64,000 nucleotides of DNA, from the IMG/VR virus record IMGVR_UViG_3300035698_003862, positions 1 to 64,000 of that record; one strand, given 5' to 3'. The first letter of the stretch is position 1, and each line of letters opens with the position of its first letter. The translations under genes were made by a program, and so were the position numbers. The notes below the pieces were generated by a model that was not told where the DNA came from, made no database searches, and worked only from the letters and a program-made list of their open reading frames with translations. The stretch is from a virus. Of this stretch, positions 1 to 64,000 are shown piece by piece.

Positions 1-2
1 AC

Positions 3-1052
3 AACGTAGCAGCCACTAATACGGCCTGGGTGCTCCATGGTGGGTCTGTACCTTACTTTGCCCCCATGGCGGCCTCTAACGTGGTCTACGTGAGCCCTGA
101 CGGCCTCTATTCGAACGTGCATGACGTCCTTGATAACCTCAGCACCAATATCACGCTGCCTAATGGTATGACCGGCACCTGGACCTGGGCGGCGTCGAGC
201 TGGTCGAATAGCGTGGCATACGGCATCACTGTGGCTGATACCAACCTGTGGAATAACATGGGGACCAATAGCACCTACGGTTACACCAATATCATTCCAA
301 CCCTTTCAATCATTGGGGCTACCTTCGCGGCCGAGCTTACACTTAATGGTACGTTCTTAGGTAGTGCAGCATGGTGGTCTCTCAGTAACGTCACATTCTC
401 TGCAGATCAGATAGTCGTTAATCCGTTAACTTCAGGCTCATTGACCACAACCAACAGCATGACAACGTATGCGGGTAAGACGTACCGTCTGATCATCACC
501 ACAGCGGACGCCGGCACTGTGGTTACAGCACAACTGGGTAACACCAGCGTGACTATTACGGACGTTGGATCATCGACGAACTGGTTGTATCCCACAGCTT
601 CCGACACTAACTTGGTGTTGATCGTACGAGCCGGGGCGCTAGGCGCGTCCATAGACAACGTATCGTTACGGGAAGCAACGTCGGGTGATATCCACGTGGC
701 TAACGATGCTCACGTGGGTGGTGACCTATACGTAGGCGAGGTAGCCTCCATCAAATTCGGTGATGACAATACGATCACGTCAGCATTGGTGGACCTATGG
801 AATACGCCTGCAGCTTACACAGGCATTGGTGGCAGCACGCTCAATACAGGACTGGTGACAGTTGTAGAGTACGGTGTTACTTTCTCTGTGGATATGGTTC
901 CAGTGTGCTCGCCTTCGACCAACTTCACGCAGCTGGTTAACATCCAGATCGTGAGCGAGGATCGTACTGGCTTCATATTCCGGGTGGTAGGCTCTGGTGG
1001 ACCCGTCACGAACCAATGGCCAGTCAACTGGAATACTAACCCCGTAAAGTAG
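3..1052 (+). CDS. tail fibre or spike-like protein, 5' end missing
   Basis: The reading frame is open to the left edge of the window, so the gene begins upstream; the first ATG inside the window is at 30. The visible protein is rich in Thr, Ser, Asn, Gly and aromatic residues, has few charged residues, and looks like beta-strand repeats. It ends in a compact segment with the motif GSGGPVTNQWPVNW, of the kind seen at the tips of phage fibres. A middle segment (HVGGDLYVGEVASIKFGDD) resembles the linker before such tips. Assignment to a host-contact fibre is inferred from composition and from the terminase gene next door; no specific family was recognised. It converges with the terminase gene, about 110 bases away. 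Confidence 0.45.
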   Translation, partial: NVAATNTAWVLHGGSVPYFAPMAASNVVYVSPDGLYSNVHDVLDNLSTNITLPNGMTGTWTWAASSWSNSVAYGITVADTNLWNNMGTNSTYGYTNIIPTLSIIGATFAAELTLNGTFLGSAAWWSLSNVTFSADQIVVNPLTSGSLTTTNSMTTYAGKTYRLIITTADAGTVVTAQLGNTSVTITDVGSSTNWLYPTASDTNLVLIVRAGALGASIDNVSLREATSGDIHVANDAHVGGDLYVGEVASIKFGDDNTITSALVDLWNTPAAYTGIGGSTLNTGLVTVVEYGVTFSVDMVPVCSPSTNFTQLVNIQIVSEDRTGFIFRVVGSGGPVTNQWPVNWNTNPVK

Positions 1053-1163
1053 CAAGCCTTAATTCTGGCACGCAAACGGTTATAAGTACATAGGATGCAG
1101 TACTTCGTTGTCGCGCCATGATGGTGTCATTCTGCTGCGCGAAGGTATAGTGCTTTTCTTACC

Positions 1164-2975
1164 TTACACATTCAGTGCAGTCAGGATATCAGCCGGATCA
1201 ATATCAACCCGGTTAGGTGCGCCACCCTTTGTGTTCCCGCCGTCAAAGGCAGAGGCCGGTACCAGGTCGACGATAGAGGCATTCATCAAGCGCATAGCCA
1301 CGAGCGACGCGTAGACCAGCGAATGACAGAAGTCATCTGGTTGGATTGGGTTACGAAGGAACCGACGTTTGGCAATACCGTTAGGTTCCACGATCTCCTC
1401 GTACGGACTCAGGAGGTCGTCGGTAAAGATCTTGAACTCATGCTGCGGCGGGAAGCGTATTCGATCATACTTGACGGCTAGGAACAATAGCTCCATAGCT
1501 GAGGTACGGTCGACAACCCACCTGTGATGGCCCTGGAAGGCATTGTAGGAGAGCAGCCGGTTCTGGCTCAGGTATTGGATCTGAACCACAGGTAGGCCGA
1601 ATCTGTTGGCTAGCATGATGTTCTTGTCGAACCCCATGCCGAAGTCACAGGCGATCATCTGGCAACCATAGAATTGGTGGGCCCGAGCGATCTCGGTCAT
1701 TACCTCGTCAGGGTCGAAACCTACGAAACGCCGAGACCACAGCACATCGATCTTACCGTCAGGCTTAACACCGATGATGGTGTGCACAGTGAAGGACTGA
1801 TGTTCCGCGACACCCCAGTCTACGCCACCCACGGTGAAGGCATAGTCATTGAGCCGTTTCTGCAGCTGAAGGATAGTAGGAAGCACAGAGTTGCGGTCGA
1901 TGTCAGTCTGTGTAATCAGGCGAGCGCCGATACTGCAAGAGATACCCAACACTTCTTGAAGGATAATAGGGAGGGGTAACCGGGTGCATTTGCGGATGAC
2001 CTTGCCCCATTTGATAGGGTCATTCACGATAGCCGGCACTACGATCTGTGGGATGTGGTAGCCTCGAAAATCTCGCATACGTGAGGGGTAGGCTGATACA
2101 AACTCACCGTCACGCACGTTGAGCTTCCTTCCACACCTAACGCAATGGACACCATCTGGGTGAATCATCTCAAGGACGCGACCCTCTTCAGTAGGGATAT
2201 TCCAATGATTACACGCCTTGCATTGCATGACCCACTCGGACTGTGAAGACTGTTGCCACAATGCCTCGATGGTATTGTCAGTGGTCTTCGCCGTACCGGT
2301 GAAGTAACGGGCGCCCCAAGATGACGCGGTCAATGATTCTGAGATAATCGGAATGTTGTCCGGCAGTTGGTCTTGGATTTCGTCAAAATCGATACGATCG
2401 GCGTAGATACCACGTGCGCGGTCCGATGAGGTCTTTGCATAGGTTAACTGAATACCCGCGCCATTGTTGAACGATTGATGATGCACGGCGCGGACAATCT
2501 TGCTGTCTATGGGCGTCCCAGCCCGATCCTCCTGCATAGCCCTGGCTGCCCAACATGAGTTGATGGCCTCGGTTAAGTACAGGGTGGAGTAACGCTGGGT
2601 CTGTGACTGTAGCGGCGCAACATATAACAGTTGAAAATGAGGTACCGAGATCAACTCTAAGATCTCGGACCGAGACAAATTCATAGTCTTACCCAGTTGT
2701 CGACCACACATCCATAACGTATCAGTCGCATAAGACGCTTCATAAAAGGGTCGAAATTGGGGATAATTATCCAGCGTATACGGTTCACCATGAACACGAA
2801 ATAACGCATGTAATAGGTCAGCACGATGTAGGTTCTGGAGCGTTCCGACAACATCTGGCTGTTCAAGTTTTTGAGTGACACTACTGATGTCTGAGAGGGC
2901 TGACGTCATGTTGGAGATCTTCGTTTTTTGGACTGAAACACTTGAGTGTTCGGTCAATACCATGGTAGAGTACAT
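1164..2975 (-). CDS. terL: terminase large subunit (DNA packaging ATPase/nuclease)
   Basis: This is the motor that pumps DNA into the prohead and cuts it. In the 603-residue protein, a Walker A-like motif GRQLGKT sits at about 91-97 and a Walker B RIDFDEIQD at about 194-202. A Cys4 zinc site (CKAC near 252-255, CVRC near 278-281) lies between the ATPase and nuclease parts. The RNase H-fold nuclease shows GGVDWG (Asp near 386) and IACDFGMG (Asp near 444). Length is normal for phage terminases. It is the only gene I support on the minus strand, read from a strong promoter at 3003-3031. Start codons at residues 1 and 5 are both possible and neither has a clear Shine-Dalgarno site. No small subunit gene was recognised nearby. 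Confidence 0.9.
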   Translation of the reverse strand: MYSTMVLTEHSSVSVQKTKISNMTSALSDISSVTQKLEQPDVVGTLQNLHRADLLHALFRVHGEPYTLDNYPQFRPFYEASYATDTLWMCGRQLGKTMNLSRSEILELISVPHFQLLYVAPLQSQTQRYSTLYLTEAINSCWAARAMQEDRAGTPIDSKIVRAVHHQSFNNGAGIQLTYAKTSSDRARGIYADRIDFDEIQDQLPDNIPIISESLTASSWGARYFTGTAKTTDNTIEALWQQSSQSEWVMQCKACNHWNIPTEEGRVLEMIHPDGVHCVRCGRKLNVRDGEFVSAYPSRMRDFRGYHIPQIVVPAIVNDPIKWGKVIRKCTRLPLPIILQEVLGISCSIGARLITQTDIDRNSVLPTILQLQKRLNDYAFTVGGVDWGVAEHQSFTVHTIIGVKPDGKIDVLWSRRFVGFDPDEVMTEIARAHQFYGCQMIACDFGMGFDKNIMLANRFGLPVVQIQYLSQNRLLSYNAFQGHHRWVVDRTSAMELLFLAVKYDRIRFPPQHEFKIFTDDLLSPYEEIVEPNGIAKRRFLRNPIQPDDFCHSLVYASLVAMRLMNASIVDLVPASAFDGGNTKGGAPNRVDIDPADILTALNV

Positions 2976-3002
2976 TCATGATCTGTTCGAATTCTGTGTT
3001 GT

Positions 3003-3031
3003 AGATTACACAGAGCTGATTCGAGTGTCAA
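3003..3031 (-). promoter_or_regulatory. sigma70-like promoter for the terminase gene
   Basis: Read on the minus strand, a perfect -35 box TTGACA (3026-3031) is followed after 17 bases by TAATCT (3003-3008). It points at the terminase start at 2975. Its position just upstream of a + strand gene at 3050 makes this a divergent control region. Confidence 0.65.
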
Positions 3032-3049
3032 GGGTCAACGGAGGTAACC

Positions 3050-3217
3050 ATGAAGAATAAATCCGCAATCTGGTATCGAAGGTTGCGCAACGTTCGCGGT
3101 CGTTTAAGATGTCCCGCGGACCTGCCGTTTACTGCATTACCGCGTTACGGCATGAATACCAAGTTAAGCCATAGGAGAGGGCAAACCAGAATGGAGAAGT
3201 GGCTTCAGTATGTTTGA
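3050..3217 (+). CDS. small basic protein, unknown
   Basis: A 55-codon frame from ATG 3050 preceded by the strong ribosome site GGAGG eight bases upstream. The product is very basic (many Arg and Lys) with no recognised family. Its last eight bases overlap the start of the next small gene, which supports translation of both. Confidence 0.5.
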   Translation: MKNKSAIWYRRLRNVRGRLRCPADLPFTALPRYGMNTKLSHRRGQTRMEKWLQYV

Positions 3218-3326
3218 GGTAATCGCCACGTTGGCGGTAAGTTACTTAGGCTTTCGCGCCTGGGTAGTTGTGAAAAGAACAGAACAACTAGCTGATAGGT
3301 TCGATGAAAGCTTGAAATCTCACTAG
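3210..3326 (+). CDS. tiny membrane protein, unknown
   Basis: A 38-codon frame (ATG 3210 to TAG 3326). Its start overlaps the previous stop, and GGAGAAG lies upstream. The product has one hydrophobic segment (FEVIATLAVSYLGFRAWVVV) followed by a charged tail, as expected of a single-pass membrane peptide. Phage lysis-accessory proteins can look like this, but nothing specific shows that role. Confidence 0.45.
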   Translation: MFEVIATLAVSYLGFRAWVVVKRTEQLADRFDESLKSH

Positions 3327-3347
3327 TTAACGAGTGAAAGGAGACAT

Positions 3348-3542
3348 ATGCTCGTTGGAACAGTCCTCATGGTAGGTAGTCTGGTTGGATTAGCCAGACA
3401 TTGTCAGGGATTCCTAAGCTTTGGCTTAGCATACCAGGCAGAGTACAAACAACGCACACAAGCCCTACCTCAACCGGACACAGACCCTACGGAACAGTCA
3501 GAGGATGAAGATCCTGCAGACTTCAGTAGTGGGGCCGTGTGA
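3348..3542 (+). CDS. small membrane-anchored protein, unknown
   Basis: 64 residues, with AAAGGAGA just before ATG 3348. There is an N-terminal hydrophobic stretch (residues 1-27) and then a Pro/Asp/Glu-rich acidic tail. This looks like a membrane or secretion signal with an acidic outer or cytoplasmic part. It is the third of four small genes before a terminator and probably shares their transcript. Confidence 0.5.
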   Translation: MLVGTVLMVGSLVGLARHCQGFLSFGLAYQAEYKQRTQALPQPDTDPTEQSEDEDPADFSSGAV

Positions 3543-3566
3543 CTCCGTGTAAACCAAAAGGTACTT

Positions 3567-3983
3567 ATGGACGGAAACAAAGCATGTGCTGTCTTCTTCG
3601 TAGGAGGCACCTTGATCATGGCAGCTATGGACGGTGTAGTTTTAGGCATTATCGGAGCGGCAGGTATTGGCTGGTTTGTTAGCAAGCTACTGATGCAGAC
3701 AGCGAAGCGAACTTCACAGGTCGCTATTGATACCGCAATCGCAAGCATGCAACAAGACGCTAACGACGAACCTAACGCTGAACTGAAACGCAAAAAACTC
3801 AAAGAAGCCGCCGCAGCTACCAAACGATTAAAGGTTAAACAAACCACCCTACAAGATGGTGGACACGAGCTGGCCAAATGGGCCGGTGTGGGCGCCTTCG
3901 GCGCTCCTGTAGTAGCTACGGCATTAGTCGTGGCTACGGGAATGACAATGCGGAAACGCAACAACCAAAAGCAACAAGCTTAG
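3567..3983 (+). CDS. two-pass membrane protein with a coiled-coil middle, unknown
   Basis: 138 residues. A hydrophobic segment at about 8-40 (glycine-rich) and another at about 107-125 flank a charged helical middle (Lys, Glu, Ala rich, about 45-95). ATG 3567 has only a weak AAAAGG site; ATG 3618 and ATG 3627 within the first hydrophobic segment are alternatives. A holin or virion membrane protein is conceivable from topology alone. It is followed by a terminator at 4024. Confidence 0.5.
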   Translation: MDGNKACAVFFVGGTLIMAAMDGVVLGIIGAAGIGWFVSKLLMQTAKRTSQVAIDTAIASMQQDANDEPNAELKRKKLKEAAAATKRLKVKQTTLQDGGHELAKWAGVGAFGAPVVATALVVATGMTMRKRNNQKQQA

Positions 3984-4023
3984 AACCATGCGGCAGGATC
4001 GCCTGTCGGATGGTTCAACGCAC

Positions 4024-4046
4024 TAGGGGGCGTTCGCCCCCTTTTA
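4024..4046 (+). terminator. rho-independent terminator
   Basis: A GGGGGC / GCCCCC stem with a GTTC loop is followed directly by TTTT. It closes the small membrane-gene cluster before the next gene at 4096. Confidence 0.8.
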
Positions 4047-4095
4047 GCTATTGGGTTGAAATACTGTTACTACGTAAACATCAAGGAGAAGAACA

Positions 4096-4986
4096 ATGGC
4101 CAAGACCGTTATTAACTCAGATCCGTTCTGTGACGTACGGCTCACTAACATCAAGCACAATGATCGATCCACTGACAAGTTCATGGTGGAACTGCAGCGA
4201 CCCGACACCGAGGAGTTCGAGGAGATCCCGGGCGTGGGTACTGTACACACCGCGGACTATCAACTCGTAACCAACCGGCAGGTGTTCGACATGGCCAATC
4301 AGGTCTTAGATGACACCGGTATGGAGTTCAAGCCCATCACCACGTTCGGTGGGAGTCACGCGCAACCCATCAGCTGGAACGGGAAACGATTCAGCTCCAA
4401 GTGGTTCGTGGAAGACGCGGCCATCGACGTACCAGGCGGTAGCAAGATGATGCTGGGCGTGGAGGCACGTAACAGCTACGACGGCAGCTGCAAAGTTGGG
4501 CTCGCATTCTTCGCTATGCACATGGTGTGTTCCAATCAGTTCTACAGTCAGAACATGATGGGTCAGCCCTTTGTGTTCCCGCACGTCACACACGGCGGTA
4601 CACTGGAAGAGGACATCAGCGAAGCATTACAGCAGATCCGGACTAAGGCAGCTAACTTCGGCCGTCTGCAACCTGCGATCGAGCTACTACAGAACACGCA
4701 CATGGACGGCTTTCAGGACTTCCTTACGTTGCGCCACGGTATGGGCGCCACGACTGGTTTGGAGTTCCGGGACAAGGCGGTACTTGACGAGTTGACAGGT
4801 ACGGGTATCTCGCATACTCTGGACCTGGATGAACAACCCGCTTATGCTGACCCTACATCGCTGTGGGCCATTGCTAACGCGTACACTGCAGTCACGACCC
4901 ATGCGGTTGGTGGTATGCGCGGTGCGGACCATTCCAGTCGAGCAGTGGATTACTTGCTGAACCGTGCCAAGGAGCTAGCAGCGTAG
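4096..4986 (+). CDS. DUF932-like phage/plasmid protein
   Basis: 296 residues, with AAGGAGAAGAAC before the ATG. The middle holds features I associate with the DUF932 (phage/plasmid-like TIGR03299) family: a region with SWNGKRFSSKWFVEDA, then NSYDGSCKVGLAFFAMHMVCSNQFY, then a helical tail ending in a long Ala-rich helix. Members are common on phages and plasmids; their biochemical role is not settled. The gene stands alone between two terminators (4024 and 5010), so it is probably controlled separately. A role in early takeover or DNA metabolism is a guess. Confidence 0.65.
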   Translation: MAKTVINSDPFCDVRLTNIKHNDRSTDKFMVELQRPDTEEFEEIPGVGTVHTADYQLVTNRQVFDMANQVLDDTGMEFKPITTFGGSHAQPISWNGKRFSSKWFVEDAAIDVPGGSKMMLGVEARNSYDGSCKVGLAFFAMHMVCSNQFYSQNMMGQPFVFPHVTHGGTLEEDISEALQQIRTKAANFGRLQPAIELLQNTHMDGFQDFLTLRHGMGATTGLEFRDKAVLDELTGTGISHTLDLDEQPAYADPTSLWAIANAYTAVTTHAVGGMRGADHSSRAVDYLLNRAKELAA

Positions 4987-5009
4987 GGTCGTGTTACACG
5001 GCCAGGTTA

Positions 5010-5039
5010 ACGGGGGTAGCATACCGCTACTCCCGTTTT
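5010..5039 (+). terminator. rho-independent terminator
   Basis: The stem ACGGGGGTAGC / GCTACTCCCGT (one G-U pair) has loop ATACC and is followed by TTTT. It lies just after the DUF932-like gene. Confidence 0.75.
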
Positions 5040-5053
5040 AAGGAGGATAAGTC

Positions 5054-5476
5054 ATGAGAGGTAGTCTGATCATTAGACTGGAAGACGATGTCGAACTGGG
5101 AGAAGAGACGCAACTCGTAAAGGTTGAATTCCCTATTCAGTTACAGACATGTATGCCACACCGTGATTTTCGTCAGTTCTTGTACAGTTCAATCGGGCAG
5201 AATCTGGCATCTATCGTGGATACAGCATTGGCCAAGTTTGAGAAAGCTAAGACTAAGGTAGTAGGCGCGTACGACAAACAACAGGCAAAGATCAAAGCCG
5301 AGGAAGAGGCAGCCGCGGCAGCTAAAGCTGAGGCTGAGGCAGCTAAGGCCAAAGCTGAAGCAGATAAGACCAAGGCCGCGGCCGACAAAGCTGCTGCCGC
5401 TGAGTTGAAGAAAGCCGGCAAGGGTGACACAAAAAAGGAAGCACCTAAGCCCGCCCAACAACCGGCGCAAGAATAG
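5054..5476 (+). CDS. Ala/Lys-rich coiled-coil protein, unknown
   Basis: 140 residues, with AAGGAGG before ATG 5054. The first half is mixed alpha/beta. From about residue 60 the protein is a long charged helix dominated by Ala, Lys and Glu repeats (AEAEAAKAKAEADK), ending in a Pro/Gln tail. This is typical of scaffolding, tail or membrane-bridging helices, but no family is recognised. The next gene starts seven bases after its stop. Confidence 0.6.
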   Translation: MRGSLIIRLEDDVELGEETQLVKVEFPIQLQTCMPHRDFRQFLYSSIGQNLASIVDTALAKFEKAKTKVVGAYDKQQAKIKAEEEAAAAAKAEAEAAKAKAEADKTKAAADKAAAAELKKAGKGDTKKEAPKPAQQPAQE

Positions 5477-5482
5477 CCTATT

Positions 5483-6118
5483 ATGATTCAGGCGGTTCAA
5501 ACGCGTAAGTGTTATATGTGTTGTCGCAACCTGACACTGGATCAGTTCCAGGTCAAGAATAAGCGACGACAACGTAGATGTATAGAATGCGACGAGATAC
5601 GCTCATTAGAAGCGCAGCTCAACCAGGCAGACGACTGGGCCGTTGCATTCCGTAAATCTCTACTGATGCGGCTGAATCATGCTGACAATCCCCATCGTAA
5701 TCTAGGGCAGGCCACTGCCGCCCTCACACCACACGTGCTGTCAGTGCTTATGCGGCTGCAGAATCAAAAGTGTGCTATGCTCGGTTACGAGTTCGTAATG
5801 CCACCACCCGGTGTGTTCGGCAAGAACAGCTCGTTCAACGGCTGGGTAAATAGTGTGCCCATGCCGGACCGATTACTTACCCCTATACTTGTGCGCGCTC
5901 GATCAGAACAACTCTGGGTCCCGGGTAACGTCACCTTTATAACTAAGGCATTTGAACCCCTATATCAGGTAGCTGCCGTAAACGGTAACTTACCTCGATT
6001 ACGGGAACACTTGCAGCAGGAACCCCTGATCTACGATAACGAACAAATACAAGAAGCGCTGCTGGAACAGCGCGAACGAAAGATAGATCTAATTAGGCAG
6101 GGGAATGAACAACACTAA
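5483..6118 (+). CDS. zinc-binding protein resembling a degenerate HNH nuclease
   Basis: 211 residues. An N-terminal Cys4 zinc site (CYMC near 10-13, CIEC near 34-37) is followed by a helical linker. The C-terminal half carries QNQKCAMLGYEF and later WVPGNVTFITKAFEPLY, which resemble the CxxxG and GNV...A.N parts of HNH nucleases although the His-Asn-His residues are not clear. It may be a nuclease relative that lost activity, or an unrelated zinc protein. It overlaps the RNase H gene by 14 bases, so the two are probably co-translated. Confidence 0.5.
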   Translation: MIQAVQTRKCYMCCRNLTLDQFQVKNKRRQRRCIECDEIRSLEAQLNQADDWAVAFRKSLLMRLNHADNPHRNLGQATAALTPHVLSVLMRLQNQKCAMLGYEFVMPPPGVFGKNSSFNGWVNSVPMPDRLLTPILVRARSEQLWVPGNVTFITKAFEPLYQVAAVNGNLPRLREHLQQEPLIYDNEQIQEALLEQRERKIDLIRQGNEQH

Positions 6119-6635
6119 ACCGCACGTCTACATCTTCGCCGACGGTTCCTCCGCTCGCAAGGATGACATTGGTGCCTGGGCTGCTCTCGCTGTGACCGAC
6201 ACGGAGCGAAAGCTACTATACGGCGTCAACTTTCCCACGACCATTACGCGTTGTGAACTTCTGCCTATCATTGAGGCGTTACGTTGGATCAAGACCAACT
6301 GGGTCAAGACTGCTGGCTTCAGGGTACGTGTCATCTCTGATTCAGAGTACACCATCAAGACGCTGACAGGACTGTATGAACGGCGTAAGAACAAAGAGCT
6401 CTGGGCTGCCGTCGATGAGGCGGCACTTGGGATGAACGTCAACTACACGTGGCGTGAGCGGAATACACTTCCGTACATGTGCGTGTGCGACGCGGTTTGT
6501 GGCATGTTGCGCAGACAGACTATCAATCTGATGACCACACTGGCTGATGATCCGCGGCTTCCTGAAGTGGAGATACCGTACGGTCAAATGCCGGATGACG
6601 TAGAGAACTTAACAATGGAGAGGATAGATACATGA
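6105..6635 (+). CDS. ribonuclease HI-like protein
   Basis: 176 residues. RNase HI would remove RNA from RNA:DNA hybrids such as lagging-strand primers. The four acidic active-site positions are visible: Asp13 in FADGSS, Glu51 in CELLPIIEAL, Asp79 in ISDSEYTIKTL and Asp129 in VCDAVCGML. The order and spacing fit the family. It overlaps its neighbours on both sides (14 bases before, 4 after). It lies directly upstream of the SbcD-like nuclease gene, in keeping with a role in replication and repair. Confidence 0.8.
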   Translation: MNNTKPHVYIFADGSSARKDDIGAWAALAVTDTERKLLYGVNFPTTITRCELLPIIEALRWIKTNWVKTAGFRVRVISDSEYTIKTLTGLYERRKNKELWAAVDEAALGMNVNYTWRERNTLPYMCVCDAVCGMLRRQTINLMTTLADDPRLPEVEIPYGQMPDDVENLTMERIDT

Positions 6636-7738
6636 GGATTATACACACCGCAGATTGGCAATTAGGTTATCGGCAGTACGGCTTTGCTGAACGAGAGCAG
6701 GACTTCCATGACTCCGTGGCCCACGTAATGAAGCGCGCTGTTGCGCTTAAGGCAGACGTACTGATCATGGCCGGGGATATGTTCGACATGCCTAAGCCAC
6801 CAGCAAATACCGTACGTCAAGCACAGAACGAGGTCTGGAAGGCCCGTAACGCAGGTGTCGACGTGATTGGCGTTGATGGCAATCATGATAGCTGTAGTAA
6901 CGACTGGCTTAACGTTTGCGGTATCTTCCCACTAGGAATCGATGCGCGTGGTACGTACAAGAAGGATGGCGTTGTTGTTCGTGGGATCAACTCCTGTCGT
7001 CCAGCGATCTTCCACCAGAAGGTCAAGGAACTGATAGCGGCTGGCGAACATACTGATGTGCTGGTGATTCATCAGTCACTTGGTGAGTTCGCAGACTTCG
7101 AAGCCCAAGAGATCACGGCACTGGAGCTAGCTCCTGAGCTGAGTAAGGTCGGCATACGCCTGGTCTGCATGGGTGATATACACGCGTACAAGGAAACAGT
7201 GGTCGGTGGTGTCCGATTCATTTACAGCGGATCTACTGAGGTCAACGCGTCCGACGAGGAACGTGACAAGTGTATATCAGTCATCGACATCGATGCCGAT
7301 AAACTTGCGACCGCAACAGAACCGATACCGACCCGACAGATTGTGGAGTTCCACCTCACGGACGAGGCTGAGCTCGACAAGATCATCAGCAGTGTCGCGC
7401 AAGATGACGTAGAAGGTGCTATGCCGATGATATTCATCTGGTATCCACCAGAACAAAGAGAACTGGCTAAACGTGCAGAGGCCGCCTTACGTGATCGAGG
7501 TGCAATGTTTCGATGCAGCGCCCTTGACAGCGATGGTGATACTTCAATGCGCCAGAAACTCGTACGCCAAGGCTTCGAACGTAAAGGGGCCATGGATCAA
7601 CTGAAGAACGCCGTGTCGGCTTTCTTCGAGGAAGAAACAGACGAATACCAACTGGTCTTTCAACTATTGGACGACCCAGACAGTGTTACAAATACAGTGC
7701 AACAGTACTTAACATCGCAAGGAATAACAGAACAATGA
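6632..7738 (+). CDS. SbcD/Mre11-like exonuclease subunit (T4 gp47-like)
   Basis: 368 residues. This is the metal-dependent nuclease half of the SbcCD (Mre11-Rad50) complex that processes DNA ends and hairpins and starts recombination. The calcineurin-like metal motifs appear in order: HTADWQLG near 6-13, MAGDMFD near 46-52, GVDGNHDS near 79-86, VIHQSLGEF near 149-157, MGDIHAYKE near 183-191 and YSGSTE near 199-204. The C-terminal part would cap the active site and bind the partner. The ATPase partner is encoded at 8674, two small genes downstream, an arrangement like T4 genes 47 and 46. It starts with an ATGA overlap. Confidence 0.88.
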   Translation: MRIIHTADWQLGYRQYGFAEREQDFHDSVAHVMKRAVALKADVLIMAGDMFDMPKPPANTVRQAQNEVWKARNAGVDVIGVDGNHDSCSNDWLNVCGIFPLGIDARGTYKKDGVVVRGINSCRPAIFHQKVKELIAAGEHTDVLVIHQSLGEFADFEAQEITALELAPELSKVGIRLVCMGDIHAYKETVVGGVRFIYSGSTEVNASDEERDKCISVIDIDADKLATATEPIPTRQIVEFHLTDEAELDKIISSVAQDDVEGAMPMIFIWYPPEQRELAKRAEAALRDRGAMFRCSALDSDGDTSMRQKLVRQGFERKGAMDQLKNAVSAFFEEETDEYQLVFQLLDDPDSVTNTVQQYLTSQGITEQ

Positions 7739-8067
7739 CAATGACAAAATCCGACATACTCAAATGCTGTAACGAATACGGCATTAACGAGCAAGAACTG
7801 CGCATGGGCGCTGTTACCGAATTGTTACTCGGTACCAAGTTCACGAAAGATACCGGCGACGGTCTTTCCAATGTAGCCGATATGGTCAGCTCGGTGCTGA
7901 CTGATGCCGGCGCCACGGCAGCCCTACGTTGGGCTACCTGGGCCAAACACGCTAAAGCCACTGATTTGCCGGGTGGTGACACCGTGGAAGCGCTACTAAA
8001 CGTACGGCAGAAGGGAATACACAATGGAGTCCAAACAGTTCAAGGCAGCGACGCAGCTGCTGGCTAA
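7735..8067 (+). CDS. unknown small protein between the SbcD- and SbcC-like genes
   Basis: 110 residues, mostly helical, starting at an ATGA overlap with the SbcD-like gene. A second ATG lies two codons on. The middle has ELRMGAVTELLLGTKF and a Gly/Asp-rich loop. Its end overlaps the next gene by 44 bases. No family is recognised; position suggests an accessory factor of the end-processing complex. Confidence 0.55.
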   Translation: MTMTKSDILKCCNEYGINEQELRMGAVTELLLGTKFTKDTGDGLSNVADMVSSVLTDAGATAALRWATWAKHAKATDLPGGDTVEALLNVRQKGIHNGVQTVQGSDAAAG

Positions 8068-8608
8068 GTTGGTTGATGGTAAGCTGGCATTGAAGGATCT
8101 GCCACGTCAATATGCTGCATTCGTAATGAAGCATGCGAACGGACGGCAGCTGGATACGCTTACCAACGACTTCACACTCTTCACGAAGAGTAATAAGACG
8201 GGCAAGGTGCGCTTAGCAGCAAGTCCGGCTTTTACCTTCGGGGTTGAGCCTCAGAAGCCAAACCTGGAGATGCAAGCACCGCCGGAGACACAGGACCCTG
8301 ATGCGAAAGTTGTCAACACGACAACAGCTGTACTGGGGCCATACGGTAATGAGGTTGCTGCGACAACAGACGCACGACAGTTTCTCCATCCTCAGGTGTT
8401 CCAGTATCGGTCAGGGATTTTCCCGGACCCTCGGAACTTCCAGGTTGAAGTGAAGGTCACGTCCGCTGAAGCAGTGAAGCTTGCGAACGGTACGCCGTTA
8501 CATCCGTTTGGTGTGGAGCTGGTCATGGAGATATCCGGGACAGCTGAACGCACCGACGCATGGGTTGCGCGCTTTAATGCGCAGGCCCGCTTACAGATGG
8601 TTGGTTAA
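8024..8608 (+). CDS. unknown protein between the SbcD- and SbcC-like genes
   Basis: 194 residues. There is an N-terminal helical region with Lys-rich segments, a Pro/Gln linker near 80-100, and a C-terminal beta-rich domain (FQVEVKVTSAEAVKLANG ... GVELVMEISG). The ATG at 8024 follows an AGAAGGGAA ribosome site. No family is recognised. It ends just before a promoter-like sequence that precedes the SbcC-like gene. Confidence 0.55.
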   Translation: MESKQFKAATQLLAKLVDGKLALKDLPRQYAAFVMKHANGRQLDTLTNDFTLFTKSNKTGKVRLAASPAFTFGVEPQKPNLEMQAPPETQDPDAKVVNTTTAVLGPYGNEVAATTDARQFLHPQVFQYRSGIFPDPRNFQVEVKVTSAEAVKLANGTPLHPFGVELVMEISGTAERTDAWVARFNAQARLQMVG

Positions 8609-8630
8609 TACTTTGTGGGCGTGGTATGCT
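8601..8630 (+). promoter_or_regulatory. possible extended -10 promoter
   Basis: TATGCT (8625-8630) with an upstream TG in extended -10 position, 18 bases after a weak TTGGTT. It lies in the only gap before the SbcC-like gene. Confidence 0.35.
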
Positions 8631-8673
8631 AATGGCTACCGCGCCCATTTTCTCTACACGAAAGGAATACAGC

Positions 8674-10854
8674 ATGTTTCTGAAGCACATCTCGCTACAG
8701 AGTTACAAGCAGCATAAGTCGCTCGAAGCTGACATTGAAGGCAATGTTATTATCGTGGTCGGCCCGAACGGTCGTGGCAAATCCAATCTACTGGGCGCAT
8801 TTAATTTCGCGCTTAGTGGTGAACAGCCTGGCTCTAGCCGGGAAGATCTACTCCAATGGGGAGCAGCTCATGGGCACGTCGCGCTGGATCTTGAATGTGA
8901 AGGCACAGAAGGTCGTATCGTACGCAACCTGCATGACACCAAGGCTACTTTCGATTTCGGCACTGACAGTTACAATGGGATAACCAAAGTAGCAAACGGT
9001 CTGACTACACACCTAGGCTGGGACAAGGATCTAGGCAGGCAAGCCGTATTCGTACGCCAGGCCAAGCTAGACTCTATCCTGTTTGCCGAGGCACGTGAGC
9101 GTGAACTGACGTTCCAGCGGCTTATGGGCATACAGTATGCCTCCAAGGTCCATAAGAACATGGGCACCCTGCTGGCTACATGGAGCACACCACCCAACTA
9201 CGATGAGCAGATCGCGGATGGGCGTACTCGCCTTGACGAATTGCGCACACGGCTCAAGACGCTTACGGATGAATCTACTCAGGCCGAAGCCCAGCGCAAC
9301 GTATGTCCGGACATTACAGAACTACAAGGACGGCTTAACACGCTGGCTGGATTACATACGACGCTGACTAGGCTCAGTGCTGTCACGACGCAACTCAATT
9401 CGTACAACACTAAAATCCCAGGTATAGAGGTCAAGTTGGCCACGCTGAAGATTCCGGACGTTGATCTGACTATGTTAGACGAGGAGATCACACGCTTACG
9501 TAAGCTAGGCTCTGACGCCGCACGCTATAAGCAGGTGCTAAGTGACTGGGAGCGTTGCGGTCGTGAGATCATGGAATTGGGTAAGGAGCCCTGCACTGAA
9601 GAACAGCTGACCAAACTGGAACAGGAAGCCCGTGAACTCGCTACTGCGTACAACGAATCGCAGGGTAGGCTGAAGATGTACACGGATCTGGTGCAGTCTC
9701 TGAACAATCCTATTGCTAACGCGGCACTGGCAGTGTGCCCACTGTGTGGTCATAGCATTGAAGACGCTAATACGTTGTGCGAACGTTTAGGTGGTATCGT
9801 TAGCGATATGCAGATGGAAGCGGCTCAGAACGATCCTACGAGCAAGCAGCAAGCATATAGTCAATTACAGCAAGCTGCTCAATCGTACACATCAAGACGC
9901 GCTGCGCTGCTACAGAATTACAAGAACGCTGAGGCTATCATGAATTCAACACCGCACTCTGACGCTGACCCGGCTGCCCTTGAGCAGCAGGCCGCCCAGA
10001 TGGCGCAGGATCGCACAGCCGTATTGTGTAAGATCACAGAGAAGACAGAACTGGACGCTCAACTGCGAAATGATAAGGAGCAGCAAACGTTACTCATATC
10101 AGAGTATGATCAACTGCACACGTTACTCAAACAGCAGAGCATGCCTCAGATTCTGGAAATGCTGAACACCGCGGGTGTCCCGTCGGCGCTCGCCAAGGCA
10201 CAGGAAGACACTGCGACGTTACAACAAACCATCAACGATATCCAACTGCTCGACCAACATGTGGCCAAGTTGAAGGGTATGGTAGAGGAGCTGACAGGCT
10301 CCGTCGATACGCTGGAGAAAACGCTGGCTACGTTGGAGTACAAGCGATCGCAACAGTCCGAGAGGGCCGACGCTATCGCAACACTCACACGAGTTCGTGA
10401 CTGGTTCCATTACGCGAATGGGCCTCACACTATGGCCATGAGCGTACTCGCAGACATGACACGGGATGTCAATGACTTCCTGGGCCAGTTCGCAGCACCG
10501 TATACCGTATACCCGTCTGATGATGGGTTCGGTTACAAATACATTAAGCATGATGGTAGTCCTATGCCGCCAACACCTCCTGATACAATACATCTATCAG
10601 GCGGTGAGCGTGTTCAATTGGCGATCAGTTATCGCTTTGCCAGTTATTGCATGTTTGCCAATAAGCTTGGTCTCCTTAGCCTGGACGAACCTACCGTATA
10701 CCTCGACGAGAGGAATATTGGCAGATTCTGTGTGGTGATGGAGCAGATCAAGAAGGTTGCGCAAAGCATGAACCTCCAAGTAATGATCGCGACACATGAA
10801 CGATCGTTGATTCCGTTTGCTGATACAGTCATCGACCTGGGCGATGAAGCTTAG
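8674..10854 (+). CDS. SbcC/Rad50-like ATPase (T4 gp46-like)
   Basis: 726 residues from ATG 8674, chosen because AAAGGAATACAG precedes it and the next residues MFLKHISLQSY match the usual SMC-type start. It is the ATPase partner of the SbcD-like nuclease. Walker A GPNGRGKS is at 30-37. Two long coiled-coil arms flank a zinc hook CPLCG near 354-358. The ABC signature LSGGERVQ lies near 640, and Walker B LGLLSLDEP near 668. The all-in-one arrangement head, arm, hook, arm, head is complete. It has its own possible promoter at 8601 and is followed by a promoter at 10869. Confidence 0.9.
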   Translation: MFLKHISLQSYKQHKSLEADIEGNVIIVVGPNGRGKSNLLGAFNFALSGEQPGSSREDLLQWGAAHGHVALDLECEGTEGRIVRNLHDTKATFDFGTDSYNGITKVANGLTTHLGWDKDLGRQAVFVRQAKLDSILFAEARERELTFQRLMGIQYASKVHKNMGTLLATWSTPPNYDEQIADGRTRLDELRTRLKTLTDESTQAEAQRNVCPDITELQGRLNTLAGLHTTLTRLSAVTTQLNSYNTKIPGIEVKLATLKIPDVDLTMLDEEITRLRKLGSDAARYKQVLSDWERCGREIMELGKEPCTEEQLTKLEQEARELATAYNESQGRLKMYTDLVQSLNNPIANAALAVCPLCGHSIEDANTLCERLGGIVSDMQMEAAQNDPTSKQQAYSQLQQAAQSYTSRRAALLQNYKNAEAIMNSTPHSDADPAALEQQAAQMAQDRTAVLCKITEKTELDAQLRNDKEQQTLLISEYDQLHTLLKQQSMPQILEMLNTAGVPSALAKAQEDTATLQQTINDIQLLDQHVAKLKGMVEELTGSVDTLEKTLATLEYKRSQQSERADAIATLTRVRDWFHYANGPHTMAMSVLADMTRDVNDFLGQFAAPYTVYPSDDGFGYKYIKHDGSPMPPTPPDTIHLSGGERVQLAISYRFASYCMFANKLGLLSLDEPTVYLDERNIGRFCVVMEQIKKVAQSMNLQVMIATHERSLIPFADTVIDLGDEA

Positions 10855-10868
10855 GTCACATAATACAG

Positions 10869-10898
10869 TTACAACAGTATAAACAGTAATCCTACACT
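10869..10898 (+). promoter_or_regulatory. sigma70-like promoter
   Basis: TTACAA (10869-10874), 18-base spacer, TACACT (10893-10898), immediately upstream of the gene at 10914. The spacer and leader include CAGT repeats seen at other leaders in this window. Confidence 0.45.
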
Positions 10899-10913
10899 AG
10901 AGGACAGTGAACA

Positions 10914-12476
10914 ATGACAGAGACAGCAACAGCAGCCACTTCTGAAGTGGCACCGACAGTCACCCCTGAGGAGGCCATTGCGGCCTTTCAGGATGCGCTG
11001 GAAAAACTCACAGCTGCCGGCCTTTACCAGCCGGGAGTAGGGGAGGCGTCAGCAGCAGTGGCGCCGGCCGCGGCAGCAGCTGCGGTTACAACACTGGCGG
11101 AGATTAAGCAGCCCACTACCAAGCGGCGCAAGATTGCGCCAAGCTTGGTAGGTGACTTCGAGACGTGGTTCATACAATCACCTGAGGACGAGCTGTACGA
11201 CGTCAAACGCGGTCAGTGGGAATGTAAGGTAGGCAGTGGCAAGCGGGCACATGCATTACTCTTCCACTCCGCAATTGATGATAATCGACCAAGTTCGAAT
11301 GTGATCTGCATTCGACCGGTAGGCTCGAAGAATACCATCTTCAATGCCAGTCGTATTACGTATGGTACGGCTATGGCGGCACAGAAGACACCACAGAACA
11401 TCGCAGAGGCTGCTGGTGCTATTCCTGTGCCGTTCGAGAACGTAACGTCTAAAGACGGCGGAGCGGGGCTGGACCTTACACAACTACAAATCATCGCGTG
11501 GGATGGATCTGAAGATATGATCATCCCACCAGTGCAACGTAGACGGCAGTGGGCTGGTACCTTTTACGTGATAGAGCGGCATTTCGCCGGGGCTACAGTA
11601 CTCCGCGTTGAGGATAAGTACTTCTTGTTCGATACCGATCGCGAAGAGCTGCAACATCATGGCTTCAACCCCTTTTTCACGCAGCTGCCACATGCAGTTG
11701 CCTCTGTCGATGAGGCGTATGCTGCACTGATGCCAGATCCGGTGAAGGAGGCCATAGAAGCGGGTAAGACTGTCTTACGTCAGGGCGAGTTCTTCTTCGT
11801 CAAGAGCGACATCGATACCGTAGCTGTGGCGATGGACGTAGACGATATCGTTGACCGATTCTTCTTGGATCAGGTCACTGATCGTCTGATTACCTTGGGC
11901 GCCGCCGTGATTAACTGTGCGAACAGGCGACGAACGGACGCAATCAAGTCCTTCATCAAACGTTGTGAAGAGAATAACGAAGGAGCTTTACCGGAGGGTG
12001 ATGGCTCGGCTAAGGACGCACAACGGGAGCTAGACCAGTACTTGCAGTGGGTATCTACGAGTGTTGGCCCTGAGTGCACATGGGACGTGCCGGAACCAAC
12101 CGAGGAGAAGAACAACCGCTACGGTAATAAGCCTACGGATGGTAGTACCATAGGGTATAGTCACATGGCGCACATCTTCAATGAGCTGACTACTCGGCTG
12201 AGTTTCCCGCTCACTGAAGAGAGCCGCACTATCCCAGGACCTGATGGATACCTCGGTATCCATGTGGCTGGTCACATCCAGGCCCAGGATGGGGATACAC
12301 AGGGGCAGCAGCATATAGCCGCCGGAATGTACGCACGCGACGATGAGTCCATTTGGGCTATTGGCGCCGTGCTGCACCAGGGTCGAGAGCATCGGCCAGT
12401 ATATCTCGATGGTTGGCATCGGGTATATCCTAACACGGCCACTAACAGCTGGAGTGTCGAGGGCGATGTTGATTGA
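10914..12476 (+). CDS. large unknown protein with an Ala-rich N-terminal region
   Basis: 520 residues. Residues 1-75 are an Ala/Thr/Pro/Glu-rich, probably disordered leader. The body is mixed alpha/beta. Visible segments include FETWFIQSPEDELYDVKRGQ, VLRQGEFFFVKSD near 287-299, and RRQWAGTFYVIERHF. The last 130 residues are hydrophilic and His-rich in places (HVAGHIQAQDGDTQGQQH). I recognise no family. It has its own promoter (10869) and terminator (12483), so it is a single-gene unit between the SbcC-like gene and the replication block. Confidence 0.6.
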   Translation: MTETATAATSEVAPTVTPEEAIAAFQDALEKLTAAGLYQPGVGEASAAVAPAAAAAAVTTLAEIKQPTTKRRKIAPSLVGDFETWFIQSPEDELYDVKRGQWECKVGSGKRAHALLFHSAIDDNRPSSNVICIRPVGSKNTIFNASRITYGTAMAAQKTPQNIAEAAGAIPVPFENVTSKDGGAGLDLTQLQIIAWDGSEDMIIPPVQRRRQWAGTFYVIERHFAGATVLRVEDKYFLFDTDREELQHHGFNPFFTQLPHAVASVDEAYAALMPDPVKEAIEAGKTVLRQGEFFFVKSDIDTVAVAMDVDDIVDRFFLDQVTDRLITLGAAVINCANRRRTDAIKSFIKRCEENNEGALPEGDGSAKDAQRELDQYLQWVSTSVGPECTWDVPEPTEEKNNRYGNKPTDGSTIGYSHMAHIFNELTTRLSFPLTEESRTIPGPDGYLGIHVAGHIQAQDGDTQGQQHIAAGMYARDDESIWAIGAVLHQGREHRPVYLDGWHRVYPNTATNSWSVEGDVD

Positions 12477-12482
12477 AGATAA

Positions 12483-12520
12483 GGGGTGGCGAAACCTACG
12501 GGCTAGCCACCCCCGTTTTT
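12483..12520 (+). terminator. rho-independent terminator
   Basis: Stem GGGGTGGC (12483-12490) / GCCACCCC (12506-12513) followed by CGTTTTT. It closes the gene at 10914. Confidence 0.8.
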
Positions 12521-12533
12521 CTCAAAAAGGATG

Positions 12534-12563
12534 TTGACCCTACTGACCTGCTTGGGCTAAGAT
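12534..12563 (+). promoter_or_regulatory. sigma70-like promoter opening the replication block
   Basis: TTGACC (12534-12539), 18-base spacer, TAAGAT (12558-12563). It sits just after a terminator and 42 bases before the start of the next gene, the layout expected of a real promoter. Confidence 0.55.
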
Positions 12564-12604
12564 GCCATTCGAATAAACATCGAATACAAGAAGGAGATAC
12601 AAAA

Positions 12605-13072
12605 GTGAAAGATGCCTCTTTCACACTTGAATTCACTACGCATGTATTGGCCAACGGCGTTGGCCCCGACGGGGAGAAGGATCATTTCCAGCGCGACAGT
12701 GTCGGGAAACTCATCTTCCAGCAGAGTTGGTTCTACTCTGCATTCAGCCGAGCTATCGAGCTCGCACATATCCGAGGCATCAAGGCTGGGGATATTCACA
12801 TGGACCTTTCCATCGACGCTAAGACTGAGGTCTATCGCCGTCGCTACGGTCAGGGCAAGTTTAGATCGCATGAAGCCATCATGCCCGGCACACAGGTTCA
12901 ATTCGCTGCGGTCGTTGCTGATCGCATCACCGAAACAGAACTCACCACCATTTTGACACGCATGGGTCGGTTCGTGGGCCTTTCGCCATACGGATACCGA
13001 CTCGGTTACGGTAAATTCAATACAGTAAAAGTAGAAGTAGAAAACAGTGACGCAGCAACAGAAACAACGTAA
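12605..13072 (+). CDS. unknown protein with a RAMP-like glycine-rich C-terminal loop
   Basis: 155 residues from GTG 12605, chosen because AAGGAGATACAAAA stands just before it. The predicted order strand, helix (SWFYSAFSRAIELAHIRG), strand (DIHMDLSID), strand, helix, strand suggests a ferredoxin-like fold. Near the C terminus the segment GLSPYGYRLGYGKFNTVKV has the glycine pattern of RAMP-type (Cas5/Cas6/Cas7-like) RNA-binding proteins. No catalytic His can be assigned and no CRISPR repeats are in the window, so the likeness may be only structural. It is the first gene after the promoter at 12534 and overlaps the next small gene by 26 bases. Confidence 0.55.
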   Translation: MKDASFTLEFTTHVLANGVGPDGEKDHFQRDSVGKLIFQQSWFYSAFSRAIELAHIRGIKAGDIHMDLSIDAKTEVYRRRYGQGKFRSHEAIMPGTQVQFAAVVADRITETELTTILTRMGRFVGLSPYGYRLGYGKFNTVKVEVENSDAATETT

Positions 13073-13229
13073 ACTGATCGCGCTATTCGGAGAGAGTAAG
13101 CGCGGCAGTGACAGTGACAGTGACATTAACAGTAGCTACAGTGCCGGTTTTGCCAAGATGTGTGAGACCAGGGGAGTGGACCCACTACAGCTTGTTAAAG
13201 CCGCAGAAACGCTAGAGCTAATACTCTAG
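13047..13229 (+). CDS. small unknown protein
   Basis: 60 residues from GTG 13047, overlapping the previous gene. A Ser/Asp-rich stretch (SDSDSDINSS) is followed by the helical segment SYSAGFAKMCETRGVDPLQL, a pattern I have seen in short phage proteins of unknown role. There is no clear Shine-Dalgarno site, so translation may be coupled to the upstream gene. Confidence 0.45.
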   Translation: MTQQQKQRKLIALFGESKRGSDSDSDINSSYSAGFAKMCETRGVDPLQLVKAAETLELIL

Positions 13230-13272
13230 CCTCGGGCAACTTGTGATATCACGTAATGTTTGGAACACGGTT

Positions 13273-13290
13273 TATTACTGATCAGTAATA
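13273..13290 (+). promoter_or_regulatory. 18-bp perfect palindrome, operator candidate
   Basis: TATTACTGATCAGTAATA reads the same on both strands. It lies in the 136-base gap before the intein-containing helicase gene. A dimeric repressor site is the simplest reading. Confidence 0.45.
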
Positions 13291-13307
13291 GTCCGCTTGC
13301 TCTGAAT

Positions 13308-13341
13308 ATTTGTGTGCACAGATATATCAGCGCACACAAAT
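13308..13341 (+). repeat. 10-bp inverted repeat in the helicase leader
   Basis: ATTTGTGTGC (13308-13317) and GCACACAAAT (13332-13341) are exact inverted arms around a 14-base AT-rich loop. They lie 25 bases before the helicase start. They could act as a DNA operator or as an mRNA hairpin over the leader. Confidence 0.5.
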
Positions 13342-13365
13342 GCGCGCTATTCAAATAGGGAGACT

Positions 13366-15936
13366 ATGACTACGGACCATCAAAATGTTCAGATTCGATG
13401 GGGCGACGGCTTCCTTGCCGTAGAGCCCACCTTCCCAGAAAAGCTTATCAAGAAGCTCAAGTACTGGCACCGCGAACTCGCATGGGACGAGGCAGCGATG
13501 AAACGAGTAGCTAGCGGACACTACCGCGAACTCTATACAGTCAATACGCATATCGACGACGAGAACCGGTTACATCAACAGCTATGCACAATGCCTGGCT
13601 TCGCTCACCTAGTGATGGAACTGCTACGTAAGGAAGGTTACGAGTTTGAATTCATCGACCAACGTACGCCGCCGCCACCTATGGACATCGTACGGGCCTG
13701 TGTTGGCCTTTACGATTACCAGATGCCTTGCGCGATCACGGCGTTACAATCCGGTGGGGGCGTCATCGCCTGTCCAACAGGATGGGGAAAGTGTATGTGC
13801 CCTGATACTAACGTGTTATATATGAACGGTAGTGTTAACCGCATGGGCAATATTGCCGTTGGCGATGTACTAATGGGTGATGATTCGCAACCGCGCACGG
13901 TGCTTGAACGCATTGATGGTAGTGGACCGATGTATCGCATCACGCCAAAGAATGGTGAGTCATTCGAAGTGGCTGATAACCATATACTGTCGCTGGTCAA
14001 GTCCGGTGACTGCAAAAGGGATAAATACCCGGATGGTCGGATCGTGGATATCACGGTAACTGACTATTTGCAGCAATCCCTGACGTTCAAACATAGATAC
14101 AAACTATACAAAGTTTGTGTCGACTGGCCAAACGTTTCGGTTAACGTTGACCCATATTGGCTTGGGCTTTGGATTGGGGACGGTGATAGTATACGTCCAT
14201 ATATCACAACAGATGATAACGAAGTTGTAGTGGCCATTTACGCATACGCTAACACGTTGGGTTTACGGGTTACTAACACTGGAATCCGTGATACCCGCAG
14301 AACGCCTACATACGGTATCGTAAAAAGCAACGGTCAAATTAACACGTTACTTAATGCTATGCGTGCTTACGGCTTACTGAAGTCAAGACGTAAGTTCATA
14401 CCACAGGAGTTCAAGGCGAACTCAAGGACTATTCGACTACAGTTATTAGCTGGTTTAATGGATTCAGGCGGGAGCCTTAATGAGGGAACCGACTTTGATT
14501 TCGTGAACACTAACTCGGAACTGGTAGATGATGTTGCGTTTTTAGCAAGATCGTTAGGGTTTAGGGTGCACCAAACGACACGCAAGTGTAAGGGCTTCGG
14601 CGTAGAGATTGATGCATATCGCCTCCGTATAACGGGAGACACGCATTTAATACCTACACGAATACCACATAAGCAGGCGGCAATACGGCAGCAGAAAAAA
14701 CATCCATTACGTACTAGCTTCAGCATCGAGCGTATTGATGATGGTCCGTATGTTGGTGTAAAGCTTGACGGTAATCATCGTTATCTATTAGGTGATTTTA
14801 CCGTTACTCACAACACGCACATAATAGCTGCGCTATGTAAGGCGTTCACGCACGAGGAGTTATGCGCCCGTAACACACCCCTGACCGTGGTAACAACCCC
14901 GGACAAGGACATTACGGCTAAGGACTATCGTGACCTGGTTAAGCTGTTACCTGATCGTGACATAGGCTTGGTTATGTCCGGTAAGAAGGGTTACTCCGAC
15001 GACGTGCAGGTGATCACGCTGGATAGCCTCCACAACCTGAATCTAGACGAGGTTGGTGTGCTAATCGTAGACGAGGTTCATACCGCGGCTTCGGCCAAAC
15101 GCACAGAGCTACTCCTGCAGGCCCGTAAAGCGCTGCGCTGGGGTGTCTCTGCAACGCCCTCAGGACGTTTCGACGGCCGAGACATAGTTACAGAGGGGTT
15201 GTTCGGTCCCGTCGTTTACACGCGAACGTACGCCCAAGGGGTGACTGACGGCGCCTTAGTCCCAATCAAGGTACTCTGGTTCGAAGCACCGCAGCCACAT
15301 ATGGGACTGGAACGCTACAACAAGTACAAAACCCGGAGCGGTCGTTACCGCAATGCCGTATGGAAGAATGAGAACTATCTCAAGTTAATCGGTGATGTCC
15401 TGAAGAGAATCCCCGGCAAGCACCAGACGCTGTGTATTATGCAGTACCTGGAACAGATGAACTTGCTGGCTGCACACTGTGATGGCATACACATGGTGCA
15501 TGCGGAAACGTCGCAAGACAACTTGAGCAAGAAGGAATACCGGAACCTGGCTGCTATATCCGCGAAGGAACGTAAAGGCATCTACACTGACATGGAGAGT
15601 GGTAAGATTCGCCAGATCCTGAGCACGCACGTGTATAAGCAGGGGGTTAACTTCCCTGACCTACAAGTAGTGATTAACGTCGGTGGCGGCGGTAGCGATA
15701 TAGTCGCCAAGCAAGTACCGGGTAGGGAGAGTAGGAAGACGGCAGACAAGCAGGTGTCTTACCTGATTGATTTCTGGCATCCGTGGGACAAACAGACGGG
15801 CAAGGACGGCAAAATACGCGCCGGCTATGTCGCCAAAGATGATCAGTCCAGGGAGAAAGCCTACACTGAACTGGAGTTTGAGCAGGTCTGGATGAAATCT
15901 ATAGATGACCTACCATTCATTGAGGCAAGCCCATGA
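13366..15936 (+). CDS. UvsW-like superfamily 2 DNA helicase, interrupted by an intein
   Basis: 856 codons from ATG 13366 (GGGAGACT just upstream). The mature helicase is 515 residues after intein removal. Motif I CPTGWGK-T is split by the intein at residues 143-483 and reforms GWGKTHIIAAL when joined. After it come motif II LIVDEVHTA, motif III GVSATPSGR, and motif VI-like QVPGRESR. The relatives remodel recombination and replication intermediates (T4 UvsW, RecG/RadD-like). It sits first in the helicase, helicase, primase, polymerase run. A short ATGA overlap joins it to the next gene. An 18-bp palindrome and an inverted repeat lie in its leader. Confidence 0.85.
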   Translation: MTTDHQNVQIRWGDGFLAVEPTFPEKLIKKLKYWHRELAWDEAAMKRVASGHYRELYTVNTHIDDENRLHQQLCTMPGFAHLVMELLRKEGYEFEFIDQRTPPPPMDIVRACVGLYDYQMPCAITALQSGGGVIACPTGWGKCMCPDTNVLYMNGSVNRMGNIAVGDVLMGDDSQPRTVLERIDGSGPMYRITPKNGESFEVADNHILSLVKSGDCKRDKYPDGRIVDITVTDYLQQSLTFKHRYKLYKVCVDWPNVSVNVDPYWLGLWIGDGDSIRPYITTDDNEVVVAIYAYANTLGLRVTNTGIRDTRRTPTYGIVKSNGQINTLLNAMRAYGLLKSRRKFIPQEFKANSRTIRLQLLAGLMDSGGSLNEGTDFDFVNTNSELVDDVAFLARSLGFRVHQTTRKCKGFGVEIDAYRLRITGDTHLIPTRIPHKQAAIRQQKKHPLRTSFSIERIDDGPYVGVKLDGNHRYLLGDFTVTHNTHIIAALCKAFTHEELCARNTPLTVVTTPDKDITAKDYRDLVKLLPDRDIGLVMSGKKGYSDDVQVITLDSLHNLNLDEVGVLIVDEVHTAASAKRTELLLQARKALRWGVSATPSGRFDGRDIVTEGLFGPVVYTRTYAQGVTDGALVPIKVLWFEAPQPHMGLERYNKYKTRSGRYRNAVWKNENYLKLIGDVLKRIPGKHQTLCIMQYLEQMNLLAAHCDGIHMVHAETSQDNLSKKEYRNLAAISAKERKGIYTDMESGKIRQILSTHVYKQGVNFPDLQVVINVGGGGSDIVAKQVPGRESRKTADKQVSYLIDFWHPWDKQTGKDGKIRAGYVAKDDQSREKAYTELEFEQVWMKSIDDLPFIEASP
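13792..14814 (+). mobile_element. intein with LAGLIDADG-type endonuclease in the helicase Walker A motif
   Basis: 341 residues. It begins with Cys (CMCPDTNVLYMNG) and ends His-Asn, with Thr as the next extein residue. Splicing block A is followed by ITPKNGESFEVADNHILSL as block B with its His. Block F/G reads VGVKLDGNHRYLLGDFTVTHN. Between them lie two LAGLIDADG-like helices: YWLGLWIGDGDS and LLAGLMDSGGS. Both acidic residues are present (Gly-Asp-Gly and Met-Asp-Ser), so the nuclease may be active. The insertion splits the codon order exactly between Lys and Thr of the P-loop, a classic intein site. Confidence 0.88.
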
Positions 15937-16517
15937 CTGAGATAGAGCGTTACGCATATCGTGCGCATGACGAATTCTATCGCCAAGTAGAGCGTCGGTT
16001 CCAGGTAAGTAGTGGACGGCGCACTTTTTGGAGTCACAAGTACCGTAAGGCTTTTATGAGCATTGGTGAGATCTGCATCGAGCATAAGTTCGACCTGGTC
16101 GACTACATCAACGCCAGTTTTAACCTGGTACAAAAGAGCAGCACGTACATAACACCTAAGGACTTCACGGGCGGTAAGGCTGTCGAACGATACAAGACCT
16201 TCCGTGATGAATTCAAAAGCGAAGTGGATAGTACATGGCGTGCGATGATCATGCGCCTGTCCGAATTCGAGGTACGACTGATACCTTCGATATATCCGCA
16301 TACTGAGGCATTACTCATGGACCCCGCGCTACCATTCACAGCATGCTTTCGCGTGCTCTATTCAGAGAAGTTCAGTCCTTGGCTATGCAAGATATATGGT
16401 GTGCAAGCTAGGGAAGAGCTGGAGGCAGATAGTCGATTATGCGAATTCGCACGTAAGCATACTGCTGTAAACTTACAGGCGCTGGAGCAAGAGTGCGGAA
16501 GGCTGATCACTACCTAA
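15933..16517 (+). CDS. unknown protein between two helicase genes
   Basis: 194 residues, helical and basic, with an ATGA overlap to the helicase gene. Segments such as RRTFWSHKYRKAFMSIGEICIEH suggest a DNA- or protein-binding helical bundle. No family is recognised. Position between a UvsW-like helicase and the replicative helicase makes a helicase-loading or accessory role possible, but that is only from context. Confidence 0.55.
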   Translation: MTEIERYAYRAHDEFYRQVERRFQVSSGRRTFWSHKYRKAFMSIGEICIEHKFDLVDYINASFNLVQKSSTYITPKDFTGGKAVERYKTFRDEFKSEVDSTWRAMIMRLSEFEVRLIPSIYPHTEALLMDPALPFTACFRVLYSEKFSPWLCKIYGVQAREELEADSRLCEFARKHTAVNLQALEQECGRLITT

Positions 16518-16529
16518 AAGGAGAGTCTC

Positions 16530-18068
16530 ATGCCAGGAGCGTATACACGTGATTTTCAAATTGGCCTGCTGACACAACTAATACTTAGCGGTCAGTTCAT
16601 GACACAGGTAATGGGTTACTTACGGTTGACAGACTTCGAACTACCTGCTTGTCGCCTGATCTATGAGGCGTTACAGTGCTATCATATGCAGTACACTCAG
16701 CATCCCGACTTCAAGACGCTACAGCTGCATGTGCAGTACCTCATTCAGAATATGGATGGGACTACTGCCACGTTGCTGGATCCGACTGAGTTTGAGTCGC
16801 TGGGTACTGTACTGGGTATGATCGCACGCACGCGCCGTGACGCCATCAATACAGATTACTACCTAGGCCAGCTGCAAGGCTATCTGGCTACGGTACGTAT
16901 GGGCCAGCTGCAAGAACAGCACGGGACCATGCTTCAGATGGGTCAGGGCGCAGAGGAGTATCTGACAGAGGCTGTCAAGCTTAACGAAGAGATAGCACAT
17001 CACAATGCATCTGGGTACGAACTGGACTACGTAGACAGTAATCCGGAGCCGATCATGGACGCTAGTGATGTTCAGCGTATACTGACGGGTATCCCGCCGG
17101 TAGACACGTGGACTGGCAACGGCCTAGGCTTGGGCGAGTCTGCGATGATCGTGGCTTGTACTGGTGTAGGTAAGACCACCGGGCTCATCAATATAGGGAA
17201 CGCGGCTAACGTGACCAACTGGCGTAGCTTGTTCATGACGTTGGAGTTGTCCGGCGCACGTATCAAGCGACGACGACAGGCTATGATGGCAGGCATACCA
17301 GCACAGTGGTTCAAGGTGCCTATCGGAGAGTGGCCTGTAGAAATGAAGTGGCGCTTCTCTTGGATCATTGATCCACGGAACCCGAAGTTCGACTACTGCT
17401 GCATCTGCGACATGAGTAAGCGAGCACCTACAGTCGCTGACATCGATACGATGATCCAGAAGTGGCTAACTAACGAGGCCAAGAAGGGCACCGTTGAGCA
17501 GTGCAAGCTTTGTTGCATCGACTGGTTAGATAAGATCGATTCGGGTGGGTTGAACGTCACGAAGAACATGCGCGAAGACACCATACACATCAAGATATCT
17601 GAGGCCCTCGCTGAAATGGGACGACGGTATAACTTGGCGATGTGGTGGGCAACGCAAGCGACACGTGATGCTGAGGGGCGAGAGATACTCATGAAGCAGC
17701 ATACAGCTTACGGGTATCATAAGAACGACCCGCTCGACTTAAGCGTAGGACTTGCACCAGCCATCGAGATCAAGCCGAAGGAGCAGAAGAAGCGAAAGAT
17801 CCGCGATGACGATGATGAGGAGATGCCCGCGTGTAATCGACAGCTGGTCGTGTCTATCATGAAGAATCGGGATAACCCGGACGGTAAGCATGCGCGTATC
17901 TACCAGAGCCCTACGTTGGCGTTCTGGACTGACAGTCGCGCATACACGGCAGCAGAGGCCATACTACGGTCGAAGAATCTAGAAGGATACTCAGCACACT
18001 TATATCAAAACGTAAAGCGCCAGGTGAACTATGCATATCCCGAACTTAGAGCAGTATCTGCGAAGTAA
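16530..18068 (+). CDS. DnaB-like replicative helicase
   Basis: 512 residues, with AAAGGAGAG before the ATG. An N-terminal helical domain (about 1-130, containing DFELPACRLIYEALQCYH) is followed by a RecA-like motor. Walker A CTGVGKTTGL is near 210-219. A later block with CKLCCIDWLDKI ends in the Walker B aspartate, and MWWATQATRDAEG provides the sensor-like region. The Cys pairs near 289 and 329 are unusual insertions and may bind zinc. It would unwind DNA at the fork with the primase encoded next, whose start overlaps its end by 38 bases. Confidence 0.85.
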   Translation: MPGAYTRDFQIGLLTQLILSGQFMTQVMGYLRLTDFELPACRLIYEALQCYHMQYTQHPDFKTLQLHVQYLIQNMDGTTATLLDPTEFESLGTVLGMIARTRRDAINTDYYLGQLQGYLATVRMGQLQEQHGTMLQMGQGAEEYLTEAVKLNEEIAHHNASGYELDYVDSNPEPIMDASDVQRILTGIPPVDTWTGNGLGLGESAMIVACTGVGKTTGLINIGNAANVTNWRSLFMTLELSGARIKRRRQAMMAGIPAQWFKVPIGEWPVEMKWRFSWIIDPRNPKFDYCCICDMSKRAPTVADIDTMIQKWLTNEAKKGTVEQCKLCCIDWLDKIDSGGLNVTKNMREDTIHIKISEALAEMGRRYNLAMWWATQATRDAEGREILMKQHTAYGYHKNDPLDLSVGLAPAIEIKPKEQKKRKIRDDDDEEMPACNRQLVVSIMKNRDNPDGKHARIYQSPTLAFWTDSRAYTAAEAILRSKNLEGYSAHLYQNVKRQVNYAYPELRAVSAK

Positions 18069-19002
18069 ATTTGGGCAGGTGCGACGTAGCCGAGGCAAAC
18101 ACGGCCTTGAGCTCATCGTGAACTGTCCCGTCTGCGGCAAGCGCAAGTTATCTATCAACGCCAGCACCGGCTTCTATCAGTGTTGGCGCGGATGTATGAG
18201 CGGCCACGTGCAGAAACTGCTTGGGGATGTGCGTATTGCCCAGCAGCAACAAGCGCCAAGGTCGATACCAACATTACCCACAAACGTGAACGCACCCGGT
18301 GATCTCTTGCCGATCGAAGCTCTGGACCCGGATAATCCTCTGATGCTTTATCTGGAGGATCGAGAGTTCGACGCCAAGTTGATCAGCAAACATTATGGTG
18401 TGCGTTATTGTACGACCGGTCAGACGTTCATGGGTGGTGTGTTTGACACCAGTAATACGATGATCATGCCAGTCTGGATAAACGAGAAACTCGTAGGGTG
18501 GCAGTCACGCCTGCTGTATGATCCGGACAAAGTGCCTGATGATAATTGTGAGGCGATGGGCTATATTCAAGATCCTGACGGTGATTGGATTCGGCCACCT
18601 AAGTACTTCACGTCGCCTGGCCTTGACAAGGGCCGCATTCTCTACAACTACGACTGGGCACGGCAAAGTGACGTGGTCGTGGTATGCGAGGGTGTTACGG
18701 ACGTATGGTCCGTAGGTCGCTGTGCCGTAGCTACATTTGGTAAGAACATCACAGAGTACCAGACACGCTTCTTGAAGGCGTACTGGAAGATTGTGATCTT
18801 GCTGTTTGATCCTGGTGATGCTGAGCCTGAGATGCAGGCGCTCATCAGTAACCTGGGCCGTCAAGTAGACGGGCTGGTCAAAATCTCGCTCGACGGATAC
18901 AAGGACGCCGGTGCGGCGCCCCAAAACGAAATCTGGAGGCAGATTGGCCATGCTGCACACGCGGCTGGCGTCGATCTCCTGAACTACAGGATGGTAATAT
19001 GA
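18031..19002 (+). CDS. DnaG-like primase
   Basis: 323 residues. A zinc-binding domain comes first (Cys32, Cys35, Cys51, Cys55 in CPVC...CWRGC). A Toprim catalytic core follows, with the acidic motif VVVCEGVTDVWSV near 212-224 and ILLFDPGDAEPEM near 251-263. It makes RNA primers for the polymerase. The protein is short next to bacterial DnaG and lacks an obvious helicase-binding C-terminal domain, as in many phages. The gene overlaps the DnaB-like gene by 38 bases and the methyltransferase gene by four. Confidence 0.85.
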   Translation: MHIPNLEQYLRSKFGQVRRSRGKHGLELIVNCPVCGKRKLSINASTGFYQCWRGCMSGHVQKLLGDVRIAQQQQAPRSIPTLPTNVNAPGDLLPIEALDPDNPLMLYLEDREFDAKLISKHYGVRYCTTGQTFMGGVFDTSNTMIMPVWINEKLVGWQSRLLYDPDKVPDDNCEAMGYIQDPDGDWIRPPKYFTSPGLDKGRILYNYDWARQSDVVVVCEGVTDVWSVGRCAVATFGKNITEYQTRFLKAYWKIVILLFDPGDAEPEMQALISNLGRQVDGLVKISLDGYKDAGAAPQNEIWRQIGHAAHAAGVDLLNYRMVI

Positions 19003-19544
19003 CAAGACAGCATATGCTGGATAAACACTGTGTACGATGCCCACAGAAGGACAAACCTTCACCCTACCTTAAGTCGAAGCTGCATTACGTATTCGGCCAA
19101 CAGCATTGGATAACCGCTGATTCATGGAAATCGGCAGCGATTCTGGATATCGGTTGCGGTTGTGGCCGTAATATTGACTTCCTCAAGGGTAAGGGCTGTC
19201 ACAATATCCTGGGCTTCGATATGGTCGGTGATTACGGTTGCGCTGTTGATCTGGACGAACGAGCGATGCCGTTATTCGAAAATACGGCTGATATCGTACT
19301 CGCCAATTACATATTCATGTTCCTCAAGCGTGCTACTCGTTACCGCATACTTAAAAGCATCAATCTCGCAGCGAAAGCGGAGTGTACAATGGTGGTTGAG
19401 TTGTACCCGGCACTCGACAGTCATACACCGTCGAAGGAGAGCATGCTCAAACTGCAGGCTGAACTCGAAAGCTGGTTGACCAAGCGTGGTTGGGTCTTGC
19501 TACACAAAGTACAGGCTAAGTTCATAGCTAAGAAGGTTGGATAA
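18999..19544 (+). CDS. SAM-dependent methyltransferase
   Basis: 181 residues. The SAM-binding motif I AAILDIGCGCGRNIDFL is near 46-62, followed by NILGFDMVGD as motif II and ADIVLANYIFMFL as motif IV. It is a class I Rossmann-type methyltransferase. The substrate is not visible; it lacks a typical DNA-methylase catalytic motif such as DPPY or PCQ. The short N-terminal Cys-rich segment (CVRCPQKDKP) may bind metal. It overlaps the primase gene start to stop (ATGA) and the next gene by one base. Confidence 0.75.
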   Translation: MTRQHMLDKHCVRCPQKDKPSPYLKSKLHYVFGQQHWITADSWKSAAILDIGCGCGRNIDFLKGKGCHNILGFDMVGDYGCAVDLDERAMPLFENTADIVLANYIFMFLKRATRYRILKSINLAAKAECTMVVELYPALDSHTPSKESMLKLQAELESWLTKRGWVLLHKVQAKFIAKKVG

Positions 19545-20305
19545 TGAATATCGTAACGATCTGTGATCTCGATGGCTGGATGCAAACGCATCTAGCTCGG
19601 TGGGTGTACCTGGCGAAGCAGACGATGCCAGACGCTGACTTACATCTAGTGGTTCCGGTTGATGATGGGACAGACCACGAGGTGCTGGCTGCGTTTGCCA
19701 GCCGTGCTGATAAGTACTTCGTCCAGGTCAAGTTCGTACCTAAAGTAGACATGACCGGGCGGTTGTTGTACTACGATCGTATGCGGGCTGGCTTACCCAA
19801 CCTACTGGGGTTGGATGAGATGTTGTACGCAGATCCTGACATCGACTTTAGGGCGAGCGTGGAATCCCTACAGACGTTCAAGCCAGATAAGAAACTACTA
19901 TGGGTAGCTAACCCTGTCGAGTTACGTGATATACGTCCAGGGCTTAAAGCGATTGGACGTGTTGATAACGATCCTCTAGTGGAGGAAGGGTTCTTGTACC
20001 TACGTGGCGATCTGCTGCGTGACTTCGACGAGGTGCTTACTACAAAGCCCGTCGATCGTACGTGCATAGCCCCAGGCATGATAGTCTGGACAGAGCTTTC
20101 ACGTCGCAGCTATGCTGCACGCATGCCAGATGAATATAACACCACGATGCGTGCTCATCTGTTGCGTATTTTGGATGCTCGAACCCTACACTTTACAGGG
20201 AATACAAAAAAACAAAGGCCGCATTACAGTTATGAAGGTTACGCGGAGCGCAAGTTGACATTGAACCGTAGTGCTAATTGGTATCAAGATACGGTCGTTA
20301 TGTAA
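19544..20305 (+). CDS. glycosyltransferase-like protein (GT-A type)
   Basis: 253 residues. It starts with a beta-alpha pattern (MNIVTICDLDGWMQTHLARW) and contains MLYADPDIDF near 95-104, which resembles the DxD nucleotide-sugar site of GT-A transferases. The stop of the methyltransferase gene and this start share a TAATG. A role in modifying DNA bases, virion proteins or host surface is possible. No close family is recognised, so the call rests on the DxD-like motif. Confidence 0.5.
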   Translation: MNIVTICDLDGWMQTHLARWVYLAKQTMPDADLHLVVPVDDGTDHEVLAAFASRADKYFVQVKFVPKVDMTGRLLYYDRMRAGLPNLLGLDEMLYADPDIDFRASVESLQTFKPDKKLLWVANPVELRDIRPGLKAIGRVDNDPLVEEGFLYLRGDLLRDFDEVLTTKPVDRTCIAPGMIVWTELSRRSYAARMPDEYNTTMRAHLLRILDARTLHFTGNTKKQRPHYSYEGYAERKLTLNRSANWYQDTVVM

Positions 20306-20314
20306 GGAGTAATA

Positions 20315-22482
20315 ATGGTGAAAAAGGAAAAGAAACCTGACGGTCCTACGTGGATAGAGGAGACACAGACTGTAGACAACTTGCTGTGGATCGTAGGAAC
20401 CGGGAAGCTGCCCTGTAAGACAATGTATGTCGCGGAACGTCCATGCGAGTCTGATGTGCGTAACAAGAGCGTATTCACTGGACCTGCGGGTTCGCTGTTC
20501 TTCGCTGAAGCGCGTAACGCCGGTGTTGATACCGATGATGCATGGGTCACTAATGCCATCAAGTATCCGACACCGGGGAATCGAGCCTCGAATGCTGGCG
20601 ACTTGAAGATGTGTAACCCGATGTTGATGGAAGAGATCGTTCGGGCTAAGCCAGAGATTATCGTGTGTATGGGGGCGCCAGCCGTTAAGGCTGTCATGGG
20701 CCGCACCTATAAGCTGGCGGATTATCGAGGTGAGGTAGTACCTTTCCCCGGCGATCCCAGCATCAAGGTATTTGCCATCTACAACCCGTCAATGGTGGCT
20801 CGATCACCAGACGTAAGTGATACGTTCAGGCAGGATCTACGTAAGCTAGCGGCAGTACAACAAGGTGTCGATAACGTACATGACGAGACCGAGTTCGAGG
20901 TTGTTCAGACAGCTGATCGATTGAGTGAAATCGTGGCGCAACTGTGGTCTGAGTCAGATCGCTTGTTCCTGTCAATTGATGCGGAATGGCATGCGCGTAC
21001 ATGGATGCACCCCGATAGCTACATACGACTCTTCCAGTTTTCTAACGAGGTTGGCAAGGCGGTTGTTGTAGAATTCCATGACGAGAACGGGCCTGTGATG
21101 GATAAGCCAGAGGAGGCCTGGGCGATACTCAAAACGTTGCTTGAAGATCCACGGGTGGGCCTGATGGGCCACAACGTGATCTCTGATGGCGAAATGCTAC
21201 TGGCATTGCAGCAGATCGATATCCGTGAGCGGGTAGTGTACGATCCCATGCTTGCCGAGCACGTCATCAACGAGACAGGACCGTTCAGCTTGACAGAGTG
21301 TACTGTAAAGTACACCAATATGGGACGCTACGACACCAAAGTGGTACAGTGGCGCGATACACATAAGAAAGAGACCAAGTATGGTTACGGACTAATTCCA
21401 CGTGACATATTCAACACGTATGCTGCCAAGGATGTAGACGCACCACTACGCATCATGCTTAAGCAGCTGCAACTCTTGCAGCCGTTCAAACAGCCACGCG
21501 GTGACTACCCGAGTTTGTGGGATATCACGTTAGCAACACAGAGATCGCTATACGAGATCGAACGTACGGGCTTGCGAATAGACCAAGAACGTTTAGAAGA
21601 TATGATTCAACGCTACCGGGTTAAGAAGCAAAACCTTATGACTCAGCTTAAGATCATGGCAGCCCAGCAAGGGTTACCGGACTTCAAGCACGGTTCGGTA
21701 GTACAGGTACGTACGCTGTTATTTGATAAGCTAGAGCTAACGCCTATCAAAACGACCAAGGGTAAACCCTGGGGTGAGTACATGCGTAACGCCTGTAATA
21801 ACGGCGTACAGGTCCACCAGCCATCAACGGACAAAACAACGTTGGAGATTCTGGAGGAGAAACACCCCGCGGTCAAGGTACTGGCACAGCTACGTAAGGT
21901 GGATCAGGCGTGTAAGGTCTGGCTACGCCACGCAGGTGAGGATGATGACGAGAACAGTAAGGGTGGCGGAATTCCTGCCAAGATATGGCTTGACGGCCGT
22001 ATGCACTCCCATTTCTCGCAGCTCTCAGATACCGGACGATTCCGGACAAATAAGCCTAACTGTCAGAACTGGCCTAAGCGTGCTGAGGGTTACATGGAGC
22101 AGATATTCGGGAGTAAGGAAGCGACACCCCCGTTACTCCGTACTGTAGTCGTCCCGTCTGACGGCTATTACTTCATGGAAGCTGATTACAAACAAGCTGA
22201 ACTGTTCGTGCTGGCGTCACTATCTGAGGATCCGACAATGTGGTCGGCTCTGACGACGCCGGGTAAGGATATGCATGACATGACAGCGATTACAGCGTTC
22301 GGACTTGTACTGCAGGATGAAAGCGGTAACACGGTATCGGAAAAATACTTGTTGGATCTGGCGGCTAGGGACATGGATAAGTTCAAAGCTGTACAGAAGG
22401 AACTGTTCTATTTAGACCAGAAAGGTCGACGGTTAACACGAGGAGAATTCAAAGACGGAATACGCGTGAGTGCCAAGAATCT
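20315..22482 (+). CDS. DNA polymerase family A, exon 1 (UDG-like + exonuclease + start of polymerase domain)
   Basis: First exon of a polymerase gene cut by two group I introns. Residues about 35-175 look like a uracil-DNA glycosylase domain (ERPCESDV, AIKYPTPGNR, VCMGAPAVKA), as in SPO1-type polymerases. A 3'-5' exonuclease follows with LSIDAEWH (Asp222, Glu224), GHNVISDGEM and YAAKDVDAP. Polymerase motif A FMEADYKQAEL (Asp624) is complete. The exon ends after AAGAATCT inside motif B, leaving a split Leu codon. Unspliced, the frame runs only to a stop at 22498. Joined exons 1, 2 and 3 keep frame and give 906 residues. Confidence 0.88.
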
Positions 22483-23527
22483 CGCACTTTTTACTTGATT
22501 TAGCTCAATGTCTTAGGTTAAAGTGTTTGTATGGAAGCTAAAACTATAAACTGTAAGACATGCGGGCAACCTTTCGTTGCCCGGGACCCTAGAAAAATGT
22601 ACTGCTCACCAAGGTGTAATAGCAAGTCCATCAGGTTACGGAAACGTAAACTATGGGATGCTCCACGTAAGTGTAGACAGTGCGGCAAAGAATTCAAACC
22701 GTTCACAAAGCGTAACGTCTATTGCTCTGACAAATGCAAAGTCGATTACGGCAATGCGCACAAAGCGTACGTACATACATGTGTCGGGTGCAGCACAGAG
22801 TTTACGTCCCGGAACCCCGGAACGAAATACTGCACACGAAGCTGTGCGCTGGCACATACCGTAGTTGAACGCCTGCTTACCTGTGAGGACTGTGGCGCGG
22901 AGTTTACGTTTATTGGAAGAACACGTAAACATCGCTGCCCACACTGCCACAGGCGGTACTGGAACGACTACTACGCTGATGCTATGACCGCCAGGGGCAC
23001 GACGCACTGGTCAAATAGCGGGACGTACGCTAACAATAAGGTTAAGCTGTCTGCGGAGCGCAGAGCTGGTTATCGCGCTGCGTCTTTCGCTGCGTGGGGG
23101 AGTGATTGTATCATATGTGGTAGGGATCACAGTGAAACAGGGGCGGCCGTGGATGTACATCACGTCGACGGTGACCTGTGTAATATTACGGTCACGAACA
23201 TCATACCGTTGTGTCGTAGGTGTCATGGACGCGTGCATAGCCTAGCTAGGCGCGGCACGTTCAAGACGCGGGTTACGGCATCGATGTTGCAAGCAGCTTT
23301 GTTTGAATTCTGGCCTGAGGGTCAGCAAGTAATTGGGATCTCTATGCAGCAATGCATAGATGACAACACCGCTAATTCGGGGAACGCTAAGTCATGAAAG
23401 TGATATGCCAATCCCGAGCTAGGAGCATAGCTCCGAGTGTAGAGACTTTATACGGTGCACCCCTAGCGGGTGAAGAGAAAGTCCAGACCACAAACGGGAG
23501 ACCGGCAGTGAAAACTGTAGTGGTAAG
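22483..23527 (+). mobile_element. group I intron 1 in the polymerase gene (motif B)
   Basis: The exon before it ends in T and the intron ends in G, as group I rules require. Joining at 22482/23528 restores RVSAKNLNFGIPYG, a clean motif B. Core elements are visible at the 3' end: P-like AATTCGGGGAACGC (23374-23387), Q-like AATCCCGAGC (23410-23419), a GGAGC/GCTCC hairpin (P6-like), and P7 strands GACTTT (23444-23449) and AAAGTC (23478-23483). A P8-like CACCC/GGGTG hairpin lies between the P7 strands. The HNH gene fills the 5' two thirds, and its last codons overlap the P element. Confidence 0.85.
22531..23397 (+). CDS. HNH homing endonuclease with four zinc modules (intron 1)
   Basis: 288 residues. 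Four CxxC-type zinc modules run in series (CKTCGQPF..., CRQCGKEF..., CVGCSTEF..., CEDCGAEF...), each about 25-35 residues and ending in a second Cys pair. A C-terminal HNH nuclease follows: CIICGRDHSE, then DVHHVDGD and NIIPLCRRCHGRVH. The zinc array probably reads the intron-less target around polymerase motif B. It has no strong Shine-Dalgarno site. The last residues are encoded by bases that also form the ribozyme P element. Confidence 0.85.
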   Translation: MEAKTINCKTCGQPFVARDPRKMYCSPRCNSKSIRLRKRKLWDAPRKCRQCGKEFKPFTKRNVYCSDKCKVDYGNAHKAYVHTCVGCSTEFTSRNPGTKYCTRSCALAHTVVERLLTCEDCGAEFTFIGRTRKHRCPHCHRRYWNDYYADAMTARGTTHWSNSGTYANNKVKLSAERRAGYRAASFAAWGSDCIICGRDHSETGAAVDVHHVDGDLCNITVTNIIPLCRRCHGRVHSLARRGTFKTRVTASMLQAALFEFWPEGQQVIGISMQQCIDDNTANSGNAKS

Positions 23528-23816
23528 CAACTTTGGCATTCCGTATGGAAGAGGAGCGTTAGACATAGCGCGCCAAGTTAAGGCTGAAACGGGTACACCA
23601 ACTGACTTAGCTCAGTTGGCATCCGAGATCGCTGAGATGATGGTTGCGTGGAAAACAGTAACCTATCCGGTGGCTTGGACGTTCATGGAGTCCTGTGGGG
23701 ACAGTGTAGAAGACCCACGGTTCCTGGTAAACCCATGGGGACGTATGCGTAGGTTCGCGGACACACGCGATGACAGAATTCTGTCGTCGATGAAGCGTCA
23801 GGCGCAGAACTTCCCT
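23528..23816 (+). CDS. DNA polymerase family A, exon 2 (motif B to motif C approach)
   Basis: Second exon, 289 bases. After the split Leu codon it reads NFGIPYGRGALDIARQVK, the second half of motif B (O-helix) with its conserved Tyr-Gly. It ends at KRQAQNFP just before the IQST stretch that starts exon 3. Frame is continuous with exons 1 and 3. Translation started inside it would make no useful protein, so expression depends on splicing. Confidence 0.88.
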
Positions 23817-24748
23817 GCCGTGTAGGAGGGGGAAGTAAAACAGGGTGAACTCAGGGAACCCATTTGCTTGACTACAGTAGCTTGATATAGTAATTTGTTA
23901 CTGAAGTCAGGGAATCCTGAGCCAAGGTCAGATGGGAGTCTGACAAGGTGCAGAGACCAGGTACCGAGGCTAGAACAGCCAGTAATGTACCCACGAGCGC
24001 CCTGACTCCGCAAGGAGTATGATATGGTCCGAACTACTGAGAAGCAGGAAACCCGGTTATGTAAGGATTGTGCTAAATCAGCAGCGATTGAAGGGCCGCG
24101 GTGCAAAGATTGCCACCGCGTCTGGAAACGTAATGCTGCAAGGCATAGTCGTGCTGACAGGAAGGAAGCAGAGTTACAGGAGAATGAAAAATTGCGGGTC
24201 ACTGGCTGGCAACGTTGCACTTTGTGTAAGAGGAAGCGCAGACTTAGCGAGTACCGAACGACCCAGCGTGGGCGTAAGGGTAAACTCAACAAGATTTGTG
24301 ATTCGTGCTTAACACGCGTGTATACGCAGCCTGGTAGGTTGGCGGCTGATACTGACATATCGGCACCAGCTTTTTGGCGAAGAAAGGCGTACGCCGTTAA
24401 TTCGGTCGCCACGCAGCTCCGCCGTAAGGAGTTGCTCAGGCGTATCAGCTTAGCTGAGCTACCCTGGGTGTGCAAACCTCAGGATCTAGCACGGCTATAC
24501 GAGTCACAAGATGGCTTATGCGCCTATTGTGGCTGTACGCTAACCTTTTCGAACATTAGTGTGGACCACGCGACGCCGATAACACGTCACGGAACCCACC
24601 ACGTGTCGAATTTTCATTTGACCTGCATAGATTGTAACTACCTGAAGGGCACGCGGACGGAGGCCGAATTTAAGGCCTTCATTTGCGAATACGTAGCAAG
24701 GTTTACTCAGTAGAAGCGTCGGATAAAGAGCCGGCGCATTAACACATG
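23817..24748 (+). mobile_element. group I intron 2 in the polymerase gene (before motif C)
   Basis: The exon ends in T (CTTCCCT) and the intron ends in G (ACACATG); joining restores RQAQNFPIQSTVADT. The core lies in the 5' part: P-like GAACTCAGGGAAC (23847-23859), Q AATCCTGAGCC (23913-23923), R GGTGCAGAGACC (23947-23958), S ending ATATGGTCC (to 24030). P7 strands are GACCA (23955-23959) and TGGTC (24025-24029). The HNH gene follows the core, with its ATG inside the S element. This is the reverse order to intron 1. Confidence 0.87.
24024..24713 (+). CDS. HNH homing endonuclease (intron 2)
   Basis: 229 residues. Two or three Cys-rich zinc modules (CKDCAKSAAIEGPRCKDCH; CTLCKRKRR ... CDSC) lead to an HNH domain: LCAYCGCTLTF, VDHATPITRHG, and HHVSNFHLTCIDCNYLKG. 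AAGGAG precedes ATG 24024 at good spacing. That ATG falls within the P7-forming strand of the ribozyme, so ribosomes starting here would compete with intron folding. It is not close in sequence to the intron 1 enzyme beyond the shared domain types. Confidence 0.83.
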   Translation: MVRTTEKQETRLCKDCAKSAAIEGPRCKDCHRVWKRNAARHSRADRKEAELQENEKLRVTGWQRCTLCKRKRRLSEYRTTQRGRKGKLNKICDSCLTRVYTQPGRLAADTDISAPAFWRRKAYAVNSVATQLRRKELLRRISLAELPWVCKPQDLARLYESQDGLCAYCGCTLTFSNISVDHATPITRHGTHHVSNFHLTCIDCNYLKGTRTEAEFKAFICEYVARFTQ

Positions 24749-25012
24749 ATTCAAAGCACAGTAGCAGACACATGCATGTTAGCATTGTGGTTAATGGAAC
24801 GTTATCGTAAGCAGCACGCGCTGCACTTTAAGTTGGTAAACCAGATCCATGACGCGTTTATGCTCGAAGTTCCAGAAGCCGAAATCGAAGTAACGAAGAC
24901 GATGTTTCACGCCACAATGGGTAACATCGACATCCCGGTTAGGCCATGCAGTTCGTTGCGATTAGATATCGACATCGACCTAATGACCCGGTGGGGTGAG
25001 AAAGTGAAGTAG
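24749..25012 (+). CDS. DNA polymerase family A, exon 3 (motif C)
   Basis: Third exon, 264 bases including stop. It begins IQSTVADTCMLALWLMERY, continuing the helix before motif C, and contains motif C NQIHDAFMLEVP with the catalytic His-Asp. The C-terminal tail ends LMTRWGEKVK. A local ATG at 24746 formed by intron bases could start an unspliced fragment but has no ribosome site. Confidence 0.87.
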   Translation: MQSTVADTCMLALWLMERYRKQHALHFKLVNQIHDAFMLEVPEAEIEVTKTMFHATMGNIDIPVRPCSSLRLDIDIDLMTRWGEKVK

Positions 25013-25079
25013 TGATACAGTGAAGCAGTGATACAGTGTAATAATACAGTGAAAATCCCCATAGCATAAGGAGCTAATA

Positions 25080-26555
25080 ATGGGACTTAACGACCAAGTC
25101 AAGAATGGTGGTATTGGACGAGGCACCCGGAAGTTTATCTTCAAGGACCACGTCAAATACGAACACATGACCGGGAAGGATGCCATGATATTTCGGATCC
25201 TCCCTGCGTTTGACCCCAACAACCCAGACCCGGGCACATCGTTCGTGCCATTCGCGTTGCCTGACGGTGCGCTCACGGACTGGGCTATGCTGGTACACAT
25301 CAACCGATTCGTAGGTCACGGCAAGGGCGGTTACGGAAGCCGCAAGGATCTGCTGTCACCTAAGACGTTTGCACTTACGGGAACAGACGTATTCTGTCCC
25401 CTGGATCAGTTGTTTCAGACTATCAACACTGACCCCAATACTTGGAGTTACCTGCTCGAAGATGTAGGCGAAGGTAAAGGTAAGATCCGTGCCGCGTATG
25501 GCCGGACAATCCCGCATCTTATTGCTAACACCTGGAACCTCAACCAGCCGACGCTCGGCACACAGGTTGGCGTGTTCACCAAAAGTTCCACGGACTCCTT
25601 ACTGGATCCGAAGGAAGGCCTGGTGTTCCAGCGGAACAACATCCCTGAAGAGGTGATTCAGCAGAACTACTTGCTGCAGTACGCGGTAGGTGATCTGACT
25701 GATCCCAACACAGGACCCGCACTGATGTGTCAGAAGGGTGACGCACAGGGTGAGTACTCCAAGTACCACGTTAACCTGGCCTTGGATAACACACAGCAGA
25801 TAGTGCGTCGTGCACTTGATCAGGCGGTCATGTCGCAACGACAGAACATGAGTACTCCGGCTGAGTTTATCAATATACCTACGGAAGAGGAACTCGTCGA
25901 AGAGTTGATCATCCTGCTGAACGGGCGTTCGCCTTCTGGCATCCATGAGCATTCGTTACTGAAGTTAGCGTTCCCTAACTTCCGTATCCCAGATCCCCCG
26001 GCGGCACTAGGTGGTATGTCCACAGTCCCGTCAGGATTTGGCGCATCCCCTGCAGGAGCTCCTGTAGCTGGTGCTGGTGTGCCTGTAGCTGGTGCTGGCG
26101 TGCCTGTAGGCGGCGGTGTACCTGTAGGTGGTGTACCTGGTATGCCTCCTGTGCCTCAGTCCACGGTAGCTCCGGTTCCGATTAATCCGGCACCTGCGGT
26201 CACGGTCCCGGGTGCGGTAACTGTACCTGCAGCAGCCCCGGTAGTGGGTGTGGCTCCAGTAGTGGGTGTGGCTCCAGTAGTGGGTGTGGCCCCAGTAGCG
26301 GCTCCAGCAGTGGCTCCGGTAACAGCGCCACCACTGGCAGCTCCGACAGCAGGTGTGGCTCCAGCGGCGCCTACAGCGGAAGCGACAGGCGTAGCTGCCA
26401 ACATGGCGGCAGCACCGGCAGCGGCACCGGCAGCACCGGCAGCACCAGGAGCACCTGCAGCTGGCGTGCCAGGTGAACCGGTAGGAGAAGGCTTCAACGA
26501 AGCCGACTTCATGACGAAGGTTGAAGGTCTGAAGACGCAGGCCCCACAAGCATAG
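25080..26555 (+). CDS. possible ssDNA-binding or structural protein with a low-complexity tail
   Basis: 491 residues, with AAGGAGCTAATA before the ATG. Residues 1-310 form an ordered domain rich in beta signals, with aromatic residues and DHVKYEHMTGKDAMIFRILP near the start. Residues about 320-470 are a Pro/Ala/Val/Gly tail with repeats such as VVGVAP three times, then a short acidic-amphipathic end (GEGFNEADFMTKVEGL). The position between polymerase and recombinase genes, and an ordered domain plus flexible tail with a conserved-looking tip, suggest an SSB. This is inferred, with no clear OB-fold motif. A terminator follows directly. Confidence 0.55.
   Translation: MGLNDQVKNGGIGRGTRKFIFKDHVKYEHMTGKDAMIFRILPAFDPNNPDPGTSFVPFALPDGALTDWAMLVHINRFVGHGKGGYGSRKDLLSPKTFALTGTDVFCPLDQLFQTINTDPNTWSYLLEDVGEGKGKIRAAYGRTIPHLIANTWNLNQPTLGTQVGVFTKSSTDSLLDPKEGLVFQRNNIPEEVIQQNYLLQYAVGDLTDPNTGPALMCQKGDAQGEYSKYHVNLALDNTQQIVRRALDQAVMSQRQNMSTPAEFINIPTEEELVEELIILLNGRSPSGIHEHSLLKLAFPNFRIPDPPAALGGMSTVPSGFGASPAGAPVAGAGVPVAGAGVPVGGGVPVGGVPGMPPVPQSTVAPVPINPAPAVTVPGAVTVPAAAPVVGVAPVVGVAPVVGVAPVAAPAVAPVTAPPLAAPTAGVAPAAPTAEATGVAANMAAAPAAAPAAPAAPGAPAAGVPGEPVGEGFNEADFMTKVEGLKTQAPQA
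26242..26300 (+). repeat. 18-bp tandem repeat coding VVGVAP
   Basis: The unit GTAGTGGGTGTGGCTCCA (and near variants) occurs three times in a row within the low-complexity tail of the gene at 25080. Copy number could vary by slippage without changing frame. Confidence 0.7.
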
Positions 26556-26563
26556 TTAATACT

Positions 26564-26598
26564 GAGGGGGGAGGCACAAGCGCCTCCCCCCTCTTTCT
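26564..26598 (+). terminator. rho-independent terminator
   Basis: A 12-bp stem GAGGGGGGAGGC / GCCTCCCCCCTC with a six-base loop is followed by TTTCTC. It separates the putative SSB gene from the recombinase gene. Confidence 0.78.
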
Positions 26599-26628
26599 CA
26601 CGTACAACAAGCGTATAGGAGGCCTTCA

Positions 26629-27924
26629 ATGGCTAAGAAGACAAAGAAGGATTTGATATCCACACCGGACCCATCACAGCGTGGTAAGGCCCTGGTGCAT
26701 CGACTTAACGCGAACCAAGTTGACGGCACTGTATGCACAGTGAGTCAGATGATGGCCCGTTGGCGTTACATTGATTTTGTCAACCCCAACGCCAAGCTAC
26801 CTAGTGTTGCGCTCGAATGGTTATTCGGAGCGCGGGGATTACTTGCTGGCCGTATGATTCAGTTCAGGGCCAAGTACAGTAAGGGTAAGAGTTCGTTCAT
26901 GTATCTCATGTACGCCTCTGCACAGCTACTATCCAAGGCCTGGTGCTTTCACGTGGAATCAGAGGGAGCTATGGCACCTGCTGACTACGTAGCATCATTT
27001 GGAGCTGATCCAGACGATCTAGCTATCGACGAGATCCAAACGTTTGAAACGTGTCTGGAACGTGTGGACGAGGTTATCGCTCAAATTCGTGGCGGCTTTG
27101 GCGGCGGTAAAACGGCAGACGGCAGACCCAAGAAGACAGTGTATACTGATCCGTTGGATCCAAACATGGAGTCGCCGATCTTGGTGGGTATCGACTCGCT
27201 GAGTTCGTTGGGTCTAGCAGACTACGCCGAGCTAGATATCGCTGACGTACACGGTACACCTGCGTTGGCATTACACGCACGTAAGCTACGTCAGTACTTG
27301 CGCGATCGTATGGGCCGGTTCAATCAGACACAGACGTTACTGATGCTCACATCACACGAGACATCCAAGATCAAGACTGGTAGATCTTTCGGTGGTGGCG
27401 GTGATACCAAGTCAGCACTGGCACAGGAGGCCATCGGTATCCATGCCACGTACGTCGTGGATGTAGATGCTGTACCGTGGGTAGATAAGGAGAAGAGCCT
27501 ACGTATCGGGGACATCATTACGTTGACAACCGAGAAGAACAAGCTGTCTCCACGCGGTCGTCAGCTACGGCTATACTTGCGTTGGGGCTCTGGGTTCGAT
27601 CTGGTCAAGACTGATGCTGAGTTTCTTATCAGCAGCAACTACTCTCCGTTCACCAAGGAGCAGCTATATCGACACAGCGCAGGGATAACATGCAAGGCGC
27701 TTAGCAAGAAGTCAATCAAGTCTGACGAGGACTTCGTGCGACTGCTTTACGATAACCAGGACGTGATCATGGGGATCCGAGAAGAAATGCGTATTCGCGG
27801 CTGTGGTTTTGAGTTCGAAACCAAGTACATGCCAACACCGGAAGAAGTGGAAGACAATAAGAACTCAGAGGAGAGTGACATCGATGGGGTGGAAGGAAGC
27901 GGAGCAAAGGTACCAGAGGGGTGA
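26629..27924 (+). CDS. RecA/UvsX-like recombinase
   Basis: 431 residues, with AGGAGGCC before the ATG. It would form filaments on ssDNA and drive strand exchange. A RecA-type ATP site is seen as QFRAKYSKGKSSFMYLMYA near 78-96, a degenerate P-loop ending in GKSS. WCFHVESEGAMAP follows as the catalytic Glu region. Walker B is ILVGIDSLSSLG near 184-195, and LLMLTSHETSK matches the loop before L2. The acidic tail (NSEESDIDGVEGSG) is typical of the family. Its end overlaps the next gene by 41 bases. Confidence 0.82.
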   Translation: MAKKTKKDLISTPDPSQRGKALVHRLNANQVDGTVCTVSQMMARWRYIDFVNPNAKLPSVALEWLFGARGLLAGRMIQFRAKYSKGKSSFMYLMYASAQLLSKAWCFHVESEGAMAPADYVASFGADPDDLAIDEIQTFETCLERVDEVIAQIRGGFGGGKTADGRPKKTVYTDPLDPNMESPILVGIDSLSSLGLADYAELDIADVHGTPALALHARKLRQYLRDRMGRFNQTQTLLMLTSHETSKIKTGRSFGGGGDTKSALAQEAIGIHATYVVDVDAVPWVDKEKSLRIGDIITLTTEKNKLSPRGRQLRLYLRWGSGFDLVKTDAEFLISSNYSPFTKEQLYRHSAGITCKALSKKSIKSDEDFVRLLYDNQDVIMGIREEMRIRGCGFEFETKYMPTPEEVEDNKNSEESDIDGVEGSGAKVPEG

Positions 27925-28417
27925 AACCCTTACGGATCAAAAGGCTGAAGACTTTGTGGCACGTCGTGTGCTTCGAGGGCTCAGCTTGGTTCAACGCCAA
28001 CTACCAACCGTTGAGCGCAAGCTCTTTGGTACGGTAGACTTCGACGAGGCACAATGGCCACGTACGAAAGCTGTGCTGCAACAAGCGCTGATCAATAGCG
28101 GCCACGCTGGTCTAGTTAAGCAGTGGGTCGTAGATGCGCTCAGTGTTACGGGTAAGCACAAAGATGTGTTGGATCGTTGGGAGATGCTTGCGGATTACGA
28201 CGAGGAACGATGCGAGACAGAGTTCCCAGTCATACTGGCACGTGCTGGCAATATCGGTATCGCCTATAGCGCCGTGGCGCACTCTTGGCATGGGCTTCCG
28301 TCGTGGCTACGACCACGGTACACTGCATTAGCTATAATCGGTGGTTATACGATTATAGTCCAAGACCTTGAGCATTTCATATCACAGTTCGGTCCATTTG
28401 AATGGGGGTTAGAATGA
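27884..28417 (+). CDS. unknown protein overlapping the recombinase gene
   Basis: 177 residues from ATG 27884, inside the recombinase tail. The first half is helical and basic, and the second half is mixed. No family is recognised. The overlapping start suggests translation coupled to the recombinase, so it may be a recombination accessory protein. Confidence 0.5.
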   Translation: MGWKEAEQRYQRGETLTDQKAEDFVARRVLRGLSLVQRQLPTVERKLFGTVDFDEAQWPRTKAVLQQALINSGHAGLVKQWVVDALSVTGKHKDVLDRWEMLADYDEERCETEFPVILARAGNIGIAYSAVAHSWHGLPSWLRPRYTALAIIGGYTIIVQDLEHFISQFGPFEWGLE

Positions 28418-28818
28418 CACCTAAGATAAAACATATCACGCTAGCCATGGTAACTACGGCTGGCGCTGAGGTCACGTTCGACCCTGCTCAGTTCCTTACC
28501 GGTGCCTGGAGCATAGACGATTACTGCCTCATCATGCAAATGCCGATTGCTGAGATGCTATCGAATACAGTCATTGAGTTGTCTGAAGAGCTGATACGAA
28601 TGTCGCTGGATTCCGAGTGGGTCAAGCAGCATCGTCGCGGTGTAGGGCAGGGTGACATCTTCTACGTGGGGACAGTTCCTTGGCTGTATGTGTTCATGAC
28701 GAATGCAGATGTATTCACGGAAGCAGGCATGGAATTAGCACAATCACGCTGTTGGCCACAGGCCGCAGTTGTACGTCTAACTACAGACGAAAAGGAGCCG
28801 CAATGCGCGACGCTGTAG
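28414..28818 (+). CDS. unknown protein
   Basis: 134 residues from ATG 28414, chosen because GGGGG lies six bases upstream and the ATG overlaps the previous TGA; ATG 28402 is the alternative. It is mixed alpha/beta with DSEWVKQHRRGVGQGDIFYVG. No family is recognised. It overlaps the next gene by 16 bases. Confidence 0.5.
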   Translation: MTPKIKHITLAMVTTAGAEVTFDPAQFLTGAWSIDDYCLIMQMPIAEMLSNTVIELSEELIRMSLDSEWVKQHRRGVGQGDIFYVGTVPWLYVFMTNADVFTEAGMELAQSRCWPQAAVVRLTTDEKEPQCATL

Positions 28819-29582
28819 ATCCGAATCAATTAGTGTTTATCTACCTGACGACACAAGCTGACCTTGAGCGAGCTGAGGAACACCCGCCTCAATTACCATT
28901 CGACGTAACCGACCCGGAGCGGGCGGCACAGTTGCGTGAGAATGCCATATCGTCGGCCGGCATGTACGACCCCTATAGGGACGTCGTTCAGTGCTCGTTT
29001 CTGTCGGGCGTGACCACCACACACTTCTTGTTGTGTGACGATCACAGAATAGCAACAGACCCTGAAGGGCAGAGAGACGGTGCACGAACCATTCATGTGT
29101 TTGATGCCGAGGATCAGGTAATCAACGCAATAACTGGCTACATAACAAGCGCTAGTCAGGAACTGGCGGGTGGCATGGTGTTGGATAAGAAATGCTATGC
29201 GGGTTGGAAGATTCAAATTGATATGTGGCCCATGCTGGTCAATAAGGCATTCACGTACGGGTGTCACCTGCCACAAGTATACATGACTGATCTGCGTTCT
29301 CGCTGGTCAACTAATAATGAGTTACTGGACGTCTCGGGTATTTATTCGCAGGGGATGAGCATGAGCATGCGTAAACTGCCAGCACTGCAGGACGTGTTAC
29401 GTTCCTGGGGCTACGGGAGCAATTACGCAATGCCCGAAGACATTCGTGCAGCCATCTGTGACAGTCCAATAACTGTAGCAGCCAGTATAGAGCCCTACCT
29501 GTTTGATATGCAGTCAGCAGTGCTGCGTTACTACGAACTTTGTGATACATCGAGACCGGTACCCACAACAGAAGGAGGCTAG
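28803..29582 (+). CDS. DEDD exonuclease-like protein, catalytic N-terminal motif not evident
   Basis: 259 residues from ATG 28803 (AAAGGAGCCGCA upstream). The middle, CYAGWKIQIDMWPMLVNKAF ... DLRSRW ... LLDVSGIYSQG ... LQDVLRSWGYG, looks like the central and C-terminal part of PolB-type 3'-5' exonucleases (GWNxxxFDxPxL then DLR and L-WGYG). The expected first motif DxE near the N terminus is replaced by LVFIYLTTQAD. It could be a binding-only relative, or my likeness may be weak. It lies three genes after the recombinase. Confidence 0.5.
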   Translation: MRDAVDPNQLVFIYLTTQADLERAEEHPPQLPFDVTDPERAAQLRENAISSAGMYDPYRDVVQCSFLSGVTTTHFLLCDDHRIATDPEGQRDGARTIHVFDAEDQVINAITGYITSASQELAGGMVLDKKCYAGWKIQIDMWPMLVNKAFTYGCHLPQVYMTDLRSRWSTNNELLDVSGIYSQGMSMSMRKLPALQDVLRSWGYGSNYAMPEDIRAAICDSPITVAASIEPYLFDMQSAVLRYYELCDTSRPVPTTEGG

Positions 29583-29584
29583 AT

Positions 29585-29782
29585 ATGGCCGCAGACGGAG
29601 AAGCCCAAGACCCCATCAGCAAGGAAGCATTGTTGGAGTCATTACAAGACGCTACGAAGCGTTTGGCCGCAGCAGAGAAGGTTAAGAGAGCCGACGCCGC
29701 TGTGCACAACGAGACAATCGGTTCCACCAAGGCAGAGATCAAGGAAATCATAGAGCAGCTTGATAGCCTGTATGGTGAGTAG
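29585..29782 (+). CDS. small coiled-coil protein, unknown
   Basis: 65 residues, all predicted helix with heptad-like spacing (LLESLQDATKRLAAAEKVK). GAAGGAGGC precedes ATG 29585. No family is recognised. Confidence 0.55.
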   Translation: MAADGEAQDPISKEALLESLQDATKRLAAAEKVKRADAAVHNETIGSTKAEIKEIIEQLDSLYGE

Positions 29783-29792
29783 TCATAGTGTA

Positions 29793-29830
29793 CCGGCTGG
29801 CGTTATACCAAACAGTATAGCGTCGGCCGG
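29793..29830 (+). other. two-part hairpin between genes
   Basis: Outer arms CCGGC (29793-29797) and GCCGG (29826-29830) enclose inner arms CGTTATAC and GTATAGCG (one G-T pair), with loop CAAACA. No T-run follows, so an mRNA leader or processing element is more likely than a terminator. Confidence 0.4.
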
Positions 29831-29863
29831 GTTAATCTTCCCGCACGGGAACAGGAGAGTATC

Positions 29864-30424
29864 ATGGCAGATAAAGAGTTTGGCCTGGAAGACAGCGGCC
29901 AACGACAGGAGTTCGAAACAGGCAGCCGACGCGACACCGCGGAAGGTAAGCCACGTCCGGACCTAATCAGTCCGTTCCTCAAGTCCCGCTTGGGTAGTCA
30001 CCTAGGCTTGGGTGCGGTCAAGTACGGCACCCACAACTGGTCGAAAGGTCAGGACAACGCACGTGCCCGTGAGTCATTGGAGCGGCACCTAATGGAAGCT
30101 GACATGGGCCTGCTAGAAGAGGACCACATCTCAGCAGCCCTGTTCAACATCATGATCATCGTGCACAACCAGGAGATGAAGAAGCTTGGCTTCCTCCCCA
30201 ATGGCCTAGACAACTGGCCTGTCGACTGGTACGCACAAATGCATGGCGGTGATCCCAATCACGACGCGCCTCCGGTACCCAGTAGAGAAGAGCTGGAAGC
30301 TGCGGCCAAGGCCTGTAGTAAGTATATGGTAGAGCTGCGTGAAAAGCTACGTCAGCAGATCATTGATGAGCACGTCACACAAGCCGCAACCCCTGGCATA
30401 GTCTCGGTGTCGTCAGGCGCATGA
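29864..30424 (+). CDS. dATP/dGTP diphosphohydrolase-like protein (DUF5664 type)
   Basis: 186 residues, with AGGAGAGTATC upstream. The block GSRRDTAEGKPRPDLISP, then GLGAVKYGTHNWSKGQ, then ESLERHLMEADMGLLEEDH and ALFNIMIIVHNQE matches the pattern of the DUF5664 / all-alpha NTP pyrophosphohydrolase group. The acidic helices (ExxxH and EEDH) would bind Mg. Such enzymes trim dNTP pools and, in some phages, help change the genome's base composition. It overlaps the next gene by four bases (ATGA). Confidence 0.7.
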   Translation: MADKEFGLEDSGQRQEFETGSRRDTAEGKPRPDLISPFLKSRLGSHLGLGAVKYGTHNWSKGQDNARARESLERHLMEADMGLLEEDHISAALFNIMIIVHNQEMKKLGFLPNGLDNWPVDWYAQMHGGDPNHDAPPVPSREELEAAAKACSKYMVELREKLRQQIIDEHVTQAATPGIVSVSSGA

Positions 30425-31122
30425 TTACTCAAGACGCAGCACGAACTATTGGCAGCGTGAAGCAGCCTACCATTGATCGGTACTGTCAATACATGACAGA
30501 CCACGTTGTTCCTCATACACCAGAGGAGCAGTTTCAACGGTGGCTTTTCACGTATGCCAGCGTGCATACCAACTGGCTCAATAACTGCCGGATGTACTAC
30601 GCCCTCAAGGACCTTAAGTGGATCGGCGATGATGTCGAACTGCTTAAGCGGCTCAAGGAGAGCGGGGCCGGGTGTCATAACAAGCGCACCGAGTACATTG
30701 CAGAGTTCACTGAGTTCTTCTGGAATCATCAGGCATGGTTTTTGAAGACACCTGCTGAGTCCTGGGAACAGTATCGAAAACGGTTGCAGGCTGTAGCTAA
30801 GGGTATCGGATTCGCAAAGTCAGCGTTTCTGGTAGAGTTGCTGTATCCGACAGAGGCCGAGCTAGTATGTGTCGACACGCACGTACTACAGTTGTATGGT
30901 TATAAGCCTAGTGAGCAAGGAAATGTGCGTACGTCTGAACTGTACGCTATGGAAGACCATTGGGTTCGATGCAGTCAACAGCGGGGTGTACCCGCGCCGA
31001 TAGCGCGTTGGATTTACTGGGATCGTAAGCAGGATCAGCCTGATAGTAGGTATTGGTCATTCGTATTAGAAAGGGAGAATTATCATGACAGATTGGTCCA
31101 GATTGCCGGTTCTGAGAGATGA
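30421..31122 (+). CDS. HhH-GPD DNA glycosylase-like protein
   Basis: 233 residues. The helix-hairpin-helix signature is visible: AVAKGIGFAKSAFLVELL near 125-142 followed by LVCVDTHVLQLYG near 150-162, where the conserved Asp lies in VDTHV. This is the endonuclease III superfamily layout. No Cys4 iron-sulphur loop is seen at the C terminus. It may remove damaged bases from phage DNA, or act as a structural relative. The start overlaps the previous stop and the end overlaps the next gene by 38 bases. Confidence 0.65.
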   Translation: MITQDAARTIGSVKQPTIDRYCQYMTDHVVPHTPEEQFQRWLFTYASVHTNWLNNCRMYYALKDLKWIGDDVELLKRLKESGAGCHNKRTEYIAEFTEFFWNHQAWFLKTPAESWEQYRKRLQAVAKGIGFAKSAFLVELLYPTEAELVCVDTHVLQLYGYKPSEQGNVRTSELYAMEDHWVRCSQQRGVPAPIARWIYWDRKQDQPDSRYWSFVLERENYHDRLVQIAGSER

Positions 31123-31495
31123 CAAACTGATACTTGAAGACACGAGCGCTAGTCCCATACCAGGTTCAATCGTACCGTGTCTCTTATGCTTCAAGCCGTA
31201 CCTTATGCGACCTTACATGGGCGTACCAGATCAAATCTGCCCAGAGTGTTGGGAAACATACAAAGATGCCGCACGAGTCATCTGCTTCAAGTGTAAGGTA
31301 ACCATCTGTCGATTGATGCCAAAGGTTCTCGACAATGGTTATTACATTAGGCCCAGGTCGGTGTTGCACTCGGACGCTTGCAATATCTGTAAAGAGGGAC
31401 TTAAGGAATCAACGGTGGTGGAGATCGAACAATGGAACAAAACGGTAAGGCCAGGAAAAATCATAGTGCCCATGAGTCAAAGAAAATACCGATAA
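31085..31495 (+). CDS. zinc-ribbon protein, unknown
   Basis: 136 residues, with AAAGGGAGAATTATC before ATG. Three CxxC pairs are visible: CLLC near 32-35, CPEC near 52-55 and CFKC near 66-69, plus CNIC near 98-101. These fit two zinc ribbons. Transcription- or RNA-linked roles are common for such proteins; none is shown here. Confidence 0.55.
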   Translation: MTDWSRLPVLRDDKLILEDTSASPIPGSIVPCLLCFKPYLMRPYMGVPDQICPECWETYKDAARVICFKCKVTICRLMPKVLDNGYYIRPRSVLHSDACNICKEGLKESTVVEIEQWNKTVRPGKIIVPMSQRKYR

Positions 31496-31622
31496 TAGAT
31501 TGGTGCTCTACCTGGACGCATGCCTTTGGTGTGCATACGCGAATAATTGGAGCCTGAAGGGTGCCGATTTCGACAACTTCGGATACAGCTAACATAACAA
31601 CAGTGAACAGTGAGGAACAACA

Positions 31623-32921
31623 ATGCAAGAGCTAACAAACCTAGTATCACGAATCCAAGGCAACTTGGCCAAACAAGGCATAGCTATGCCGCCCGTGACT
31701 GTACCATCCGTGACTGTGCCGTCCGTGACCCATACAACACAGCAACAGACACTCCCGTTAGCAGGACAAACAGAACAGTTAAAACCGGAACAGGCAGCCA
31801 CACCTCCGGCTACACCTACGGCTACACCTGTACCACTCAGTGACTCAGTGGAAGCACTGCAGAAGCATCCACGCTATAACGAAGCTATATTCTGGTTCAC
31901 AGCTGTCAAGGATCAGATCAAAGGTGGCTTTCCGAATATAGCAGTGGAGCAGATCACAGACGAAGGTATATGCTCAGAACTCGCAGCTAAGGCCTTTGTC
32001 AGTGCAGTGCAGTCAATGCCCGAAGATGACATACGTGACCAGCTGGCAAAGTACGGTGAGTTGATCAAACAGTTGGAGAGCGCCTTGGAGCACAACGCTA
32101 CCAAGACTAACATTCGGGAACTGGCCATCCGTGCAGGCAATCGTGATGAGTTCGTAAAACAAACCTGTAACACATGGAAGTGGAAAAGGGACGAGGCTCG
32201 TACCAGCTATGGTCAGACGCGCACTGACATGATTGCGGCGGGTACGTGGCCTAAGGCGTTAAAGGACAAAGCACCAGGGCTTGACGGGCAGGTTGCTGAC
32301 CTACGGACACAAAATACCCAGAAGGGCATGGACGCTCAGAAGGGCAAGGGTGAAGGCAACCTCAAGCAGGACCTGGCAGCTGACAAGCATGCTGGGTATG
32401 TGCAGGTGGCTCAGCGTATCGCTCGTACTCTTGGGGCCAACGGTCCCATCACGATCGACGACGTCACTGAAGAGATGTCCAAGCGTTACAACGTGACCCC
32501 CGAGAAGGGTAAGCGTCAGCACCAATGGAAGGGTAAGACATTTCCAACCTCCGAGTGGCAGCAGGTGGGCGCTGAACCCTCCAGGCAGATCTCAGCACAC
32601 GGCCGGCCGGTCGCACGCTGGGCGCTCAAAAGCTGGATCAAGGATAACTCGCTTAACGGTGAGTCATCTGCGTCACAGGTGGCGTCATTCGTGATGTCTC
32701 GTATACTGCGGGAGTACAAGCGTATCTATCCGCGGATAGACCTTGAAACCTGCAACTGGTACGTGGGTGATGTGAAGTTGTCAGACAAAGTCCGACAGAC
32801 CATAATCGCCGAAGGTAACCGGCTATATAGCATCCCGGTGACATTCGTTCCAGGCACGGTAGGCGCGCTACTCCAGGGTCCCAACCATGAGGCTACCCTG
32901 ATGATGCACAAGTCCAGCTAG
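31623..32921 (+). CDS. unknown protein with Pro/Thr-rich N-terminal repeat and helical core
   Basis: 432 residues. The start follows ACAGTGAACAGTGAGGAACAAC. Residues 20-75 are low complexity (PSVTVPSVT, ATPPATPTATP). Residues 80-200 are helical. A segment near 255-320 (YVQVAQRIARTLGANGPITIDDVTEEMSKRYN) looks like a winged-helix or HARE-type fold. GKTFPTSEWQQVG follows. No family is recognised. Confidence 0.55.
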   Translation: MQELTNLVSRIQGNLAKQGIAMPPVTVPSVTVPSVTHTTQQQTLPLAGQTEQLKPEQAATPPATPTATPVPLSDSVEALQKHPRYNEAIFWFTAVKDQIKGGFPNIAVEQITDEGICSELAAKAFVSAVQSMPEDDIRDQLAKYGELIKQLESALEHNATKTNIRELAIRAGNRDEFVKQTCNTWKWKRDEARTSYGQTRTDMIAAGTWPKALKDKAPGLDGQVADLRTQNTQKGMDAQKGKGEGNLKQDLAADKHAGYVQVAQRIARTLGANGPITIDDVTEEMSKRYNVTPEKGKRQHQWKGKTFPTSEWQQVGAEPSRQISAHGRPVARWALKSWIKDNSLNGESSASQVASFVMSRILREYKRIYPRIDLETCNWYVGDVKLSDKVRQTIIAEGNRLYSIPVTFVPGTVGALLQGPNHEATLMMHKSS

Positions 32922-32933
32922 GACTACATTCCT

Positions 32934-32970
32934 GTGTGGGTAGGTTTCTTAGCGAGGAAACTTGCCCACA
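32934..32970 (+). other. strong hairpin after the gene at 31623
   Basis: TGTGGGTAGGTTTC and GAAACTTGCCCACA pair over 14 positions (two G-U pairs) around an eight-base loop. No T-run follows; it may protect the mRNA 3' end or act as an attenuator before the next gene. Confidence 0.5.
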
Positions 32971-33005
32971 TAGGCAACTTCAACAGTAAACAGGAGATAG
33001 TAGCG

Positions 33006-33240
33006 ATGGCTAAGCGTGTTACAACTTACTTCGGCTTTGTTTTTCGGTACAGACGAAGACTTAGCTAGCATCGGCGTGGTAGCTGACAAGATTGATGGTA
33101 TGGTAATCGGCACTGAAGGTCGCTGGATCATACCCGCAGTACGTTTCACCGGAACAGTTGAAGAAATCAAACAGCAAATGAAAGACAAAATCGACAGTAC
33201 TTTCGCTGATCCCGCTGTTAAGGAACACTTGGAGGAGTAG
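33006..33240 (+). pseudogene. small unknown gene needing a +1 shift near 33040-33046
   Basis: AGGAG (32992-32996) is well spaced for ATG 33006, which opens MAKRVTTYFGFVF and then meets TAG at 33066. The +1 frame from about 33043 continues FGTDEDLASIGVVADKIDG to TAG 33238. Reading through the run of five T at 33040-33044 as four would give one smooth 77-residue protein. The alternative start GTG 33016 has no ribosome site. It may be a sequencing error, a real mutation or programmed frameshifting. Confidence 0.5.
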
Positions 33241-33242
33241 TA

Positions 33243-33374
33243 ATGGGTAAGGGACATGACGGGGTGTACGATCACGAGTACGAACGTCTTGTGGACGAAC
33301 ACACAGTTCTGCTGGCAACGCAACCGGACATTTACCGGGCGTTTGAGCCAGCACTATTTGAAGAGGAGAAATAA
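33243..33374 (+). CDS. small acidic protein, unknown
   Basis: 43 residues (ATG 33243 to TAA 33374) preceded by GGAGGAG. Its sequence starts MGKGHDGVYDHEYERLVDEH and it is strongly acidic. It fills exactly the gap between its neighbours, which supports it as a real gene. Confidence 0.55.
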   Translation: MGKGHDGVYDHEYERLVDEHTVLLATQPDIYRAFEPALFEEEK

Positions 33375-33377
33375 TAC

Positions 33378-33734
33378 ATGATGAAGCACCACATAGTCTG
33401 CCTCGACTTTGATGGGGTTATAAACAGATATCCCGGCTGGGAAAACGAAGGTTTCGTTACCATTACCGGTGAGCCTTTTCCTGAAGCCGCAGAGCAAATA
33501 CAACAATTACGTGATGCTGGTGTGATGATCCTGGTACATTCAACTCGGTGTGGGTACCGTAATGGAACTGGAGCCATAGCCAACTACCTGGAGTTTCATA
33601 ACATTCCAGTGGATGGGGTATGTTTCAACAAACCACCGGCTGACCTGTACATCGATGACAAGGCATGCCTTCACACTAAGTGGGAAGGCATGGCTGCTAA
33701 AGTACTAGCGCTCGTAAGGCCTAAACCGAAATGA
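33378..33734 (+). CDS. HAD-superfamily phosphatase-like protein
   Basis: 118 residues, with GAGGAGAAATAATAC upstream. Motif I is CLDFDGVINRY (Asp10, Asp12). VMILVHSTRCG occupies the motif II position, and LYIDDKA near 90-96 supplies the final metal-binding acids. The protein is small, with almost no cap domain, similar to T4 Pnk-like or 5'-nucleotidase-like HADs. The substrate is not visible; nucleotides or DNA 3'-phosphate ends are usual. The next gene starts with an ATGA overlap. Confidence 0.68.
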   Translation: MMKHHIVCLDFDGVINRYPGWENEGFVTITGEPFPEAAEQIQQLRDAGVMILVHSTRCGYRNGTGAIANYLEFHNIPVDGVCFNKPPADLYIDDKACLHTKWEGMAAKVLALVRPKPK

Positions 33735-35338
33735 ACCCTAGGTTCGCAAACATCATAGCGCCCTGGACTAAAGAGCTGGTCCAGGGCTTCTGTAACTACC
33801 GACAGCACCTGCTGACGGACGGGCCGGGGAACCTATGTACCCCGACCGCACCTCACGTGTGTAAATCTGCACCATTCGATGAGTTCGAATACCAGTACGC
33901 ACATTTGATTGGTGATCTTATGCGGGAGCCATGGAGTACGCTATTACGTACGCCACCACAACAGTTGATAGATGGTGATCTGCGTGCTAAGAGTAAAGTA
34001 CGTCGGGGTGGCTTCAAATGCTGGGATACGGCAATAGCTGCCCCCGCCTGCGCTAATCGGTACGATCATCTGATCCTGATGCAAGAGACGCCGGCCATAC
34101 GCAACTGTAATGAGTACTGGCGATCGACGGCAGTACCAGCGTTGGAACGTGTAGGTAGGCTCACATCTACAGGCGAGTTCCTACGACCCAAGGGTCCGTG
34201 GATCGTAGACCTAACACGTTGGACGCTGGGCTGGAAGATACTGGAGTCTGCACACGCATTGGCACATCAGCGTGCTGACCACAAACGTTCTATGGCAAAA
34301 GGACCGGGCGCGACTAGGGCCAAGGCGGCTGGTAACTTCCAGCGCTATGTCAGCGAGCAGGTATTCGCGTGGGCCTATGGTATACCGTTTGACGTTAGTG
34401 AACGTGAAGATGGTAATCCAGGGGAACCAGACTTCAAGCATTACGGCATTGAGTTGAAGTCATCGAGTACGTACGGTAACCCTATGTTACGGATTCCGTG
34501 GGATGGACGAGAGGCTTTACGTGTCGACGAGACGTTGATAGTCGCTTCTGCTGGTGTATTCATTGAGCCACATCCGTACGGATTTGAAAAAGGCACACGA
34601 GACTGGAGTCAGCGCGATCGATGGTGCTGTAAGCCATCAGCCGTAATCCTACCAGGGTGGGCCGGGGTAGATTTCATAACACATCAGATGTTGGGGGTAA
34701 ACAATTTCAAGCAGAAGGATACTCCCATATGTTACATGGTCAATCCGCTTGATCTGTTGGCACCCGATTTATTAGGCGCGTATCTGAAGCAGACACATGA
34801 CGAGATAGGGGAGCCGTCACTACTGGATGATAACGGCAAGCAGGTACGTTGGTATGTAGAGGATTGGTTGGAAAGCGATGAGTTACGAAAGTTGCTTGCT
34901 GAAACCAAACCGTTACCCTGCCGTGATTGTCTCATGATCAACCATAAGACACGGGGAGCTCCGATGCGACCTGCAGGTTGGGAGCCTAGAGAGCGCCTGG
35001 ACGAGGGCAAGGCGCAACATCTAGAATGGATAGAATATAACGAGCAACTTGATGCTATACACGCAACCATTAAGCGTGGTACTATTTTTTACGAATACAC
35101 GAGCCGCGGGGTTACGAGGGATTCATGCGTACGGGAACGCAAAGCTCGGACAACGGCGCACAACAAGAAGATTGGTGCTGCCGCTAAAGCGAAGAGTCTT
35201 GCCAAGGTGCTCGCTAAACGAGAGGCCGGAAACGCCTTGACAGCTAGGGACATAGAAGTGTATAGGACCTATCTGGAGGCAGAAAACGAAAGGGAGGCGG
35301 AAACGAATGACGAAGGAACAAGTCAGTGTGGGAGTTGA
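33731..35338 (+). CDS. large protein with PD-(D/E)XK-like nuclease motif
   Basis: 535 residues. Near 225-250 the segment REDGNPGEPDFKHYGIELKSSSTYG carries the D...ExK arrangement of restriction-type nucleases. A basic helix precedes it (RAKAAGNFQRYVSEQVFAWAYG). A Cys pair CRDC near 397-400 and a Lys/Ala-rich helical tail close the protein. It may be a nuclease in recombination or host DNA degradation. Assignment is from the motif alone. It overlaps the RuvC-like gene by 32 bases. Confidence 0.5.
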   Translation: MNPRFANIIAPWTKELVQGFCNYRQHLLTDGPGNLCTPTAPHVCKSAPFDEFEYQYAHLIGDLMREPWSTLLRTPPQQLIDGDLRAKSKVRRGGFKCWDTAIAAPACANRYDHLILMQETPAIRNCNEYWRSTAVPALERVGRLTSTGEFLRPKGPWIVDLTRWTLGWKILESAHALAHQRADHKRSMAKGPGATRAKAAGNFQRYVSEQVFAWAYGIPFDVSEREDGNPGEPDFKHYGIELKSSSTYGNPMLRIPWDGREALRVDETLIVASAGVFIEPHPYGFEKGTRDWSQRDRWCCKPSAVILPGWAGVDFITHQMLGVNNFKQKDTPICYMVNPLDLLAPDLLGAYLKQTHDEIGEPSLLDDNGKQVRWYVEDWLESDELRKLLAETKPLPCRDCLMINHKTRGAPMRPAGWEPRERLDEGKAQHLEWIEYNEQLDAIHATIKRGTIFYEYTSRGVTRDSCVRERKARTTAHNKKIGAAAKAKSLAKVLAKREAGNALTARDIEVYRTYLEAENEREAETNDEGTSQCGS

Positions 35339-35807
35339 TCCTGGTAAAACAGGTGCGCTATCTGCGATCGGTGATAGTTGTCAGCGCGCTAATATAATGC
35401 CAGTGATTAAGGGTAAGGCTGGGGGTTCGAAGACCGAGCTATGTATTGACGGCGTCAACGCCTGGTTCGATACATTGCTCGAAGATGCTGTCATCAAAGC
35501 CGTATACATTGAGCGACAGCAGGCGTTCCCTAAACAGGGTGGCGTCAGCAACTTCAGCACCGGCGACACCTATGGTATGCTCAAGGGCATCATAAGGACA
35601 CGTAATTTCCCCATGGTAATCGTGGGTCCGAGAATCTGGAAGGCTGCCATACTAGGTGGCACTAAGAAAGACAAGGTAGCGGCTATACAGTTCTGTAAGA
35701 ACCGGTACCCACTGATTGACCTTGACGTTGGTATTCGCAAGGTCATCTATCACGACGGCATGGCAGACGCTGCCTGTATCGCTACGTGGGGAAGGATGCA
35801 CGCATGA
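35307..35807 (+). CDS. RuvC-like Holliday junction resolvase
   Basis: 166 residues, with GGGAGGCGGAAACG upstream. The RNase H-fold acidic residues are in place: Asp11 in GVDPGKTGA, Glu69 in YIERQQAFP, and His149-Asp150 with Asp154 in YHDGMADAACIA. Length is that of RuvC. It would cut four-way junctions before packaging. It overlaps the previous gene and the next start. Confidence 0.8.
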   Translation: MTKEQVSVGVDPGKTGALSAIGDSCQRANIMPVIKGKAGGSKTELCIDGVNAWFDTLLEDAVIKAVYIERQQAFPKQGGVSNFSTGDTYGMLKGIIRTRNFPMVIVGPRIWKAAILGGTKKDKVAAIQFCKNRYPLIDLDVGIRKVIYHDGMADAACIATWGRMHA

Positions 35808-36529
35808 CCACGGCAAACCGTACACTACTCGACCACTTCGTATCCACCTGTGTCCACAACGTCAATCTCCCGGTGCTTGGTGAGATGGCTGCTGTGGTGC
35901 AGGACGTTCAACCGGTGCCACATAGGTGGTGTGGCTGGAAGGAGACAGAACCTCAGCCATTACCACCGACAATCATTGATTGGCCAGATACGTCATTCTG
36001 CTTGTTTGCACCAAACACGCCGATCTACCCAGGATCACACAGGTTCTGCGTGGATATCGATTACACGGGACCTGGATTCGATCCGTGGTTTCAGGAAGCT
36101 ACGTGGCAGTTAGAGGGTGCGTTCGTCTTCCAGTTAGACGGTGAGACATTTGACGTCATACCACTGGCTGTTGAGGCTACTCAACGTATGATCGTACTGC
36201 CTGAGATGCAGCTGCACTACACGCTGGATGACACTGGCTGGGCTTGGGCTAAGGCTGATAGCGGACCGGTCAACGCGCTGTTCCACAGCTTCTTCATGAA
36301 GCTCATAGCAGACGAGGATCAGGACGACGTTTACGATGCGATTAACATGCTGGGTAACACCATGAGCATGTACCTAGGCGCCTACCACCACTGGCTGCAG
36401 CAGCCGGGGGAGTGGGATTCTAGAGCACCTAAACGGCCCAGGGCCAAGGTCAAGGACGGTAAGGTCAAGAAGATCTACGACGAAGGTACCGCGGGGTACA
36501 AGGAATACAGACACACAACAGGAGAGTAG
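35804..36529 (+). CDS. unknown protein
   Basis: 241 residues from ATG 35804 (ATGA overlap with the resolvase stop; ATG 35786 is possible). It is beta-rich with many Trp residues (RWCGWKETEPQ, DPWFQEATWQLEG) and a basic C-terminal tail (KRPRAKVKDGKVKK). No family is recognised. Confidence 0.55.
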   Translation: MTTANRTLLDHFVSTCVHNVNLPVLGEMAAVVQDVQPVPHRWCGWKETEPQPLPPTIIDWPDTSFCLFAPNTPIYPGSHRFCVDIDYTGPGFDPWFQEATWQLEGAFVFQLDGETFDVIPLAVEATQRMIVLPEMQLHYTLDDTGWAWAKADSGPVNALFHSFFMKLIADEDQDDVYDAINMLGNTMSMYLGAYHHWLQQPGEWDSRAPKRPRAKVKDGKVKKIYDEGTAGYKEYRHTTGE

Positions 36530-36531
36530 CC

Positions 36532-36798
36532 ATGGCTACGGACAAAGACGAAGTAACTGTAACAGAGCCCAAGCTGCGCATTCTAATGCCTAGTGACGGT
36601 GACATGGAACTTGTCAACCAGGACGGTGGCAAGATTGTGCTTGATCCTATCTTCTACAGTAAGGAGAGTATGGGTCCGCATTTTCACGTGGTCGAAGGCC
36701 ACATGGACGGTGATGAGTTCGTTGTTGAGAACACAATATCACGATACAGAATAAAGCTCAAAGCTGACGGTAAACTTGAGCTCAAGAAAGCCGAGTAA
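36532..36798 (+). CDS. small unknown protein
   Basis: 88 residues, with AGGAGAGTAGCC upstream. Beta-strand pattern with alternating charges. No family is recognised; two bases separate it from the previous stop. Confidence 0.55.
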   Translation: MATDKDEVTVTEPKLRILMPSDGDMELVNQDGGKIVLDPIFYSKESMGPHFHVVEGHMDGDEFVVENTISRYRIKLKADGKLELKKAE

Positions 36799-36811
36799 GG
36801 GGGGTTAAGAT

Positions 36812-37288
36812 ATGAGAACACGAGTGCAAATATTCCAGCCGCAAGAGGGTCAGCAAAATCCGGTACCGGCTGCTGTCCAACGGAGTCGAGAGTTCGGCGC
36901 CCAAGTAGCAACAGGGTTCATGCGGATTCATGGTATCCGTAGCCTGACCACGACATTCCGTCAGGTTGGCCTGTGTGCAGTCACAGATGTCAGCTATGAT
37001 CCATTCGATCTGGATCCGCCGGCCGCGTTGTTAGCTTTGCGAAACAGCATAGCACGCAAGGTGTCTGATTTGCTGTTCACGTACGGCATTCTGGGCATGG
37101 AGCTGTTCCCTAACGACGAAGAGATGCAGACCATCAAGGATGGTTGGCAGGCGTTAGAGAGCGGTACAGGGCCAGCTGCTACGACTGATAGCAGTGTGAT
37201 CCAAGAGATTCCGCTGAATATCGAGCAGGATCCCAGTGGTAAGAGCGTAGTTGAGACAATCGATGGCACCGAACAACCTAAGTCCTAA
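36812..37288 (+). CDS. unknown protein
   Basis: 158 residues, with GGGGGTTAAGAT upstream. The N-terminal half is mixed with FDLDPPAALLALRNSIARKV, and the tail is acidic. Its end overlaps the next gene by 26 bases. No family is recognised. Confidence 0.55.
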   Translation: MRTRVQIFQPQEGQQNPVPAAVQRSREFGAQVATGFMRIHGIRSLTTTFRQVGLCAVTDVSYDPFDLDPPAALLALRNSIARKVSDLLFTYGILGMELFPNDEEMQTIKDGWQALESGTGPAATTDSSVIQEIPLNIEQDPSGKSVVETIDGTEQPKS

Positions 37289-37736
37289 ACAACTGCAAGC
37301 ATTGGGTTACATATTCGATGCAGTAGCCCGATTGCTGCCCACTGAAGGTCGCGACTTTTTGACCAAGGTGAACTTTCCAGAAGGCGGGGCACAACCTCGT
37401 GTGATGGTGATCGGGATGACGCCTCTTGGCAAGGTATTTGCTGAACACTGTATGCACAATATAGGTGCTGCAACTCAGGAAATATTGCGTCAAGAGGGTA
37501 TGCAGGATAAGTTACCACTTGGTACAGAACTCAAACCAACGAAGGAACAAGATGCCAAACGACCAATCGAACTCCCCGACCTCAGCCAAGCAACAAAACT
37601 GTCACGAAATGAAGTGCTATCCCGACTCAAAATCAAGCCCAACATCGGAATCGGGCCCACCGCCCCTTCCCAATCATGCAGTGCCAAACCTCAGAGTGTC
37701 CCTGCTCCAGTGCCTCGTACGCAACGAGTTCTGTGA
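37263..37736 (+). CDS. unknown protein with a 185-base overlap with the next gene
   Basis: 157 residues from ATG 37263 (TTG 37251 is another start). Residues 1-95 look ordered (MAPNNLSPKQLQALGYIFDA ... RVMVIGMTPLGKVFAEHC). Residues 96-157 are Lys/Pro/Ser-rich and lie over the start of the next gene in another frame. No family is recognised. Confidence 0.5.
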   Translation: MAPNNLSPKQLQALGYIFDAVARLLPTEGRDFLTKVNFPEGGAQPRVMVIGMTPLGKVFAEHCMHNIGAATQEILRQEGMQDKLPLGTELKPTKEQDAKRPIELPDLSQATKLSRNEVLSRLKIKPNIGIGPTAPSQSCSAKPQSVPAPVPRTQRVL

Positions 37737-38106
37737 CGCGGCGCTTGCCTCAATAGCTACTACGTATCTGTATCACACGATACATACGCATCCAAAACTG
37801 AACGATGATACGTTGTACTCCAGGTGGGATAAACGCGACATCACGGGAGTGATCAACGACAAGGTCGGAAGATTTACGTTTAGTCGATTACGTGTTGGCA
37901 CCTACGCGCCTGATTTCATTATACAGGAAGCAGGCGTTGTCACAGAAGATATCGCAGAAACAATACGTGAATTACTCGAAGGCACTAACAGCGTGTTAAG
38001 CGATTGCCGTGTGGTCACGGGTACAGTACGCTTACATATCACGGCAACAGATGATGAAGGGTTTGCCATGTGGCTGCACTACATCACAGCAAAGGAAGAA
38101 ATATGA
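37552..38106 (+). CDS. unknown protein starting inside the previous gene
   Basis: 184 residues from ATG 37552, which has AAGGAAC at good spacing. The first 60 residues (Ser/Pro/Lys/Cys-rich) overlap the previous gene out of phase. From about residue 65 the sequence is ordered (VSLLQCLVRNEFCDAALASI). If the N-terminal part is not used, a GTG near 37681 could serve. No family is recognised. Confidence 0.48.
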   Translation: MPNDQSNSPTSAKQQNCHEMKCYPDSKSSPTSESGPPPLPNHAVPNLRVSLLQCLVRNEFCDAALASIATTYLYHTIHTHPKLNDDTLYSRWDKRDITGVINDKVGRFTFSRLRVGTYAPDFIIQEAGVVTEDIAETIRELLEGTNSVLSDCRVVTGTVRLHITATDDEGFAMWLHYITAKEEI

Positions 38107-38786
38107 ACGACGAAAAAGAAGCCACACCCGAAAGCTCCGAACCTCAGACCAAGGAAGAGGCGTCTGAACCGCAGGAGGAGAAGGGGCCAGTTGTGCAGAT
38201 GGCAGCTAAGGCTCTTGTCCAGTGGAAGGATGATGACGGGAATATCACAGAGACCGAAGAGGTCTTTAGAAGTATCCCAGCATTACTCCGGCATCTAGTC
38301 ACGCTCGTCAACAAAAAGGAACGTGACCTGGAAACGCAGCTTTCGATCGTGCTGCCGCCTGAGAAAATTGATGGTGTCGCAGTCAAGCCTGACACTGAGC
38401 TCGACGGAGAGACCCTTATAGCTGTCGTAGCTGAGGGTACTCTAGCTGAGGTGATCGCTAAACTACGCGTGCGCTACGTGACTCCTCAGCAGGCTATACA
38501 GCAGCTCGCAGCCCTGACAGCACAGTTGTTCGACCTATCGCCCCTCAAGGGCGGCATCGTAACACTGATATTCGGCGACGCAGAACCGGCTGGTTTCGGT
38601 CTTGTCAACGAGACACTGGAAGTCACGGCCGAAGATCTGGTCATGCTTGGGGCCTCGGCCACTAACCAGGCGGCTAGCTACAAGGACAATATGCGTTCAC
38701 AGCGTGGGCTTAAGTTCCCCGAGGATCAATCCGAAGGTGGCCTTGTTGACCCACGGGGTCAGCCGTTAGTTGGCGGTAAGGGCTGA
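38103..38786 (+). CDS. unknown protein with acidic N-terminal region
   Basis: 227 residues from ATG 38103 (AAGGAAGAA upstream). Residues 1-35 are Glu/Pro/Ser-rich. Then come DDDGNITETEEVFRSIP and a long mixed region. The C-terminal end is Gly-rich (GGLVDPRGQPLVGGKG). No family is recognised. It shares one base with the next start (TGATG). Confidence 0.52.
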   Translation: MNDEKEATPESSEPQTKEEASEPQEEKGPVVQMAAKALVQWKDDDGNITETEEVFRSIPALLRHLVTLVNKKERDLETQLSIVLPPEKIDGVAVKPDTELDGETLIAVVAEGTLAEVIAKLRVRYVTPQQAIQQLAALTAQLFDLSPLKGGIVTLIFGDAEPAGFGLVNETLEVTAEDLVMLGASATNQAASYKDNMRSQRGLKFPEDQSEGGLVDPRGQPLVGGKG

Positions 38787-39316
38787 TGCGTTACCTTGTC
38801 AGCGTCTGTCCAGAGATGACAGAGATTGATCAGTTAACCTCAGGTTGTGTCACACTGAGAGAGCGAATAGCTGTGTGCGATCCGGTTCAAGGGGAAGAAC
38901 TTGAACAGTTGCGCACTAACTTACAGAACGCTGAAGGCAAGCTTGAGGCTGAACTGGTTAAATGGGCACCTGCTGGAGAACCAGTAGTGCCCTGGTATCC
39001 TTCTACGCTAGAGAATGTCTTCCTGAGCGTCACTAGCTTTAAGCGAGCACCATACGCTAAAGTAGCTGATATTCCAGATCTTGATCCGGATCAATTGGCT
39101 ACAAAGCTGAAGGCAGAGTATCCAGGTTTACCTGGAGGATTGCACGACGAATATGTGCTGGCTATGGCAAGAACCGCGTTAGAGTTCCCCATAGATACAA
39201 CGTTTCAAATATTCATCAAGCCTAACGAGGCCACGTTAAAGCAGTTGGGTAAAGATGATTTACACGTACTATGGGAGCAACAACCGCTTCCAACAAGTCG
39301 AAAGGTAGAGCTATGA
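38786..39316 (+). CDS. unknown protein
   Basis: 176 residues starting in a TGATG overlap. An N-terminal coiled coil (ELEQLRTNLQNAEGKLEAEL) is followed by a mixed domain. No family is recognised. Confidence 0.52.
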   Translation: MRYLVSVCPEMTEIDQLTSGCVTLRERIAVCDPVQGEELEQLRTNLQNAEGKLEAELVKWAPAGEPVVPWYPSTLENVFLSVTSFKRAPYAKVADIPDLDPDQLATKLKAEYPGLPGGLHDEYVLAMARTALEFPIDTTFQIFIKPNEATLKQLGKDDLHVLWEQQPLPTSRKVEL

Positions 39317-39750
39317 TTGACATAAAAGCAGTGACGAAGGACAACCTGGAGCCACTACACAAAGTACTCAGCATCCTTGACGGCACACTGCCGGCCGAGG
39401 AGCTTGAGGGCATGACTGCGTTGGAGTTGAGCTGCTGGCTTAAACGTGCCGAATCATTCGTGGAGTGTATGCGTAGCCGTGTACGTCTTCAGGCCAACGA
39501 CGAGTTCGCTGCTATGCGGAAGGCCAACGAAGAGCAGAAGCAATGGCCTATACAGAGCATTGCTATGGTAACGACCTACACGCCACGTTGTAGTTGGGAG
39601 TATCCTAAAGAGCTGGTAAAGGAGAGCGAGGAGCTTGCTGCCAAACTAAAGGCGGCACAGAAGGACGAGACGGCTAAGAAGCATACACCTAAGCCAAATC
39701 CTGCTGCGTCCTCGTTGTTCGCTATCAATCTGACGGATAACAGCTTCTGA
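39313..39750 (+). CDS. unknown helical protein
   Basis: 145 residues from ATG 39313 (ATGA overlap). It is helical and charged, with a Lys-rich linker near 115-130 and a short conserved-looking tip (SSLFAINLTDNSF). No family is recognised. Confidence 0.52.
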   Translation: MIDIKAVTKDNLEPLHKVLSILDGTLPAEELEGMTALELSCWLKRAESFVECMRSRVRLQANDEFAAMRKANEEQKQWPIQSIAMVTTYTPRCSWEYPKELVKESEELAAKLKAAQKDETAKKHTPKPNPAASSLFAINLTDNSF

Positions 39751-39756
39751 GCCGGC

Positions 39757-40800
39757 ATGAAAGTAAGTGACAATCAACGACGTATTCTTGACGCTCCCCG
39801 CGATCACCTAGTGCATGTGATGCCACGCCTTGAAGTGTGCGGTATATACAACATGATCACAGAGCTGACCGGGGAGCTCAAGAACTACAGGCACACGTTG
39901 CTGCATGAGACTCCGATGGCAGAATGGGACGAGATGACCATCTGGCAAGCGCAGGCTGCAGGCTTAGAGGTGGTACAGGTTGATCGCATTACGACAGAGA
40001 CCCTGGCTGATAGCGATTACACAGGTGCCATCCTATACAACGTGGTTGACCATCCGAACATTGGAGAGTCCATACCATCTTTATACTATTCGTATGGGCG
40101 CTGGGATCCGGATGTGAAGCCTGACTTCACGGTGGCATGTTCTGAGTATGCCACACGCTATGACCGCGACGGTAAGGACATCAAGCTTGATCCTGAATGG
40201 GTACTACCACCTTTGGTACAGACCCGATCGTTGCGACGACTTGTGGGGCCGCCACACCCTTTCTCGGTGGGACTGATCACCAGCGGTATCGAGAACAAGT
40301 ATCCATGTAGGCTCATCATGCAGCTGCTGAATCAGTTGCCTCGTGATGTGCAATTCTACGTCACCACGCTACCCAAGTATCGGCACCCCGGTATGCAGCT
40401 GGCGTTGGACCACGAGAGAACCGTAAAGCCGGCACGCGCATTGTACTGTGCTGTGAGGCCGACCGGTGGTATCCAATACACTGTGCGTTTCGACGCATTG
40501 ATCTACGCCTGTGACCCGAACTATCATGAGCCTTACGGGCGCCTGGTGGTTGAGGCCATGGCTCTTGGTAAACCCGTGATCTGTGAGCGAAGATCCGTCT
40601 TCGCTGACCGCTTAGAACATGGCGTGAATGCGCTGCTGTTCGACGACCTCGATGAGGTGTTGGGTCACGTGGACCGTTTGAAGAACGATACAGTTATGTG
40701 TGCTAAACTTGCTGCTAACGCTCAACTGTGGGCGTCGTGGGAAGACATCAGCGTGCATATTGGAAAGTTCAAACGTATCCTGAGGATGATCGGTACATGA
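39757..40800 (+). CDS. glycosyltransferase, GT-B fold (GT4-like)
   Basis: 347 residues. The C-terminal half has the E-x7-E signature of retaining GT4 enzymes, EPYGRLVVEAMALGKPVIC near 252-270. It is followed by EHGVNALLFDDLDEVLGHV, which binds the sugar nucleotide in relatives. The N-terminal half is a divergent Rossmann domain. It could glucosylate DNA, virion proteins or host glycans. It overlaps the next start (ATGA). Confidence 0.72.
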   Translation: MKVSDNQRRILDAPRDHLVHVMPRLEVCGIYNMITELTGELKNYRHTLLHETPMAEWDEMTIWQAQAAGLEVVQVDRITTETLADSDYTGAILYNVVDHPNIGESIPSLYYSYGRWDPDVKPDFTVACSEYATRYDRDGKDIKLDPEWVLPPLVQTRSLRRLVGPPHPFSVGLITSGIENKYPCRLIMQLLNQLPRDVQFYVTTLPKYRHPGMQLALDHERTVKPARALYCAVRPTGGIQYTVRFDALIYACDPNYHEPYGRLVVEAMALGKPVICERRSVFADRLEHGVNALLFDDLDEVLGHVDRLKNDTVMCAKLAANAQLWASWEDISVHIGKFKRILRMIGT

Positions 40801-41159
40801 AACATAAGGTTGAGAAACGCCTTGTTGTCGTACTTGAGAAGCGTCAGATCGGTGGCCCAGATAAGAACGGTGATGTATTCCCAGGAGGTACGTGGGTAGC
40901 GCAGTCTGTGCGCCCCATGACCATACTGGAGCACATCGCTCAACTGTGGCCTCCGTGTTGTTTCAAGAAGAACAACAAGCACACAGCGATACTAGCAAAG
41001 ACCACCAGTGCCGTGAGCATTGGGGTAACGATAAACAAAGAGCAATACGCCAAGCTACTTGATACAGGTATGCAAAATCCAATATCGGTTGGTTCCTCGT
41101 TAGAGATGGAACTGATACCTGAGCCGGATAACGCATTTGAACAGGAAGCAGCAGTATGA
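40797..41159 (+). CDS. unknown small protein
   Basis: 120 residues from ATG 40797 (ATGA overlap). A beta-rich start (KRLVVVLEKRQI) precedes a Cys pair WPPCCFKKNNK. No family is recognised. Confidence 0.52.
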   Translation: MKHKVEKRLVVVLEKRQIGGPDKNGDVFPGGTWVAQSVRPMTILEHIAQLWPPCCFKKNNKHTAILAKTTSAVSIGVTINKEQYAKLLDTGMQNPISVGSSLEMELIPEPDNAFEQEAAV

Positions 41160-41998
41160 TCAAAGCAAGTTGTGACCGGAAGACCCGGTTCTATAAGACG
41201 CAGAAGAACACGTTCGGGCTCCTACCAGGGCTGGAAGGTACGTGTCCGGGTGCGACAACAGGTACGGGTGGATGCTGGCATAAGGCACCTGGCCGCAAGA
41301 CATGCGTGTGTTACGTCGATAGCCTAATGCGGTGTTACACTGGCATTAGAGGTATCCTGACACACAACACGAAAGTTCTGTACGACTGTCAAGGTACGGA
41401 CAACGAATACGATCAAATGGTTGAGTTACTGAACGCCGAGTTCGAGCGCTTCAGAGCCGCCGAAGCACGTCGGTCGAAGAAGACTGGAACACCACCCCAC
41501 ACATACTATCGTCTACATTGGGCAGGGGATGTGTTTGATAAGACATACGCCAAAGCGATAGCCACAGCAGTAAAACATAACAGTGATATCAACTTCTGGA
41601 TCTACACCAGAAGCTTCGACATACTCCCCCAGTTGGTTGGTGTAGTCAACCTAGCAGTGTACCTGTCCCTAGATCCAGTGAACGTGCAAACCGGCCTCGT
41701 CGCATTTGAAGAGGCAACACGTATCATAGAAGACTATGGACTCAAGCACAACATTCAAATATGCTACATGAATCACGAAAACGATTTCGACAAACACAAA
41801 GATAGAGCAGTTACAATCTTAGAGGGGCGCAACCAGATCCGTAAGCTCCTCGGAGAACCCACCCGGGACCTCTCTTGGATCACGGACATGCAGTTACGAA
41901 CATGTCCTGTAGACACAGGTAAACTTGAACTGGAGAGTGGTTGTGCCAACTGCAAAAAATGTCTCCACGCCAAAGTTCCGATATGGTTCAGATCATAA
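41156..41998 (+). CDS. GP88-like phage protein
   Basis: 280 residues. A Cys-rich N-terminal block (TCPGATTGTGGCW, then CVCYVDS) and NTKVL lie upstream of an alpha/beta barrel-like region with YRLHWAGDVFDKTYAK and INFWIYTRSF. A C-terminal CANCKKC follows. This resembles the mycobacteriophage 'gene product 88' family (CPGAT...CYA), which looks radical-SAM-like in layout. The CxxxCxxC motif is not exact, so chemistry is unknown. It starts at an ATGA overlap. Confidence 0.5.
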   Translation: MIKASCDRKTRFYKTQKNTFGLLPGLEGTCPGATTGTGGCWHKAPGRKTCVCYVDSLMRCYTGIRGILTHNTKVLYDCQGTDNEYDQMVELLNAEFERFRAAEARRSKKTGTPPHTYYRLHWAGDVFDKTYAKAIATAVKHNSDINFWIYTRSFDILPQLVGVVNLAVYLSLDPVNVQTGLVAFEEATRIIEDYGLKHNIQICYMNHENDFDKHKDRAVTILEGRNQIRKLLGEPTRDLSWITDMQLRTCPVDTGKLELESGCANCKKCLHAKVPIWFRS

Positions 41999-42299
41999 CC
42001 GTAAGATATCGAGCAAGGTCATCTATTGGATACTTCACTACGTAAACAATAGTACGAATCCACTGTGCGCGCTCGACATGGGGCGCTTTGCAGTGGATTC
42101 TGGCATCTACGTCCCCCGCGACGGTAAAATCACGCATAACAAGTGCAGGATGTGGGGTAGTGTGACGGGATTGACGTTGGCTCGACGCGGATTGATTCTG
42201 CGTAAGTTGAGGCGGAAAGATAATTGGACCGACCACAAGCACACGCGCACGTATACGATTACAGAGCTTGGCAAAGAATGGTTACGCGCATACAAATAA
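41943..42299 (+). CDS. winged-helix DNA-binding-like protein
   Basis: 118 residues from GTG 41943, chosen because GGAGAG lies seven bases upstream. No ATG is available before residue 46. The C-terminal half, LTLARRGLILRKLRRKDN ... TYTITELGKEWL, reads as recognition helix plus wing of a MarR/PadR-like fold. It overlaps the previous gene by 56 bases. A transcription regulator role is inferred. Confidence 0.45.
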   Translation: MPTAKNVSTPKFRYGSDHNRKISSKVIYWILHYVNNSTNPLCALDMGRFAVDSGIYVPRDGKITHNKCRMWGSVTGLTLARRGLILRKLRRKDNWTDHKHTRTYTITELGKEWLRAYK

Positions 42300-42316
42300 C
42301 ACATGGAAGGTAATAG

Positions 42317-43222
42317 ATGATTTTCTTGCACTATACCCGTAACGGGCAGAAGCGAGTAGCTGACATGTTTGATACGTTTTATGGACAGACAGCCTTACTA
42401 CTAGGCGGTGCACCGTCGTTAAAGGAACAAACGGTAGAACGCTTAGCTGAGCGCGGTGTCATCACGATGGCCATGAATAACGCGGCCCTGCACTTCCAGC
42501 CCATGATGTGGGTGAGCGGTGATAGGCCCGAATGCTATGAGCCCAGGATCCTACTGGACCCTAAGATAATGAAGTTTGGGAATGCGGCACATGCGCGCAC
42601 CAAGCTGGACGCGAAGTATAACGACAAACACTATCGTGAGATGCCAAACATGTATTTCTATCTCCCAGAGGATAACGTCTCCTGGGATGAATACTTGGCG
42701 TCAAGACGCGGTGTGCCCTGGTACAGTAACACGCTCTTCGTGGGCATTCATATCTTGTACCAATTGGGAATTCGTCGTATTATCCTCGGTGGATCTGACT
42801 TTGGCTTTGCTAAGTCGGACACACCCGATCAGGAACAGCACGGCGGAGACATGTATGCGCACGAGACGAGTTTCGGAGATCTTGAACGCAAATGGAACTT
42901 GGACCTCTACAATAGTTTGGTCCGGGAACTAAGACGCCTCAAGCCCGTATTCGATCGTGCTAAATTGGAGTTCTTTGACTGCTCCAAGAATAGCCGTGTA
43001 GCACAGGTGTACAAACACCTGACGTTAGAGGAGGCAGTGAACATGTGCTTAGAGAAGTTTCCAGCCAAGGCGCTGAGTTCTACTGAGCTGCCGCACTGTT
43101 CCAAGTTCGCCCCAGAATCAATACAACAACGAATTGCGAAATGGCCAGGTCATCAGGTGGTCGGAGCGCCGATACCCGCACAAGCGGAACAGCGCAAGAC
43201 ACCTGCTAAAACGGTCCTGTAA
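42317..43222 (+). CDS. DUF115-like / motility-associated sugar-transfer-like protein
   Basis: 301 residues. TALLLGGAPSLKEQTVERLAERG near 25-47 is followed by VITMAMNNAALHF and WVSGDRPECY, a Rossmann-like pattern of DUF115 (MAF-type) proteins in phages and flagellar glycosylation loci. RRIILGGSDFGFAKS near 154-168 matches the second half. Its role may be sugar or phosphate-sugar transfer. AAGGTAATAG precedes the ATG. Confidence 0.55.
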   Translation: MIFLHYTRNGQKRVADMFDTFYGQTALLLGGAPSLKEQTVERLAERGVITMAMNNAALHFQPMMWVSGDRPECYEPRILLDPKIMKFGNAAHARTKLDAKYNDKHYREMPNMYFYLPEDNVSWDEYLASRRGVPWYSNTLFVGIHILYQLGIRRIILGGSDFGFAKSDTPDQEQHGGDMYAHETSFGDLERKWNLDLYNSLVRELRRLKPVFDRAKLEFFDCSKNSRVAQVYKHLTLEEAVNMCLEKFPAKALSSTELPHCSKFAPESIQQRIAKWPGHQVVGAPIPAQAEQRKTPAKTVL

Positions 43223-43238
43223 CAGAAGGGGATGATAT

Positions 43239-43814
43239 ATGTTAGAAGCAAGACACATCATGCGGTTAATGTTAGAACGTGCGCGATTATCCGCGCATGA
43301 ACAGATGCCGCCACCAAGCTACGTGAAGAAGCCATTGACTGGACAATTCACAGCTATCGGTGAAGCGGCTATTGGTGAACTATTGGGTGTCACACCTGAT
43401 GTATTCCAAATGCAGCTCAGGGCGGCGCGTGAATTCGGCGCATCGTACGTAGGTGAAGACAGGAACAATAAGGTGATCGGAGTATCCGCGGCGACATCAC
43501 TCATTAAGCGTGGTGACATCATGCACAAGAATATGATCCTGCCACGGGATCTCTTGCGTACGGACCCACGCTTAGACGCACATTACGTCATTGGTGTATT
43601 CGTGCGCGGTCAGGTGATCGACGGTGTCTTACCGTCTGTGTCAGAAGTGGAAGTAGCTGGATGGGCAAACACCGGTAACGTTGGTAACGCACAGCAAACT
43701 GCAAAGCCTCCCAGCTTTCAGACTAAGCTGCCCATCGTAATGGTGCCTTGCACTGAGCTCTATCCAATATCAGAGCTCGTTGAGTGCTTGAGCGAAGACA
43801 ACGGCTGCGTTTAA
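43239..43814 (+). CDS. unknown protein
   Basis: 191 residues, with AAGGGGATGATAT upstream. It contains FTAIGEAAIGELLGVTPDVF near 37-56, which may be a small helix-turn-helix. No family is recognised. Confidence 0.52.
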   Translation: MLEARHIMRLMLERARLSAHEQMPPPSYVKKPLTGQFTAIGEAAIGELLGVTPDVFQMQLRAAREFGASYVGEDRNNKVIGVSAATSLIKRGDIMHKNMILPRDLLRTDPRLDAHYVIGVFVRGQVIDGVLPSVSEVEVAGWANTGNVGNAQQTAKPPSFQTKLPIVMVPCTELYPISELVECLSEDNGCV

Positions 43815-43872
43815 TACGGCCGTAGTACAGGTTATAACATACTGGTAGGCGTTAACTCGCCACATGATACTG

Positions 43873-43900
43873 ACGGCTAAACCATATTTGGTTTGGCCGT
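43873..43900 (+). terminator. hairpin after the gene at 43239, possible terminator
   Basis: ACGGCTAAACCA and TGGTTTGGCCGT pair (one bulge) around TATT. Only a poor T-run follows, so termination is uncertain. A second hairpin (GTCGC...GCGAC) follows at 43916-43939. Confidence 0.4.
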
Positions 43901-43956
43901 ACTGAGTAACGGCGCGTCGCTTATTCTTACTTGCGACGCTACAATGGAGGACAGGC

Positions 43957-45810
43957 ATGAGGACAAAGGAAATCGTTATCGAATGCAAATCGCGTTCGGA
44001 AGAGTTCTATCTGTATGCACTGGGCGATACACACATCGGCGCACTTAACTGTGCTGAGAATGAATTGCGACGGATGGTCGCACGTATCAAGAAACAGACG
44101 AATGCGTATTGGCTCGGTGGTGGAGATTACTGTAGATCACTAAATGCTAAGATTCTGTGCAAATCTGGCTTTAAGTTGTGGCACGATGTAATTCCGGGAG
44201 AATTAATAGCGTCGTTTCACGCTAAAACATTGGTATGGGAGCCGCTAACTGGTATATATTTAACGACAAACCAGCCGTTCAAACGTATGTCAAACACAAC
44301 GTTTACCACGAGATGTACGCCTGATCACGGATGGCTAGTACAAGATGGTCATCGTAGTCGACGTGACGGACAAGAAAGTAGCGTGACTAAGATTAAGACC
44401 AAAAATCTTAAACAAGGTCATCGAATATTGATAGCTGCGCCGATGGAAGATATAACCACAACCAAGTTAACTGACAAAGAAGCCAAACTGTTAGCGTGGC
44501 TGGTTACTGACGGTACGCATAAAACGGCTGGTTCAATTCAAGCCAGTATATTTCAGAGTAAGGAACCATACGTTACAGAAATACGTAACGAGCTTGGTGA
44601 TTACATGACGAGTGAGAAAGCATACGATGATGGTTCGCTGTTCCATGTACGCTCTAGTGATTTACGTGCTATTCTGGATCGGTTAGGTATATCACAGAAC
44701 GGTATTAAGGCAGCAATGCCAGGTCTTGTGTGTTCGATATCACAACAAGCTAGGCAAGCTATGTTTGACGCAATGTTAAAGGCGGAAGGTTGGTACGAAG
44801 GTCGATGGCGATTCTCACAAAAACCAGGACCTGTACTTGAAGCGTTTCAGATACTAGCAACTTTATTAGGTGAAAGATTATCGCCTGCTAAACCTAACAA
44901 GAACGGTGTAATGGTATGTTCTGTCGTACGTAGAAGCAAACATGTAACTGTTACGGATTTGGTGATAGAAGATGACGGCCGAGAATCAGCATGGTGCCCT
45001 GTTACCAAATCAGGTAGTTGGGTATCACTAGAGGACGGTCAAGTCACAATCACGGGTAACTGCGATGCAGTGATTCTCAATGACACCAAACGCTTCGATC
45101 CCGACACGCTTCCGAACTGGATGCTTACAGGCGGGGCTGAGAAGGTACGTAAGAATATCAAGGACATGTTGGCCGCACAACGGACGCGGTTCTTGCAGAT
45201 CGTCGAACCGATCAGAGACAAATGTATCGGTATGATAGAAGGGAACCACGAGTACGCCATTATGAAGCACCACAACCGGGACCATCAAAGGTCGTTGTGT
45301 GAGTTCATGGGTGTGGATGACTTGACTGACTGCGCGTTCCTGCGCTTGAAGTTTCGCCGTAGCTACGCTGACAAGAACCCCAAGTCTAAGTCGGGGAAGC
45401 AATCCCAAACAGCAATAGTTCGTGTGTTCATATGTCACGGGCATGGTGGTGGTCGCACGTCAGGAGCTGAGCCTAATAGGCTTTATCGACTGGCAGCTGA
45501 CAAGGAAGCTGATGTGATCCTAACAGGGCACTCACATACATTCCATATCCATCCGCCTATACCTATGATGTTCCTGCAATCGCGTGGGAAGCTGCTACAT
45601 GAACCGTTGGTTTATGACAAACACGTAGCGAATTGGGGTGCGTACGTGTTCACGTACAAGTCCGGACCATCAACGTACGTCAGTCGCGCTAACTACCCAC
45701 TGCGACCGATGTATACAGTGGAGGTGAAGATGCGCCCGTTTAACAAGGTGTACGTAGGCGAACATGCGGTGGAAACGCCAGAGATCGAGATGAACGAAGT
45801 GCGACTATGA
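43957..45810 (+). CDS. metallophosphoesterase interrupted by an intein
   Basis: 617 codons, with ATGGAGGAC just before ATG 43957. Without the intein (residues 59-368) the enzyme is 307 residues. Calcineurin-like motifs are in order: LGDTHIGA near 22-29, GGGDYC at the intein site, then GMIEGNHEY, FICHGHGGG and LTGHSHTF. The N-terminal half of motif II ends Gly-Gly-Asp-Tyr before the intein, and Cys-Asp-Ala resumes after it. Substrate may be DNA, cyclic nucleotide or protein phosphate. It is a separate type from the SbcD-like gene at 6632. A terminator follows at 45875. Confidence 0.8.
   Translation: MRTKEIVIECKSRSEEFYLYALGDTHIGALNCAENELRRMVARIKKQTNAYWLGGGDYCRSLNAKILCKSGFKLWHDVIPGELIASFHAKTLVWEPLTGIYLTTNQPFKRMSNTTFTTRCTPDHGWLVQDGHRSRRDGQESSVTKIKTKNLKQGHRILIAAPMEDITTTKLTDKEAKLLAWLVTDGTHKTAGSIQASIFQSKEPYVTEIRNELGDYMTSEKAYDDGSLFHVRSSDLRAILDRLGISQNGIKAAMPGLVCSISQQARQAMFDAMLKAEGWYEGRWRFSQKPGPVLEAFQILATLLGERLSPAKPNKNGVMVCSVVRRSKHVTVTDLVIEDDGRESAWCPVTKSGSWVSLEDGQVTITGNCDAVILNDTKRFDPDTLPNWMLTGGAEKVRKNIKDMLAAQRTRFLQIVEPIRDKCIGMIEGNHEYAIMKHHNRDHQRSLCEFMGVDDLTDCAFLRLKFRRSYADKNPKSKSGKQSQTAIVRVFICHGHGGGRTSGAEPNRLYRLAADKEADVILTGHSHTFHIHPPIPMMFLQSRGKLLHEPLVYDKHVANWGAYVFTYKSGPSTYVSRANYPLRPMYTVEVKMRPFNKVYVGEHAVETPEIEMNEVRL
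44131..45060 (+). mobile_element. intein in a metallophosphoesterase, ending Gly-Asn
   Basis: 310 residues, starting Cys-Arg-Ser and ending ITGN before extein Cys. Block A is atypical (CRSLNAKILCKSGFKLWHD). Block B is FTTRCTPDHGWLV with its His. The penultimate residue is Gly rather than the usual His. An endonuclease-like core has AKLLAWLVTDGTH and MFDAMLKAEGWYEG, both resembling LAGLIDADG helices with an acidic residue (Asp in VTDG, Glu in KAEG). The insert is more AT-rich than the flanking extein by eye. Joining restores GGGDYCDAVILND. Confidence 0.82.
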
Positions 45811-45874
45811 GCCACTTCCGCCGACATAATACAACAACTTATTGAGGGCCGTCAGTAGACGGCGTGAGTCACAG

Positions 45875-45923
45875 AGAGCCATCACCGAATCGACGTCATG
45901 TCATTTTGGTGATGGCTCTTTTT
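45875..45923 (+). terminator. rho-independent terminator
   Basis: AGAGCCATCACC (45875-45886) pairs fully with GGTGATGGCTCT (45908-45919); TTTT follows. It closes the metallophosphoesterase gene. Confidence 0.8.
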
Positions 45924-45930
45924 ACGGTAA

Positions 45931-45965
45931 ACAGTGAACAGTGAACAGTGAACAGTGAACAGTGA
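45931..45965 (+). repeat. five tandem copies of ACAGTGA
   Basis: The 7-bp unit ACAGTGA is repeated five times without a break. It ends in GGAGA, the ribosome site of the next gene. Single or double copies of the same unit occur before other starts (10906, 25020-25060, 31597-31612). Confidence 0.85.
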
Positions 45966-45975
45966 GGAGAGAACA

Positions 45976-46539
45976 ATGGGTGAATGCGAGAAACATCAGC
46001 GGCTGATATGTGCAGCATGTGGCAGGGAGCTTACCTGCAAGAAGAACGGGGTGTCCGTTCATTTCGGCAAGTCTATCGTATACGATTCAGACCTGTGGGA
46101 GTGTGGGAGTTGTGGTATACGCGTGGCGCGGACAGCGCCTGCTTACCAGGAGACTGACAACCCGTTCAGAACTGAGCTTGACATCGAGATGCGGGTTGGG
46201 CGCAGCGATGGTAAGGACACTGATCCCAAAGAGGCACGTCGCCAGGAGAAGCTTGACTACGTGCAGGAGCAGCTGAAAGCCAACGAGTGCAGCGCTCTCA
46301 TGCTGGGCACTACGGAAGACCAGATCCTCTATGCTGACGCCATCCTGGGTGTCATAGGTGAAGGTAAACATATGCGCGTGCTCTACAGTGGCAGCAAGGT
46401 CGTCGTGGCGCTGATGGAGATGATGACGTGCTCCTACGAGAAAGCGATGGAATGGTATAGCTTCAACACTATCCGATCTATCCAGTACATGAAACCTGAA
46501 GACAACCCACCCGTTTTGGTCGACAACCCCATCTGCTAG
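45976..46539 (+). CDS. zinc-binding unknown protein
   Basis: 187 residues from ATG 45976 (GGAGAGAACA upstream). The N-terminal half has CAAC near 13-16 and CGSC near 43-46, forming a zinc ribbon. The C-terminal half is helical (TEDQILYADAILGVIGEG). No family is recognised. Confidence 0.55.
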   Translation: MGECEKHQRLICAACGRELTCKKNGVSVHFGKSIVYDSDLWECGSCGIRVARTAPAYQETDNPFRTELDIEMRVGRSDGKDTDPKEARRQEKLDYVQEQLKANECSALMLGTTEDQILYADAILGVIGEGKHMRVLYSGSKVVVALMEMMTCSYEKAMEWYSFNTIRSIQYMKPEDNPPVLVDNPIC

Positions 46540-46548
46540 GAGCCTATC

Positions 46549-47061
46549 ATGAGTTTACTATTACACAAAGAGAAGGGGGTCAACCCCTACATGACTTACT
46601 GTCCCCGCTGCGGCGGTGACGGACCCGAGCTGTTGCTGCTCGGTGCAGTGCATGAGAAGTACACCTGCCCCAGCTGTGGTACGCTCCACATAGGGCGGCC
46701 GGATAAGGGCCAGTGCGCCGGGTGTGCCAATAGGTACCAAACAGGACAGCAGTGGAAGGTGGAGGAGATCGGTGAGTCCGAGAAGCTCCCTGGTAGTATC
46801 TGCGACAAGTGCAAGGAGAACGTCAAGCAGCTGAAGGAAGAGGTTGAAGCTGGTGGCGTCTACTGGCGCTGCATAGATTGTAAAGCTGAAGGCGCCATCA
46901 AGCGTGATCATCCGTTCGCTAAGGCCGTACGTGACCAGGGCAACATACAACCCCCGGACCCTGTAGGTGTGGAGTTCAGTAAGGAAGATTGCCCGTTGTG
47001 CTCAGAGCATGCTAAGGCCGATAAGGTAACTGAAGAAAACCTTGCACCCGCCGGCGGTTAG
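46549..47061 (+). CDS. multi-zinc-ribbon protein, unknown
   Basis: 170 residues. Six or more CxxC pairs appear (CPRC, CPSC, CAGC, CDKC, CIDC, CPLC) along the chain, enough for three zinc ribbons. It resembles adaptor or RNA-binding proteins. The start ATG 46549 lies nine bases after the previous stop with AGGAGCC upstream. Confidence 0.58.
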   Translation: MSLLLHKEKGVNPYMTYCPRCGGDGPELLLLGAVHEKYTCPSCGTLHIGRPDKGQCAGCANRYQTGQQWKVEEIGESEKLPGSICDKCKENVKQLKEEVEAGGVYWRCIDCKAEGAIKRDHPFAKAVRDQGNIQPPDPVGVEFSKEDCPLCSEHAKADKVTEENLAPAGG

Positions 47062-47131
47062 TGCTACGTTATTGATGCTGTACCGTCGGGACAACTACAA
47101 CGGCACAAAGGTCACTGCGATCAGCATGCAA

Positions 47132-47180
47132 GGGGGCTGGTTCTCGTCACGGCAGCGCTACACAATATAAAGCAGCCCCC
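47132..47180 (+). terminator. long-loop hairpin ahead of TATTT, weak terminator candidate
   Basis: GGGGGCTG (47132-47139) pairs with CAGCCCCC (47173-47180) across a 33-base loop, then TATTTG. Confidence 0.4.
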
Positions 47181-47185
47181 TATTT

Positions 47186-47217
47186 GTGCCCGGACAGGTA
47201 AACCCTGTACCGGGCAC
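47186..47217 (+). other. strong hairpin in the leader of the gene at 47237
   Basis: GTGCCCGG-ACAGG pairs with CCTGT-ACCGGGCAC around TAAAC, leaving only 19 bases to the start codon. It has no T-run. It could be a leader or RNA-processing hairpin. Confidence 0.45.
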
Positions 47218-47236
47218 TCCACTTTAGGAGATCATC

Positions 47237-47491
47237 ATGGGCGACAAAGTAATAGAACCAGATGAGGTTATTCAACCAGGACAGCTGAGTGAAGCGGAAC
47301 TACGTGATCGTCGGTCACCTAAGCTTCGTAAGGGCTTCAGGGTATGGACGCAGGGGGGCAAACAACACGCACGTATAAGCTTCAGTGTCGTGACAGAGCC
47401 GCCTAACCCCAGAGACTTGCCGTATAACTACAACGAAGCTATCAGGGCCCAGAACGAATTCAATCAAACACTAAGGAGAAACGTATTATGA
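47237..47491 (+). CDS. small unknown protein
   Basis: 84 residues, with AGGAGATCATC upstream. An acidic first third is followed by a basic middle (RRSPKLRKGFRVW). No family is recognised. ATGA overlap with the next gene. Confidence 0.52.
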   Translation: MGDKVIEPDEVIQPGQLSEAELRDRRSPKLRKGFRVWTQGGKQHARISFSVVTEPPNPRDLPYNYNEAIRAQNEFNQTLRRNVL

Positions 47492-47847
47492 AAGCAGGAT
47501 GTTGGGACTGTGTGCTGAAGCACCTTGGCAATGCTAAGGTACAGCACCCTGAGACACGCTTAGGCTACCCGGAACACTCGCTCGATATCATCGGGCACTT
47601 GGACCAGGCCAGCGAGGAAAGCCTTGAGTTCAGCCCTCAGTTAGCTGAGGTGCTGCGACAGCATCGTAAGCGGTTCACGCAGGACACAATGCACGTGCCG
47701 CCTTACGACGACCTCTACAGCTACGTACGCATGCTGGAGAAGTGCCACACTGGCGGTATCCCGTTACCGGAACCCCCGGTCGAAGTAAAGGTAATCGAAG
47801 AGGAGGTAGCAACAGATGACGGACGAGAAGAGACGATCATTCCTTGA
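47488..47847 (+). CDS. small unknown protein
   Basis: 119 residues. It starts KAGCWDCVLKHLGNAKV, a Cys pair followed by a His-containing helix that may bind metal. The tail is acidic. It overlaps the next small gene by 32 bases. Confidence 0.52.
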   Translation: MKAGCWDCVLKHLGNAKVQHPETRLGYPEHSLDIIGHLDQASEESLEFSPQLAEVLRQHRKRFTQDTMHVPPYDDLYSYVRMLEKCHTGGIPLPEPPVEVKVIEEEVATDDGREETIIP

Positions 47848-47995
47848 CGCTGTTGATGACTCTGATGTCATTGAGGTGACTCCATACGAAGCCAAATTCC
47901 TGAACAACAACACGAATCGACAGACGTTCACGCCCAAACAGTGTAACGTCATCGATCAGATGATGGCCAGGTACGGTTCAAGACTGTCATTCTGA
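47816..47995 (+). CDS. small unknown protein
   Basis: 59 residues from ATG 47816 with GAGGAGG at good spacing, overlapping the previous gene out of phase. It begins MTDEKRRSFLDAVDDSDV and ends RYGSRLSF. No family is recognised. Confidence 0.55.
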   Translation: MTDEKRRSFLDAVDDSDVIEVTPYEAKFLNNNTNRQTFTPKQCNVIDQMMARYGSRLSF

Positions 47996-48018
47996 CAGCA
48001 TTAATTTCCACGCTATAG

Positions 48019-48030
48019 TAGTTATAACTA
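48019..48030 (+). promoter_or_regulatory. 12-bp palindrome in a 149-base gap
   Basis: TAGTTATAACTA is a perfect palindrome. A weak promoter (TTCCAC, 17 bases, TATACA) overlaps it. It may be an operator for the gene at 48145. Confidence 0.3.
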
Positions 48031-48144
48031 TACACAGGAACTATGTCTCCGATTCATTCATACCAACGCGGATGGTGTGTCTTTTATCGGTAGCCGTGGT
48101 CCACAGTACGCAGTGAAACAGACTCCAAACAGGAGAACAGTAAA

Positions 48145-49125
48145 ATGCAGAACATAGGCAATAGTGTAGGATCAGCAATAGAAGTAGCGCTTGACCAAAC
48201 AGGCACAATGCTACCGGCAGGCTGTACGTTACGGCTAGTTGGGTTCGTCACAGAGAATATCCTTAAAGGGAACCTTACGGTCCCGGCTACAGAAACCCAA
48301 CAGGGTTTCATCATCGTTGGCCCAGGTACCACGAAGGCAGGTCTCAAGGACCTCAGCTTGCGTGAGTGCAGGGCGTATCGCTGGGTGCTCAACCCTGTCA
48401 AAATGTTGGGTGGTCAGTACTCGCACGGAGAACACGTATGGAAGCGTACCTACATCAGTGGGCGCTGTGCCATGATACGGGAGAACATGGTTGATCTGGT
48501 ATGTCCGGTCTGCGGCCGCAACAAGCCGAAAATGTGGAGTGATGAGGTGTTTCGCCTCTCGGTCGACAAAGACGGTAACAAGGCACGCAAGCGTTCCGGA
48601 GATAGTTTCGTCCTGTGCAAGAGCTGCACAGATGATCCTAAGATCGATGGCAAGGTAGCCATGAATCAAACGCGCCGCGGTGTATCCATGTTTCCCATGG
48701 ACAACCCCAGGATCGATGCTGCCTTCACAGGTAAGGATGATCCCCGGCTGCAGGCCATGGTTGAGGCCTGGATGATGCCGGAACCGATATATGACGACAC
48801 ACTGCTGCCACGAGTTTGGGCAGTCTACCCTGTGGGTCAGGCACCTACAGACTTCGTACCGCAGGACCCCGTAGCGCAAGCAATCGAGGATCGCTGTGCC
48901 GAGTACGTGATAAAGAAGAATCATCGGTCGGATCCAAGAACTATCCGACCACTGGAACATGCCAGGAAGACACAGAAGGAGGGTGTACGATCTCCGCTGA
49001 GGACCCTGGTCATGGAAGCAGCAGATATGCGTGCTGGCTGGATTCCAGAGGACCTGCTGTTCGAGAATGACAGCGCTGGATTCAAGCGCAGATTCCTATC
49101 TGCGTACGATAATGCGTCAATTTAG
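48145..49125 (+). CDS. unknown protein with a zinc site
   Basis: 326 residues. A first domain (to about 85) is beta-rich. A Cys4 site (CPVC near 119-122, CKSC near 151-154) is in the middle. The C-terminal third is basic and helical. CAGGAGAACAG precedes the ATG. No family is recognised. The palindromic repeat cluster lies just downstream. Confidence 0.55.
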   Translation: MQNIGNSVGSAIEVALDQTGTMLPAGCTLRLVGFVTENILKGNLTVPATETQQGFIIVGPGTTKAGLKDLSLRECRAYRWVLNPVKMLGGQYSHGEHVWKRTYISGRCAMIRENMVDLVCPVCGRNKPKMWSDEVFRLSVDKDGNKARKRSGDSFVLCKSCTDDPKIDGKVAMNQTRRGVSMFPMDNPRIDAAFTGKDDPRLQAMVEAWMMPEPIYDDTLLPRVWAVYPVGQAPTDFVPQDPVAQAIEDRCAEYVIKKNHRSDPRTIRPLEHARKTQKEGVRSPLRTLVMEAADMRAGWIPEDLLFENDSAGFKRRFLSAYDNASI

Positions 49126-49127
49126 GC

Positions 49128-49162
49128 CCTTAAGCTTAAGGACTATGACTATAGTCATAGTC
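49128..49162 (+). repeat. double-palindrome repeat, copy 1
   Basis: CCTTAAGCTTAAGG (49128-49141) is a perfect 14-bp palindrome. It shares a G with a perfect 22-bp palindrome (49141-49162), each arm being GACTATGACTA. Confidence 0.9.
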
Positions 49163-49298
49163 GGTTACGTTAACGGATAGAAATTGATCGGTGCTCAAGT
49201 ATTGGTGTGACCAGGGGCGGTTGATCCGCGCAACCTCCCTGGTCGCATTCTTGCGAATTCTGTCATAAGGTGTTTATTTTTAGCTATTTACGAAGAAT

Positions 49299-49333
49299 CC
49301 TTAAGCTTAAGGACTATGACTATAGTCATAGTC
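49299..49333 (+). repeat. double-palindrome repeat, copy 2
   Basis: Identical to copy 1 over all 35 bases; starts 171 bases after it. Confidence 0.9.
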
Positions 49334-49351
49334 AATTCGGTAATTTAGTCG

Positions 49352-49386
49352 AATTAAGCTTAAGGACTATGACTATAGTCATAGTA
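49352..49386 (+). repeat. double-palindrome repeat, copy 3
   Basis: Same order and spacing as copies 1 and 2. Its first two bases (AA for CC) and its last base (A for C) differ. Starts 53 bases after copy 2. Confidence 0.88.
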
Positions 49387-49542
49387 TGCTAGTTCCGTTC
49401 CCCTTCGTGACATGAACGTGAGAATTACTGGTCCCTACTACGTAGGGACTAACAGCAACCCCCAGCGTCATGCCCCTACCCTTCAGACAAGATTTTGGTT
49501 TTTTCAAAAATCCTGCCGAACTGATAAACAAAAGGAGGCTCA

Positions 49543-50244
49543 ATGCCTGAACCCGACAAAATCCAAATCCCGGATACCACGGGCGAAACCCAAAGCACGA
49601 TCATGGGTGACGTAATATACTTCGTCACTATTGAGTACGATCAATTATATGAGAACCCAACTGAGGACTGTGCCGGGATGGGGAAGATGCATTCCCTTAA
49701 CCGTCACCATTGCAACTTCAACGAGGCTTGTCCTCAACTGTTGAAGGATAACCCTGACTCCGTAGCGCTGTCATATTTCGAGCGTGGTCAATCCATGTGG
49801 TTCATTGAAGGGCGCTCCACGCCACCTGGTGTCGAGTTTCAATGGGATGGTGTTAAGTTCGCTGGTGTGTGGGAACCCAATGAGTTCGTCTGTGATGCCG
49901 CAGATACGCTCAACCTGGTTAAGGGTACACCCGACCGGTTAGCCTGGATGCAGGATCAAGCAGCATCTACGTGTGAGGTTTACACGCAGTGGTGCAATGG
50001 CGAGGTGTACAGCTATGACGTTAGCAGGTACGCCTTGCGTAAGAGCGAAGATGGTGATACCTTTGATGCAAAGGATGATTATCGCTTCGATGAAGATCAG
50101 CTGGATGAGTCTAGCTGTGGTTACTACGGATACGAGGCGGTTGAGGCAGCTGTCAAGGAAGTGCTCAAGTACGCACTCGAACAACAAACAGTCGACACAG
50201 AAAAGGAACATGAAACATGTCAGACACAGACAACGAAACAGTGA
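49543..50244 (+). CDS. unknown protein
   Basis: 233 residues, with AAAGGAGGCTCA before the ATG. Several Cys residues are spread through it, and the middle is aromatic (YFERGQSMWFIEGR, FQWDGVKFAGVWEP). The C-terminal part is acidic and helical. No family is recognised. It overlaps the next gene start by 28 bases. Confidence 0.55.
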   Translation: MPEPDKIQIPDTTGETQSTIMGDVIYFVTIEYDQLYENPTEDCAGMGKMHSLNRHHCNFNEACPQLLKDNPDSVALSYFERGQSMWFIEGRSTPPGVEFQWDGVKFAGVWEPNEFVCDAADTLNLVKGTPDRLAWMQDQAASTCEVYTQWCNGEVYSYDVSRYALRKSEDGDTFDAKDDYRFDEDQLDESSCGYYGYEAVEAAVKEVLKYALEQQTVDTEKEHETCQTQTTKQ

Positions 50245-50679
50245 CTCCAGAAGTGGGATCCTAAGGCTAAGAGCTATTGCCCGTACACAGCCCTTCAGCT
50301 GCTTGATCTTATCCTGCAGCCACTGTGTGATGCGGTTATGACCCGAGAGGTCATAGAGGCACTTCCCGTAGGGCGGTGCTCTATGCATGATAATTGGAAT
50401 TGGAAGGGCACGCGCATGGCAGAGGGGATCCTGTGCGTCCATACGCTCGCTAAGCGCCTAGGAGTGCTCCAGAAGGCCCGCAAAGCCTATGGCCCTCACT
50501 TAGTACACGTCAAGGCCCTGGAACGCCGCCTACGGGGCACCTGCAACGTTGGTGACTATTTCTTTGAATGGGTTGAGGAGGAGCAACGCAAGTACAAGGG
50601 GAAAGCTAAGTGCAAGCGATCGAAAGAGCCAAAGGTACCTTCGGCGAGCAGCTCCGGGAGTATCGAGAACGAATCATAG
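50217..50679 (+). pseudogene. unknown gene needing a +1 shift near 50250-50257
   Basis: ATG 50217 (AAAGGAACATGAAAC upstream) opens MSDTDNETVTPEVGS then TAA at 50262. The +1 frame from 50251 reads KWDPKAKSYCPYTALQLLDL and runs on to TAG 50679 as one protein (about 150 residues). Its first internal ATG is at 50338, deep inside the domain and without a ribosome site. Reading the GGG at 50255-50257 as GG would fix the frame (PEVDPKAKSY). No function is recognised; the end is Lys/Ser-rich. Confidence 0.5.
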
Positions 50680-50906
50680 CTACACGTGCCGAGTTGGCCG
50701 TGATGATCGGTGTGTCACTTGAGACAGTACGTGCGTGGGAGCGCAATAAGCGTAAGCCCACTCACGTACATCTTCTTCAGCTGGCCGTGGCGCTGGAACT
50801 AGATCCAACAGAACGACTTAGGTTACAGCATCCATTGTATGCTTTAGAATTCCCTCCGACGGTATTGACACCGCACATGGGCGGTGATACAACTGAAGAC
50901 AGTTAA
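50610..50906 (+). CDS. XRE-family helix-turn-helix regulator
   Basis: 98 residues from GTG 50610 (AAGGGGAAAG upstream). The Cro/CI-type HTH is clear: FGEQLREYRERIIATRAELA then IGVSLETVRAWERNKRKPT, near 11-52. A linker and short tail follow. It overlaps the previous gene by 70 bases and ends right before a tRNA gene. It could bind one of the palindromes in this window. Confidence 0.72.
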   Translation: MQAIERAKGTFGEQLREYRERIIATRAELAVMIGVSLETVRAWERNKRKPTHVHLLQLAVALELDPTERLRLQHPLYALEFPPTVLTPHMGGDTTEDS

Positions 50907-50978
50907 TGCGGGGTAGCGCAGTCGGTAGCGCGTCTGACTCATAATCAAAAGGCCGTCGGTTCGAGTCCGGCCCCGCAA
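50907..50978 (+). tRNA. tRNA with CAU anticodon (Met or Ile2)
   Basis: Acceptor TGCGGGG / CCCCGCA, D-arm with GTCGGTA, T-arm GTCGG-TTCGAGT-CCGGC. The anticodon loop CTCATAA gives CAT at 50940-50942. One C-A mismatch in the anticodon stem. CCA is not encoded. Initiator features (three G-C pairs in the anticodon stem) are absent, so elongator Met or lysidine-type Ile are the options. Confidence 0.85.
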
Positions 50979-51006
50979 CTAACTCTCTCAGCCAGGAGGA
51001 TACGAG

Positions 51007-51252
51007 ATGCCCAGTCGACGTAACGTGTGTACCGTTCACGACGAAATCGGTAAAATTGGGCGCGTACTGAAGAAGCAGAGCCAAGATTTCCACACAGCTA
51101 AACAGTTGAGGAAAGCTATGGTCGAGGCAGCTGATAAGCTCGCTAAGTTGAAGTCCGAGGCTAAACAGTACGGCATTGTGATGGAGAACCGGATGGTGGC
51201 GTATTACAACTCCATCATCGAGCTTGGATTTGAACGAACAAGAGATGAATGA
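51007..51252 (+). CDS. small helical protein upstream of tmRNA, unknown
   Basis: 81 residues, with CCAGGAGGATACGAG upstream. It is basic and helical (ADKLAKLKSEAKQYGIVMEN). It is not SmpB: the beta-barrel motifs of that protein are missing. It sits between tRNA-Met and the tmRNA gene. Confidence 0.6.
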   Translation: MPSRRNVCTVHDEIGKIGRVLKKQSQDFHTAKQLRKAMVEAADKLAKLKSEAKQYGIVMENRMVAYYNSIIELGFERTRDE

Positions 51253-51262
51253 TTTACTTTTT

Positions 51263-51641
51263 GGGGGTGTATTTGGTTTCGACATAGGGATTGCCTAATT
51301 GTTACTGCATGCCGAGGACTCCGGTTGGCCTCGTTAAACTTCCGGAACACAAAGTAACTGATAACACAGTTGCATTCCCTGGTGTACCCGCGCAATTTGC
51401 GCGGGCCGCGTAAGCGACCAGCGTCAGCCCTGCGACTCCGCTAACAGGTGCTGGCGACGACAGCGGATACGCCGGTGAATCCGGTGATGCTGACTCGGGC
51501 GTAGATCAGCTGGAAATATTGGCCCGTGACGGCGGCTGGAAAGACAGTCGAAGGGTGTTGGTGCCCTCATCATCAAATATGCATGTAGACGTGACAGTGA
51601 AGCCCGCTATGGACAGGACTTCGATGTCCTCACCTCCACCA
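51263..51641 (+). ncRNA. ssrA: transfer-messenger RNA (tmRNA)
   Basis: About 379 bases. The 5' end GGGGGTG pairs with CACCTCC and is followed by ACCA; the third pair is G-U, the alanine identity mark. The conserved GGTTTCGAC starts at 51273. Pseudoknot 1 is visible as CCGAGG...CCTCG with inner CTCCGG/CCGGA. The tag frame probably resumes at GAT 51360, preceded by TAACT, and runs to TAA at 51411: DNTVAFPGVPAQFARAA. A CCCGCGC/GCGCGGG hairpin covers the last tag codons. GCATGTAG near the 3' end is also conserved. The T-loop looks one base short (TTCGAT). It would rescue stalled ribosomes with SmpB from the host. Confidence 0.92.
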
Positions 51642-51685
51642 CTTGATACAAACGAAAGAGCAATAATGATTCAGGAGTGATTAAG

Positions 51686-52747
51686 ATGACGAAGAAGAAA
51701 ACAACGACTGCTAAGACAGAGCTACGCAATTTGAGTGTTGAAGTAGCGGAACGCATTGTATTCAACCTTGTACCCGGCATGCGCACCACGTTCATTGACA
51801 CCGTGATGTCGGCACGCAGTATGCGCAGGGGTGCTGCCTCCAAACCAACAAAGTCGAACTTCCCAGCTGGTATTGACAAAGATCTGGCAGCCATCATGTC
51901 GCCGCCAATCGCGGCTAAGTACTATGGTTTCTACCCCAAGCGGTGGACACCCAATCGTGTTACGGATATGCGGCGTGCTGCGCATTACATGCTTATAGGT
52001 GCACCAGATTACGTGCGCACTGAGTGTGAATTCAATCGTCTACGTGGCGTTGATGGATTAGCGCGTATGCAAGAGGGTCAGCAGGAAGGTCAGTACCTGG
52101 AGACAATAGAGTTCATACACGGTGGTTGTATTCCGCATAACGAGCTGGGTAGAGCTGTGGTGGATGTTTTGCTGCGACATGAATTGATTACGAACGCAGA
52201 TTACACGGTGACGAAGAACCAGGACTACAGGGGACAGGCTGCTAAGCTCGCTGCTGAAGCTAAGCTCCGTGCTAAAGTTGATCTCGCTACTAAAACTCAG
52301 ACCAAAAGGGATGCAACACCTGAACCTACTACTGAGGCCGCACAGACTGAGCTGCCTTTGGCCTCAGACACAGCAGCAGATATGCTATCCGTCCGAGATG
52401 ATATCAAGGAAGTAGGTGATGTACTGGACAAGCGGTGGACTGACGTAGTTAACTTCTTTTACGACCAGTCAGCGCTAGTTGAATCTCTCGTTGATAGGTT
52501 GGGGCGAGGCACGAGTACCCTGGAGCGTTTCATTTCACGCGTAGATAAGGTGGTCGCAGCGACTGAGCAGCTGACCAATAATCAGGCCGCAAGTCAACGT
52601 AAGCTCATCGACGCGCAGGCCAACGTGATACAGCACATGAATGCACATCTGAGTACGGGTGCTCTAGTTAAGATCACTGACTCTGCGTCATTGACGCCAA
52701 CGGATGCTGACACTGCTCGTCTAGCTGATCAGCAGGCGACAGGTTAG
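51686..52747 (+). CDS. unknown protein with C-terminal coiled coil
   Basis: 353 residues from ATG 51686 (CAGGAGTGATTAAG upstream). Residues 1-180 are a basic domain (FYPKRWTPNRVTDMRRAAHYML). Residues 190-235 are low complexity. From 245 to 330 long helices appear (DDIKEVGDVLDKRWTDVVNF). No family is recognised. Confidence 0.55.
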   Translation: MTKKKTTTAKTELRNLSVEVAERIVFNLVPGMRTTFIDTVMSARSMRRGAASKPTKSNFPAGIDKDLAAIMSPPIAAKYYGFYPKRWTPNRVTDMRRAAHYMLIGAPDYVRTECEFNRLRGVDGLARMQEGQQEGQYLETIEFIHGGCIPHNELGRAVVDVLLRHELITNADYTVTKNQDYRGQAAKLAAEAKLRAKVDLATKTQTKRDATPEPTTEAAQTELPLASDTAADMLSVRDDIKEVGDVLDKRWTDVVNFFYDQSALVESLVDRLGRGTSTLERFISRVDKVVAATEQLTNNQAASQRKLIDAQANVIQHMNAHLSTGALVKITDSASLTPTDADTARLADQQATG

Positions 52748-53153
52748 GTTTCAATACATTATGGGTTCCTGCTTACCAGCTTAAGCAGGTGGTGGAAGCG
52801 GGTTAATCCCCGTGCCCCTGCCCGGGACTTTTTTAGCGCTGTCGTAGAGGAGACTTGCGTTGTGGTGGAGCCGGCTTCACCGTGGCGTATCGCTAGCATG
52901 TCGGGTTGTTGGTTTTGGGACAAAAATTGATCAAAAGTAGTCCCAAAAGCACAGCTCGGAGACGCAGGAGAATACCCTGCCGGCGCTTTCATTTTGCTCA
53001 TAGGAGTGGTGGGGATAAACCGCTGCGGCCCGGTGCACCAGGCTGAACCTCTTGTCCTAACTCCGTAAGGTGCAGTGGGCATATGATGGGTCGCCCTGTG
53101 AGTATTCACTTTCTGATACGCCAATACCAAACATCCATAAATCTAGGAGAAAT
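52748..53153. other. 406-base gene-free region with several stems
   Basis: No supported gene. Visible stems: CCTGCTTA / TAAGCAGG near 52772-52792, and TTTTGGGAC (52913-52921) / GTCCCAAAA (52940-52948). GC-rich runs and a CCCGGGACTTTTTT stretch near 52822 may end the preceding transcript. It could hold a structured RNA. Confidence 0.4.
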
Positions 53154-54383
53154 ATGGAACACACATGGCCAATGTTATACAAGTTGACAAGCACCGGGAA
53201 GATCCAAGAGTGGCTCATCTCAGTGGCAGGTAATGTCATGACTACTGTTCACGGACAGCAGGGTGGCAAGAAGCAGACTGACGTGGAGACGATCATGTCG
53301 GGTAAGAACATCGGGCGTAAGAACGAGACGTCACCAGAGGAGCAGGCCTTCAATGAGGCCCGGGCAAAGTGGGAGAAGAAGCTCAAGGGCGAATATGTTA
53401 AGACTGCAGAAGGGGCCCTAGCAGGTGAGAGTAGTGATCTAATCCAAGGTGGAATCCTACCTATGCTGGCACATAAGTACAGGGACTTTCCTGATAAAAT
53501 ACTGTTCCCGGCATATACACAACCTAAGCTGGACGGCTTCCGTTGTATCGCTATCATTAAGGACGGTAAGTGTACGCTTTGGTCACGTAAGCGTAATCAA
53601 ATTACGTCGGTGCCACATATAGTGGACGCCGTAGAGGCATTGGGATTCAAGGATTTTGTGCTTGACGGAGAATTATTCAATCCATCATATAATGATGACT
53701 TTGAGACTATCTCTCATCTGGTTAAGCGCGACGTGCCTTGTTTAGGCGGCGTGGATTGTGATCGTAAGCTTGCACGTGGTGGACCCTGTAAGGGTTACAC
53801 CGAGGTGCAGTATCATGTGTATGATGCTGTTATTAAGACTCGTGACTTCCAAGAGCGTTGGGCCATTGTCGAACCACAGATCACGGCGTGGATTCGTCAG
53901 CGTACTGTGGACGACTACCCAATTCCAATTGTGGCTGTGGAAACTCATCTGGTAAATAGCCACGAAGAGCTCATGGCTATTGTTGAGAGTAATCCTGATA
54001 GCTTCCTGGAACAGGGCTACGAGGGGGGCATGCTGCGCGCATCATCCGGGCAGTACGAACACAAGAAGGGATACGTACTCCTCAAAATTAAATTATATGA
54101 TGATGACGAGTTCTTAGTAGTTGATGTGAAAGAAGGCCGCGGTAGGATGGCGGGTAAGGCGGTATTTATCTGTCGTATTCCTGACGATTTCGGAAATCCA
54201 AAAGCTGCTATAGGCGCACAGTTCTCTGCTAAAATGGCTGGTAAGATCAATGAGCTAAAGCAGTACGTTGATGATCCGTCATTGGCCATAGGCCGAGAGG
54301 TTACTGTTCAGTATCAGGGCTTCACTAACAAGGAGCGTGTACCTAGATTTCCTGTAGTGCTAAGGTTCCGTGAGGACCTATAG
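53154..54383 (+). CDS. ATP-dependent DNA ligase
   Basis: 409 residues from ATG 53154 (CTAGGAGAAAT upstream). The nucleotidyltransferase motif I is FPAYTQPKLDGFRC with Lys125 as the expected AMP-binding residue. Motif III is FVLDGELFNPS. GYEGGMLRASSG is motif IV, and YVLLKIKLYDDDEF is motif V. An OB-fold C-terminal half ends VTVQYQGFTNKERVPRFP. An extra N-terminal domain of about 115 residues comes first. It seals nicks in phage DNA. It stands apart from the main replication block, after a long non-coding leader. Confidence 0.88.
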   Translation: MEHTWPMLYKLTSTGKIQEWLISVAGNVMTTVHGQQGGKKQTDVETIMSGKNIGRKNETSPEEQAFNEARAKWEKKLKGEYVKTAEGALAGESSDLIQGGILPMLAHKYRDFPDKILFPAYTQPKLDGFRCIAIIKDGKCTLWSRKRNQITSVPHIVDAVEALGFKDFVLDGELFNPSYNDDFETISHLVKRDVPCLGGVDCDRKLARGGPCKGYTEVQYHVYDAVIKTRDFQERWAIVEPQITAWIRQRTVDDYPIPIVAVETHLVNSHEELMAIVESNPDSFLEQGYEGGMLRASSGQYEHKKGYVLLKIKLYDDDEFLVVDVKEGRGRMAGKAVFICRIPDDFGNPKAAIGAQFSAKMAGKINELKQYVDDPSLAIGREVTVQYQGFTNKERVPRFPVVLRFREDL

Positions 54384-54400
54384 CTCTCCAGCTTACGTAC

Positions 54401-54435
54401 CACCAGGGCCTGACCACTTTGGTCGGGCCCTGGTG
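54401..54435 (+). terminator. strong hairpin after the ligase gene
   Basis: CACCAGGGCCTGACC pairs with GGTCGGGCCCTGGTG (one offset) around ACTTT. There is no T-run, so termination may need help. Confidence 0.5.
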
Positions 54436-54476
54436 CAGACAGTTACACCAAAGTTTGTTAGGAGTATTGACAAGCT

Positions 54477-54545
54477 ATGAACATGCCGTCAGGACATACG
54501 GCAGATACTAACCGAGAATTCGATCAGAGACAGATTAGGAGTTGA
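54477..54545 (+). CDS. possible 22-residue peptide
   Basis: ATG 54477 to TGA 54545, hydrophilic, ending beside the ribosome site of the next gene. The upstream TTAGGAG is too far for a good start. It may be a leader peptide or chance. Confidence 0.2.
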   Translation: MNMPSGHTADTNREFDQRQIRS

Positions 54546-54549
54546 CAAC

Positions 54550-54948
54550 ATGGACGCACGAGGACAATTCACAGTAACGGTAAAGAAAACGACGTTGCTT
54601 GAGAAGCTGATAGCCAATCGAGCCGCGATGGCTACAGTGTACGAAGAAGCCATGGTTGGTTACAGGAAGGCGATCGCAGAATGGGCATACGGACTTTCTG
54701 AGCAGACAGCTGCATGGGCAGTTGATGCTGCGTGCGCAAAGACACCATCGTTGTACTGCCAGTTGAGTGAGCCTGAGAACCACCTCGCCGAATACGACCG
54801 GCTCATCGGTCTGTTTACCGACGCGGAGGATGAGACCATCGAGATCACAACTGATCAGCATGCGGCATTCATGCAGAACAAGTGGGCTTGGATGGAGCAT
54901 GCCAAGATATCAATGTCGGCGTACACCGCCCGCGCATCGGATCTGTAA
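54550..54948 (+). CDS. unknown helical protein
   Basis: 132 residues, with AGGAGTTGACAAC before ATG 54550. Mostly helical, with LIANRAAMATVYEEAMVGYR and an aromatic tail (KWAWMEH). No family is recognised. Confidence 0.55.
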   Translation: MDARGQFTVTVKKTTLLEKLIANRAAMATVYEEAMVGYRKAIAEWAYGLSEQTAAWAVDAACAKTPSLYCQLSEPENHLAEYDRLIGLFTDAEDETIEITTDQHAAFMQNKWAWMEHAKISMSAYTARASDL

Positions 54949-54958
54949 TTGACATAAT

Positions 54959-55068
54959 GCTTAGGTGTGGGTGTAGCCGCGTAACCGACCTGCAGGGAAG
55001 GGAAAAGCTGAACACAGCCGTGATGATTTAATCATTACCGCGTAGGGGTGTGAGTCCCCCACCTGAGC
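54959..55068 (+). ncRNA. possible structured RNA with a closed 9-bp outer stem
   Basis: GCTTAGGTG (54959-54967) pairs with CACCTGAGC (55060-55068) over nine positions. Inside lie an eight-pair hairpin GTGATGAT-TTA-ATCATTAC (55020-55038) and a GGGG...CCCC arm near 55044-55058. The closed layout is tRNA-like in outline but lacks TTCRA. It lies 100 bases before a gene start. No known RNA family is recognised. Confidence 0.4.
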
Positions 55069-55166
55069 TCCATTTTGTACAGCCGAGTCGGTCTGCTCTC
55101 TCCGCCTACTAGTATTCGTAGGTTGTAGTATTGCCGGCTCGGCTGTCTTTCGTAGGAGGGAATCAT

Positions 55167-55376
55167 ATGCCATTAGTAGTACAAGCACTTGAGAAAGTAC
55201 CTGACGATGACGGCAATAACGAGGTGGCTTTTGACGACGTTAAGAGCGCATTGGTAGATCTCGTAGGTAAGGGCGAAGTCACCAAGGCAGAAGCAGCACA
55301 GACGCGAACACACAGAGGAAGGAATATTGTTATGAGGAGGACTTCTATGGAGGTCAGTAAGAAGGCTATGTTATGA
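55167..55376 (+). CDS. small unknown protein
   Basis: 69 residues from ATG 55167 (GGAGGGAATCAT upstream). The N-terminal part is acidic and the C-terminal part basic (THRGRNIVMRRTSMEVSKK). It ends in an ATGA overlap with the metallophosphoesterase gene. Its last codons form one arm of a long inverted repeat. Confidence 0.52.
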   Translation: MPLVVQALEKVPDDDGNNEVAFDDVKSALVDLVGKGEVTKAEAAQTRTHRGRNIVMRRTSMEVSKKAML

Positions 55377-55405
55377 GTAACATATTTTTCTCCGCTGACC
55401 TCCAT
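55347..55405 (+). repeat. inverted repeat spanning a start codon
   Basis: ATGGAGGTCAG (55347-55357) and CTGACCTCCAT (55395-55405) are exact inverted arms. A smaller hairpin ATGTTA-TGAG-TAACAT lies between and covers the ATG at 55373. As RNA it would hide the start of the metallophosphoesterase gene. The right arm ends just before an in-frame TAG. Confidence 0.65.
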
Positions 55406-56135
55406 TAGTTACGATTTTCACGATAACATTCGTGTGCATGCACATCGTCCGTGGAAGAACGAGGATGAGATGCATCATGCGATGATGACGAACTTCAACG
55501 CGATGGTGAGCAGGAAAGATATGTTGTACATTATCGGGGATGCAGCTTGGAAACAGCATCATAGGTTGATAGCTGATTTGCATTGCAAGAAGACGTTGAT
55601 CATCGGTAATCATGACAAGCAGCCACAGCAGGTGTTACGCAACTATAGCGACGTTGTCGGCAGCAACAAGCGACCGGGCATCTTAGAGCTGACGTTGGCT
55701 AAGCAGCTCGTTGTGTTGTGCCATTTTCCGATGGCCTCGTGGCGATCGGCCTGTCACGGTAGCTGGCATTTTCATGGCCACTCACATGGCTTTACAACAG
55801 AGTACCCTGACATGTTGCGTTGCGACGTGGGCGTGGATGTTTGGGATTACAAACCAGTTCCGTGGGACGTATTACGCCTCAAGATGGAGGCACGTATACC
55901 AGCATGGAAGGAACGGCGAAGGCAGCGGGAACGCGACATCGCATTAGAAGATCATGATACACAACTAGCGCCAGTACGATCTGAGAACGATGGGTTCCGG
56001 ACGGCGCACAACGAAGGAGCAAGACCCAATGGCAACCAAGAAGACAACAGGAGCAGGAGCAGCACCGGCAGCAGCGGCAGGCAAGACACGCAAGGAGCGT
56101 GTAAAACAGCAGCTGATCTACCAATTCCTCACTGA
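55373..56135 (+). pseudogene. metallophosphoesterase needing a +1 shift at CAT-TAG (55405)
   Basis: ATG 55373 overlaps the previous TGA and opens MSNIFFSADLH, the usual first metal motif (Asp-x-His), then meets TAG at 55406. The +1 frame continues SYDFHDNIRVHAHRPWKNED and keeps the later motifs: IIGDAAW, LIIGNHDK, LCHFPM and HFHGHSHG, to TAG or stop at 56135. Internal starts such as GTG 55434 would lose the first motif. The C-terminal tail is low complexity and overlaps the next gene. It may be a sequencing error or a regulated shift. Confidence 0.6.
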
Positions 56136-56340
56136 TATTCCTATCGGTGATGACACGACAGAAGAGCAGTTCGTTGATGTCAAGACACTGAAGGCGTCCG
56201 AGGTCATCGCCGCTAAGAAGGAGATAGGCGTACTCGCCAATAAGGATCCAGATACCTTTATTGGTAAGAAGGTGCGGATCATTGCGGTGAAGGACGAGTT
56301 CCCGATCCAGGGCAAACTGGAGATTTCGTTAGGGGATTAG
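56029..56340 (+). CDS. small basic/Ala-rich protein, unknown
   Basis: 103 residues from ATG 56029 (AAGGAGCAAGACC upstream). Residues 1-28 are Ala/Lys/Thr-rich. The rest is an ordered alpha/beta domain ending VRIIAVKDEFPIQGKLEISLG. It overlaps the previous gene by 107 bases out of phase. No family is recognised. Confidence 0.55.
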   Translation: MATKKTTGAGAAPAAAAGKTRKERVKQQLIYQFLTDIPIGDDTTEEQFVDVKTLKASEVIAAKKEIGVLANKDPDTFIGKKVRIIAVKDEFPIQGKLEISLGD

Positions 56341-56370
56341 CGTAAGCGGGAAAATCTTTGCGATTTTCTC

Positions 56371-56400
56371 TTGCAATGCGTTACCGGCTCCACCTATACT
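56371..56400 (+). promoter_or_regulatory. sigma70-like promoter for the tRNA region
   Basis: TTGCAA (56371-56376), 18-base spacer, TATACT (56395-56400). It lies in a 174-base gap and reads toward the RHH-like gene and tRNA-Gln. Confidence 0.5.
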
Positions 56401-56514
56401 CGGCCCTGTCTTAAGAGACTACCCAGTCTCGGGCAACGACACATCAGAACAGTCTAATACGCAAACGATTTGCGTGCGTGATGCGTTGGGGGTTGGGTAA
56501 GGAGGAGAAGGAAG

Positions 56515-56694
56515 ATGCTTACACTAACTATCGATAATCCGTTCATGGAACGCCAACTCAAGAAGGCTGCGCAGGTGCAGCACAAGAGCGTTACTGGACT
56601 ACTCGTGGACACATTTGTCATGCTGGGCCTGGGTAATGCCGTGTACAGCTACGACGCCACTAAGCAACCTCAACCTCAACCACGGCCAGCCTAG
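56515..56694 (+). CDS. ribbon-helix-helix-like small protein
   Basis: 59 residues from ATG 56515 (AAGGAGGAGAAGGAAG upstream). MLTLTIDNPFMERQLKKAA followed by HKSVTGLLVDTFVML has the strand-helix-helix order of Arc/MetJ-type DNA-binding proteins and antitoxins. The tail is Pro/Gln-rich. It ends seven bases before tRNA-Gln. Confidence 0.55.
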   Translation: MLTLTIDNPFMERQLKKAAQVQHKSVTGLLVDTFVMLGLGNAVYSYDATKQPQPQPRPA

Positions 56695-56700
56695 TATTGT

Positions 56701-56774
56701 TGGGGTATGGTGTAGTGGTCGCACGAACGGCTCTGGACCGTTAAGTCTGAGTTCGATTCTCGGTGCCCCAGCCA
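56701..56774 (+). tRNA. tRNA-Gln (CUG anticodon)
   Basis: Acceptor TGGGGTA / TGCCCCA then GCCA. Anticodon loop CTCTGGA gives CTG (56733-56735). T-arm has TTCGATT. CCA is encoded. Confidence 0.93.
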
Positions 56775-56782
56775 GGAGGAAC

Positions 56783-57010
56783 ATGTCAAAATCTGCACAG
56801 GAAATCCAAGCAGAATTCAAGGGTTATGTGCGTAACATCAAAGACGCATGCGATAAGCAGGACGGGAAACCGTATGACAATTCACCGGGGGCGCGTGAGG
56901 CCAGAGGGCGTGCCAGGGTGGATGGGCTATTCACTGGGCTATTCGGCGACGATCTAGATGATGCCCTTGGCGGAACCGATCCGATAAGCGAGATATTCAA
57001 GCAGAAGTAA
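56783..57010 (+). CDS. small unknown protein
   Basis: 75 residues from ATG 56783 (CCAGGAGGAAC upstream). It is acidic toward the C terminus (FGDDLDDALGGTDPISEIF). No family is recognised; the start sits nine bases after tRNA-Gln. Confidence 0.58.
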   Translation: MSKSAQEIQAEFKGYVRNIKDACDKQDGKPYDNSPGAREARGRARVDGLFTGLFGDDLDDALGGTDPISEIFKQK

Positions 57011-57035
57011 ACACGAAAGCAAAGGAGATACAGCG

Positions 57036-57488
57036 ATGTCCACTAAAGGACAACCAGAACTCAGTTACTACTACCTACGCGACGAGGACAATCATCCCAT
57101 TGCCTGCGTAGCTATCGGTCAGAATGAAGACCGAATCGTCAGTCGCGGGATTGCAATCTGCTCGACAGGGATTAGCAGCATCAAACAGGGCCGGGATCAG
57201 TGGTCCAAGAAGGAAGGCCGTAAGCGTGCCACAGCTCGGTGTCGCCGTGCTATGGGTACCAAGGGTGTTGGTGATCAGGCGAAACCAGAGAAGATCGGTG
57301 TAGAGCTACGTAACAGACGACCTATCCCTGACAGCGTTATGTCATTCATGCGTCTGTTCCCTCACTTCGTCTATAAGTCTGCGTATGGTGTGGTTCCCAC
57401 AGAACGTGAAGCTAACATCATCACGAAGGCCAACGACGCTCGTGCTAAAGTAACGCCGGCATCGGTTAAGACAGACAGCAAAGCTTGA
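57036..57488 (+). CDS. unknown protein
   Basis: 150 residues, with AAAGGAGATACAGCG upstream. The basic middle (KKEGRKRATARCRRAMG) suggests nucleic-acid contact. FMRLFPHFVYKS follows. No family is recognised. A terminator follows. Confidence 0.58.
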   Translation: MSTKGQPELSYYYLRDEDNHPIACVAIGQNEDRIVSRGIAICSTGISSIKQGRDQWSKKEGRKRATARCRRAMGTKGVGDQAKPEKIGVELRNRRPIPDSVMSFMRLFPHFVYKSAYGVVPTEREANIITKANDARAKVTPASVKTDSKA

Positions 57489-57525
57489 CACAGTAGCCAC
57501 GTCGTGGCACACTGCTGGTTGATGT

Positions 57526-57550
57526 AGGGCCACATACGTGTGGCCCTTTG
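57526..57550 (+). terminator. rho-independent terminator
   Basis: AGGGCCACA / TGTGGCCCT with loop TACG, followed by TTTG. It lies just before tRNA-Glu. Confidence 0.7.
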
Positions 57551-57552
57551 TT

Positions 57553-57627
57553 GCGCCCATCGTCTACCGGTTAGGACACTAGGTTTTCATCCTAGTAAAG
57601 GGGGTTCGATTCCCCCTGGGCGTTCCA
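57553..57627 (+). tRNA. tRNA-Glu (UUC anticodon)
   Basis: Acceptor GCGCCCA / TGGGCGT then TCCA. Anticodon arm CTAGG-TTTTCAT-CCTAG gives TTC. T-loop TTCGATT. CCA is encoded. Pair 1-72 is G-T. Confidence 0.92.
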
Positions 57628-57637
57628 GGAGTTTGAA

Positions 57638-57715
57638 ATGAATACGACACTTTTGATAGCAGTAATCATCGCATTGTTCTTGTTACTCAAACCACGTCCA
57701 CCGAGGGGCGCGTAG
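57638..57715 (+). CDS. 25-residue hydrophobic peptide
   Basis: ATG 57638 with AGGAG eight bases upstream. A single hydrophobic helix (LLIAVIIALFLLL) is followed by KPRPPRGA. The stop lies inside the tRNA-Ile gene. Small toxin-like or regulatory membrane peptides look like this, but chance cannot be excluded. Confidence 0.35.
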   Translation: MNTTLLIAVIIALFLLLKPRPPRGA

Positions 57716-57782
57716 CTCAGTTGGTCAGAGCACTGCCCTGATAAGGCAGGGGTCGGAGATTCGAGTTCTCCCGCGCCCACCA
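57706..57782 (+). tRNA. tRNA-Ile (GAU anticodon)
   Basis: Acceptor GGGCGCG / CGCGCCC then ACCA. Anticodon arm CTGCC-CTGATAA-GGCAG. Encoded CCA. Canonical D and T arms. Confidence 0.93.
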
Positions 57783-57784
57783 AT

Positions 57785-57820
57785 AGCCCCGTGGCTGAAT
57801 CGGCAGGCACAGGGAAAATC
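57785..57820 (+). pseudogene. 5' half of a Leu-type tRNA, interrupted
   Basis: AGCCCCG then TGGCTGAATCGGCAGGCAC matches the acceptor strand and D-arm of class II tRNA-Leu. The anticodon arm breaks off after AGGGAAAATC, and no T-arm follows. A matching 3' half lies at 58597-58639 beyond an HNH gene. Confidence 0.5.
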
Positions 57821-57862
57821 ATTGACTTTACTCTTTTACTAGCGTGTGGGAAAGGGAGTAAT

Positions 57863-58591
57863 ATGTACACAGATGAACGTAAACAAGAATTACGACAGGC
57901 CGTGGTAAAAAATGTGAGTATCGCTGGCGTACTTCGTAGTATGGGTTTAAGACTGGCTGGCGGTGGTTACGCTATTGTACGAAAGTATATTAAGGAAATG
58001 GACTTAGATACTAGTCACTTTCTTGGTCAGAGTCATTGGAAAGGTAAGTCTCTTCCGTGCAACAAGCAAATTCCATTATCCGAAATACTAATTAACGGAA
58101 GCTTGTATCAGTCAAGTAAGTTAGCTAAGCGGTTACTGAAGGAGGGGTTTTTTACTGCACAATGTAGTCGGTGCAAGGGGACAGCGTGGCAGGGGCAGCC
58201 AATACCACTTGAGTTAGATCACATCAACGGTGATAGAGAAGACCATCGAATCGAAAACTTAAGGTTTTTGTGCTCAAATTGTCATGCGCTTACAAGTACA
58301 TATCGAGGTCGAAATATACATGTAGAGCCTAAGCAACATCTGTGTGCCACGTGTGGGTGTATGATAAGTGAACAGTCAAAAAGTGGTATGTGTATTCGAT
58401 GTGTTAAAAAGACAACGTGCTTTTTAGCAAAGAAATTTAAGTTTAACGCAAGCCAAATGAAACAAGCAATTAGGGAGGTACAAGATGGTGTCCGAGTTTC
58501 AGCTGTAGCTGATAGCCTCGGAGTGTCAGGCACAACAGTTAAGCGTTGGGTTAAAAGATATAACGCAACTAGCAGAATACAACAAGTGTAG
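57863..58591 (+). CDS. HNH endonuclease inserted in a tRNA-like gene
   Basis: 242 residues from ATG 57863 (AAAGGGAG upstream). An N-terminal helical DNA-binding part leads to CSRCKG near 105-110. The HNH core LELDHINGDREDHRIENLRF ... LCSNCH follows. A zinc pair CATC...CIRC and a C-terminal helix-turn-helix (VADSLGVSGTTVKRWVK) close it. It is flanked by tRNA halves, and no group I core elements (P, Q, R, S) are seen around it. This suggests simple insertion rather than a ribozyme intron. Confidence 0.82.
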   Translation: MYTDERKQELRQAVVKNVSIAGVLRSMGLRLAGGGYAIVRKYIKEMDLDTSHFLGQSHWKGKSLPCNKQIPLSEILINGSLYQSSKLAKRLLKEGFFTAQCSRCKGTAWQGQPIPLELDHINGDREDHRIENLRFLCSNCHALTSTYRGRNIHVEPKQHLCATCGCMISEQSKSGMCIRCVKKTTCFLAKKFKFNASQMKQAIREVQDGVRVSAVADSLGVSGTTVKRWVKRYNATSRIQQV

Positions 58592-58596
58592 TCGCC

Positions 58597-58639
58597 TATC
58601 CGAAAGGGTGTATCGGTGCGATCCCAATCGTGGCTATCA
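58597..58639 (+). pseudogene. 3' half of a class II tRNA, degenerate
   Basis: TATCC-GAAA-GGGTG is a variable-arm hairpin. ATCGG-TGCGATC-CCAAT is a T-arm with one mismatch. CGTGGCT pairs six of seven with the 5' half AGCCCCG. It ends ATCA in place of ACCA. The changes suggest decay after the HNH insertion. Confidence 0.48.
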
Positions 58640-58654
58640 AATGAATTTATGAAC

Positions 58655-58738
58655 GGGTGAGTGGTGGAATGGCAGACACGCGAAATATAAGATTTTGTGC
58701 CTCACGGCTTGCGGGTTCGAGTCCCGCCTCGCCTACCA
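58655..58738 (+). tRNA. tRNA-Leu (UAA anticodon by stem pairing)
   Basis: Acceptor GGGTGAG / CTCGCCT then ACCA, class II variable arm, T-arm GCGGG-TTCGAGT-CCCGC. The stem CGAAA/TTTTG gives loop TATAAGA and anticodon TAA (58688-58690). That puts A at position 33 in place of the near-universal T. Shifting by one (anticodon AAG) breaks the stem. Confidence 0.8.
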
Positions 58739-58750
58739 ACAAGGAGAGAT

Positions 58751-59599
58751 ATGAGTAACATGATGACTGGTCTGTTAGGACCAACAGCAGGTGGTATCCG
58801 AGTATCAGGTACTCATTTCATACGTAGAACTGAATTCCTGTTCGGCTTGATCAGTTTCAAGCAGCCCTACAACATCGTAGGTAAGGCTGTTGATTGGGCA
58901 GTGCACGATAACTGGCATATGTTCAAGCAGCGCGTCAAGGAAGACAAGGGGCTGAAGGTAAACCTATATGCCGCATACGCCGCTCCTGGGCTGTGTAAGC
59001 CGCTCTACAAGCCAAATGATGGTGGGCGTCCCTACACTGACAATAAGACGCTTGCACGCAACAGCCGCTACTGGGAGCAGGTCGATAAACGTGTGCGTTA
59101 CGCGGCTGCACATGGGATCTCAGTGATCATAGCCAACACATTCGTGGACCAGGGCATCACACGTAAGTATCCTATCAGCACGTTACGTGACGACTGGACG
59201 CGTACAGTGCAGCGATATCGCAAGTCCAGTGCTCTGTTCTTCCCGCTCAGTGAGTACGATGAGCATGGATCGGATGGTGTTAACTTAGGCTTAGAGCTGG
59301 CGCGTGTCACCAATGCCAATACACAAGGCCCGGTGAGTTTGCACCCGATTAAGTCTTGTGGTAAGCATTCAGGTCATGTAGATTTCATAACGCACCAGGG
59401 CTGGAGTGTTGAGCGTATCAACTTGGACAAGCGATTGGGTAAGCCAATCATCGTTGTCGAAGACCAGAAGGCCGGCGACGACCCGGGGCTGAAGATTGCG
59501 CGCTTTAAGCAGGCTCGTGCACTTGGGGTGACCTACGTGTTTACGGGAAGTCACAGTGGATGGAGTGAGGCTGAGAAGCAGTTCCTTCGATCGTTGTAA
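58751..59599 (+). CDS. glycoside-hydrolase-like (alpha/beta barrel) protein
   Basis: 282 residues from ATG 58751 (AAGGAGAGAT upstream). A repeating beta-alpha pattern runs through it: VNLYAAYAAPG, HGISVIIANTFVDQG, SSALFFPLSEYDEHG, VDFITHQGW, KPIIVVEDQKAGDDP and GVTYVFTGSHSGWS. Acidic residues stand at strand ends (Glu near SEYDEHG, Glu in VVEDQ). This looks like a TIM-barrel hydrolase with a degraded or unusual active site. It may act on cell-wall or surface sugars. It begins 12 bases after tRNA-Leu. Confidence 0.45.
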   Translation: MSNMMTGLLGPTAGGIRVSGTHFIRRTEFLFGLISFKQPYNIVGKAVDWAVHDNWHMFKQRVKEDKGLKVNLYAAYAAPGLCKPLYKPNDGGRPYTDNKTLARNSRYWEQVDKRVRYAAAHGISVIIANTFVDQGITRKYPISTLRDDWTRTVQRYRKSSALFFPLSEYDEHGSDGVNLGLELARVTNANTQGPVSLHPIKSCGKHSGHVDFITHQGWSVERINLDKRLGKPIIVVEDQKAGDDPGLKIARFKQARALGVTYVFTGSHSGWSEAEKQFLRSL

Positions 59600-59673
59600 C
59601 AGTGTGTTACCAGGGTGAACAGGCAAACAGGGCAGTTTGAACGTACTGCCAGCCCCAACCCTTTGGATGTTAT

Positions 59674-59748
59674 TTGGGAGTAGCTCAATGGTAGAGCGGA
59701 TGGCTGTTAACCATCAGGTTGCTGGTTCGAGTCCAGCCTCCCAAGCCA
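59674..59748 (+). tRNA. tRNA-Asn (GUU anticodon)
   Basis: Acceptor TTGGGAG / CTCCCAA then GCCA. Anticodon arm GATGG-CTGTTAA-CCATC. Encoded CCA. Confidence 0.93.
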
Positions 59749-59760
59749 TGGATTAGTTGT

Positions 59761-60696
59761 ATGTGCCTAAAGATCCACAACGTCAGTAGTATGAGTGAAC
59801 CGTGGCTGCGGTTGAATGGTTGCGAGATCACTACACCCGAAGCCGCTGACTTCATCGTTTATGAGCAGCGAGGTGATCTAGGACTCAAGCGTACGATAAC
59901 GCAGTTGAAGCACAAGTATCCAACCAATAAGCTGGTATTCATTAACGTGTCAGATATGCGTTTGGTTGACGATAAGCATATATGGTTCGTACAAAACTGC
60001 ACTACAATAACTGACAGTATTCATCAAATCTACACACATAATCCAAGGATATGGAGTTATATTCAGGAGGAGCATGTAGCGAAAGATATGACGGGTCATT
60101 TTGCTGGTAGGTTATGGGGAATACCGGCACGACAATCCTTACTTAAAACTTCTGCTAGGTGGGAGATAACCGAACGCACTGGCGAATTCGTGAAGCTTAA
60201 AGATAGAGCTACGATATCTACAGATACATACAAGAAGATGCGACGTTCAGTGTATACGCTTTGTCCTAGAGGTATGGGCCCATCTAGTATGCGGGTGGTT
60301 GAGGCACTTGCGTGTAGCTCTGTGCCTATCTTAATCGACGACAACACGAATCCGTACGGGGATAACTTTGGGGACTTGGTCATAAGACTGAAGGCCAGCG
60401 ATGTTGCTAACCTCGATCAGATAATTGACGATTTGCCAACACCAGACGCTGCTGTGTTTCAAGCGTGTCGGGACTACTATGTGCACAACATATGTCCTGA
60501 TCTGTTACGTGATCCAGAGCTACCGTGGGCTGTTGCGGCAGGTTGCTCCCACAGGATCGTACGTATACTCGAAGACATCTTACTTAGCAGGCGGGGTCGC
60601 ATAGCGGCAATTGCGGCAGACTGTAAATCTGTTCCTTCGGTTTCGGAGGTTCGAGTCCTCCCCCGCCACCATAACGTATCATATATGGTACATTAA
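59761..60696 (+). CDS. exostosin-like glycosyltransferase (GT47-like) reading through a tRNA gene
   Basis: 311 residues from ATG 59761 (ATG 59791 is an alternative); no Shine-Dalgarno site. The motif SVYTLCPRGMGPSSMRVVEALACSSVPILIDD near 164-195 is the sugar-nucleotide end of exostosin-type enzymes. The frame stays open across the whole tRNA-Tyr gene (60590-60671), so the last 35 or so residues (from RRGRIAAIAADCK) are encoded by tRNA sequence. The natural domain seems to end near ILEDILLS. Confidence 0.68.
   Translation: MCLKIHNVSSMSEPWLRLNGCEITTPEAADFIVYEQRGDLGLKRTITQLKHKYPTNKLVFINVSDMRLVDDKHIWFVQNCTTITDSIHQIYTHNPRIWSYIQEEHVAKDMTGHFAGRLWGIPARQSLLKTSARWEITERTGEFVKLKDRATISTDTYKKMRRSVYTLCPRGMGPSSMRVVEALACSSVPILIDDNTNPYGDNFGDLVIRLKASDVANLDQIIDDLPTPDAAVFQACRDYYVHNICPDLLRDPELPWAVAAGCSHRIVRILEDILLSRRGRIAAIAADCKSVPSVSEVRVLPRHHNVSYMVH
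60590..60671 (+). tRNA. tRNA-Tyr (GUA anticodon)
   Basis: Acceptor GGCGGGG / CCCCGCC then ACCA. Anticodon loop CTGTAAA gives GTA; long variable arm as in bacterial tRNA-Tyr; T-loop TTCGAGT. It lies wholly inside the 3' end of the glycosyltransferase frame. Confidence 0.93.
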
Positions 60697-60744
60697 CCCG
60701 GGTTAATGTGCATAAATAGCAACATAGCGCCACTTGGAGCATTG

Positions 60745-60999
60745 ATGATTGATGTAGTTTTAACTTGGCTTATGTCCGGACTTGGTATTTTGTTCCTGTG
60801 GCTTGTCGGTAAACGACACCGCTGGTGCTGGTACCTATCACTCTTCTCGTAGGTCCTGTGGTACGTATGGATTGTCAGGACGGACACCTGGGGACTACTA
60901 CCAGTCACGACGGCGTATACCGTATTGGCCATCAGGAATCACATATTGTGGAAATCATCGGGGGCGTATAGCTCAGCTGATAGAGCAGCGGATTCTTAA
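60745..60999 (+). CDS. small membrane protein with in-frame UAG at 60850
   Basis: ATG 60745 (TTGGAGCATTG upstream) opens MIDVVLTWLMSGLGILFLWL, then GKRHRWCWYLSLFS, then TAG. The same frame continues VLWYVWIVRTDTWGLLPVTT, then AYTVLAIRNHILWK, before TAA at 60997. The joined sequence matches the pattern of small phage membrane proteins I recall, LW-L-G-RWGW...Q-LW-YA-TGQWG...AY---RN---W, in which Gln stands where UAG is here. Read whole, it has three hydrophobic helices. Readthrough or a nonsense mutation would each explain it. The tail overlaps tRNA-Lys. Confidence 0.55.
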
Positions 61000-61037
61000 T
61001 CCGCGGGTCAGGGGTTTGAATCCCTTTACGCCCACCA
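60962..61037 (+). tRNA. tRNA-Lys (CUU anticodon)
   Basis: Acceptor GGGCGTA / TACGCCC then ACCA. Anticodon arm GCGGA-TTCTTAA-TCCGC. T-arm with TTTGAAT. Encoded CCA. Confidence 0.93.
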
Positions 61038-61038
61038 T

Positions 61039-61116
61039 GGAGACATAGCTCAGTAGGTTAGAGCATCGGCCTGTCGAGGTCGAGGGTCGTGGGTTCGAGT
61101 CCCACTGTCTCCGCCA
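61039..61116 (+). tRNA. tRNA-Asp (GUC anticodon)
   Basis: Acceptor GGAGACA / TGTCTCC then GCCA. Anticodon loop CTGTCGA. T-loop TTCGAGT. It starts two bases after tRNA-Lys, so both probably come from one precursor. Confidence 0.92.
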
Positions 61117-61131
61117 ACATAGAAGGGACAT

Positions 61132-61353
61132 ATGGAACAGAAGTACGTAGCAGCTGACTGCGTCACAGCAGGTGAGCTCAGAGGACGTGGGATAGTTGTA
61201 CCGGATCAGGTACCAGATGATGCATGGGCGGATAGAAAACGCATTCAGATTGAAGTCATAGGGTCGGCGCCATACCCGGGTATGACACGTGTGGATGTTA
61301 AGATACCATTCGTAACAGTGGCTGAGCACATTGAGTTGCAGTTAACAGTATAG
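61132..61353 (+). CDS. small unknown protein
   Basis: 73 residues, with AGAAGGGACAT upstream. Beta-rich (IQIEVIGSAPYPGMTRVDVK). No family is recognised. Confidence 0.55.
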   Translation: MEQKYVAADCVTAGELRGRGIVVPDQVPDDAWADRKRIQIEVIGSAPYPGMTRVDVKIPFVTVAEHIELQLTV

Positions 61354-61364
61354 GGGGATGTAGC

Positions 61365-61532
61365 ATGGCTATGACATTGGGGACACGAGGCGAAGACGGT
61401 AAGAGCCTGATCAGAGACACAGACCAGTTCAAGAAGAACCTGGCTTTAGTCAGCTTTGCGGGTCGAAAGACGAAGATGGTTTCGCGTGTGCGTGGTGGTA
61501 AGAGGACCTATTCCTATGGGTCAGATAAATGA
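61365..61532 (+). CDS. small basic protein, unknown
   Basis: 55 residues (ATG 61365 to TGA 61532) preceded by GGGGGATGTAGC. Starts MAMTLGTRGEDGKSLIRD and ends Lys/Arg/Gly-rich (RVRGGKRTYSYG). No family is recognised. It fills the gap between its neighbours. Confidence 0.5.
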   Translation: MAMTLGTRGEDGKSLIRDTDQFKKNLALVSFAGRKTKMVSRVRGGKRTYSYGSDK

Positions 61533-61557
61533 CATCCGGAATTGCAATGCATGCTGA

Positions 61558-62313
61558 ATGAGCTTTCGGATGTGGAGGCTTAGCGTGAAGCCCTTAAATG
61601 ATTTTGCATGTAAGCGCTATACATCACAGCGCGGTCAGACTGGTATGCTGATTGAGATCATGCGTCGGTTAGGCATTGCTTTTGGCAGTTGCCTTGAGTT
61701 TGGTGCATCCGACGGTGTCTACTGCAGTAACATACGACATTTTTACCTGAACGGGTGGGAGTGTGGTTACATAGAGGCTGACGTTGATAAGTATCAGGAG
61801 CTGTGTATCAATACACCTGACGCTAAGCATATGTGCATGCGCGTTACTTGTGAACCGAATGCCACCTTGGATTGGTCCATTAAGCAATTGAGGATGAACG
61901 AACTTACATTGCTGTGTATTGATGTTGATGGTATAGACTATTGGATTTGGAAGTCCTTGGAGCAGCATCCTGCAGTTGTATGCATAGAATATAACAGCAA
62001 CTTTGATCCTGAAGAGCAACGTGTAATTGAATATGATCCTAACTTCAACTGGCGTAACGGTGATACTTATTACGGAGCCAGTGCTGGGGCGATGTGCAGT
62101 CTAGCTTATGACAAAGGTTACGCACTCGTAGCTTACGCGTTGGGTAATGATCTGATCTTCTTGCGGCGTGATTTGCTTGCTAGTCACAGCGCTCAGTTTG
62201 ATGAGATACCAGTCACTGCACTGGTTAAGAAACCGGCACATGTGGATCGTACGCATTTAGAGATGGTAGATCTTCTAGCCGATAATGTTGCTCAGACAGA
62301 GCTAGATACGTAG
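61558..62313 (+). CDS. FkbM-like methyltransferase
   Basis: 251 residues. SAM-binding motif CLEFGASDGVYCSNI near 44-58 is followed by GYIEADVDKYQELC and then LLCIDVDGIDYWIWKSL near 118-134, the FkbM-type second half. These enzymes usually O-methylate sugars, fitting the nearby glycosyltransferase. The start ATG 61558 lacks a clear ribosome site; ATG 61570 is another choice. Confidence 0.65.
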   Translation: MSFRMWRLSVKPLNDFACKRYTSQRGQTGMLIEIMRRLGIAFGSCLEFGASDGVYCSNIRHFYLNGWECGYIEADVDKYQELCINTPDAKHMCMRVTCEPNATLDWSIKQLRMNELTLLCIDVDGIDYWIWKSLEQHPAVVCIEYNSNFDPEEQRVIEYDPNFNWRNGDTYYGASAGAMCSLAYDKGYALVAYALGNDLIFLRRDLLASHSAQFDEIPVTALVKKPAHVDRTHLEMVDLLADNVAQTELDT

Positions 62314-62341
62314 GTATAACATAAACGAAGGAGTACAGTAG

Positions 62342-62653
62342 ATGAAGAGAACAATATGTGTTGGGTTGTTGGCGGTATGCGTAATGATGGTAGCTGGTTG
62401 CACGACATCGCAGTTTAACGTCACAGACGTGACACCGGTACCCGCAGGAGCCACGGTCACCTTTCTCGCCACTAATGGCCCGAGCGCCATTCTTGGTATC
62501 CAACTGGATTTCGGGGAGATTGAACTTCCGGGGATCGTACAAGAGTATATGCCTGTAGGTTGGAGTCTCGGTGACGGTCAGTGGTATCTCATGCGCGGCA
62601 TGTCAATCACCGACAGTCCCATTACCAACCTGACCATGCAGGTCAAGCGGTAA
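62342..62653 (+). CDS. small lipoprotein
   Basis: 103 residues, with AAGGAGTACAGTAG upstream. MKRTICVGLLAVCVMMVAGC is a signal peptide with lipobox VAGC, so Cys20 would be lipidated. The mature part is beta-rich (VTFLATNGPSAILGIQLDF). Roles in phages include surface exclusion and outer-membrane spanin, neither proved here. It lies between a methyltransferase and tRNA-Ala. Confidence 0.78.
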   Translation: MKRTICVGLLAVCVMMVAGCTTSQFNVTDVTPVPAGATVTFLATNGPSAILGIQLDFGEIELPGIVQEYMPVGWSLGDGQWYLMRGMSITDSPITNLTMQVKR

Positions 62654-62660
62654 CCTATTT

Positions 62661-62736
62661 GGGGGTATAGCTCAGTTGGTAGCGCACGAGCTTCGCAAGC
62701 TCGGGGTCACCGGTTCGAACCCGGTTGCCTCCACCA
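62661..62736 (+). tRNA. tRNA-Ala (CGC anticodon)
   Basis: Acceptor GGGGGTA / TGCCTCC then ACCA, with G3-U70. Anticodon arm CGAGC-TTCGCAA-GCTCG. T-loop TTCGAAC. Encoded CCA. Confidence 0.92.
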
Positions 62737-62743
62737 TTCCCGC

Positions 62744-62833
62744 GGACGAGTAAGTCTCAGAATGGCCTGAGAAGGTCTGACAGAGCTGCTGGGCGATCCC
62801 CAGTGGTCGCAGGTTTGATTCCTGCCTCGTCCA
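62744..62833 (+). tRNA. tRNA-like gene, class II, anticodon unresolved
   Basis: Acceptor GGACGAG / CTCGTCC, T-arm GCAGG-TTTGATT-CCTGC, and a variable arm CTGGG...CCCAG are clear. The D-arm is an unusual six-pair stem TCTCAG / CTGAGA. The middle AAGGTCTGACAGAGCTG does not form a clean five-pair anticodon stem; a weak fold gives loop CTGACAG (GAC). CCA is not encoded. It may be decayed or an unusual tRNA. Confidence 0.6.
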
Positions 62834-62855
62834 CTTATCCACTAAGGAGAATCTG

Positions 62856-63104
62856 ATGGTATTTTGTTTACATTGCGGCGATAGCCAGAGGATGGAGGCT
62901 ACGGTCGCTAAGCTTGAAGAGACTGCAGCTACACCGTATTTCACACGGGTAGACCAGCACAAACGTATCTTCGTTGACACGGATATACCGTTTGAGGGCC
63001 TACGAGAGCTGCTAGGGATTCATGTGTTGGTGGCTGAGGTGCTGCGTGAATCCGAGATTCGACAATATAGGAGGCCGAATGATGACGATACCGTTGCTGT
63101 CTGA
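62856..63104 (+). CDS. small unknown protein
   Basis: 82 residues, with TAAGGAGAATCTG upstream. A Cys pair CLHC near 4-7 is at the start. The rest is mixed alpha/beta (RIFVDTDIPFEGLRELLGIH). It overlaps the next gene by 26 bases. Confidence 0.55.
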   Translation: MVFCLHCGDSQRMEATVAKLEETAATPYFTRVDQHKRIFVDTDIPFEGLRELLGIHVLVAEVLRESEIRQYRRPNDDDTVAV

Positions 63105-63432
63105 GCTCTGTACGTTACTAGGCTGTGAACGCGACAGACTGTTAGGTAACGTCAAGGGGCTACAGCAGCAGATCATGAGGCAGGAAGAGCTGCTGGCCCA
63201 GCGGGATAAGAAGATCTCTACTATGGAACTACAGGCTGAAACGCCTGCTATGGACAAGGATTGTGGTCTGACCCCAGAGGAGGCCAAGAAGTACCGTGAC
63301 ACAGCCAAACGGTTATACGGCCTCAGTGACGAGGTTGATCTTGACAGCGACGCTATCATTAGCGCCGGTGATGATCCAGGTGTTTACGTGGCAGCTTGGG
63401 TTTGGGTACCTAACGCAGAATTGGAGGAATGA
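63079..63432 (+). CDS. coiled-coil protein, unknown
   Basis: 117 residues from ATG 63079 (TAGGAGGCCGA upstream). Residues 12-55 form a helix (RDRLLGNVKGLQQQIMRQEE). TPEEAKKYRDTAKRLYGLSD follows. No family is recognised. Shares one base with the next start. Confidence 0.55.
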   Translation: MMTIPLLSELCTLLGCERDRLLGNVKGLQQQIMRQEELLAQRDKKISTMELQAETPAMDKDCGLTPEEAKKYRDTAKRLYGLSDEVDLDSDAIISAGDDPGVYVAAWVWVPNAELEE

Positions 63433-64000
63433 TGAGTCTTACAATACGAACAGTACGGGGCATACTTAAGCGCAAGGTCAACGAGTGGCTTGCAAGCATC
63501 GATGACGAGCAGCTCAGGCAGGATTTACATAGCAAGGTGATCGTGACTGGTGGTTGCATCGTGTCCATGCTGACGGGCGTCCCGGTTAACGATTACGATG
63601 TCTATCTCAAGGACAAAGATGCGGTGGTTCGTTTAACGGGCTACTACCTCAAGCAATTCGCAGCTAACCCTCCGCCCGGGTTCAAGACCGGCGGGCAGGT
63701 CAAGATGTGGGTAGACCATGAGGCGTCAGCCCCTAATGGTAGGGTGCATATCATGATCAGGTCAACCGGTGTAGCAGGTGAGCAAGGTGACAAGAACACG
63801 TACGAGTACTTTGAGACAGTACCTGATCCTGACGCCGCTGCGAACTATGTAGATGCCGTGGTACCAGACCATGAAACTGCTGCCATTATCAGTAGCGTTA
63901 TAGACGCTGAAGCTATGGGTGCGCCTAACCCCGAGAATGCCCAGTACGTGGCGCTGGCAGCTGCAGTACACAAAGACATCGACGCGCCTCCTCACAAGGG
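63432..64000 (+). CDS. nucleotidyltransferase-fold protein, 3' end beyond the window
   Basis: ATG 63432 with TTGGAGG upstream; the frame is open to the window edge (189 codons seen). VIVTGGCIVSMLTGVPVNDY followed by DVYLKDKD near 36-63 has the GG-x-S-L-G-...-NDxD pattern of the Pol beta / poly(A)-polymerase head, with two Asp for metal. It may add nucleotides to RNA ends (tRNA CCA repair is possible next to so many tRNAs) or be a toxin-like NTase. The rest is outside the window. Confidence 0.58.
   Translation, partial: MSLTIRTVRGILKRKVNEWLASIDDEQLRQDLHSKVIVTGGCIVSMLTGVPVNDYDVYLKDKDAVVRLTGYYLKQFAANPPPGFKTGGQVKMWVDHEASAPNGRVHIMIRSTGVAGEQGDKNTYEYFETVPDPDAAANYVDAVVPDHETAAIISSVIDAEAMGAPNPENAQYVALAAAVHKDIDAPPHK

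What the first reader, a model, noticed from the sequence alone, without database searches (positions are those of the whole stretch)
51263..51641. Phage-encoded tmRNA with a predicted 17-residue tag
All main tmRNA landmarks are visible: a G3-U70 acceptor stem, GGTTTCGAC, PK1, a tag frame, GCATGTAG and encoded CCA. The predicted tag DNTVAFPGVPAQFARAA ends in ARAA rather than the usual (L/V)AA. tmRNA genes on phages are rare. A tag ending unlike the host's could change which proteins are degraded or spare phage products. No SmpB gene was seen here.
Basis: partly seen in the sequence, partly recalled or inferred. Interest (0 to 1): 0.82.

Follow-up and report, generated by a model that had tools for sequence, protein, structure and literature searches.

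The report
Phage tmRNA with unusual tag ending
A large uncultured bacterial virus carries its own intact copy of tmRNA, the RNA that frees stuck ribosomes and tags their half-made proteins; this is a known kind of phage gene, made mildly unusual by a lengthened tag ending in ARAA where its two nearest relatives end in LAA.

Summary
Rfam RF00023 matches 51263-51641 end to end (109.6 bits, cut-off 47, E 6e-42). The acceptor stem with G3-U70, PK1, tag frame, T arm and CCA are all there. ARAGORN misses it, probably because the T loop has 6 nt rather than 7. The tag DNTVAFPGVPAQFARAA is well supported: U and A at -5/-4 of the resume codon, alignment with tags of other phage tmRNAs, and other frames poor. 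The window is about a third of a phage lineage of about 210 kb (42-43 of 66 window ORFs are shared with two 209-211 kb records). Both of those encode a tmRNA, and neither encodes SmpB. Their tags are 8 residues and end KLAA; the window's tag has 17 and ends ARAA, so Arg at -3 is probably derived. None of 181 other predicted tags ends in RAA. The 'rare' claim needs correction: 2.3% of 18,146 phage genomes carry ssrA (PMC9004378). Most likely it works with host SmpB as an ordinary trans-translation RNA, part of a phage translation-RNA set. Ala-Ala-COO is the main ClpX determinant, so the tag probably still degrades. Host unknown; altered proteolysis is untested.

The parts
51263..51641 (+). ssrA gene: one-piece tmRNA
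   Evidence: RF00023 109.6 bits, E 6.1e-42, full-length
51263..51269 (+). acceptor stem 5' strand GGGGGTG (G3 pairs with U70)
   Evidence: sequence; pairs 7/7 with 51631-51637
51275..51283 (+). D-arm-like element GGTTTCGAC
   Evidence: sequence; conserved in phage and bacterial tmRNAs
51313..51346 (+). pseudoknot PK1 (CGAGG/CCTCG and TCCGG/CCGGA)
   Evidence: RF00023 alignment; sequence
51355..51356 (+). U(-5) A(-4), reading-frame determinant equivalent to U85/A86
   Evidence: rule from PMC2481249
51360..51413 (+). tag reading frame DNTVAFPGVPAQFARAA and stop TAA
51387..51405 (+). inverted repeat CCCGCGCAATTTGCGCGGG inside the tag frame, in the extra stretch absent from relatives
   Evidence: fold; single copy in window; 7% of shuffles of the tag frame fold as stably
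51581..51588 (+). GCATGTAG, start of the 3' strand of helix P2
51615..51630 (+). T arm AGGAC-TTCGAT-GTCCT with 6-nt loop
51631..51641 (+). acceptor 3' strand CACCTCC, discriminator A, encoded CCA
50906..50979 (+). tRNA-Met, upstream member of the tRNA-rich region; same order tRNA-Met, tmRNA, tRNA-Gln in G096
1164..2975 (-). terminase large subunit (shows the window is phage DNA)
   Evidence: phrog_675 E 1.3e-54

Best explanation
This is a functional one-piece tmRNA gene carried in the tRNA-rich region of a tailed phage of about 210 kb. Most likely it is transcribed with its neighbours and trimmed like a tRNA precursor. The host alanyl-tRNA synthetase charges it, host SmpB and EF-Tu bring it to ribosomes stalled on broken or non-stop mRNA, translation resumes at GAU, and 17 residues ending ARAA are added. 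Tagged fragments are then degraded by host ClpXP-like proteases through the terminal Ala-Ala. Its benefit to the phage is probably to keep ribosomes available during infection, as part of a phage-supplied set of translation RNAs. Shown: RNA anatomy, reading-frame signals, conservation of a tmRNA in the two closest long relatives, absence of SmpB and ClpP from the records. Inferred: expression, charging, tagging, degradation and benefit.
For: Full-length RF00023 match. P1, P2 and the T stem form in the window, G096 and G101 although their sequences differ, e.g. acceptor GGGGGTG/CACCTCC, GGGGCCA/TGGCTCC and GGGGCTG/CAGCTCC. 42-43 window ORFs are shared, mostly in the same order, with G096 (208,908 bp) and G101 (210,732 bp). 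Both have tmRNAs over the cut-off, 114.1 and 82.7 bits. Order tRNA-Met, tmRNA, tRNA-Gln is the same in G096. Among 206 tmRNAs compared, the window's best match is that of G101. G101 tag GNTLKLAA and the G018 frame DNALPLAA align with the window start DNTV, each with U/A at -5/-4. G096 carries 26 tRNAs covering all 20 amino acids. Host tmRNA supports growth of some phages, and there the tag itself is not critical (PMC2481249). Terminal Ala-Ala is the key ClpX determinant (PMC7652416).
Against: No expression data. The tag extension, the Arg at -3 and the 6-nt T loop are all changes from its relatives, so partial decay or changed function is possible. Three more distant relatives on long records (G093, G103, G106) lack a tmRNA over the cut-off, so it is accessory. 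The host and its own tmRNA are unknown.
Confidence: 0.77

Rival explanations
1. The altered tag is the point: ribosomes are rescued, but Arg at -3 and the longer tag weaken or redirect proteolysis, so tagged phage (or host) fragments persist or go to another protease or adaptor.
For: Arg at -3 is in none of 181 other predicted tags; one has Lys there. Two phage relatives and the unrelated phage G018 keep Leu at -3, so the ending is probably derived. Changing the -3 Leu or the residue two before it raises ClpXP KM modestly (PMC7652416).
Against: The terminal Ala-Ala is kept, and it is the main determinant. The change came with an insertion and may be neutral. The host tag is unknown. The -3 residue is Gln, Ala or Lys in a few other tags.
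Confidence: 0.12
2. A decaying passenger copy, captured from a host and no longer functional in this phage.
For: Lower Rfam score than the bacterial tmRNAs scored here (111-171 bits); 6-nt T loop, inserted tag segment, ARAGORN miss.
Against: P1, T stem, PK1, frame signal and CCA are intact, and P2 is paired as in relatives. 6-nt T loops are common: 119 fetched viral-contig matches, all with 5/5 T-stem pairs, though mostly permuted tmRNAs. A tmRNA is kept in both closest long relatives.
Confidence: 0.07
3. An SmpB- or ribosome-titrating inhibitor of host trans-translation, as proposed for TLD-only phage RNAs.
For: Mycobacteriophage DS6A carries little more than the tRNA-like domain, and a similar molecule inhibits tmRNA (PMC4131195). 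TLD-only RNAs occur on viral contigs L154, L155, L156 and L183.
Against: The present gene keeps PK1, the frame signal and an open tag frame, which a decoy would not need.
Confidence: 0.03
4. An attachment-site copy of host ssrA left by integration.
For: ssrA is a known integration site, e.g. cluster K1 mycobacteriophages (PMC3203893).
Against: The K1 attP copies hold only the extreme 3' end; this gene is full-length. It lies inside a phage lineage of about 210 kb and is conserved at the same relative place in G096.
Confidence: 0.01

Closest known systems
Bacterial one-piece tmRNA (ssrA, RF00023)
   Same: Acceptor stem with G3-U70, tRNA-like domain, PK1, A at -4 of the resume codon, tag ending Ala-Ala, CCA encoded
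   Different: 6-nt T loop; resume codon GAU (Asp), seen as first residue in only 1 of 181 predicted tags; 17-residue tag with Arg at -3; no smpB nearby
Phage-encoded tmRNAs (mycobacteriophages Bxz1, Wildcat and relatives; Bacillus phage G; Sinorhizobium jumbo phage AP-J-162; OM43 phage Melnitz, two-piece) (PMC4131195, PMC11242549, PMC9004378)
   Same: tmRNA on a phage genome; AP-J-162 is likewise a jumbo phage with many tRNAs
   Different: An uncultured lineage with no close relative found in the annotated phage collection; one-piece; different tag
tmRNAs of sister contigs G096 (IMGVR_UViG_3300043786_000977) and G101 (IMGVR_UViG_3300031707_000001)
   Same: Same phage lineage; about 68% identity over aligned positions; G096 has the same tRNA-Met / tmRNA / tRNA-Gln order
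   Different: Tags GNTLKLAA (G101) and AEPMKLAA (G096, my reading; ARAGORN starts it earlier, inside PK1); 7-nt T loops; no hairpin-bearing tag insert

Membership tests
tmRNA (RF00023) | Covariance-model match over the curated cut-off along the full model | tested here: met
   109.6 bits vs 47, positions 1-374
tmRNA (RF00023) | tRNA-like domain with alanine identity (G3-U70) and CCA | tested here: met
   sequence
tmRNA (RF00023) | PK1 upstream of the resume codon | tested here: met
   CM alignment
tmRNA (RF00023) | A at -4 of the resume codon and an open tag frame with small or hydrophobic C terminus | tested here: met
   U51355/A51356; tag ends AA; rule from PMC2481249
tmRNA (RF00023) | Hydrophobic residue at -3 (L/V/M/Y/I/F), typical of tags but not defining | tested here: not met
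   Arg at -3; found in 0 of 181 other predicted tags
tmRNA (RF00023) | Alanine charging, SmpB binding, tagging activity | not testable with these tools
   needs the bench
Phage-encoded tmRNA | Gene lies in phage DNA, not host contamination | tested here: met
   terminase and UvsX-like recombinase; 42-43 ORFs shared with 209-211 kb phage records, which also carry tmRNA
Phage SmpB-tmRNA pair | smpB on the same genome | tested here: not met
   No PF01668 in G000, G096, G101, G093, G103, G106
TLD-only phage RNA (DS6A type) | Only acceptor, D-like and T arms, no tag | tested here: not met
   379 nt with tag frame

The most novel reading that the evidence does not exclude
This lineage member has re-tuned its tag (insert plus Arg at -3) so that ribosome rescue is uncoupled from, or redirected away from, the host's usual ClpXP degradation during infection.
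Probability: 0.1. Interest if true: 0.62.

Novelty: new member of a known kind. Interest (0 to 1): 0.3.

Why it matters
It adds a jumbo-sized, uncultured phage lineage to those carrying ssrA, and gives a natural series of related phage tags (GNTLKLAA, AEPMKLAA, DNTVAFPGVPAQFARAA) for asking whether phage tags are selected for degradation. It also shows that ARAGORN alone undercounts phage tmRNAs: it misses this one and several other full-length viral tmRNAs that pass Rfam's cut-off.

Tried and rejected
Sequencing error or pseudogene because of the 6-nt T loop: rejected, since 119 fetched viral-contig matches to the 6-nt-loop pattern all have 5/5 stem pairs. Unusual acceptor-to-GG spacer: ordinary. 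Close relatives through the neighbouring 356-aa protein: none. Through the DNA ligase: 31-44% matches only; two of those contigs carry other tmRNAs with tags ending ELALAA. Host by exact tRNA-Asn match: none. Host by the 5' 21 nt of the tmRNA: 52 stretches, mostly Clostridia, not discriminating. G018 has the second most similar tmRNA but no proteins shared with the window, so it is not the same lineage. The hairpin in the tag frame does not clearly beat chance (7% of shuffles). No ClpP in the window record, G096 or G101.

Full report
What is there. Rfam's tmRNA model covers 51263-51641 from first to last position at 109.6 bits (cut-off 47, E 6.1e-42). Acceptor GGGGGTG/CACCTCC pairs 7 of 7 with G3-U70. 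GGTTTCGAC, PK1, the tag frame, GCATGTAG, a T arm and A-CCA follow in order. ARAGORN reports ten tRNAs in the window but not this gene, probably because the T loop has six letters, TTCGAT.

The odd T loop is real. A pattern for a 6-nt T loop in front of C-A-N-CTCC-ACCA found 119 stretches in viral contigs before the scan stopped, and every one has 5 of 5 T-stem pairs. Of those whose 5' part was found nearby, nearly all are permuted (two-piece) tmRNAs; a handful are one-piece. The longer acceptor-to-GG spacer is also common.

The tag. Resume codon GAT at 51360 has U at -5 and A at -4, the frame determinants in E. coli (A86; PMC2481249). The frame gives DNTVAFPGVPAQFARAA and TAA at 51411-51413. 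Of the other two frames, one meets a stop at once next to the resume site and the other gives a peptide ending LRLR. The tmRNAs of phage contigs G101 (GGT AAC ACA CTG AAA CTC GCT GCC TAG) and G018 (GAT AAC GCA CTT CCT CTC GCT GCT TAA) start at the same place with the same upstream signal. The window's tag keeps that start, gains nine residues that include a 19-nt inverted repeat, and ends ARAA. The repeat does not clearly beat shuffles (7%).

The phage. The record is 66.4 kb, 51% GC, with terminase (phrog_675) and UvsX-like recombinase, family A DNA polymerase and DnaB-like helicase, and ATP-dependent DNA ligase. A terminase profile found relatives. Two of them, G096 (208,908 bp) and G101 (210,732 bp), share 43 and 42 of the 66 window ORFs tested, mostly in order, at about 25-68% identity. 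Both carry tmRNAs (114.1 and 82.7 bits), 26 and 27 tRNAs and no SmpB. G096's tRNAs cover all 20 amino acids. In G096 the order tRNA-Met, tmRNA, tRNA-Gln is that of the window. Of 206 tmRNAs compared, the window's is most like G101's. More distant relatives G093, G103 and G106 have no tmRNA over the cut-off. The gene is therefore an accessory kept in one part of a jumbo-sized phage lineage, not host contamination.

How it most likely works. Host AlaRS, SmpB and EF-Tu handle it as they handle host tmRNA; ribosomes stalled on broken mRNA are freed, and the fragment gets the tag. The phage probably gains free ribosomes, alongside tRNAs that may make up for tRNA loss under attack (PMC10264068 argues this for phage tRNAs). 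Host tmRNA supports growth of some phages without the tag function being critical (PMC2481249). Degradation is likely retained, since Ala-Ala-COO matters most to ClpX and the Leu at -3 only modestly (PMC7652416). None of this was measured for this RNA.

How unusual. ssrA was found in 402 of 18,146 phage genomes, with 133 unique structures (PMC9004378); earlier lists name mycobacteriophages and Bacillus phage G (PMC4131195). Two pattern scans of viral contigs each stopped at 120 stretches. Of 181 distinct predicted tags in the viral and bacterial loci fetched here, 153 end AA; the residue before is L in 107, K in one and R in none. A few of those predictions are clearly wrong, and the sample is not random. 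ARAA is thus rare but keeps the key dipeptide.

Limits. The host is unknown (searches did not resolve it), so 'unlike the host's tag' cannot be judged. G096's tag is read here as AEPMKLAA because ARAGORN's start lies inside PK1; this is inference. IMG/VR records may be fragments, so absence of smpB is firmest for the two records of about 210 kb.

Noticed in passing
window 61039-61116: tRNA (Asp-like, GUC) with an 8-nt anticodon loop CTGTCGAG, reported by ARAGORN as anticodon gtcg: possible +1 frameshift suppressor, or a loop change that evades anticodon nucleases (compare PMC10264068).
   Followed up: partly
L154 1501-1580, L155 1209-1285, L156 1501-1562, L183 1501-1582: TLD-only mini-tmRNAs of 62-82 nt on viral contigs, with acceptor, D-like and T arms but no tag, like mycobacteriophage DS6A; possible SmpB decoys recurring in different phages.
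   Followed up: partly
G096 (208,908 bp; loci L531-L541), tRNAs 122906-154737: A phage record with 26 tRNAs covering all 20 amino acids plus a tmRNA: a complete decoding and rescue RNA set.
   Followed up: partly
window 20315-22498: Family A DNA polymerase with an N-terminal uracil-DNA-glycosylase-superfamily domain (PF03167).
   Followed up: no
window 13312-15936: Helicase interrupted by a Hint plus homing-endonuclease segment (intein).
   Followed up: no
L147, L151, L153, L157, L173, L177, L179, L180: Full-length viral tmRNAs over Rfam's cut-off that ARAGORN does not report, so published ARAGORN counts of phage tmRNA are lower bounds.
   Followed up: partly
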